Shown: one piece after another, positions 1 to 30,380 of the stretch
How the letters are laid out: the number at the start of each line of letters is the position of its first letter
How positions within the stretch are numbered: the stretch's first letter is position 1
From: a virus
DNA length: 30,380 bases
Strand: one strand, 5' to 3'
Virus record (IMG/VR): IMGVR_UViG_3300044634_000161
Location: 1-30,380 of that record
The notes under the pieces: generated by a model
What the model was told of the DNA's origin: nothing
The model's database searches: none
What the model saw: the letters and a program-made list of their open reading frames with translations, nothing else
Translations under genes and position numbers: made by a program

Positions 1-204
1 GCCTTGATATACTTCAACTTCTGTTGTTGTAGTATTGAAACGTATCATTCCCACAACGGGTGTTATTGGCCGTTCTGCCGTGGTGCCTTTTGGCAACAAC
101 ACGTTGTTGGTAGAATTGATAACAACATCTCCGCCGATGCCCACGGCTATGCCAAAGTCTATCACTTGGCGTTTGTTCAACAATTGTCTTTGTAGATATC
201 GCAT
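1..204 (-). CDS. Fibre/structural protein, N-terminal fragment (runs off left edge)
   Basis: An open minus-strand frame starts at the ATG at 204-202 and stays open for 68 codons to the window edge, so the C-terminus is missing. The visible protein begins MRYLQRQLLNKRQ and continues with a segment of the type GTTAERPITPVVGMIRFNT followed by EVEVYQG. Segments of this kind (a placeholder value, 'GTTAxRP', 'GMIRYNT', then a Tyr-rich strand) recur in tail-fibre and other virion proteins of marine T4-like phages. The start is translationally coupled to the upstream gene, because its stop TAA (206-204) shares an A with this ATG (TAATG). The role as a fibre or baseplate-attached virion protein is an inference from this motif and from the position downstream of the capsid cluster. 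Which fibre gene it is cannot be decided from 68 residues. Confidence 0.6.
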   Translation of the reverse strand, partial: MRYLQRQLLNKRQVIDFGIAVGIGGDVVINSTNNVLLPKGTTAERPITPVVGMIRFNTTTTEVEVYQG

Positions 205-536
205 TACAACACCAATGTACTCACTGTGGCTACTAAATTTGCAGGCAACTCTGTGTTGGCCACGAGTCTATCTCCGTTAGCCAACACTATTTTTTCAGTG
301 TCAAATGTCACTGTTTCACCTGCTGGCACCAACAGTTTATTGACCACTAGATTAGTATCTGTCACTCCGTCGCCATTGGCCACAATGTGCAAATACAGAT
401 ATGTTTGATCTGCTGCTGGGTCTAACGGATCAAACGGTATTCTGTTACAAATCATAATTGTTGTCACGGCATTGTTGCCAGATGACACAAACAAGTTTGT
501 ATTTGTATTGTTGATTACTACACTCTGAACCGCCAT
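204..536 (-). CDS. Small putative virion structural protein (110 aa)
   Basis: This 110-residue protein is rich in beta-branched residues (Val, Thr, Asn) and has no obvious membrane segment or catalytic motif. The middle contains LVVNKLLVPAGETVTFDTEKI, a pattern typical of small beta-sandwich virion proteins in which a 'pAGET' turn links strands. It sits between two fibre/structural genes on the same strand and overlaps the next gene by one base (TAATG). Its own Shine-Dalgarno AAGGA overlaps the stop of the upstream gene (548-546), so the three genes probably form one late translational unit. I do not recognise a named T4 homologue. A decoration or fibre-associated role is inferred from composition and neighbours only. 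Confidence 0.6.
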   Translation of the reverse strand: MAVQSVVINNTNTNLFVSSGNNAVTTIMICNRIPFDPLDPAADQTYLYLHIVANGDGVTDTNLVVNKLLVPAGETVTFDTEKIVLANGDRLVANTELPANLVATVSTLVL

Positions 537-545
537 GATTTTTCC

Positions 546-1547
546 TTAAAATAACATACTAAACAATAACGCACGATTTTTACTTACCAACTCGTCTTGT
601 AAATTTATCACAGTTGAACCATCAAAGTCAATTTTTGTATTGACATAATACAGGCCAGTGTTGCCGCTGCCCACTGCTGTTTTTGTATAAATTTTGCAAG
701 CGCCTGCTGTGGGTGTTGGGTCTGATTGATCCAACAAACTTAACACAGCATCCATGTCCACTTCACCGGTGTTACTGGTAATGGTCAAATTGTTAACACT
801 GCTATCAGTAATGGTATCGCCGCCGATGACAATATTACCAATTTCTAATCCGCTGGAGTTAATTTCACCAATCAACACGTTGTCTACTTTAAATTCAATA
901 ACGCTGGGCAATGGATTATTCAAATTGCTTTGATCTTTGGTACGCACACTGGTATCACCATCTTCAATACCAGGTTGCAAAATTCCTGTAAACGAAGCAG
1001 TAACATAGTCCACCATTGCTTGTGCATTGGGAATGAAATCCCCGTTTATTGGTTGTTTTAAAGGATCACTATAATCTAATACATTTTGTTCGTAGTTAGT
1101 AGTGCCCTGCACTGTGATAACACCTGAACCTGATCCTACCAATGCTAAATTACTACCACCGGTCATGATACTGTTGGTTCTTAGACCCAACAAAGTGCCT
1201 GATTGATTTCTAAAAACAAAAGTTCCCGACACTGTAGTTGCCAATGTAGGACTGTAATGACTTATTGATTCGTTAAAAAATATTTCTGCATTAGGCAATG
1301 ATCCTCGATCAATTTCAATACCTGCCTGCACCAATGTGATTCCAGCACCGCCTTCGCCTTCATTGATTACTATGATATTGTCGTCCACAGTCAAAGTAGA
1401 AGAATTAATAGTGGTAGTAGTGCCGTTGACTGTGAGATTACCAGTGACCAACACATTACCAATCGTAGAACCGGTGTCTAGAACAATAGTACCACCAGAC
1501 TGCACTATTACTTTATAGCCACCATCTTTGACGTGAACAACTTTCAT
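546..1547 (-). CDS. Fibre-like virion structural protein (333 aa)
   Basis: The N-terminal third carries repeated short beta-strand units: GGTIVLDTGSTIGNVLV, then GNLTVNGTTTTINSSTLTVDD with NIIVINEGE. This 'GNLTVNGTTTTI.S..L.V.DN.I.LN.GE' signature is common in tail-fibre and other surface proteins of marine T4-like phages and suggests a trimeric beta-helical shaft. A degenerate strand pattern continues through residues 60-300. No enzyme motif is visible. The start ATG at 1547 lies 14 bases after the stop of the preceding structural gene (1562), so it is part of the same late operon fed by the promoter at 2031-2037. The fibre or baseplate-surface role is inferred from the repeat signature. The tail-fibre gene number cannot be assigned. 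Confidence 0.65.
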   Translation of the reverse strand: MKVVHVKDGGYKVIVQSGGTIVLDTGSTIGNVLVTGNLTVNGTTTTINSSTLTVDDNIIVINEGEGGAGITLVQAGIEIDRGSLPNAEIFFNESISHYSPTLATTVSGTFVFRNQSGTLLGLRTNSIMTGGSNLALVGSGSGVITVQGTTNYEQNVLDYSDPLKQPINGDFIPNAQAMVDYVTASFTGILQPGIEDGDTSVRTKDQSNLNNPLPSVIEFKVDNVLIGEINSSGLEIGNIVIGGDTITDSSVNNLTITSNTGEVDMDAVLSLLDQSDPTPTAGACKIYTKTAVGSGNTGLYYVNTKIDFDGSTVINLQDELVSKNRALLFSMLF

Positions 1548-1561
1548 CGCAGTATCCTAAA

Positions 1562-1942
1562 TTAGATTGCTGTCAGCACAATAACGTCAGTTGACGAATC
1601 ATTTTCTAAATACCATGTATAACGAACACCGCTAAAATCAGTAGCAACACGTTTGGTAATTTTAGCGATAGGTACTGCATTTGCATCTGCTTGATAAGGT
1701 TGTGTAAATCCCATCATTAACATTTGGCCTGCTGCGGCCGGTGTTGTACTTTGTAACACGCAAGTTTGACGATCTGTTCCGTTAGTTGTAATAACAAACG
1801 TTTTTGCGCCGCGCTGCTTAATAATAAACGAAGCTGCACTTAGAGTGCTGCCATCATGTGACTGAACTTTGATGCCAGTGTCGCTGACCGGGGTGCCGAT
1901 AACATCAGTACCTAATACATCTTTTCTTAATGGACGTCCCAT
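1562..1942 (-). CDS. Small structural protein of the MGRPL type (126 aa)
   Basis: The protein starts MGRPLRKDVLG, has a central SFIIKQRGAKTFVIT and ends in a beta-rich tail RYTWYLENDSSTDVIVLTAI. Proteins beginning MGRPLxK and containing an 'IVKQRGxxKF' strand are, as I recall, found beside gp23 or fibre genes in marine T4-like phages and are thought to be virion components. A good Shine-Dalgarno (AAGGAG) lies about 7 bases before the ATG. It is the first gene after the gp23 terminator and has an approximately 80-base leader from the late-promoter-like box at 2031-2037. A structural role is inferred. No enzymatic motif is visible. Confidence 0.6.
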   Translation of the reverse strand: MGRPLRKDVLGTDVIGTPVSDTGIKVQSHDGSTLSAASFIIKQRGAKTFVITTNGTDRQTCVLQSTTPAAAGQMLMMGFTQPYQADANAVPIAKITKRVATDFSGVRYTWYLENDSSTDVIVLTAI

Positions 1943-1975
1943 TTGTTTCTCCTTATGTTGACGTTCTAGGTCTAC

Positions 1976-1991
1976 GCAGTGGGGTTACTGC
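1976..1991 (-). other. Hairpin in the 5' leader of the structural operon
   Basis: GCAGT (1976-1980) and ACTGC (1987-1991) are perfect inverted repeats with a 6-base loop. They lie in the leader between the predicted start point (about 2025) and the Shine-Dalgarno of the 126-aa structural gene. No T-run follows on the minus strand, so it is not a terminator. Protection of the 5' end or an effect on translation is possible but speculative. Confidence 0.3.
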
Positions 1992-2030
1992 ATAAGTTTT
2001 GCTGGTAAACAAAATCATTTTTAGACATGA

Positions 2031-2037
2031 TATTTAG
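2031..2037 (-). promoter_or_regulatory. Putative late promoter (CTAAATA) for the fibre/structural operon
   Basis: CTAAATA read leftward is one base-class away from the T4 late box TATAAATA and is followed by T, like most other boxes in this window. It lies between the gp23 terminator and the first structural gene, which is where a new promoter is needed. Start of transcription is predicted near 2025. Confidence 0.45.
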
Positions 2038-2054
2038 CCATTTTGCTCAAGTCA

Positions 2055-2083
2055 TAAAAAAAGCGGATGTTGCCACCCGCTTT
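2055..2083 (-). terminator. Rho-independent terminator after gp23
   Basis: On the minus strand, AAAGCGG (2083-2077) pairs with CCGCTTT (2066-2060) across a 10-base loop, and seven T residues run through 2062-2056. It begins about 25 bases after the gp23 stop and ends the head-gene transcript. The plus strand also has a T-rich run after the stem (TTTGTTTTTC), so it may work in both directions. Confidence 0.8.
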
Positions 2084-2107
2084 GTTTTTCTTTTAAAAAA
2101 GATTTGA

Positions 2108-3283
2108 TTAACTGAATCGAACGTTTGCGTTTGTGATAGCAACGTTAGCCAAGTAATCAGCAGCATTACCAAGAGATGATGCTGTGTTGGTTAGTTCAAC
2201 ATAACCATAACGTGTCATGAATGACACGACTGGCTCGAATGTTGATGGATCTAACACAACGCCACTGCTCATCAATGGAATGTATGGGCAGTAGAATGCT
2301 GGTGCATCAGATTCGCTAGAACCTTTGTAACCAATCAATACGCCTGTGCTGTCGCTAGCATAACTGTCAACATAAACACGCATTGCACTGTTCAATGTAC
2401 CAACAAACTTGGTGTTTGTAGGTGCTTCGAAAGTACCTTCAGTAGTACGAGCAAACGCACTAGTTGTAGCACTTTGAAGAATTGTCAATGCCATTGGGCT
2501 AACCACTGCGTAGTTACCAGCACCACGACGTGTACGCTGAGCGATCAAGTTAGCAGCACGGTTGATTTGAACTGCCAATGCGGCATGCTCATCACCAACG
2601 AATGTTGCTGTACCAGAAACTGCAGCCTGGTTGTATGTTTCAACGGCTGTGCCTGCTAATGAACGTAGAGATCCTAAGATTTCTTGATCAATTTCAGCAG
2701 TGATTTCTTGTGCCAAAGCAGCCATGATTTCTGCTTCGATGTCAATGCCTTGTTGGGCTTGTGCATCTTGCGCAGCTTCAAATGTCCAACGAGCACTTAG
2801 TTTACGGGTTTTAGCCTCAACTACTTGCTTTAGGATCTGGATGCTCATACGCTTACCAGCAGCACCTTCTAAAGTAGCGGTGCTACCTGCTCGGGGTGTT
2901 GCTGCTGTCTCGTTACCAGAATAACTAGCAGCAATTTTGAATGGGCTTAGAGCCTCTTCACCTGCTAGAACACCAGCGCCTGCTGATGTATCTGAATAAC
3001 GCACACGTAGAGTGTGAATTTGTCCAACTGGACCTGTCATTGGCTGAACACCAACCAACTCGTTAGCGATAACGGTTGGCATGACACGACGAATAACTGG
3101 CAATATCACACGGTTTAGTGTTGCGACATTACCGGCAGAGGTAGCACCTGCGGATGCTGACTCAGCCAAATACTTGCGAGTATTTTCTAGAGTTACAGAC
3201 ATCGAACTTCTACGGGTACCGTTTAGGCCTTCTAATAGAGCCTCTTTGGTCTCTTGCCAACGACCATTTAGTAGATCTGACAT
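2108..3283 (-). CDS. 23: Major capsid protein gp23
   Basis: This HK97-fold major capsid protein of T4 type forms the hexameric shell of the head. At 391 aa it is clearly shorter than T4 gp23 (521 aa), which suggests loss or reduction of the insertion domain. The N-terminus has the expected amphipathic propeptide, with a good gp21 cleavage site (L/I-x-E followed by a small residue) at LAE|SASAG, residues 39-42. A second possible site is LLE|G at residues 16-19. Downstream landmarks include the RVILPVIRRVMPTVIANELVG segment, GQIHTLRVRY, ALAQEITAEIDQEILGSL and the C-terminal PFVSFMTRYGY-like strand. A strong Shine-Dalgarno (AAGGAG) precedes the ATG. It lies 20 bases after gp22 and is followed by a terminator, so it is the last gene of the head operon. 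Confidence 0.95.
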   Translation of the reverse strand: MSDLLNGRWQETKEALLEGLNGTRRSSMSVTLENTRKYLAESASAGATSAGNVATLNRVILPVIRRVMPTVIANELVGVQPMTGPVGQIHTLRVRYSDTSAGAGVLAGEEALSPFKIAASYSGNETAATPRAGSTATLEGAAGKRMSIQILKQVVEAKTRKLSARWTFEAAQDAQAQQGIDIEAEIMAALAQEITAEIDQEILGSLRSLAGTAVETYNQAAVSGTATFVGDEHAALAVQINRAANLIAQRTRRGAGNYAVVSPMALTILQSATTSAFARTTEGTFEAPTNTKFVGTLNSAMRVYVDSYASDSTGVLIGYKGSSESDAPAFYCPYIPLMSSGVVLDPSTFEPVVSFMTRYGYVELTNTASSLGNAADYLANVAITNANVRFS

Positions 3284-3303
3284 TTAGTTTTTCTCCTTAA
3301 ACT

Positions 3304-4395
3304 TTATAATCCAGCAAGACGTCTAATACTTCTGATATTAGAATCGTACTCGCCACTAACTTGAGTACTGGAAACCTTATTTCCAGTAATTTCTTTTGCC
3401 TCTACTAGTGCCTGTTTTTGTTTTGGTTTTGTTTCGCCGGCAATTACCGCTGGTAGATATTTTTCAAAACTATTTTGTAATTTTGGTGTTTGCACACTTT
3501 CTAACAGCTCAGACATAATGTTTTTCTGATCCTTGCTCAGTGGAGCAAAAAGTTCAGCCATTGTGGTCTGTCTTTGCATAGCATCTTGTAAACGGTTGAC
3601 TTCTGACTCTTTACTTTCTAAAATCTTTTGTGTCGCTATTACCGCAGTTTTTGCTTCAGTAATGGCTAGATCTTTCAGGTCTATGACCTTGAGTAATTTT
3701 GAAGTTTCAGATTTCTCGTTTAGGTAACTTGCTTGGTATTCAGAAGCAAAAGCTTCGAATAATTTACGTCCAAAGTCGTTGCGACGAGCACTCTCAATAT
3801 CTTCTTTGAGTTGGGTAATTTCTTTAGATAGGTTGTTACCGATCATAGACTCTACCATGCTTGCTGCACGTTTTACAAATTTCTGTTTTAATGCAGAAAT
3901 CTGTTCTCTACCTTCTTTGACTAATTTGACCTTGGCTTCAGCCAGGTCTTGCTTGTCTTGATAAAACTCTGCAATTTCTTCAGATAGAGCATCTATAATG
4001 AATTGTTCAAGTTTTTGGAATTTATCTGCTGACTGTTTCTGATCTTCGTGTAGTTCTGAAATTTCTTTAGCCAGTTGATGAACCATAAATTCTTTCATCT
4101 TCTTGCCATCGTCTTTCATCTTCTTAGCATACTTGGCTTTTGCTTCTGCCAATTGTGCCTTGTCTTCCTTAAACTCTTGAATTTCAACAGCTAAGTGTTC
4201 ACTGATCATTTTGTCCATGGCTTCTACCATGACTTGTTTGTCATGATCGTAGCGTTGAGCAAATTCTTCGCGTAATTGTTGTGTAACTTCTTGACGGTTT
4301 TCAACAACTCTGCGATCCCATGCTTGTTCAATTTCTGCTCTCATCTCCTCAGAAATCACATTGTTTTCAAACAAAGTTTTTAACGAATCCAACAT
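3304..4395 (-). CDS. 22: Prohead core scaffolding protein gp22
   Basis: The position directly between gp21 and gp23 and a nearly all-helical, highly charged composition identify this as the internal prohead scaffold that gp21 later degrades. The N-terminus (LDSLKTLFENNVISEEMRAEIEQAW) matches the usual gp22 opening. Residues 30-270 consist of long Lys/Glu/Gln-rich coiled-coil stretches in which a unit of roughly 40-45 residues containing 'EL/EIxEFxxDKxxLAEAKxK' recurs about three times. The C-terminus has ELFAPLSKDQKNIMSELLESV, like other gp22 proteins. Length 363 aa compared with 269 aa in T4, the difference apparently being extra coiled-coil repeats. The Shine-Dalgarno AGGAGG is strong but lies in a hairpin with the gp21 stop (see separate entry). 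Confidence 0.88.
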   Translation of the reverse strand: MLDSLKTLFENNVISEEMRAEIEQAWDRRVVENRQEVTQQLREEFAQRYDHDKQVMVEAMDKMISEHLAVEIQEFKEDKAQLAEAKAKYAKKMKDDGKKMKEFMVHQLAKEISELHEDQKQSADKFQKLEQFIIDALSEEIAEFYQDKQDLAEAKVKLVKEGREQISALKQKFVKRAASMVESMIGNNLSKEITQLKEDIESARRNDFGRKLFEAFASEYQASYLNEKSETSKLLKVIDLKDLAITEAKTAVIATQKILESKESEVNRLQDAMQRQTTMAELFAPLSKDQKNIMSELLESVQTPKLQNSFEKYLPAVIAGETKPKQKQALVEAKEITGNKVSSTQVSGEYDSNIRSIRRLAGL

Positions 4396-4400
4396 GTATT

Positions 4401-4439
4401 CCTCCTATTATTGGAGACCGCCTATTATTCTTAATAGGC
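4401..4439 (-). promoter_or_regulatory. Paired hairpins holding the gp22 ribosome-binding site
   Basis: Read on the minus strand, GCCTATT (4439-4433) pairs with AATAGGC (4426-4420). Just after it UCUCC pairs with the GGAGG of the gp22 Shine-Dalgarno across the 7-base loop AAUAAUA. The gp21 stop codons TAA and TAG lie in this second loop and its edge, so a ribosome finishing gp21 would open the gp22 site. This is consistent with translational coupling of protease and scaffold. The second stem is only 5 pairs. Confidence 0.35.
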
Positions 4440-5040
4440 TTTCCTTGAGATACTTCTGCGCTTTCGGGTCGCCCTGCACCTCCTTCGCTATACGAAGGCT
4501 ACTTAAACCGCCACGAGTGTTCATGAGATTTTCGTAAATTGGTGTAGGATACGCACCGGGAGCACTTGGTTGAGCAACTATATCCACCGTAATGATTTCA
4601 AAGTCGCTGACGTGACCAGACCCGTCATCTCGGACGTTTCCGGAACCTCTGCTACTTACACCTAATTTAACGCCGGCTTCTAACATAGTTTTGACCAGCA
4701 TGCCCATAGGGGTAGGTAATATTTTCATTTTGCCATAACCATTTGGACCGTCCATCCACATTGAGGTAATCATGTGGCTGACACGGTCTAGGTTAATTTT
4801 TAGATCGTCTGGATGATCTACTTCACCGCATACAGAATAACCATTGGCAATCTGATCGTTTAGAGTCTTAACAGCCCTGCCAATCTCGTCCACAGGATAT
4901 ACCCTTTGGTTAGCGTTTTTAATGCCGCCCTGTATGCAAATACCTTTCATGTACAAACTTTTACCGCCAGTCTCGTTGTCAGTTGATTCAACAACGATAC
5001 CGGCTTGTGTAAACGAAAGGTTTTCACGAAGTAATAACAT
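4408..5040 (-). CDS. 21: Prohead core protein protease gp21
   Basis: This is the maturation protease of the T4 prohead (peptidase family U9-like, herpes-protease-like fold). It cleaves gp22, gp23 and core proteins before DNA packaging. Family landmarks are visible: GGIKNANQRVYP near residues 39-50, the GEVDHPDD segment with the probable catalytic His near residue 97, GVSSRGSG near residues 148-155 with the probable catalytic Ser, and the DFEIITVDIVAQPSAPGA segment. The length of 210 aa is close to T4 gp21 (212 aa). It overlaps the stop of the upstream core gene at 5040 and ends 13 bases before gp22, in the canonical order core, 21, 22, 23. Confidence 0.93.
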   Translation of the reverse strand: MLLLRENLSFTQAGIVVESTDNETGGKSLYMKGICIQGGIKNANQRVYPVDEIGRAVKTLNDQIANGYSVCGEVDHPDDLKINLDRVSHMITSMWMDGPNGYGKMKILPTPMGMLVKTMLEAGVKLGVSSRGSGNVRDDGSGHVSDFEIITVDIVAQPSAPGAYPTPIYENLMNTRGGLSSLRIAKEVQGDPKAQKYLKESLLRIIGGLQ

Positions 5041-5930
5041 TATCTAGATCCAATTATACTTTTCTTATTGGTAGCAGTGTCGCCACTGCCTTTCTTTTCT
5101 GCTCCGTGACCTGCTGGCACACCCTTAAGATGCTTCACACCAGCTTTGCCGCCTGGAACATTTATGTTGCCAAGATTTTCAGTCTTGGCGTTTGCATGAC
5201 CTGGTAGGCTGGTTTTGTTACCGCCGCCTTCACCGCCCTTGGCAATGTTAGCAGTTGTGCCGCCCATGTCATTCTTCTTGGCTAAGATACTTTTTGTATT
5301 GGCGCCGCCTGCTTCGCTTGTGCTAGCAACTTTGCCGCCTTTGTAGGCTTCGCCTACTTTTTCTACATACTCACGCATCATTTGCTCATCTTCAAATGCA
5401 TACTGTTCTTTGGACATTATATCATCTTCATCATCCATTTCTGCATTATCTTCTTTACTGCCATCAAATGCTGCAATAGCGTTTTCTAATTCAGCAACCA
5501 ATGCATCTAAGTCATCAACTGCTGCACCAATGTCAGCAACTACTTCCTGTGGGCTACCTGTATCACCAGTGACATCATCGATGAAATCATCGCTTTTGTC
5601 CATTGATGACATTTTGTCGCCATCCATTGGCATTTCGTCGTCTTCGGCTTCCATAGACATGTCAAAACCTTCTTCAGTTTCTTCGTCCATGCCTTCTTCC
5701 ATGTCTTCATCTGCCATAGATTCTTCCATGTCTTCATCTGCCATAGATTCTTCCATGTCATTATCTTCTCTAGTTTCTTCAACGTCTTCGTCAAATTCTT
5801 CAGCAAGAAGATTTTCATAAATCTCACGTGATTTTTCTACCACGATTTGGTGGAATAATTCCTTTGCTCTGGCTTGGTCGTCATTGACCAAAGACTCAAG
5901 CATCTGTTCAAATTTGTTTCGATCAGTCAT
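5040..5930 (-). CDS. Acidic prohead core protein (gp67/gp68 position)
   Basis: This 296-aa protein has a helical N-terminus (FEQMLESLVNDDQARAKELF) of the kind seen in small prohead core proteins of marine T4-like phages. A very acidic Met/Glu/Asp tract follows at about residues 50-110 with two exact DMEESMADE repeats, then a helical segment (VVADIGAAVDDLDALVAELENAIAAF). The C-terminal third is Gly/Lys-rich and ends KKSIIGSR. The position immediately upstream of gp21 corresponds to the internal core proteins gp67/gp68 of T4, which help set head shape. I see no clear sequence identity to either. The acidic, low-complexity design resembles the internal peptides that gp21 produces. Shine-Dalgarno GGAGA precedes the ATG. 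Confidence 0.65.
   Translation of the reverse strand: MTDRNKFEQMLESLVNDDQARAKELFHQIVVEKSREIYENLLAEEFDEDVEETREDNDMEESMADEDMEESMADEDMEEGMDEETEEGFDMSMEAEDDEMPMDGDKMSSMDKSDDFIDDVTGDTGSPQEVVADIGAAVDDLDALVAELENAIAAFDGSKEDNAEMDDEDDIMSKEQYAFEDEQMMREYVEKVGEAYKGGKVASTSEAGGANTKSILAKKNDMGGTTANIAKGGEGGGNKTSLPGHANAKTENLGNINVPGGKAGVKHLKGVPAGHGAEKKGSGDTATNKKSIIGSR
5701..5754 (-). repeat. 27-bp tandem repeat, two exact copies
   Basis: The unit at 5701-5727 is repeated exactly at 5728-5754 within the acidic core gene and encodes DMEESMADE twice, with degenerate partial copies on both sides. The exact DNA identity points to a recent slippage or duplication, so copy number may vary between related phages. Confidence 0.85.
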
Positions 5931-5964
5931 TGTTTTGTCTCCTATGGTTACAAGGCTGTTGATA

Positions 5965-5971
5965 TATTTAC
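5965..5971 (-). promoter_or_regulatory. Possible late promoter (GTAAATA) upstream of the prohead core gene
   Basis: GTAAATA followed by TA on the minus strand lies 35 bases before the ATG of the core gene, in the 80-base gap after the sugar-transferase-like gene. It shares the TAAATAT core with the other boxes here but has a non-consensus first base. A promoter here would raise expression of core, protease, scaffold and capsid relative to the portal. Confidence 0.35.
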
Positions 5972-6010
5972 TTTTAATTGTAATAAATGGGGTGAAATGG
6001 CCTTAAAATG

Positions 6011-6592
6011 CTAGTTTTTAGGCCAAGTCTTGGATATTTGTTTAAATTCTGTGTAGTTTAAATTTTTAAAGTTTGAGAAGTGCCAATTTGTGTCAAAATA
6101 TTTATCACCAACTAGTCGATAATATTTTATATGCTTGTTGTCTCGAATAACTTTTTCTGTTTGTCGCATCCAGTTACCATAGTAAGTGGCCACGTCACTA
6201 GATAGTTTGTAATTTTTTGTGTTGGCATAGACATTGTTTAGTTTGCCATTTTCACCTTCATAGTCAAACCCCAAAATATATATTTCGTCTACACCTGATC
6301 GAGAAGCCATATCCAATGCTGTTGGTCCGCTACTCCATCCTAGACTGGGAATAAAATAGTTGAATCCCCTAAATGCTTTGTATCTAGCATTGCCATTGGT
6401 CCACACTGAATGCTGGTGTTGATAACCGACACTGTTTAGTTCCATAACCATTTTGGGATCTACTGCAATTAAAAAATCTGGATCAAATTCTCTATATAAA
6501 GCATTGCATCCGTATATTTTTCCGTATGCTTTTAGATCTGGGGGCTGTATTGCAAGACGGCTTTTGCCGTTGCCTAGCACAAAACAACGCAT
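6011..6592 (-). CDS. Rossmann-type sugar-transferase-like protein (193 aa)
   Basis: The N-terminus FVLGNGKSRLAI is a nucleotide-binding 'GNGxSR' turn. It is followed by YGCNALYREFDPDFLIAVDPKMV and, near residues 85-120, SLGWSSGPTALDMASRSGVDEIYILGFDYEG. This series (GNGxS, CNAxY, DxxxxxD, SGxxAL, GxDxYILGxD) is the layout of DUF115/MptE-like proteins and of family 42 sialyltransferase-like enzymes, which use nucleotide-activated donors. I recall similar short proteins in environmental phage genomes but no characterised one. It has a strong Shine-Dalgarno (AAGGAG) and lies inside the head operon between portal and core genes, an unusual place for an enzyme. Modification of a virion protein or of host surface sugar are both possible. 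The catalytic activity is an inference from motifs. Confidence 0.55.
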   Translation of the reverse strand: MRCFVLGNGKSRLAIQPPDLKAYGKIYGCNALYREFDPDFLIAVDPKMVMELNSVGYQHQHSVWTNGNARYKAFRGFNYFIPSLGWSSGPTALDMASRSGVDEIYILGFDYEGENGKLNNVYANTKNYKLSSDVATYYGNWMRQTEKVIRDNKHIKYYRLVGDKYFDTNWHFSNFKNLNYTEFKQISKTWPKN

Positions 6593-6626
6593 ATTAATCT
6601 CCTTGTATTAATTTATCAAAGAGATT

Positions 6627-6866
6627 TTATTGTGGTGCCGGAGGTGGCGCACCGTACATTATTTTTACAAATTGCAATTCTTGTTCTTGTTCTAAGATGT
6701 GTGCTTCACTAGTTTTTCTCAATTGATTAATTTGACCCAATGTTAATCTAGTTTTTCTAGTGTCGTTTTTAGATATTGCGGTTTTGTCTTGGCGAGGTTC
6801 GTATCTCATGTCATTGGACAGAGATTTTTTGTCATTGTCAACGTAAAACAGTTCTCTTAGAATCAT
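6627..6866 (-). CDS. Small conserved protein between gp20 and the core genes (79 aa)
   Basis: This 79-residue basic helical protein has the central segment RKTRLTLGQINQLRKTSEAH and the tail EQELQFVKIMYGAPPPAPQ. A small protein with a 'RLTLxQINxLRK...' helix and a 'YG.PxP' tail sits at this place in several marine T4-like phages, as I recall, and is taken to be a head or core component. The start overlaps the end region of gp20 (gp20 stop 6876-6874) and shows no Shine-Dalgarno. A late-promoter-like box (6871-6877) would start transcripts almost at this ATG. T4 gp67 (80 aa) occupies the same position and has the same size, but I see no convincing sequence match. Confidence 0.6.
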   Translation of the reverse strand: MILRELFYVDNDKKSLSNDMRYEPRQDKTAISKNDTRKTRLTLGQINQLRKTSEAHILEQEQELQFVKIMYGAPPPAPQ

Positions 6867-6870
6867 ATGA

Positions 6871-6877
6871 TATTTAT
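6871..6877 (-). promoter_or_regulatory. Possible late promoter (ATAAATA) at the gp20 3' end
   Basis: ATAAATAT on the minus strand matches the core of the T4 late box. Counting as in T4 (box at -13 to -6), transcription would start at about 6865, within the ATG (6866-6864) of the 79-aa gene, giving an essentially leaderless start. Part of the match is forced by the gp20 stop codon TAA, so chance is a real alternative. Confidence 0.3.
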
Positions 6878-8598
6878 GCTGTTGGCGGAGTTGCGGGGGT
6901 TACTGGTAACGGTTCAGTTCCAGGTTCTGGTATTGCATCAGATTGTTCGGGTGTACCTTCAGTATCAGTAGCAGCATCAACATCAGCAGCAATATTTCCT
7001 TGACTTAGGCCAATAGATCTTAGTTCTCCACTGCTGTCTGTGGGTATTGGATCACTCTTGCCTTGTTCTTCGCTCCACAACAATTCATTTTCTGCCATCT
7101 CTTCTTCACTCAGTCCTAAGAAACGTTTTAGTGCAAATCGTTTGCTGATGAACGGTACTGCTTGAATAGTATTAAATGTATTGATACGCTGGCCATCTAC
7201 TTCACTTTGACGATATGCTGCAAAGTTCATTGGAGGTTGTAGTTTCAATTCAAACAAACTGGAATCAATATTGACTCCTCTGTTGTGTAGATATAATTTA
7301 AATTCTTCGTCAAATATACTGGCTGCTAAACTCTGTAGTCTTTCACAATATTTGTTAAATCTAAATTCTTGAATATACGCTGTGCCCACACGGCCATCGT
7401 TGTACTGCGCTTGACTGTCGTCTGCGCCTGTGGGCAAATAACTACTGGGAATTCTTAAACCACGGAACAACTTGTTTGTAAAGAATTTTAAGTCGTCAAT
7501 CTCACCAAGATTCGTTCCTCCTGGTAAAGTTTCAACTTTACTTCCACGTCCTTCAGCAGTTTGTGGAAAGAAGTAATCTTCGTTAATACTCAGCGGATTG
7601 TATGCTGAATCAATAACGTTAGTACCACCGCCAGTGCTACTGGGAATCCTACGTTGATGTATTTCATTTTTAACACGCTCAACAAATCCCATAGCCAAGT
7701 GACTGGGCATATTGCCTACGTCAACATAGAACACTCGGCGTTCTGGCGCACGTTGTACACGATAGATAATGATAGCATCTTCTAATAACTCTTTTTGTTT
7801 GAATACTTTGAATACTTGTTCTAACAAACTGTTGCCAAACGGATAGTTGTTGTCTAGTCCTTCACTGAGGCTGAGATGAATCACATGTTCAGCATTTACT
7901 GCTTCTTCCATCTGTGTTAATTCAAATCTAGATCCAGTTGAAACATTGTATGCACCACCAGGGCCTGCACTGCCGTTACTGCCGCCGGCAGCATAGGTAG
8001 TTCCTCTATTTTGTGTATTAGTAGTGTTGGGATGTATCATCGTCACTGCAAGATCTTTTAAATTGATATTGAGGTCTTTGATTACATATTGTTCAGGCAT
8101 TTTGCCTTCACTTTCGTTTACTATGATCTTGGTAATTTTACCAGCATCTATATACATCCACTTTTGATTTTCTGGATCACGTACAAAAAATGCATCGCCG
8201 TATTTGAAAAGATTACGAATAGTTCTAAAAATTCGTGTGTCAAATTCTTGCAACTTTGACCATTGCTGTAGATATTCTCTTAGAATACGTATTTCTGTAT
8301 TGGTTGCTTTGTTTTTAAAAAATAAATTAAACGGTGTATTGTTTTCTTTGTTCTTCTGTGTGCAAAATTCTGCTAAAATATCCAACGCTGCATTTACTTC
8401 TGGATCCATATCCATTGTGTCATACTGCAGATATCGTTCGACTCTGTTGGGGCTACCTGTATAGACATCCGGCAAAAAACTACTGTAGTTTGTTCTAGCA
8501 GGTCCTGGTCTGCTGGAGTTCTGGCTGCTCATAGGACTCCACGTGCCGTCAGTTAACGCACCAGTATTAACAGGGGTAAAATATTTTTTCCACGACAT
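6874..8598 (-). CDS. 20: Portal vertex protein gp20
   Basis: This is the dodecameric portal through which DNA is packaged and to which the neck attaches. Diagnostic segments are VERYLQYDTMDMDPEVNAALDILAEF (residues 50-78), FKYGDAFFVRD, EHVIHLSLSEGLDNNYPFGNSLLEQVFKVFKQKELLEDAIIIYRVQRAPERRVFYVDVGNMP, and the LRIPSSYLPTG segment used in gp20 phylogenies. The length of 574 aa compares with 524 aa in T4. The N-terminal 40 residues and the C-terminal Pro/Thr-rich tail (after about residue 515) are the variable parts, and a Gly/Ser-rich insertion (AAGGSNGSAGPGGAYN) lies near residue 215. The start overlaps the upstream tape-measure stop region by spacing of two bases, so the two genes are probably translated in coupling. 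Confidence 0.95.
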   Translation of the reverse strand: MSWKKYFTPVNTGALTDGTWSPMSSQNSSRPGPARTNYSSFLPDVYTGSPNRVERYLQYDTMDMDPEVNAALDILAEFCTQKNKENNTPFNLFFKNKATNTEIRILREYLQQWSKLQEFDTRIFRTIRNLFKYGDAFFVRDPENQKWMYIDAGKITKIIVNESEGKMPEQYVIKDLNINLKDLAVTMIHPNTTNTQNRGTTYAAGGSNGSAGPGGAYNVSTGSRFELTQMEEAVNAEHVIHLSLSEGLDNNYPFGNSLLEQVFKVFKQKELLEDAIIIYRVQRAPERRVFYVDVGNMPSHLAMGFVERVKNEIHQRRIPSSTGGGTNVIDSAYNPLSINEDYFFPQTAEGRGSKVETLPGGTNLGEIDDLKFFTNKLFRGLRIPSSYLPTGADDSQAQYNDGRVGTAYIQEFRFNKYCERLQSLAASIFDEEFKLYLHNRGVNIDSSLFELKLQPPMNFAAYRQSEVDGQRINTFNTIQAVPFISKRFALKRFLGLSEEEMAENELLWSEEQGKSDPIPTDSSGELRSIGLSQGNIAADVDAATDTEGTPEQSDAIPEPGTEPLPVTPATPPTA

Positions 8599-8600
8599 AG

Positions 8601-11600
8601 TTATGCTCTCATATTAAGATTGCCATTCAACGATTTGGTTGCTGACACTGCTTTTTCCATTAAATTTGGCAACTTGGACATTTCACCAGACAGTTTGCCT
8701 ACTTGCATATTTAACGTATCTAGGCTGGCCACTACATCAGATAAGGTTGTTTCTTTGCCGGCACCTGCGGTAGTTTTTGGTTTGGCATCAGTTGCAGTTG
8801 CAGTTGCGGTTTTAGCAGTCTGCGCCTGTTGTTTGGCCTCTGCATCTTTTTTCTCAGCATCTTTCACTGCTGAATTCTTAGCAGCATCAACACCGGCAGT
8901 AGCACTGGCAGGTCCTGCCATTGGACCCATAAATCTATCCAGCATGCTGGCAAATGGATCTCGTCCTGTGGTAGTCTGAGTTTTATTTTTTGCAATAGCA
9001 CCTGCTAGATCACCAAACTCAGTGTCACGAGGTGTCTGATTAGCGCCATACAATGCCAAATCTTCAGGAGACTCTTCAGTAATTTCCGGTTGATTAGCAC
9101 CATACAATGCTAAGTCTTCATCAGACTCTGTTACTATTTCGCCTTGGTTGCTGACATGATCTAACAGTTTAGACTGTTTGTCTTGAATGGCAATCTCAGT
9201 GTCAGCCATTTCTTCTTTGAGATCTTGCAGTTCTTGTTCTTTTATTGCAATATCAGCAGTGGCATTTAAAATGTTTTGATTTCGTTCAGCAATACGATTT
9301 TGCAAAGATAGATTTATACTTTCTTCATCGGCTATTTGCGCTTGTAGTTCTTGAATTTCTGCTGCTGATTCTGAATTGTCAATTCTATTGCGCAGCATAG
9401 CCAATTCTTCGTTAGACTCTGCAAGATCTTTTTCTTCATACCGTTGATTATTTTCGTAGATATCTTTTTGTGCTTGTAATTTATCTAGGCTAGTCTGAAC
9501 ACTGGCTTGTCGTATTGATTGCACTTGCTTTTCGTCAGCCAGAGTAGATAATTCGTGTCCAATTTGTTGTAGTTCAGAATCAGAAAACTCTTTTTTAGTT
9601 GCCAACATTGACTGTGTCTGTTCTGCAATATTATTAGTCTGCTGAATAGTTTCTTCTCGTATGCTGGCTTCTGCAGCGACAGATTGTTGTTGAGCATCGG
9701 CCAACTCTTTTTCAGCAGTTAATAAATTTTTAGTGTCTTCAATCACTTGAGATTTTGCACCATCTAACTTGGTTCGCTGAGTTGTCAACTCATTTTCTAA
9801 TCGACGTTTTGTTCTTTCACTGTCAGTAGCAGCCAGTTCTTGTTCTTTGGCTGCAATATCTTTTTCTAAGAAAGAAACAAATTTTTCAGACGAGTCTTTG
9901 TAAATTTTAGCAGATTCAACACTGGCTTCTGCTTGTTGTTTCTTTGATGCCAATGCCTGTTCTTGTGCAAGTTTTTCAACAGATGCTGATTGTGTCAATT
10001 GTGAACCTGTTGCGGGCATATCGGCAAAAGATTTTTCAAAAGGTTTTGATAATTCTTTTATGTCTGGACCTTTGACTGTGCTGGCGCCGCCGCCAGTAAC
10101 TGAACTAATCTCAGTAGTAAATTTTTTACTCAGTTGAGTCAAATCAAGATTGCCCATCATCTTGCTAATATCATTTGTGGCCTTGCTTAAATCTGCCTGA
10201 GACATTTCTCTAGTCTTACCGTTTTCAGTTATTGTGCCTTTAAGTGCCGAAGCATCAAACTTAGGCATTTCAAACTTAGGCATTTCAAACTTAGGCATTT
10301 CAAACTTGGGCATGCCTGCTGACAGTTTGCTAAGATCTAAATTCTTTGACAAGTTATTAAATGCAGTGGCAGCACCTTTGTCCATCATGCCTTTGGCTAG
10401 ATTCATTTGTTGTTCGCCGTTCAGTACAACTTCACCGGGTTTGGTAATTTCTAGTATTGATCCAACATTTTCAAACATTTTTCCAGCACCGTAGGTTCCC
10501 TCTGAGCGCTCTTCTGGCCTTCCTGGTCTACGGTTAGCATCGGGGTTATTAGGATCTTTTCCTGGAATTAGACTGCCTGGGTTATTAAATGCTTCTTTAA
10601 TTCCAGTGTAGCCTTTTTCTACACCACCCGCCATACGTTCTCTACTGAATCCTGGCGCTTTCAAAAACTTTGTAAATTCAATCATGCCTGTCGCAATTTC
10701 GCCGTTCAATCTGTTGACAAACTGATCTTGAACCGCAGCAGTGGCATTCTGCATGACTTTTTCAAACTGTACCACTGCTTGGGTTGTGGCTTTGCCAGCA
10801 TCTGCTTCACCTGGCTTTGCCAGTGTTCTTGCATCGTCTTGTTGTTGTTTAGCCTGTGCATTTAGTATTTGATTAGCTTTACGGCGATCTGCTTCCAAAC
10901 TTAGATTCAAGTTGTTTGCTGTAGCCACTTTGTCCATACCTGCGGCTATAGTAGTTGTCTGGTCTGCTAATTGCCTAAAGCCTTTGGTATTCATTCCAGC
11001 CGCCGCTGTAAAATCATCGCTAAGGATTTGAGATTTGATCGCTTCTTCTGCACGTTTCACTGCTGCTTCTGCAGCAATTTTTTGTTCTTCTGTTTTTGCC
11101 GACTTGACCATTTGTATGGCATTTTGCAATTCGGTACCCGCTGGTCCCAATCCCGCCAATGTATCCTGTGTCTCTTTAGTGGCTGTGCCAAATGCTAGAA
11201 AATCTTTCATTAGATTTTGAACGCCTGGACCAAATTGTTGCATACTGGTCATGGCTTTCGTCATGCCTTCGACGGCAAATGTATTGCCTTGACGTTGGAG
11301 CATACGTAAGTTGGCTTGATACTGGCCGTCTTTTTCTAATAGTGCCATTTCTGCCTGTTGTGTTTCTCTACTTTTGCCAGTTAATTTGGCAATTTTATCC
11401 ATCTCCGTAGCCATTGATGCAGCCGATGCAATGGCATCTTCTCTACTTTTGGTATCTTCCATGTTTTGAAATCGTCTTGACGCCAGTTCAATGGCCAGTG
11501 TGCCATTGATTTCTTCTGATGTCATTCCTAAATTTCTTAACTGATCACTAACAGATCCAAATGAATCTCCTTGTTTAGCCTGTTGATCAAAGAATGCCTG

Positions 11601-12080
11601 ACTGAACTCATTGAATCTTGCAACACCTTGAGTAACAGATCCGCCCATAGCATTGAGAATACTGGTATTTTTGTTTAAAAATTTGCCGTATTCTTCTAAA
11701 CTCATATTGGTTTGTGCAATACTACTGCGCATAGCAATAGCATCGCCGTTGAATCCAGCACCAAATTTACCAAAATTTCGCATGGCATCAACTGACTGTT
11801 GTGCATATTGACCCATGTAAGACAATGCATCGCCTGCAATTTTACTTTTGTCGCCTATTCTGCCAATTAATTGTCCAACACCACCTACAGTATCGCCGAA
11901 CTTAACGCCGCCCTCTATGACTCCTCTCAGTGCGCCGCCGGCAATGTTAGCACCTTCGCTTAGGTTTTTTAGAAAATCTTTTCCGCCTCCAGGACCCAAA
12001 TTTACTGGCGCCGCGGCAGGAGCACTACGAGCTACTTGTCTAAGTGCGTCTACTAAATCATCTTTGGTCAATGCCGTCAT
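8601..12080 (-). CDS. Putative tail tape-measure protein (1159 aa)
   Basis: This 1159-aa protein starts with a Gly/Ala-rich hydrophobic region (residues 28-110), then helical segments. Around residues 515-560 it has FENVGSILEITKPGEVVLNGEQQMNLAKG, which resembles the 'pGEvVlN.eQ' element found in many tape-measure proteins. A four-fold PKFEM repeat follows near residues 590-615. Residues 690-1000 are almost unbroken coiled coil, followed by two copies of EDLALYGANQ and an Ala/Lys/Thr-rich tail. In T4 the corresponding protein is gp29 (590 aa), which sets tail length and is handled by hub chaperones. The neighbouring divergent genes (gp26 plus a small ORF) are candidate chaperones. Identification rests on size, architecture and context, not on recognised gp29 identity. 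A Shine-Dalgarno AGGATAG precedes the ATG. Confidence 0.65.
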   Translation of the reverse strand: MTALTKDDLVDALRQVARSAPAAAPVNLGPGGGKDFLKNLSEGANIAGGALRGVIEGGVKFGDTVGGVGQLIGRIGDKSKIAGDALSYMGQYAQQSVDAMRNFGKFGAGFNGDAIAMRSSIAQTNMSLEEYGKFLNKNTSILNAMGGSVTQGVARFNEFSQAFFDQQAKQGDSFGSVSDQLRNLGMTSEEINGTLAIELASRRFQNMEDTKSREDAIASAASMATEMDKIAKLTGKSRETQQAEMALLEKDGQYQANLRMLQRQGNTFAVEGMTKAMTSMQQFGPGVQNLMKDFLAFGTATKETQDTLAGLGPAGTELQNAIQMVKSAKTEEQKIAAEAAVKRAEEAIKSQILSDDFTAAAGMNTKGFRQLADQTTTIAAGMDKVATANNLNLSLEADRRKANQILNAQAKQQQDDARTLAKPGEADAGKATTQAVVQFEKVMQNATAAVQDQFVNRLNGEIATGMIEFTKFLKAPGFSRERMAGGVEKGYTGIKEAFNNPGSLIPGKDPNNPDANRRPGRPEERSEGTYGAGKMFENVGSILEITKPGEVVLNGEQQMNLAKGMMDKGAATAFNNLSKNLDLSKLSAGMPKFEMPKFEMPKFEMPKFDASALKGTITENGKTREMSQADLSKATNDISKMMGNLDLTQLSKKFTTEISSVTGGGASTVKGPDIKELSKPFEKSFADMPATGSQLTQSASVEKLAQEQALASKKQQAEASVESAKIYKDSSEKFVSFLEKDIAAKEQELAATDSERTKRRLENELTTQRTKLDGAKSQVIEDTKNLLTAEKELADAQQQSVAAEASIREETIQQTNNIAEQTQSMLATKKEFSDSELQQIGHELSTLADEKQVQSIRQASVQTSLDKLQAQKDIYENNQRYEEKDLAESNEELAMLRNRIDNSESAAEIQELQAQIADEESINLSLQNRIAERNQNILNATADIAIKEQELQDLKEEMADTEIAIQDKQSKLLDHVSNQGEIVTESDEDLALYGANQPEITEESPEDLALYGANQTPRDTEFGDLAGAIAKNKTQTTTGRDPFASMLDRFMGPMAGPASATAGVDAAKNSAVKDAEKKDAEAKQQAQTAKTATATATDAKPKTTAGAGKETTLSDVVASLDTLNMQVGKLSGEMSKLPNLMEKAVSATKSLNGNLNMRA
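10256..10315 (-). repeat. 15-bp tandem repeat, four copies, coding PKFEM
   Basis: Units start at 10256, 10271, 10286 and 10301. The first three are exact and the fourth differs at three positions. They encode the pentapeptide PKFEM (last copy PKFDA-like on the coding strand) in the tape-measure-like protein. Near-identity at DNA level suggests recent expansion. Confidence 0.9.
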
Positions 12081-12104
12081 AATTTCTATCCTAAAAACTA
12101 CGTA

Positions 12105-12112
12105 TATAAATA
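12105..12112 (+). promoter_or_regulatory. Late promoter TATAAATA driving gp26
   Basis: This is an exact T4 late box (TATAAATA). With T4 spacing transcription starts near 12118, giving a 22-base leader with GGAG ahead of the gp26 ATG at 12140. It forms a perfect inverted repeat with the minus-strand box at 12122-12129. Confidence 0.75.
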
Positions 12113-12121
12113 CCTATGTTA

Positions 12122-12129
12122 TATTTATA
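12122..12129 (-). promoter_or_regulatory. Late promoter TATAAATA driving the tape-measure/head operon
   Basis: This is an exact T4 late box on the minus strand. Transcription is predicted to start near 12116, 36 bases before the tape-measure ATG at 12080, leaving room for the AGGATAG ribosome site. The start point lies about two bases from that of the plus-strand promoter, so the two cannot be opened at once. Confidence 0.75.
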
Positions 12130-12139
12130 CGGAGTTAAT

Positions 12140-12967
12140 ATGAGCCAAAATCCATTGCAAAAATATTTTAGACAACCCAAACTGTATGTGTCATTGCCCA
12201 GTAAAGGTTTGTATACTGCACCAGATGTTGTTGAAGGAGATCCTACACAGATCCCAGTGTATTCTATGACCGGCATGGATGAAATTCTGTTGAAAACTCC
12301 CGATGCATTGTTCAACGGTGAATCCACAGTGAAAGTTATTCAAAGTTGTTGTGCTACCATTACCGATGGCTGGCAAATAAATGCTGTTGATTTAGACCAT
12401 CTATTGATTGCTATCAGGATTGCCACATATGGCAACATGATGACTATTGAACATACCTGTGGCAATTGCAGTACCGAAAATGAATATGAGATTGATCTAG
12501 GCTTGTTAAATGATCATTTCAATCATGTAGAGTTTCATGACACTGTGGATCTTGGTGATGTCAAAGTAAAAATTAGACCTTTAACCTATAAAGAGATGAC
12601 CACTTTTAATTTAGAAAACTACACACTGCAAAAAATGTTGATCCAGTCTGCACAAAATTTTGACAACCCTGAAAATCAAAAAACTGTCAACGATTTGTAC
12701 ACCAAAATAGCCGCACTGCAAACTGAAGTGTTTATTCAAAGTATCGACAGTGTAGAAATTCCCGATGCTGTGGTCAATCAACAGGCTTATATCAAAGAAT
12801 GGATTACCAACAGTGAATCAGAATTGTTTGAAAAAATTAAAGATTGTATAGAAAACAATAGAAAAAATTGGAAACTGCCCGCAGTAAAATCTCAATGTAG
12901 TAACTGCGGCACTGCCGCTGACTTGGAAATCACCATGGATCAAGCAAGTTTTTTCGTAAGAAAATGA
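12140..12967 (+). CDS. 26: Baseplate hub assembly protein gp26 (possible tail chaperone)
   Basis: This belongs to the T4 gp26 family of proteins needed for hub assembly. The segment LPSKGLYTAPDVVEGDPTQIPVYSMTGMDEILLKTPDALFNG (residues 19-60) and the KVKIRPLTYKEM segment are typical. I chose the ATG at 12140 (275 aa) over the longer frame from 12116 because GGAG lies 5-8 bases upstream and the longer start lies ahead of the predicted transcription start. Two CxxC pairs, C107/C110 and C253/C256, could form a zinc site. T4 gp26 is shorter (208 aa). The last codons contain the slippery heptamer T-TTT-TTC in frame (12949-12955), and the stop overlaps the next ATG (ATGA). In T4, gp26 and gp51 are hub assembly factors acting around gp29, so the position beside the tape-measure gene fits. 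Confidence 0.85.
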   Translation: MSQNPLQKYFRQPKLYVSLPSKGLYTAPDVVEGDPTQIPVYSMTGMDEILLKTPDALFNGESTVKVIQSCCATITDGWQINAVDLDHLLIAIRIATYGNMMTIEHTCGNCSTENEYEIDLGLLNDHFNHVEFHDTVDLGDVKVKIRPLTYKEMTTFNLENYTLQKMLIQSAQNFDNPENQKTVNDLYTKIAALQTEVFIQSIDSVEIPDAVVNQQAYIKEWITNSESELFEKIKDCIENNRKNWKLPAVKSQCSNCGTAADLEITMDQASFFVRK

Positions 12968-12991
12968 CGACTATGTCGAACTCTGACATAG
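12949..12991 (+). promoter_or_regulatory. Candidate programmed -1 ribosomal frameshift site at the gp26 3' end
   Basis: The heptamer T TTT TTC (12949-12955) is in the correct phase: gp26 codons are AGT, TTT, TTC. A -1 slip continues CGT AAG AAA and enters the next ORF in frame, with no stop between. The gp26 stop lies only four codons downstream. A 7-pair hairpin, CTATGTC (12971-12977) with GACATAG (12985-12991) and a 7-base loop, begins 15 bases after the heptamer, a little farther than the usual 5-9 bases. The fusion would be 272 residues of gp26 plus 76 more, 348 aa. Confidence 0.55.
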
Positions 12992-13185
12992 GCAAATATG
13001 TTGAGCGACTAGAATCTACTGTCAAGGGTATCAAAGAAGAAATTTTTAAAATCAGTTGGTATATGCGTGGGGGTGTATCCGCACAAGAACTGTTTCACAT
13101 ATATTCTTACGAAGACAGGATGTTGTTAAGTTCTTTAATCAAAGACAACATTGAAACTATACAAAAAACCAAGTTGCCGCTTTAG
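12964..13185 (+). CDS. Small hub/chaperone ORF overlapping gp26 (gp51-like position, 73 aa)
   Basis: The 73-residue protein begins MTTMSNSDIGKYVERLE and is helical, with the central motif SWYMRGGVSAQELFHIYSYEDRMLL. This 'WyMRGG.s..el...s..er..l' pattern is typical of the short ORF that follows tail-chaperone genes and makes the second half of a frameshift product. In T4 the neighbour of gene 26 is gene 51, another hub assembly factor, but at 249 aa it is much longer and I see no certain identity. There is no convincing Shine-Dalgarno in front of 12964 or the second ATG at 12973. Expression would therefore depend on ATGA coupling or on the -1 frameshift described above. Its stop overlaps the stop of the convergent gene at 13182. 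Confidence 0.7.
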   Translation: MTTMSNSDIGKYVERLESTVKGIKEEIFKISWYMRGGVSAQELFHIYSYEDRMLLSSLIKDNIETIQKTKLPL

Positions 13186-14225
13186 TCTAGACCAAACTGC
13201 TTGATCAATCTATCGGCAGTTCCAGGAACCCCAAAATCAATGTCGTTATCTTCTGGTTTAGCAACTGGTGGTTTGGTCTGCCCAGAAGTGGTACCTGCGG
13301 TGGATCCTGTGCTAGCAATACGTTGTTTGTCTAATTCACCGTTGACCATTTCATAACCAGTGACTCGAAATAATTGATACCAAAAATTATCACTGTATTC
13401 TTCATATGGTGTGTATTCATAAATAAGTCGCAACGCTGCTCTAGCAAGATCCTCAACTATAGGTTGTTTCATTAACACTGATTGAACTAGCAAAGTCAAT
13501 GCAGGTTTGTCTAGTGCGGCAATCCAAGAACCCCCGGGTATTTTTCCATACACCCATGTCAGTATTTTATCTATTGGAAATTTTGCAGCAACTAATCTTG
13601 CTGCGCCTAGACCTAAAAATATTGTAACAAACTTGGCAATAGTTAAATCTGTAATGTCCTTGATTTGCCACTCAGCATATTCTTTGCTAAATTCTCCATT
13701 AACGTATCCTGCATGAATGGCATCTACTTCACTGCGCCATTCTAAGATAGGTACAGCCAAGTTGGCACCAAGACCCAACAGTGTTGATCCTACCCAAGAT
13801 TTCTCCCAAAATGCGGCAGTACGTTTGCTTGCGGCTGCAACACCGGGTCCCCAGATTTTGCTTTTTCTAATGTAGTCAGCGTAACTTGAATAGTATCGAC
13901 GTTGTCCGTCTACCATAGTGTAAATTTTACCGTTAGGTGCTCTCTTAATAGGACTGATTTTGTCCTTGGCACCTTTGATCAGCGGCGCTTCTCCGCCAGC
14001 ACCTTGACGTTGTTTAGCGGCTATCTTAGCATCTCTTTGAGATTTAGTCATGTAAAATCGTGACTTGTGTTGAATAGCACCTTTAGCCGATCTAAAGATC
14101 TTGGGATCTAAAACACCATTAGGTTTCATTACCTGATATTTCATGAATCCAGTTTTAATCACATTAGCCAGTGCTTCTTGCAATGTCGTGGTTTCTGATA
14201 AAATTTCATAGACTTTCATGTACAT
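13182..14225 (-). CDS. Unrecognised protein with hydrophobic segments
   Basis: The reading frame is open from 14276, but a TATAAATA box (14225-14232) overlaps its first codons, so translation more likely starts at 14225 (MYMKVYEI) or at 14219 (MKVYEI); the coordinate given is the upper bound. The N-terminal 100 residues are basic and polar, including KSQRDAKIAAKQRQGAGG. The middle holds two apolar stretches, GSTLLGLGANLAVPILEW and FVTIFLGLGAARLVAAKF, that could be membrane-active or buried helices. A segment rich in aromatic residues (YEYTPYEEYSDNFWYQLF) follows, then a Thr/Gly/Pro linker and a conserved-looking tail DIDFGVPGTADRLIKQFGLD. I do not recognise the family. A late promoter and a mixture of basic and apolar regions would fit an internal or ejected virion protein, but that is speculation. 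Confidence 0.7.
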   Translation of the reverse strand: MYMKVYEILSETTTLQEALANVIKTGFMKYQVMKPNGVLDPKIFRSAKGAIQHKSRFYMTKSQRDAKIAAKQRQGAGGEAPLIKGAKDKISPIKRAPNGKIYTMVDGQRRYYSSYADYIRKSKIWGPGVAAASKRTAAFWEKSWVGSTLLGLGANLAVPILEWRSEVDAIHAGYVNGEFSKEYAEWQIKDITDLTIAKFVTIFLGLGAARLVAAKFPIDKILTWVYGKIPGGSWIAALDKPALTLLVQSVLMKQPIVEDLARAALRLIYEYTPYEEYSDNFWYQLFRVTGYEMVNGELDKQRIASTGSTAGTTSGQTKPPVAKPEDNDIDFGVPGTADRLIKQFGLD

Positions 14226-14232
14226 ATTTATA
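14225..14232 (-). promoter_or_regulatory. Late promoter TATAAATA overlapping the start of the downstream gene
   Basis: This is an exact late box on the minus strand, reading TATAAATATGTACATGAAAG. With T4 spacing the first transcribed base is about 14219, the A of the second ATG, so the message would be leaderless. Confidence 0.6.
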
Positions 14233-14234
14233 TG

Positions 14235-14260
14235 AGACGAACTAAGTTCGTCTGTGTTTT
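14235..14260 (+). terminator. Hairpin with weak T-run, plus strand
   Basis: AGACGAAC (14235-14242) pairs perfectly with GTTCGTCT (14246-14253) over a 3-base loop, followed by GTGTTTT. The T-run is interrupted, so termination would be partial. It lies directly upstream of the minus-strand late box at 14225-14232. Confidence 0.4.
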
Positions 14261-14337
14261 CGCTAACGCTCAACACATTATTCTTAGAACAATAACTACG
14301 AAGTAGTTTAAATTCATGTAGATTGTTTCAGTCAGAC

Positions 14338-14366
14338 GGAACCGTTTTGCACGGTTCCATCTTTTT
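14338..14366 (+). terminator. Strong Rho-independent terminator, plus strand
   Basis: GGAACCGT (14338-14345) pairs with ACGGTTCC (14351-14358) over TTTGC, followed by ATCTTTTT. Orientation is plus, although both flanking genes are on the minus strand. The nearest plus-strand transcript is the gp26 message, 1.15 kb upstream, which has no terminator of its own. Confidence 0.7.
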
Positions 14367-14712
14367 GTCTTCATGTGAGTTGTCACAGCCGAGAGGTTGG
14401 AAATAGGTGTTTTACCGTAATGCTAATGGGCTCTGATCTTTCCCAACCTACATCGACTCGCTTATTACAGCGTCTTAAACCTCGTTCCTAGTGTTTAAGT
14501 TTTTATAGCACGGTTTTTCGTATGCTAACATTCATACTATATCAATGCGTTGGGCGTATGGTTCGAACCCTTAGACTCTCTTGCAATTTTTCAGCATAGT
14601 GGATTACCTCCACGGGAGTGCATCAATATGTTACGTGTCCGGTTATTCCCCGGTTTTTCCACAGCGGTATTACAAACTGGCCCGCCAACCTTGGGTGTTA
14701 GATTAAATGAGC

Positions 14713-15138
14713 CTAAGATTTTAATATATGTGAGCCATGTACACGAACTTGTATGTGTCCGTTGTAATACTCGTCTGATTCTAATACTTTACGGGAGAAT
14801 TGTTCTCTGGCCTCGATGTAAGAGCATTGCGCCTTTGAGTTGCAGTAATATAAGATTTCTCTTGTGAAATTTTCTTTGCCTAATTCGTCTATGTCTTTTT
14901 GAAGATTAGGACTACTTCCGTAATAGTCACGCCAGTCGCTGTCGACTTTGCTTCTAATCTTCTTTTTCTTCTTGGTACCGTTCTTTAGTTTTACAGTTTT
15001 AACCGTAGTCTTAGAGAATTTTGCAAGTTTTTTGCCTATATATTTTCTGCCAGAGATGACATTGGTTATAAGATATACAAATCCGATACACTCTTCGGGA
15101 AGTGTTTCGATAATTTCATTCTGATAAGTCCATGACAT
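14713..15138 (-). CDS. GIY-YIG nuclease-like protein (141 aa)
   Basis: GIY-YIG motifs are visible as VYL (residues 21-23) and YIG (33-35) within FVYLITNVISGRKYIGKK. A basic insertion rich in Lys (residues 46-62) and WRDYYGSS follow. A YIEAREQF helix carries the probable catalytic Glu, and YYNGHI supplies a possible Asn of the family. I recall this compact form in many marine T4-like phages near recombination genes, annotated as Seg-like homing endonuclease. Its constant size and operon position suggest a resident enzyme rather than a recent invader, but homing activity cannot be excluded. It follows the 77-aa gene by four bases and is the last gene of the gp55-gp47-gp46 operon. The structured gene-free region begins immediately downstream. 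Confidence 0.75.
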   Translation of the reverse strand: MSWTYQNEIIETLPEECIGFVYLITNVISGRKYIGKKLAKFSKTTVKTVKLKNGTKKKKKIRSKVDSDWRDYYGSSPNLQKDIDELGKENFTREILYYCNSKAQCSYIEAREQFSRKVLESDEYYNGHIQVRVHGSHILKS

Positions 15139-15141
15139 TAA

Positions 15142-15375
15142 CTAGTTAGTGTCTTTATCTTCAGACTGCTCTGCCTTTTGAATTGCCTTAAATTTATCTT
15201 TTTCATGCCGCCAATCTTGTATTTCTACACGACGTTGACTGCATATTCTTCTTATCTCACTGAGCCAGTAACGAGTATCCATAGCACTTCTTTTGGTTCC
15301 CCTAGTGACCCAAATTTGATTATACTTAAAGTATTGTTGAAATGCTCGATATAACTCGTCGTGACTGTCTGTCAT
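15142..15375 (-). CDS. Small conserved basic protein after gp46 (77 aa)
   Basis: This helical, charged protein contains AMDTRYWLSEIRRICSQRRVEIQDW in its middle. A 'aR.wLsEIRrl...RRveIq' helix is a familiar feature of small proteins in marine T4-like phages and of some other phages, but no function is known to me. The start overlaps the gp46 stop by four bases (ATGA), so it is translated by coupling with gp46. The arginine-rich helix would suit nucleic-acid or protein binding, for example as an accessory factor of the recombination nuclease. This is inference from composition and position. Confidence 0.65.
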   Translation of the reverse strand: MTDSHDELYRAFQQYFKYNQIWVTRGTKRSAMDTRYWLSEIRRICSQRRVEIQDWRHEKDKFKAIQKAEQSEDKDTN

Positions 15376-17150
15376 TCTACTATTTCAATGTCATTGCTGT
15401 ATGAAGTGTATCCGTTTTCTTTGATAACTTTGAGAACATTAGTAACACGACCTATCAATTCGTCCTTGTGGCTGATTAGATAGATATTTTTGTTGCGCTC
15501 TCGAGCCATCTTTTTCAAAACACTCAATGCACTTTCAACACCTGCAGAATCTAAACCATTGTCGATTAATTCGTCAATGAACAACAAGTTGATATTTTGA
15601 TATAGACTTTCCCATACATCACGGAAACTCCATGACAATCCTAAAATTAAACGATTGCGTTCGCCTCTACTTAGGTTGTCAAAATCTAAATCTTGACCCA
15701 ACTGTGTAATTTCTACACTGAGATCGTTTTGAAAATTAACTTGATGCGGTAATCCCATCTTGTCAAGATAATAAGTTAACCGATTGTTTAGATAGGCAAG
15801 ATTTTGATCAATGATCTTCTTACGAATAAAACTGTCTTTGCTGGTTAATAACTTTAAAAGAAACTCTTGATGATCTTTCAATGTGGTAATGGCATTGATA
15901 TTATCCCAATTGATCTCTTGAATAGCAGTATGTTTCAAATCATCAATTTGTTCTTGATAAGGATCTACTTCAACTTGTCTACTAGACAGTGCTGATTCTA
16001 AACTTGCAAGATTATTTTGATGTTTCAATGCCGCTTCTAACGAATCATAGTATATTTTAGGTCTACCATTGATATCACCAATAGTCTCTAACTCTAAAAC
16101 AACGGCAGCATAATCGTTGCTGACTTTATCAAGATAAGTTTGTGCATCGATCAAGTTCTTTTCAGCACCAGCAGTCATTTCTTCATGCTTGTGCGTGTGC
16201 AGTTCTTGTTCACATGCCGGGCATGTCTTATTCTTTAACTGTTCAACTTCTTTAGAATATTTGTTTACAGACTTATCTGCTTGAACTACTGCTGTTTCTA
16301 ATGTGGCTTTTTCTTTGTTAAGACTCTTAATCTTAGCACTCTGCTCATCATAAACTTTAAGTTTAGCATGTTGTTCTAATTCTTTTTCAATGTCTACACT
16401 CTGCAGTTCGGCAATACTCTGTATAATTTTTGCACAATCGTCTTTCTGTTGACTATACCATGCTTTTTGTCTGGTTTCTAAACCAGTAATGCTGATCTGA
16501 ATTTTTTCATTTGATTTTTTAGCAGCCTCGATATCAGCATTTTCTTGATAGATACTGTCTTTACTAATGCGTATTTGTTCTTTAAGAGATTCTGCTTTCT
16601 CACTGAGTAGAGTAATGCCTAACAGTTGTTCGATAATTTCTCTCTGCTCGTTGGTTTTCATCGACAGAAACGGTTCGGTATATGTGTTTAAAGCCAGTAT
16701 ATGTCGAAACATGGTATGACTCATACCCAACAATTCGTCTAGATCTTTCTGAGTTTCTCGCATGTCGCCTTGACTGTCGTCAGATGATTCAGATGCCTGC
16801 TCTTGATTATTAACAAAAAATTTCATAACGTTGGGTTTACGCCCACGCTCTACACGATAATCAACACCGTCTTTGTTAAATGTCAACGTGACCAACATGT
16901 TTTTGTTGTTGATTTTGTTGATTAAATTATCTTTTTTGATATTAGTTAGTGCCTGACCATACAATGCAAAACTTAATGCATTTACAATGGTAGTTTTACC
17001 AGTTCCATTGCGACTGCCGCTGTCGTCGCCGCCTTGATCTAAGTTTTCACCTAGTACCAATGTCAGTTGTTCTCGATCAAAGTTTACAGCCTGAGTCTGA
17101 TTACCCACACTCATGAAATTTTTTACAGTTAGATCTTTTATACGAATCAT
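15372..17150 (-). CDS. 46: Recombination endonuclease subunit gp46 (SbcC/Rad50-like ATPase)
   Basis: This SMC/Rad50-type ATPase, with gp47, resects DNA ends for recombination-dependent replication and helps degrade host DNA. Walker A is GSRNGTGKT (residues 45-53). A long coiled-coil hairpin follows, with the zinc hook CPAC (Cys310, Cys313) at its tip. The ABC signature is LSRGERN (493-499) and Walker B is LLFIDELID (522-530). Length 592 aa compared with 560 aa in T4. Relative to T4, the Walker A loop is preceded by an acidic/Gly-rich stretch (DQGGDDSGS), as in other marine homologues. The ATG overlaps the gp47 stop (ATGA) and the 3' end overlaps the 77-aa gene, so the operon is tightly coupled. 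Confidence 0.95.
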   Translation of the reverse strand: MIRIKDLTVKNFMSVGNQTQAVNFDREQLTLVLGENLDQGGDDSGSRNGTGKTTIVNALSFALYGQALTNIKKDNLINKINNKNMLVTLTFNKDGVDYRVERGRKPNVMKFFVNNQEQASESSDDSQGDMRETQKDLDELLGMSHTMFRHILALNTYTEPFLSMKTNEQREIIEQLLGITLLSEKAESLKEQIRISKDSIYQENADIEAAKKSNEKIQISITGLETRQKAWYSQQKDDCAKIIQSIAELQSVDIEKELEQHAKLKVYDEQSAKIKSLNKEKATLETAVVQADKSVNKYSKEVEQLKNKTCPACEQELHTHKHEEMTAGAEKNLIDAQTYLDKVSNDYAAVVLELETIGDINGRPKIYYDSLEAALKHQNNLASLESALSSRQVEVDPYQEQIDDLKHTAIQEINWDNINAITTLKDHQEFLLKLLTSKDSFIRKKIIDQNLAYLNNRLTYYLDKMGLPHQVNFQNDLSVEITQLGQDLDFDNLSRGERNRLILGLSWSFRDVWESLYQNINLLFIDELIDNGLDSAGVESALSVLKKMARERNKNIYLISHKDELIGRVTNVLKVIKENGYTSYSNDIEIVE

Positions 17151-18160
17151 AAATTATTATATACACTCAATAGTACTTTGGTATCAAAAGTATCACTTTC
17201 TATGTTTATCAATTGTTTACTAACAATTTGATCAACACTTTCAAAACTTTGAACATCAATGCTAGTGTTCATCTCAACTTCTTTCTTTTCTGGAATAAGT
17301 GTAAGTTCTCTAATGTCGTAATCATTAACAAATTTTTCTTTGATAAAACTGGCTTCTTCGTAACTGATATCAATATCTAATGTAACTCGAAGATGCATCT
17401 TACTGCTTAACAAATTGTCTGCTTGATCAATAAGTTGACTTAGTTTGATAGTTCTAAATTTAGGACAGTCAGGCCAATTGATATATTCTGGTTGTCCACC
17501 CCACTCTAATATCATCATACCACGTTCGTCGTCCCATGCATCTGCATAGTTGTGAGGAAATGCATTGCCAATATAGATCATATTACGTTGTTGTTGACGT
17601 TTATGAAAATGTCCACTGAACCCTAATTCATAACCTTTGAAACTTTCAAGATTTATTTCTCCATGATCCGGCATCTGCACCATGGCGTTCATAAAGAAAC
17701 TGGGCAATTCAAAATGTCCAAAGATATACTTGCCACCCTTCTTGCCAATATGTCGCCATTCTTCTCCAACAAGCCAAGGACACAGTGTAACATCGCCTTG
17801 AGTCATAGGTTTATGCACCACAGTGATGCCAGGAATATATTTGCCAAATTCTACAGAGTGGATATCACGCTTATCTTTATAGTAAAGATCATGATTACCA
17901 GGAAAGAAATAAAACTGATCAAAAGCCTGTCCGAGTTTTTCCAGTGCTCGAAGGGAGTAGTCCATAGTTGTAATATTAAGACTATTGCGGTTGTGATGCC
18001 AATCGCCCATAAAAATACCTGTGTCACATCCTTGCTCCTTGGCTTTTTGTATATACCAATCAACAAAGTCCTCACAATCTTGATTGTGGACTGATGAATT
18101 GCTTTTAAGACCAAAATGTATGTCTGTAAAACACGCTACTTTTTTAAAAAGATTGCTCAA
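17147..18160 (-). CDS. 47: Recombination endonuclease subunit gp47 (SbcD/Mre11-like)
   Basis: This calcineurin-like metallophosphoesterase is the nuclease partner of gp46. Metal-binding motifs appear in the Mre11 order: CFTDIHFG (Asp13, His15), FMGDWHHNR, FPGNHD, then FGHFEL and FSGHFHKRQ. I place the start at the TTG at 18160, not at the upstream ATG at 18250. AAAAGGA lies 7 bases before the TTG, the first motif then falls at residue 13 as in T4 gp47, and the longer frame would overlap gp55. This gives 337 aa compared with 339 in T4. The C-terminal third is the gp46-interacting capping region. The stop overlaps the gp46 ATG. Confidence 0.93.
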   Translation of the reverse strand: MSNLFKKVACFTDIHFGLKSNSSVHNQDCEDFVDWYIQKAKEQGCDTGIFMGDWHHNRNSLNITTMDYSLRALEKLGQAFDQFYFFPGNHDLYYKDKRDIHSVEFGKYIPGITVVHKPMTQGDVTLCPWLVGEEWRHIGKKGGKYIFGHFELPSFFMNAMVQMPDHGEINLESFKGYELGFSGHFHKRQQQRNMIYIGNAFPHNYADAWDDERGMMILEWGGQPEYINWPDCPKFRTIKLSQLIDQADNLLSSKMHLRVTLDIDISYEEASFIKEKFVNDYDIRELTLIPEKKEVEMNTSIDVQSFESVDQIVSKQLINIESDTFDTKVLLSVYNNL

Positions 18161-18203
18161 TGTAAATTCCTTTTTGCTATTATACAACAATGACCAACAG
18201 AGA

Positions 18204-19025
18204 TCAATCGGTTGTTTCGTCAAATCGTTTGATAGCAGCAGCGTGTTCACCGGCCCCAGTTCTTGAATAACTAGGATTCATTCCGTTTATTTCTAAAATA
18301 TCATCACGAATACTTTGATTACGTTTTTCAATATTAATAACTCGAACAAAACTGTTAGTTACGGCAGCAGTGTAATAGGCAAACGGATTGTTTGATTTTG
18401 ATTCGTCAAACTGTAGGCCGATCTGCGTCAATTGCAAAATAGCCTGTCCACGCATTTCATCGTTGTAAGTATAACCACGCACATTGCCGCGAGTGGCATA
18501 ACGTTCACACAGTTTCAAAAACATACGTGCCAATGTGGGTGTAATTTGTCCGTGATCTTTATTAAAATGCCCAGTGTCTAATGCGCCTTGCCAATGACTT
18601 TTGCCCACACATATTAATTGATCATTTTCATCGAATTTCCAATGCTGGAACGCCGGAAAATTTACTCGATCTCTTTTATCTGCTTCACTCTTTGGATTGC
18701 GTTTTCTAGTAGAATTTGCAGGAATATGCTCATAGGTCATGATTCTAAAAATTACATCAGTCTTTGCTATTTTTTTATAATCGACTTCTGTGTCTACTTG
18801 TTTGACTTTTTCACCGGCTGCTTTACGTCGATGATATTCAGCATCCCCTAATCGTTTTGCTTTAGCACGTTTAGCCTCTGCAACAGTACGAATATTGATC
18901 TTTTCTACAGTTGGTAAAATAATATCGTATTGATGAAATTCTGGTTGTGTATAAGAACTAAATGAATTTTTACTGCGATGTATCTCTTCTAAAATGTCTT
19001 TATTGTTCAAATAATTTATTTTCAT
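18204..19025 (-). CDS. 55: Late-transcription sigma factor gp55
   Basis: gp55 replaces the host sigma factor and directs RNA polymerase to TATAAATA-type late promoters. Matches to the family include DVIFRIMTYEHIP, the long helical ARMFLKLCERYATRGNVRGYTYNDEMRGQAILQL and NNPFAYYTAAVTNSFVRVINIEKRNQSIRDD, which corresponds to sigma region 2 with the -10 recognition helix. At 273 aa it is longer than T4 gp55 (185 aa), mainly through an N-terminal extension of about 80 residues rich in Lys/Arg/Ala. T4 gp55 has a short hydrophobic sliding-clamp-binding tail. The C-terminus here (AAIKRFDETTD) does not show an obvious one. AAGGA lies 9 bases before the ATG, and a sigma70 promoter lies 20-50 bases upstream. 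Confidence 0.92.
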   Translation of the reverse strand: MKINYLNNKDILEEIHRSKNSFSSYTQPEFHQYDIILPTVEKINIRTVAEAKRAKAKRLGDAEYHRRKAAGEKVKQVDTEVDYKKIAKTDVIFRIMTYEHIPANSTRKRNPKSEADKRDRVNFPAFQHWKFDENDQLICVGKSHWQGALDTGHFNKDHGQITPTLARMFLKLCERYATRGNVRGYTYNDEMRGQAILQLTQIGLQFDESKSNNPFAYYTAAVTNSFVRVINIEKRNQSIRDDILEINGMNPSYSRTGAGEHAAAIKRFDETTD

Positions 19026-19043
19026 TATATCTTTCCTTATGCT

Positions 19044-19072
19044 ATTTTAAACTATACAGTTAATTTTGTCAA
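19044..19072 (-). promoter_or_regulatory. sigma70-type promoter for the gp55-gp47-gp46 operon
   Basis: On the minus strand a perfect -35 TTGACA (19072-19067), a 17-base spacer and a -10 TAAAAT (19049-19044) face gp55. This is the only good host-type promoter I see in the window and supports early or middle expression of the sigma factor and nuclease. Confidence 0.75.
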
Positions 19073-19079
19073 CTAAATA
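19073..19079 (+). promoter_or_regulatory. Late promoter (CTAAATA) for the tail/baseplate operon
   Basis: CTAAATAT faces right and would start transcripts near 19085, 15 bases before the gp48 ATG and including its GGGAG site. The box touches the -35 of the opposing gp55 promoter at base 19072. Confidence 0.6.
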
Positions 19080-19099
19080 TGATGATATTGGGAGTACAC

Positions 19100-20137
19100 A
19101 TGGCATCTATTTTTGACAGTAACAGATTCGGATCCGGCGCTGCCACACTGGCAACCGCGGCTAGATCTATTGGATCTATTTCGGGCCTAGCCACAGGCAA
19201 TCTTGGAGCCATTGGCGGCGCAGCCAACAGACTCAGCGGCGCTCTTAATAATTTAGCAGCAGTAGGCGGCATCATTAGTTCAATTAGAAGTATCAATCTT
19301 CCATCTAAAGGTGAGCCTACTGGTAAAATAAACAATGCTGCTGCTACGTTTAGTGATACGGACTGGCGTGTGCGATTAAGTATTCCTAGTATAGACAGTT
19401 TCACCAGTAGTCCGATACTGGCACCGTTACGAGCCGCAGGCGGCGCAGTGTTCCCGTATACACCTACTATAAGAATCAGTAACAGTGCAAATTATGATGC
19501 GACCAAACCAATACATCAAAATTTTGCATTTCAAAGTTATGTAAACAGTCAAGCAGACTCAATTAACATCACTGCACCTTTCTATTGTGAAGACAGTGTG
19601 CAAGCAGCATATTGGGTATCTATGGTGCATTTTTTAAGATCAGTGACTAAGATGTTCAGCGGCCAAGATGCATTAGCAGGTAACCCGCCCCCAATTTTAT
19701 ATTTCAGTGCCTATGGTGATTTTGTTTTTAAAAATATACCAGTAGTGGTTACCAATGTCAGTGTGGATCTTGATGCTGCCAGCGATTATATTGCCACAGA
19801 CATGTCAGAAGCAGCCAACGTGGACACATTTGGTGCAGCATTTGGATTAGCTGACGCTACAGTGGGCATACTGGGAGCAATAAATCCAAGAGCCGGAGCA
19901 GCATTAAGCAAAGCAAACAATGTTATACAAGGGATTTCGGGCGTAGCCAACAGTTTTGCTCGTCAATTGGCCAATGCTGGTGGTGGCACAAGCGGCAGCA
20001 AAACGTATGTACCTACAAAAAGTTCAATGTCAATTTCATTGCAACCAATATACAGTAGAGACAGTGCTAGAACATTTAGTCTACAAAAATTCGTCAACGG
20101 TGACTATGTTAAATCTAACGGAACAGGATATATCTAA
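19100..20137 (+). CDS. 48: Baseplate tail-tube cap/junction protein gp48
   Basis: gp48 joins the top of the baseplate to the tail tube and starts tube polymerisation. The region from TDWRVRLSIPSID (residues 85-97) through FPYTPTIRISNSANYDATKPIHQNFAFQSYVNSQADSINITAPFYCE, and YWVSMVHFLRSVTKMFSG, is typical of the T4 tail-cap family. I take the ATG at 19100 (345 aa; T4 gp48 364 aa) because GGGAG lies 6-10 bases upstream and the earlier ATG at 19079 overlaps the promoter box. The first 70 residues are Gly/Ala/Ser-rich and hydrophobic. A second Gly/Ala-rich stretch lies near 240-290. Its stop overlaps the gp53 start (TAATG). Confidence 0.85.
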   Translation: MASIFDSNRFGSGAATLATAARSIGSISGLATGNLGAIGGAANRLSGALNNLAAVGGIISSIRSINLPSKGEPTGKINNAAATFSDTDWRVRLSIPSIDSFTSSPILAPLRAAGGAVFPYTPTIRISNSANYDATKPIHQNFAFQSYVNSQADSINITAPFYCEDSVQAAYWVSMVHFLRSVTKMFSGQDALAGNPPPILYFSAYGDFVFKNIPVVVTNVSVDLDAASDYIATDMSEAANVDTFGAAFGLADATVGILGAINPRAGAALSKANNVIQGISGVANSFARQLANAGGGTSGSKTYVPTKSSMSISLQPIYSRDSARTFSLQKFVNGDYVKSNGTGYI

Positions 20138-20445
20138 TGTCAGTTAACAGCATCTATACTAACACCAGTCCTTGGTTTTCTACTAGAATTGCCAAGGACT
20201 ATCTTGACATATTAAAAATTAGACCAGTGTCTGCAGAACAAGATGATTATCTTTACACTATTGAACCTCAATATACCTACAGACCTGATCTGTTGTCGTT
20301 TGATCTGTATGGCACATCCAAACTTTGGTGGGTATTTGCACAACGAAATCTAGATATAATACAAGATCCTGTGTTTGATTTTATTGCAGGTACTCAGATT
20401 TTTATCCCTAAAAAATCTGGATTAGTTTCAACATTGGGAATTTGA
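20137..20445 (+). CDS. 53: Baseplate wedge protein gp53
   Basis: gp53 clamps neighbouring wedges together around the hub. The segment DDYLYTIEPQYTYRPDLLSFDLYGTSKLWWVFAQRNLDIIQDPVFDFIAGTQIFIP covers most of the protein and is the family signature (Tyr-rich, 'RPDLLAxDxYGT..LWWVFaqRN', 'DPi.DF..Gt.I.iP'). The length of 102 aa corresponds to the N-terminal domain of T4 gp53 (196 aa), so the C-terminal LysM-like part of T4 is absent. The ATG overlaps the gp48 stop. The next gene starts two bases after its stop. Confidence 0.9.
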   Translation: MSVNSIYTNTSPWFSTRIAKDYLDILKIRPVSAEQDDYLYTIEPQYTYRPDLLSFDLYGTSKLWWVFAQRNLDIIQDPVFDFIAGTQIFIPKKSGLVSTLGI

Positions 20446-20446
20446 T

Positions 20447-22918
20447 ATGTCTAATTTTGGTCTTGACAAATTAAGTGCAACCACCGCAACTAAGGCAGTC
20501 TCAACAGTATTAACCGGTGCTAGTATTGTACAAGGCGTTAATGCTGTAAAAAGTCTTGCAGGAGCAATAGCCAACCCAACTAGTATTGTTCCACAACTAG
20601 GTAATCAATTGGCCTCGGCAGCCGGACAATTGCTAGGTGGTGCTGGAGTATTGCGTGCCTTGGGAAATTTTGTTCCTGAGTTAAAAGTAAATCTTGGTAA
20701 TATCAATGAAAATGCTGAAGGTGCAAAAACAAAAAACACAATTTCTCAAAAACCTCCATTTGCTAATATTCTAAGTAAATTTGCCAGTTACAATTATATT
20801 TTTACTATATCGTGTCTTGATAATCAAAGCATAAATTTTCCTGATTCTACATACCGCGCCGGAAGATTTAATCAGTTGGTGCTGGCCAGCGGCTCAATAA
20901 ATCCAGAAAATCGAGTCAACACGGCATTCGGAAAATATGATTTTTTTATGGATGATTTAACCATACCACATACATGTTCATTCAGCAAAGACGCTGTCAA
21001 TACCAACAATATGACATTTCGATTTAAAGTTATTGAACCTTACAGTATGGGATTATTTGCGCAGGCATTACAAGTTGCTGCTGAAGACGCAGGATATTCA
21101 ACTTACTTAAGCAACACACCATTTTTATTAACCATTGACTTTGCTGGGCACACAGAAGATCAATTGGCTGCTTCGTTGCCTCTAGAAAGAAGATTATATC
21201 CTTTTACTTTTGCTACAATCAATGCCCGAGTTACTACCAAAGGCACAGAATATGAAATCGTAGCCAATCCTCATAATCAACAGGCATTTAACAGAGGTTT
21301 TCATGTAATTCAAAGTGATACGAACATCAGCGGAGAAACAGTTCAAGAAATGTTGCAAACTGGAGAAAAAAGTTTACAACGTGTGATTAATGATTATCTC
21401 ATAGAACAAGCAAAAACTGACAATCGTGAACCAGATGAAATTGTGATATTATTCCCACAAGATCCGTCTTCACCCCTGCAATCAGCCGCTGAAGATATCA
21501 ATGCTGCAACAAAAAATCCTAAAAACTCTGCTGGAAGCAACGACATCTACAGTAAATTAAAATTAAAAAGAAGCACTGGAGAATTAAACAAAACTCAGGT
21601 GCAAGAAACAGGTTCGGTTAACACTGTTGGATCAGCCAGCATGGGATTTACTTCGGCGAGGCAAGGCGACAGTCCGTTTGGCAAAGACAATGCTATCTAC
21701 GATAAAGAAAAAGGTGTTTACGTAAGAGGAAATTTAGAAGTCAACGTGACCACTAGCGATTTTAAATTTTTACAAGGCACTGACATTACCAACGTAATCA
21801 ATCAAGTGGTGTTAATGAGTGACTACGCTAAACAGGCTCTACGTGACGGGCAGGTTGATGATGCAGGTATGATACCGTGGTGGCGTATTGATCCGCAAGT
21901 ATACGAAAAGAAAACCACAGCAAACTTAGGCAAAACCGGCAGACTTCCCAAATTGATAGTGTTCAGGGTAGTGGCATACAAGGTCAATTCGGCAATACTG
22001 TTACCTCCCGGTGCAGCACCAAAAGGTGCTAAGAAATTAAAAGAAGAAGCAATCAAAGTTTATGACTATATCTACACAGGTAAGAATACTGAAGTAATTG
22101 ATTTCCAAATTAATCTTGATGCTACTTTTAGAAAAGCAGTAGCCCCTGACGGATTTAAATCATCTCAAGATACTAAAACTAAACAACAAACAGGACAAGA
22201 TGCAACAGAAGTAGACAAAGAGCCCACATTTGACAGTGGTGCTAATAACATTGCCAATGCTACAACAAGACAAGTGTCATATACTGCTGATCAAAGTGGT
22301 ACAGATAAAAAAGGTGGCGGCGGCCAAGAAGATATTTCCACACGAATAGCTAGAAATTTTATGGATGCACTGGTGTTGGGACAGGATCTAGTGAATACAG
22401 ATTTGAAAATTCATGGAGATCCTTATTTTCTTGGTGATAGCGGAATTGGAAATTATACCAGTCCTGAAACAAATTATAGGATGATCAACAGTGACGGCAG
22501 TATGAATTATCAGAATACTGAAATCTATATAGTTGTTAATTTTAGAACACCTACAGACATTCAAGAAGGTACCAACGTTTACAAAAATTTACAATCTAGT
22601 TCTATGTTGGTACAAAGTTTCAGTGGGCTTTATAAGATAAAGTTTGTAGAAAGCAGGTTTTCTGGTGGCAAATTTACGCAGACATTAGAAATTATTAGAC
22701 AAGTACATCAAGAATTGGTAGACAGAAATGCACCAGAAGTTGCGCTGGGTGTTAACCAAGATGCTGGTCCCCCAGTCGACACTTCGCTGCAATCTGATGA
22801 TCCTGATTATGAACAGGCCATTGCTAATATTGAAGCAGACAGTGTTGGTTCGGAATCTACTATAAGCGACCAAGAAATAACAAATAACAATGCCGCACTA
22901 GGCGATTGGAACGGATAA
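20447..22918 (+). CDS. Large baseplate (hub-like) protein preceding the gp5 spike (823 aa)
   Basis: The first 75 residues are Ala/Gly/Val-rich and resemble the gp48 N-terminus in composition. Residues 105-290 form a beta-rich domain (YNYIFTISCLDNQSINF, MDDLTIPHTCSFSKDAVNTNNMTFRFKVIEPYSMGLFAQAL) that reads like a tail-tube or hub domain. A second such domain recurs at about 650-770 (NTEIYIVVNFRTPTDI, SMLVQSFSGLYKIKFVESRFSGGKFTQTLEIIRQ). The middle is Lys/Gln/Thr-rich linker. Two tube-like domains next to gp5 is the design of T4 gp27 (391 aa), so a gp27-like role carrying the spike is my best guess. The protein is twice as long and I do not see clear identity. Its stop overlaps the gp5 ATG. Confidence 0.6.
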   Translation: MSNFGLDKLSATTATKAVSTVLTGASIVQGVNAVKSLAGAIANPTSIVPQLGNQLASAAGQLLGGAGVLRALGNFVPELKVNLGNINENAEGAKTKNTISQKPPFANILSKFASYNYIFTISCLDNQSINFPDSTYRAGRFNQLVLASGSINPENRVNTAFGKYDFFMDDLTIPHTCSFSKDAVNTNNMTFRFKVIEPYSMGLFAQALQVAAEDAGYSTYLSNTPFLLTIDFAGHTEDQLAASLPLERRLYPFTFATINARVTTKGTEYEIVANPHNQQAFNRGFHVIQSDTNISGETVQEMLQTGEKSLQRVINDYLIEQAKTDNREPDEIVILFPQDPSSPLQSAAEDINAATKNPKNSAGSNDIYSKLKLKRSTGELNKTQVQETGSVNTVGSASMGFTSARQGDSPFGKDNAIYDKEKGVYVRGNLEVNVTTSDFKFLQGTDITNVINQVVLMSDYAKQALRDGQVDDAGMIPWWRIDPQVYEKKTTANLGKTGRLPKLIVFRVVAYKVNSAILLPPGAAPKGAKKLKEEAIKVYDYIYTGKNTEVIDFQINLDATFRKAVAPDGFKSSQDTKTKQQTGQDATEVDKEPTFDSGANNIANATTRQVSYTADQSGTDKKGGGGQEDISTRIARNFMDALVLGQDLVNTDLKIHGDPYFLGDSGIGNYTSPETNYRMINSDGSMNYQNTEIYIVVNFRTPTDIQEGTNVYKNLQSSSMLVQSFSGLYKIKFVESRFSGGKFTQTLEIIRQVHQELVDRNAPEVALGVNQDAGPPVDTSLQSDDPDYEQAIANIEADSVGSESTISDQEITNNNAALGDWNG

Positions 22919-24873
22919 TGAGTAATGACGATAGACTAGCAGAAGGCGCTAAACCGGATTCTCGTCCTGGACCTTTTTTAGCCAGAGTGGTCAGTATCAC
23001 TGATCCCTATTATATGGGCACATTGGAAGTGGAACTGTTACACGAGTCTGGCAATCAAAATGCTAGAGAAGGCCAAGTGCATCAGGTCAAATACCTAAGT
23101 CCGTTTGCTGGCAGTACCAGTGTGGCATATGTGGACGAAAACAACGAATACAACAGCACACAAAAATCATACGGCATGTGGATGGTGCCGCCCGATATTG
23201 GCAACACAGTTGTAGTAATCTTTATAGACGGGGATCCTAGAAGAGGATTTTGGATTGGGTGTGTGTTAGATCCTAATGTAAACTTTATGGTACCGGGGTA
23301 TGCTGCTACATCATTTAATGTAGACGGCGATAAATCAAGAACTCCCGTTGCTGAATATAATAAAAAAGCAAACGATATCAGTGCTAAAGATACCACACGA
23401 TTGTTGAAACCTTTTCATCCATTTTTGCAAGACAGATATCTTGAACAAGGCCTGTTAGAGGATGACATTAGAGGTATTACCACATCCAGTGCTAGAAGAG
23501 AAATTCCCAGTGCTGTGTTTGGCATATCGACTCCTGGCCCAATTGATAAAAAAGGTCCACGTGGAAAAGTTGGAAAATTTGAGCATGCTATTAACGAAGC
23601 ATTTATCAGCAGAGTTGGCGGCTCAAGTTTTGTTATGGACGACGGTGATGATAAATTTCTTCGTAAGACATCACCGTCAGAAGGTCCTCCTGAATACGCA
23701 GCAGTTGAACAAGATGAAACTGACGGTGATGTTTATAGACCCCACAATGATTTATTAAGATTTAGAACACGTACAGGTCATCAAATACTGCTACACAATA
23801 CAGAAGATTTAATTTATATTGGCAATGCTCGTGGCACCAGTTGGATTGAAATGACCAGTGATGGCAAAATAGATATCTATGCTGAAGATAGTGTAAGTTT
23901 GCACACTAAACAAGATTTAAATTTCTATGCCGATAGAGATATTAATTTTGAGGCAGGACGAAATTTTAATACTAAAGTTGCAGGTGAAATGCACACACAT
24001 GTTATTGGAGATCAAATTTTAATCGTTGATGCTAATCAAAAAATTCATATTAAAGCAGCAGTAGATATAACATATGATACAACATACACTCACCATGTAA
24101 AAGAAGATGTTAATATTTTGTTTGATGCAAATTATCTACATCATGTAAAAAGCGATGTAGACTGGGTGTACGATGCCAACTGGAAACATAAAGTAACAGG
24201 CCAAGTAGACTGGAACTTTCAACAAGGACTCAACTGGGACGTAGGCGGTGGGTCTGGCGGCGGCGCAACTGTAAATTCTACCATTTTTGGAAGTGAAGTT
24301 ATTAAAAGAACAGGTAATATTGATTATACTGTAGTAGGTAACAGAAAAATTACTACTACTGGTAATTTAGATATTAATACTGGCGGCAACACTGCAATCA
24401 CATCTGGCGGGTCACTAGATATTAAAAGTGGCGGAGACAGTAGATGGACCGGTGGTGGCGCAACCAGCATTGGCGGAGCATCATTGGTGCTTAGTGCTGG
24501 TACAATTAATCTTAATGGTCCAGCAGCACCCACAGCAGTTACGGCAGCAGTTGCCGCAGCACCTGGCGGCGCCGACTCTGCAAGTGAGGCCAGCGAAGCA
24601 GAACTACCAAAAGAATTAAAAACTCACAGTTTACCAGATGAAGAAGGCAGTGAATTAACGCAGTCGATCATGCGTAGAATACCCACACACGAGCCTTGGC
24701 CACATCATGAAAATCTTGACCCGGTAAAATTTAAACCTGATCAGACTGATAGGGATATCGATGATAGGAACGAGGGAAATAGTTCGTCAATCGCCGATAC
24801 GTCTGAATATTGGAAAAAATACACTACTGGAACAGATACATTTGCTAAAATTTCAGGAGCAAGCGAAATATGA
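22918..24873 (+). CDS. 5: Baseplate central spike protein, gp5-like
   Basis: The N-terminus is the OB-fold of gp5/VgrG proteins: PGPFLARVVSITDPYYMGTLEVEL (residues 18-42) and YGMWMVPPDIGNTVVVIFIDGDPRRGFWIGCV (about 83-115). A beta-helix starts near residue 295 (GTSWIEMTSDGKIDIYAEDSVSLHT) and runs to about 535 with octad-type repeats such as GNLDINTGGNTAITSGGSLDIKSGG. Three 16-residue units around HHV/DAN occur at 379-426. No T4-type lysozyme domain lies between OB-fold and helix. After an Ala/Gly/Ser linker the C-terminus has RIPTHEPWPHHENLDP, conserved in marine gp5 proteins as I recall. I chose the ATG at 22918 (651 aa), which overlaps the upstream stop as TAATG, over one at 22906. Confidence 0.88.
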   Translation: MSNDDRLAEGAKPDSRPGPFLARVVSITDPYYMGTLEVELLHESGNQNAREGQVHQVKYLSPFAGSTSVAYVDENNEYNSTQKSYGMWMVPPDIGNTVVVIFIDGDPRRGFWIGCVLDPNVNFMVPGYAATSFNVDGDKSRTPVAEYNKKANDISAKDTTRLLKPFHPFLQDRYLEQGLLEDDIRGITTSSARREIPSAVFGISTPGPIDKKGPRGKVGKFEHAINEAFISRVGGSSFVMDDGDDKFLRKTSPSEGPPEYAAVEQDETDGDVYRPHNDLLRFRTRTGHQILLHNTEDLIYIGNARGTSWIEMTSDGKIDIYAEDSVSLHTKQDLNFYADRDINFEAGRNFNTKVAGEMHTHVIGDQILIVDANQKIHIKAAVDITYDTTYTHHVKEDVNILFDANYLHHVKSDVDWVYDANWKHKVTGQVDWNFQQGLNWDVGGGSGGGATVNSTIFGSEVIKRTGNIDYTVVGNRKITTTGNLDINTGGNTAITSGGSLDIKSGGDSRWTGGGATSIGGASLVLSAGTINLNGPAAPTAVTAAVAAAPGGADSASEASEAELPKELKTHSLPDEEGSELTQSIMRRIPTHEPWPHHENLDPVKFKPDQTDRDIDDRNEGNSSSIADTSEYWKKYTTGTDTFAKISGASEI

Positions 24874-25313
24874 CAATCAACAACAGATTATATAATAGAA
24901 TCACAGTCAAGGGACCAGGTCAATCTCAACAAACTCCCAACACAAAAATTTACAAAGGTTTCAGTACAATTAGTAATGCTACTGAAAATTTTGGATTGTA
25001 TGATCTCGCATTGATCAAACAAGACATAGTAAATCATTTTCACATTCGCCAAGGCGAAAAGTTAGAAAATCCAACATTTGGCACAGTGATTTGGGACCTA
25101 TTGTATGAACCATTTACTCCCGAAGTTCGAAATGCCATTGTAAAAAATGTTGAAGATATTATAAATTACGATCCTCGGATCAAGGCCGACCAAATCATTG
25201 TAAATCAATACGAAAGTGGGATACAAATTGAATGTGAATTGGTATATTTAAATTTCAATATAAGTGAAAGTTTGCAATTTAAATTTGATCAAGACAATGG
25301 TCTAATAAGTTAA
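24870..25313 (+). CDS. 25: Baseplate wedge protein gp25
   Basis: gp25 is the small wedge protein of the GpW/gp25 family that sits at the inner baseplate and contacts gp6, gp53 and the sheath. The signature is clear: FGLYDLALIKQDIVNHFHIRQGEKLENPTFGTVIWDLLYEPFTPEVRNAIVKNVEDIINYDPRI, including the conserved 'R.GE...nP.FG...w.llFEp' core. The length of 147 aa is close to T4 (132 aa), with a slightly longer N-terminus. The ATG overlaps the gp5 stop by four bases (ATGA). The following 46-base gap contains a late promoter for gp6. Confidence 0.93.
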   Translation: MTINNRLYNRITVKGPGQSQQTPNTKIYKGFSTISNATENFGLYDLALIKQDIVNHFHIRQGEKLENPTFGTVIWDLLYEPFTPEVRNAIVKNVEDIINYDPRIKADQIIVNQYESGIQIECELVYLNFNISESLQFKFDQDNGLIS

Positions 25314-25333
25314 ATGCGTAGTTTAATTTACAA

Positions 25334-25340
25334 ATAAATA
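25334..25340 (+). promoter_or_regulatory. Late promoter (ATAAATA) for gp6
   Basis: ATAAATATAC lies in the 46-base gap between gp25 and gp6. The predicted start near 25346 leaves a 14-base leader containing AAGGA directly before the gp6 ATG at 25360. Confidence 0.6.
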
Positions 25341-25359
25341 TACTGAACAAGGATAAACG

Positions 25360-28300
25360 ATGTCATCTACCGATCGTCAGAATCGATTACTAGTTGCTGA
25401 AGACTGGAAACGCATATATCAGACTTTTAGAAATGCTGATTTCCAAAGTTACGACTTTGAAAATCTTCGCAGAGTAATGATATCTTACATTAGAGAAAAC
25501 TACCCTGAAGATTTTAATGACTATGTTGAAAGTTCTGAATACCTAGCGTTGATAGATCTTATTGCGTTTTTAGGACAAAGCATAGCATTTCGTGTAGATT
25601 TAAATGCCCGTGATAATTTTTTAGAACTAGCAGAACGTCGCGAAAGTGTATTGAGATTAGCAAGACTGTTAAGTTACAATGCCAAGCGGAATTTAGCAGC
25701 CAACGGATTTTTAAAATTTACCAGCGTAAAAACTACAGAAGCAGTGATTGATTCTAACAACAGAAATCTTTCAGGCATTACTGTGGCATGGAATGACCCC
25801 ACCAACGCCAATTGGAACGAGCAATTTATCAAAGTAATTAATTCGGCATTGGAACCCAACAGACAATTTGGTAAACCTGATGCCAAGGCCACCATAGTAG
25901 GAGTTCCTACAGAGCAGTATAGATTTAAAGGCATCAGCACCGATGTGCCAGTGTTTGGGTTTACTAAAGCAGTTGATGGCCGAAACATGCAATTTGAAAT
26001 TACCAGCACAGTTATAGACACGTTGAATTCCGTGGTGAAAGAAGAGCCACCAGCATTGGGCGTAACACCTGCTTTTATCTACAAGGATGATGGCAAGGGC
26101 ACTGGGTCAAGTAACACTGGATTTTTCTTTCACTTTAGACAGGGCCAACTTAATACCGGCACATTTACACTAGATCAACCAGGGTCAAATGAAATTGTTG
26201 ACATAGATGCTGCCAACATCAACAACACAGATGTATGGCTATACAAATTAGACAACAACGGTAGAGAATCTCAGTACTGGGCTCCGGTATCTGATTTCAA
26301 AGGCAACAACACCATTTACAACAGTTTAGAAAAAAATATAAGAAACATCTATAGTGTCATTACCCGTGTTGGTGATAGAATAAGTTTGAATTTTTCTGAC
26401 GGAGTATTCGGCACGTTGCCATTAGGCACTTTTAGAATCTACTATAGAACCAGCAATGGATTTTCCTACACTATTAATCCCAAAGACATTCGTTCAGTAA
26501 GTGTGGATATTTCTTATGTCAGTAATACAGGTCAAATTGAAGTATTAACAATTAACATGAGTTTGTTGTCCACTGTGGTCAATGCAGCCGCCACAGAAAC
26601 TAATGACAGTATCAAAACTAATGCGCCGGCCAGTTATTACACTCAAAATAGAATGATCACAGGAGAGGATTATAATATTAGTCCTTTAGCAGTGAGTCAG
26701 GAAATTCTCAAGATCAAAGCAGTTAATAGAAGTTCCAGCGGAATAAGTCGTTATTTTGATCTAGTGGATCCTACAGGAAAATACAGTAAAACAAATTTAT
26801 TTTCTGATGACGGCGTAGTTTATAAAGAATTGTATTCTGACAGTTTTAGATTTTCTTATGTGACTAAAACTGATATTGAGTTTGTAGTTTATAATCAATT
26901 ATTCAATGTTATCAAAGATGATAACTTAAAAAATTATTTCTATGCCAATTACGAAATTGATACATCTGCAACTATTATTTCAAGATGGTATTCTAAGACA
27001 GTAGACACTAATCAAAGCACTGGATATTTTGGAAATATAGTAGACACTATTCCGTATGCAACCGGACAATTTACCAGCACTGATTTAACTTATGTTGAAT
27101 CGGGAGCATTGGTTAAATTTACTGCGCCTACTGGTCAGTATTTCAATAAATCTTCCAATAATAAATTAGAAACAATTCCGTCAAGCGGAATTCCATCTAA
27201 CGGATCTACAGTATTATGGACTAAAGTTGTATCTGTGACCGGTGACGGCACTGCCAACAACACCGGCACTTTGTCTACCGGTTTTGGTCCTATTATATTA
27301 AATGACATTGTTCCTAATGATGCTAGATTATCTAGAATTATTCCTAAATATAAAAATACAATCGAAAGCAGCACAATTACAACTATTATTGATCTAGTGT
27401 TTGATAATAGACCATTTGGTCTGAGATATGACAGAACAACTAGAACTTGGAAAATTGTTTTTGAACAAAATTTAAATGTGTCTAATCTGTTTAGTCTAGG
27501 TAAAGCAGGTGACAGATCTAATCAAAAGTTAGATTCTAGTTGGTTAATTTTGTTCACACCAGACGATGAATTTTACACAGTTAATTCTAGAAAACTTCGT
27601 TACATATTTGAGAGTGATCAACAAATTAGATTTTATTACGACAGCAGTGATAAAATTTATGACACTAGAACAAACACAGTGGCCAAAGATAAGATAAAAG
27701 TTTTAAGTATAAACACTGCGCCCGCACCATTGACTTCTGCTTATACTTTTGATAGAGATTGGTCTATTCTCAAAGAATACAGTGGATTAGATGGATACGT
27801 TGACACTAAGAAAATTGAAATTACTTTTACCGATACGGACGAAGACAGTGTTGTAGATAATCCAGATATCTTTAATGATATTGTTGATCCTCCTTCTGTT
27901 ACAGAAACAAATCTTGAAGTCCTTCAGAGAAAATATATTATACAAGAAAAATATACTATCGGTGATCGTCAGGAAGATTATCGATACATCTATAATGATT
28001 TAACTAATCCTGTAGTTATAATTTTACCGTCAGAGACCTCAATTTCTTCTTATTCTCAATACGTAGAAGCACAACATTTTTATTTTATTGACACTGATGT
28101 AGTAAAAAAATTAGACAAAGTTGCGTCTACGCTGATACCAAGTTTGCAATACAAAGTATTAGTTGGTCGAGATAGATTAAAATTCCAGTATATTCATAAT
28201 GCAGATTATGAAACTAGAATTGATCCTGGAATTACAAACATTATTGATATTTTTATTTTAACTAAAGAATACGACACTGCATATAGACAATATGTCAACG

Positions 28301-28842
28301 GTTCAATCGAAGAAGAACCGCTACCTCCTAGCAGTGACAGTTTATATAATGATCTTCATCCTACATTAAGAAAAATTAAATCTATAAGTGACGAAATCAT
28401 TTATCATCCTGTGAAATTTAAAATATTGTTTGGCAGTCTTGCAAAAATAGATTTGCAGGCCACATTCAAAGTGGTAAAAAACACAGAACAAGTTATCAGT
28501 GACAATGATGTTAAAACACGAATATTAAATTCTATAACAAAATTTTTCTCAATTGAAAATTGGGATTTTGGAAATACATTTTATTTCGGGGAATTATCAA
28601 CATTTGTATTAGCAGAACTTTCACCGTTTATAGTGAGTTTCGTCATTGTGCCCAAAGCAGACAATTTATATTTTGGTAGTTTGTTTGAAATCACATGTGA
28701 AAAAGATGAAATTTTTGTAAATGGAGCAACAGTTGATGATATCGAAATTGTATCCAGTATTACAGCAAGTAAAATAAAAGCCATCGGTGCAATTACGACA
28801 ACCGAAAAAATTGCAAACAAAAATCAAATTTCTAGTTCTTAA
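25360..28842 (+). CDS. 6: Baseplate wedge protein gp6, enlarged
   Basis: gp6 forms the continuous ring of the inner baseplate. The N-terminus is diagnostic: DWKRIYQTFRNADFQSYDFENLRRVMISYIRENYPEDFNDYVESSEYLALIDLIAFLGQSIAFRVDLNARDNFLELAERRESVLRLARLLSYN (residues 15-108). GDRISLNFSDGVFGTLPLGTFRIYYRTSNG (about 335-365) and TGEDYNISPLA (about 428) also fit. The C-terminal domain YHPVKFKILFGSLAKIDLQATFKVVKN with ENWDFGNTFYFGEL is conserved. T4 gp6 is 660 aa, so about 500 residues are extra, mostly residues 480-980, a Tyr/Asp/Ser-rich beta-type insertion. AAGGA precedes the ATG. The next gene starts 9 bases after the stop. Confidence 0.93.
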   Translation: MSSTDRQNRLLVAEDWKRIYQTFRNADFQSYDFENLRRVMISYIRENYPEDFNDYVESSEYLALIDLIAFLGQSIAFRVDLNARDNFLELAERRESVLRLARLLSYNAKRNLAANGFLKFTSVKTTEAVIDSNNRNLSGITVAWNDPTNANWNEQFIKVINSALEPNRQFGKPDAKATIVGVPTEQYRFKGISTDVPVFGFTKAVDGRNMQFEITSTVIDTLNSVVKEEPPALGVTPAFIYKDDGKGTGSSNTGFFFHFRQGQLNTGTFTLDQPGSNEIVDIDAANINNTDVWLYKLDNNGRESQYWAPVSDFKGNNTIYNSLEKNIRNIYSVITRVGDRISLNFSDGVFGTLPLGTFRIYYRTSNGFSYTINPKDIRSVSVDISYVSNTGQIEVLTINMSLLSTVVNAAATETNDSIKTNAPASYYTQNRMITGEDYNISPLAVSQEILKIKAVNRSSSGISRYFDLVDPTGKYSKTNLFSDDGVVYKELYSDSFRFSYVTKTDIEFVVYNQLFNVIKDDNLKNYFYANYEIDTSATIISRWYSKTVDTNQSTGYFGNIVDTIPYATGQFTSTDLTYVESGALVKFTAPTGQYFNKSSNNKLETIPSSGIPSNGSTVLWTKVVSVTGDGTANNTGTLSTGFGPIILNDIVPNDARLSRIIPKYKNTIESSTITTIIDLVFDNRPFGLRYDRTTRTWKIVFEQNLNVSNLFSLGKAGDRSNQKLDSSWLILFTPDDEFYTVNSRKLRYIFESDQQIRFYYDSSDKIYDTRTNTVAKDKIKVLSINTAPAPLTSAYTFDRDWSILKEYSGLDGYVDTKKIEITFTDTDEDSVVDNPDIFNDIVDPPSVTETNLEVLQRKYIIQEKYTIGDRQEDYRYIYNDLTNPVVIILPSETSISSYSQYVEAQHFYFIDTDVVKKLDKVASTLIPSLQYKVLVGRDRLKFQYIHNADYETRIDPGITNIIDIFILTKEYDTAYRQYVNGSIEEEPLPPSSDSLYNDLHPTLRKIKSISDEIIYHPVKFKILFGSLAKIDLQATFKVVKNTEQVISDNDVKTRILNSITKFFSIENWDFGNTFYFGELSTFVLAELSPFIVSFVIVPKADNLYFGSLFEITCEKDEIFVNGATVDDIEIVSSITASKIKAIGAITTTEKIANKNQISSS

Positions 28843-28851
28843 AGGTAAACA

Positions 28852-30380
28852 ATGGCATACGACAACAGTCAAAACGAATACCCAGTTCCGATAGATCCTT
28901 CTTCAAGAAAAATTTCTAGCCTACTGCCTCGTTTTTATAGATCTGACAGCAACAAAAAATTTGTTCACGCTACATTAGAACAATTGTTACAGCCTGGCAC
29001 TGTAAAAAAAGTCAACGGATTTATTGGTCGTCAAGACAGCAAAGCCACCACTGCTGATGATATCTTTGTTCAAACTTCTACTACTGACAGACAAAATTAT
29101 CAATTAGAACCCAGTGCTATCATCAAAGATGATCTAGATAATGTTGTGTTTAACAAAGATTATCTAGATCATATCAACCATATTAGTGTGCAAGGTGGTA
29201 TAACAAATAATCATCGTAGATTAAACAAACAAGAATTTTACAGTTGGAATCCATTGATAGATTGGGATAAGTTTGTAAATTTTCAACAATACTATTGGTT
29301 GCCTTACGGACCTGCTGCTATCCCAGTTTACGGCCAACAAAAAACAATTCAAAGCGAATACACTGTAAGTTTAGTAGACGAGGGAGATAATTTTGCTTAT
29401 ATTTTTAATCCTGATGGACTGACTCGAAATCCAGTATTAAAATTATACAGAGGCCAAACATACAAATTTAATGTTACAGCGCCAAACCAAGCATTTAGTA
29501 TCAAAACTCAGAGAATAGGTGGAACACTGAGTCGATATACTTCGGGTATATCAGTTGATGATAGTGGAGCAACTGCTGTAGAGTCTGGAATATTGACTTT
29601 TGAAATTCCGCTAGATGCCCCTAATGTTTTATTCTATGTCAGCGAAGATGATGTCAATGTCGGTGGCGTATTACAAATTCAAAATATAGAAGAGAATACA
29701 GAAATTGATGTTGACGAAGAAATTATAGGCAAAAAAACATATACCATGGGTAATGGATATCCGCTTAGTAATGGCATGAAAGTAAACTTTGTTGGCGAGG
29801 TATCGCCATCGAAATATGCTTTAGGATATTGGTATGTTGAGGGAGTTGGTGATAAAATTCGTTTAGTGTCTGCAGATGATTTAGAAATTGTCAGTGGTTA
29901 CAGCGAGCAGAGATCAGTGTTGTTTGATGACACAGCATTCGATGAATTACCATTCGATGATGCTACTGCATTTGCTGGAGATCAAGACTATATTACAGTT
30001 AATCGAGCAAGCCCAGATAGAAATCCGTGGAGTCGTTATAACAGATGGTTTCATAAAGGCATTATAGATATTACATCTACGATCAACGGAATAACAACAG
30101 AGTTAGATCAGAGCGCAAGAGCCAAGCGACCAATTATTGAATTTGCGGCTGGAATTAAACTTTATAATTTTGGAACCAACGCCAAAAAAAATATCGACTT
30201 GATTGATACGTTTACTACTGATGTTTTCAGTACTATCGAAGGCAGTTTAGGATATAATGTAGACGGAGTTAATTTAGCCGACGGACACAGATTGTTAGTT
30301 ACTGCTGACACTGACATTAGAGTAGTGGGTAGAATTTTTCAAGTAAAATTTATCGAAGTACAATTCGGATTAGGTCGTCA
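28852..30380 (+). CDS. Large virion structural protein (gp7 position), 5' part
   Basis: The frame opens at the ATG at 28852 (AAAGG 8 bases upstream) and remains open for 509 codons to the window edge, so the C-terminus is missing. The start MAYDNSQNEYPVPIDPSS is followed by SSLLPRFYRSDSNKKFVHATLEQLLQPGTVKKVNGFIGRQDSK, and later by FYSWNPLIDWDKFVNFQQYYWLPYGP. I recall this combination in very large structural proteins encoded beside gp6 in cyanophages and pelagiphages. In T4 the gene after 6 is 7, the wedge initiator, so the protein may be its positional counterpart, but I see no direct evidence of gp7 homology. Residues 160-260 contain a beta-rich domain with YKFNVTAPNQAFSIKT that looks like a small cupredoxin- or Ig-like module. 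Confidence 0.75.
   Translation, partial: MAYDNSQNEYPVPIDPSSRKISSLLPRFYRSDSNKKFVHATLEQLLQPGTVKKVNGFIGRQDSKATTADDIFVQTSTTDRQNYQLEPSAIIKDDLDNVVFNKDYLDHINHISVQGGITNNHRRLNKQEFYSWNPLIDWDKFVNFQQYYWLPYGPAAIPVYGQQKTIQSEYTVSLVDEGDNFAYIFNPDGLTRNPVLKLYRGQTYKFNVTAPNQAFSIKTQRIGGTLSRYTSGISVDDSGATAVESGILTFEIPLDAPNVLFYVSEDDVNVGGVLQIQNIEENTEIDVDEEIIGKKTYTMGNGYPLSNGMKVNFVGEVSPSKYALGYWYVEGVGDKIRLVSADDLEIVSGYSEQRSVLFDDTAFDELPFDDATAFAGDQDYITVNRASPDRNPWSRYNRWFHKGIIDITSTINGITTELDQSARAKRPIIEFAAGIKLYNFGTNAKKNIDLIDTFTTDVFSTIEGSLGYNVDGVNLADGHRLLVTADTDIRVVGRIFQVKFIEVQFGLGR

Follow-up and report, generated by a model that had tools for sequence, protein, structure and literature searches.

We identified a gp26-type gene that probably yields a tail-assembly chaperone in two forms, a short protein of 275 amino acids and a −1-frameshifted long protein of 348 amino acids; on comparative sequence evidence, we put the probability of this reading at roughly 85%. 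The DNA analysed (hereafter, the window) is a 30-kb fragment of 30,380 nt, positions 1–30,380 of IMG/VR record IMGVR_UViG_3300044634_000161, and its source is a T4-like phage, probably a large one. Close to the gp26 stop, ribosomes very likely shift into the −1 frame, at a heptamer that is also found in relatives (Table 1).

Table 1 Position and strand of the slip site, the two overlapping reading frames and neighbouring features in the window
Feature	Position	Strand	Basis or remark
Putative gp26-type tail-assembly chaperone, short form, 275 aa	12140..12967	+	PF12322, phrog_150, BFVD fold; start read from sequence
Slippery heptamer T_TTT_TTC (TTTTTTC), in gp26 phase	12949..12955	+	Read from sequence; conserved in relatives
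C-terminal extension of predicted long form (76 aa beyond the slip, ending at TAG)	12955..13185	+	Open −1 frame
73-aa ORF	12964..13185	+	ATG overlaps gp26 stop as ATGA; no ribosome site
Hairpin, 8 pairs, possible stimulator	12971..12991 (12971–12978 with 12984–12991)	+	Folding
Divergent neighbour, 1159 aa, possible tape-measure protein	8601..12080	-	Position only

The gp26 protein belongs to PF12322 (Pfam T4_baseplate; 59.2 bits, E = 6e-16, against a curated cut-off of 24.5), of which the window fragment holds one copy, and it matches phrog_150 in PHROG (E = 2.7e-18). Its AF2 model (pLDDT 87.2) gave 53 BFVD matches with E values up to 0.001, including T4-like baseplate hub assembly proteins, one of which was the best match (E = 4.1e-22). 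Among solved structures, a profile search with gp26 returned nothing and no PDB structure matched the model with E < 0.001; the best VIA-align superposition on the PDB (Z 8.0, rmsd 1.6) covered only 51 residues of a helical part, and the Foldseek and VIA-align matches there were generic, excluding no family. T4 has two PF12322 members, gp26 and gp51, both listed as hub assembly chaperones in a review (PMC3004832) that describes gp51 as essential and of unknown function; family membership and these two T4 proteins together support the chaperone role that the first-pass annotation had proposed. The start of gp26 is most likely the ATG at 12140: GGAG at 12131–12134 lies five bases before it, and the conserved N terminus MSQNPLQKY agrees with it. 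The ORF caller had chosen an in-frame ATG further upstream, at 12116, so that the length initially given (283 aa) is corrected to 275 aa. In BFVD, the gp26 model also resembled, more weakly (E = 7e-7 to 8e-5, TMq about 0.44–0.52), uncharacterised proteins of 500–690 aa from the Erwinia phages Special G and phiEaH2 and the Ralstonia phages RSF1 and RP12, within which, judging from the models, a gp26-type chaperone may be contained.

The 3′ end of gp26 reads AGT TTT TTC GTA AGA AAA TGA, with the codons of the conserved Phe-Phe end forming the heptamer and three sense codons separating it from the stop (TGA, 12965–12967). No stop interrupts the −1 frame between 12922 and 13185, so the window shows the signature of a programmed −1 frameshift, that is, X_XXY_YYZ in the zero frame with a −1 frame that stays open past the zero-frame stop. 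Both the phase of the heptamer just before the stop and the continuity of the −1 frame into the small ORF had been claimed beforehand, and both hold. Across the 9194 codons of the 24 window ORFs, in which Phe is encoded as TTT:TTC at 293:76, an in-phase TTTTTTC occurs a single time, namely at the end of gp26. No Shine–Dalgarno-like sequence was found before the ATG at 12964, bearing out the earlier remark that the small ORF has no good ribosome site. An ATG at this position is confined, among the 20 loci from a scan with the small ORF, to those nearly identical to the window. On this reading, most ribosomes would stop at the gp26 TGA and release the 275-aa protein, and a minority would move into the −1 frame at T_TTT_TTC and continue to 13185, producing the 348-aa form.

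The site is conserved in environmental relatives. A scan with gp26 alone gave at least 598 stretches from at least 575 relatives, of which the best 80 loci were used; together with the window they provide 81 complete 3′ ends, 62 of them distinct in the last 100 residues (one relative, L156, is identical to the window there), and these represent the nearest relatives, not a random sample. T_TTT_TTC lies in phase in all 62 distinct ends from these best 80 of at least 575 relatives plus the window. The −1 extension, counted from the heptamer, is 78–79 aa long in 59 of the 62, and the other three run off their contigs. The separate scan with the small ORF recovered 20 loci (L001–L020), each of which carries T_TTT_TTC too, within a long frame on the upstream side; here the frame is set by the heptamer, and gp26 identity rests on an open length of 254–315 aa (102 aa in the truncated L014).

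Named phages tell much the same story. A tblastn search with gp26 found 62 phage records, and we examined 17 jumbo phages among them, with hosts in Erwinia, Agrobacterium, Sinorhizobium, Pseudomonas, Xanthomonas, Klebsiella, Cronobacter, Salmonella, Pectobacterium, Escherichia, Salicola and Stenotrophomonas. The in-phase heptamer is T_TTT_TTC in 15 and T_TTT_TTT in two of the 17, the −1 frame is open in all of them, and the gp26 stop follows after 1 to 11 sense codons. A joined CDS is absent from all 17 feature tables; the extension is covered by a separate short CDS in 14 records and by no CDS in three (Cassandra, RaK2 and PA5oct). In the Atu_ph07 record, the extension is annotated late, from an internal start codon (L044, 3316–3552). 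Among seven other phages with PF12322 genes, six (S-PM2, HTVC008M, Cr30, phiM12, KVP40 and PhiW-14) combine a slip site with an open −1 frame; the minus-strand loci of HTVC008M and KVP40, for example, end in AGT TTT TTT TAA and GAT TTT TTC GTA TAA, respectively. Seven T instead of six occur at the slip site in two jumbo phages and three of the others. The seventh of these other phages, Salmonella phage Vi01 (L072, around 2250–2265), has a gp26 homologue ending in GAA ATT TTC ATT TAA, with A_ATT_TTC at the site and a −1 frame that is open exactly from there onward; no canonical X_XXY_YYZ heptamer was found at this end, and Vi01 may use a non-standard slip site or another mechanism. The first-pass annotation had held that conservation of the heptamer and overlap amid varying surroundings would favour frameshifting and that relatives with the gene pair and no in-phase slip site would count against it: the site is kept in 62 of 62 environmental ends and, leaving T4 aside, in 23 of 24 named phages, with Vi01 as the one relative partly of the opposing kind. 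An assembly factor should be missing from the virion, and on this the data are mixed. For RaK2, the text of the published description counts ORF087 (gp087, gp26 by position) as structural and does not place it among the proteins named as undetected; neither CBB_249 nor CBB_250 is listed in an excerpt of the CBB virion table, although the accompanying text gives CBB_250 another size and the numbering is unsure.

How the extension is reached can be judged from its start codons. Among the 62 distinct ends (best 80 of at least 575 relatives, plus the window), 49 have no ATG in the 20 codons after Phe-Phe, which makes slippage the obvious route to the extension, and 32 have no ATG, GTG or TTG there. 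The alternative with most in its favour is translational coupling, whereby ribosomes ending at TGA would restart, with no frameshift, at the overlapping ATG of the ATGA (12964) and the small ORF would be a gene of its own. The window has this overlap, restarting at overlaps needs little or no ribosome site, and the separate short CDSs of the 14 jumbo records would fit such a gene. An ATG in the −1 frame within eight codons of the heptamer is likewise found in 10 of the 23 named heptamer-bearing phages (Atu_ph07, Phosso, XbC2, Kaldavass, 121Q, S-PM2, Cr30, phiM12, KVP40 and PhiW-14), and restart there could add to or replace slippage in these ten and in the window. Nonetheless, the frame and heptamer are kept in the 49 ends that lack the ATG and in the 32 that lack all three start codons; L160, with 63% gp26 identity to the window, has already lost the ATG and retains TTTTTTC (TTT TTC is present at Phe-Phe in L160 and in L188). 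Coupling would also leave unexplained the invariant TTT TTC codons and the covarying stem described below. We consider it unlikely as the sole route, although it might operate in addition to slippage.

The 3′ stimulatory structures of −1 frameshift sites typically lie about 5–9 nt downstream. In the 62 distinct environmental ends (best 80 of at least 575 relatives, plus the window), the region 3′ of the heptamer folds with a mean z of −1.96 versus −0.27 in 186 same-gene controls, values not corrected for common descent. From 61 distinct 60-nt sites, we aligned 45 of the 46 in which the stop comes 16 nt after the first base of the heptamer, with the window replacing the identical L156 and with L234 and the 15 sites of other spacings left out. 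A 12-bp stem (columns 14–25 with 50–61) begins 6 nt after the heptamer in this alignment; it was picked from single folds after the sequences had been seen, and was then tested by pair counts. Its distribution is bimodal—at least 10 of the 12 pairs form in 30 of the 45 sites and at most 7 form in 15, including the window (4 of 12). Overall, 76.1% of stem cells are paired versus 66.7% in shuffled alignments, 64 cells are changed on both sides versus 25.7 ± 4.2, and the covariation score is 0.356 versus 0.215 ± 0.016, with none of 500 shuffles reaching either of the latter two values; the signal drops clearly when the pairing is slid. Two further measures were weak, namely the number of pairs with changes on both sides (8 versus 6.8 shuffled, reached by 112 of 500) and the number of pair types (26 versus 22.2, 18 of 500), and RNAalifold predicted no consensus structure for the mixed alignment.

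The window itself has a different structure. The hairpin reported after the heptamer exists, with eight pairs rather than seven, and is distinct from the conserved stem, beginning 15 nt past the heptamer and thus beyond the typical spacer. Fold z values for the window are −4.36 (40 nt), −2.43 (50 nt), −2.93 (60 nt) and −0.86 (80 nt), the 50- and 60-nt folds using pairing other than this hairpin. Across 14 aligned rows, all eight of its pairs form in the window, L181 and L220, seven in L188, six in L158 and two to four in the other nine. Among the 23 named heptamer-bearing phages, a downstream fold with z < −2 was found in seven (S-PM2 (−5.21), XacN1, Cassandra, PA5oct, Cr30, Atu_ph07 and Phosso) and was not found in the other 16, which include all eight enterobacterial jumbo phages. 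Slippage by RNA polymerase on the T run, which would join the frames through a shortened or lengthened mRNA, could draw on the homopolymeric run and on the phages with seven T; six T, however, is short for transcriptional slippage, and a stem at ribosomal spacing covaries in many relatives, so we regard this possibility as very improbable.

In 49 representatives less than 80% alike, Phe-Phe is encoded as TTT in 49 of 49 and TTC in 49 of 49, the sole never-varying codons among 43 columns with conserved residues. Given the codon usage of the gene concerned, the chance of NNT TTT there averages about 0.44 for a single sequence. A coincidence, with protein constraints accounting for Phe-Phe and chance for the open −1 frame, could draw on T4 gp26, which keeps Phe-Phe with the non-slippery codons TTC TTT. 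This alternative is refuted as far as comparison allows and retains next to no probability, given that the joint chance of NNT TTT (common descent not corrected for) is 10^-18 for the 49 representatives and 10^-9 for 24 representatives less than 60% alike, and that invariant W, YMRGG, DR, N and PL positions are common to the extensions in ten environmental sequences.

The frameshift extension would give the 348-aa form a helical C-terminal domain; its AF2 model is helical with a pLDDT of 91.3. The 73-aa ORF matched nothing in Pfam or PHROG. For the 49 extensions, matches were scattered and weak (best Pfam E = 0.00031, to DUF1192 in 2 of 49; best PHROG E = 0.0042); on account of this scatter, the DUF1192 and other weak matches were taken as chance. 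A profile search of solved structures with the window extension gave 11 matches with E values of 0.067 or worse, and the best BFVD matches of the extension model were two uncharacterised phage proteins of 72–73 aa (E = 0.025 and 0.029). Profile–profile comparison by hhalign linked the window-family extension to those of ten jumbo phages of enterobacteria and Xanthomonas (E = 3.3e-8, probability 94); S-PM2-type and jumbo extensions were weakly similar (E = 0.0011, probability 8), and the window family did not match the S-PM2 type (E = 0.78). For the suggested homology with lambda gpT, hhalign gave no significant match to the small ORF, such domains diverging strongly, and the proposed comparison with gp51 likewise gave no significant match to the T4 gp51 C terminus (E = 0.32).

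Copy number separates T4 from these phages. T4 has its two PF12322 genes, whereas 16 of the 17 jumbo records have one, as do four environmental contigs and each of the seven other phages; in the remaining jumbo record, SCTP-2, there was no PF12322 match and gp26 was found by tblastn only. T4 gp26 keeps Phe-Phe and has no slip site (TTC TTT GAG TTA CTA TAA), and the −1 frame at its end is the start of gene 25. T4 gp51 (L060, 3980–4729) consists of the PF12322 domain and about 48 extra C-terminal residues—the architecture that a frameshift fusion would have—and reads as a gp26 paralogue with an added tail. Where the window pairs a single gene with a slip site, T4 has a second gene and lacks the site at its gp26 end. 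By hhalign, the gp51 tail matches the −1-frame extensions encoded by six phages of the S-PM2 type (E = 3.7e-6, probability 73) and not the window extension directly; the link of the window extension to gp51 rests on its position after the same Phe-Phe, because no sequence match connects the two. In a tree of 26 proteins (midpoint root), the window falls among the jumbo phages and is separated from the T4/cyanophage group (100/100); T4 gp26 and gp51 are long branches, and their joining is not trustworthy. Slip sites occur on both sides of the tree and are therefore probably older than the T4 arrangement. On balance, we favour a broader scenario in which frameshifting at the gp26 Phe-Phe is ancestral in T4-like phages, including jumbo and uncultured ones, and T4 gp26/gp51 is a derived duplication. 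The C-terminal domain of the long form, mostly ATG-less in the window lineage and with no Pfam or PHROG family for the window protein, would have been overlooked or split off in records, and its synthesis would be tuned by lineage-specific RNA—the covarying stem spaced at 6 nt or a hairpin further down.

Frameshifting in lambda-type tail chaperones is a classical mechanism. As in lambda G/G-T and P2 E/E+E′, a short protein and its −1 extension would come out of one gene here; the slip sites in the records are G_GGA_AAG for lambda and T_TTT_TTG for P2, compared with T_TTT_TTC in the window. In lambda and P2, however, the gene pair lies just upstream of the tape-measure gene on the same strand, whereas in the window the large neighbour is divergent. 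Tail assembly chaperone genes of T4-like phages have reportedly been identified by Vladimirov, Gautam and Davidson in 2022 (Virology 566:9-15). A 2016 paper states that lambda gpG and gpG-T bind the tape measure, with the T part bringing in the tube protein, and that the lambda-type mechanism is widely conserved ‘except T4’ (PMC5009743). According to later papers, some T4-like phages do not frameshift but encode the short and long forms in separate genes (PMC10885494), and the TAC-N genes of T4-like phages are known to contain polyT slippery sequences (PMC12846349). For Vandenendeviridae and Andersonviridae (phage Adele), the latter also argues from 56 unique alleles of 159 genomes for a −1 frameshift at a GTTTTT motif where the chaperone gene ends; the slip predicted here lies at a comparable place, in different phage families. 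Frameshift-made tail chaperones are thus already known, from lambda and, according to these citing papers, from some T4-like phages, which partly answers the question left in the first-pass annotation of whether this had been described for T4-type phages. In the open-licence literature searched, setting aside papers on the jumbo phages PaBG (PMC7412058) and G (PMC8570332) that mention a frameshift, we recognised no paper on such a frameshift in jumbo T4-like phages and did not meet the jumbo and uncultured set, the extension without a start codon or the covarying stem.

The divergent orientation of the large neighbour had been read correctly, and its tape-measure identity gained no support from profile searches (no Pfam match at 0.1, no PHROG match at 0.01). 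With blastp, its protein resembles the corresponding neighbours in GAP32 and RaK2 only marginally (best E = 0.040), and a note in the RaK2 record describes the positional counterpart there as similar to a tape measure protein. Elsewhere in the window, at 14338–14366, the non-coding stretch next to a minus-strand ORF of 364 aa holds a terminator-like inverted repeat (GGAACCG ... CGGTTCC), after which comes a short run of T.

If lambda G/G-T is taken as the model, the part shared by both proteins would hold the tape measure and the extra domain of the long form would recruit tube or baseplate partners, with the stem 6 nt downstream of the heptamer assisting slippage in many relatives. We infer that the long form would take the place of T4 gp51, which could then be tested as the long member of a chaperone pair of the lambda kind. 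For the annotation of large T4-like phages, a practical rule is to seek T_TTT_TTY at the end of gp26, and the ORF that has been split off or left unannotated there becomes a likely partner of the tail-assembly chaperone. The comparison also suggests how one protein pair can be maintained by either frameshifting or gene duplication.
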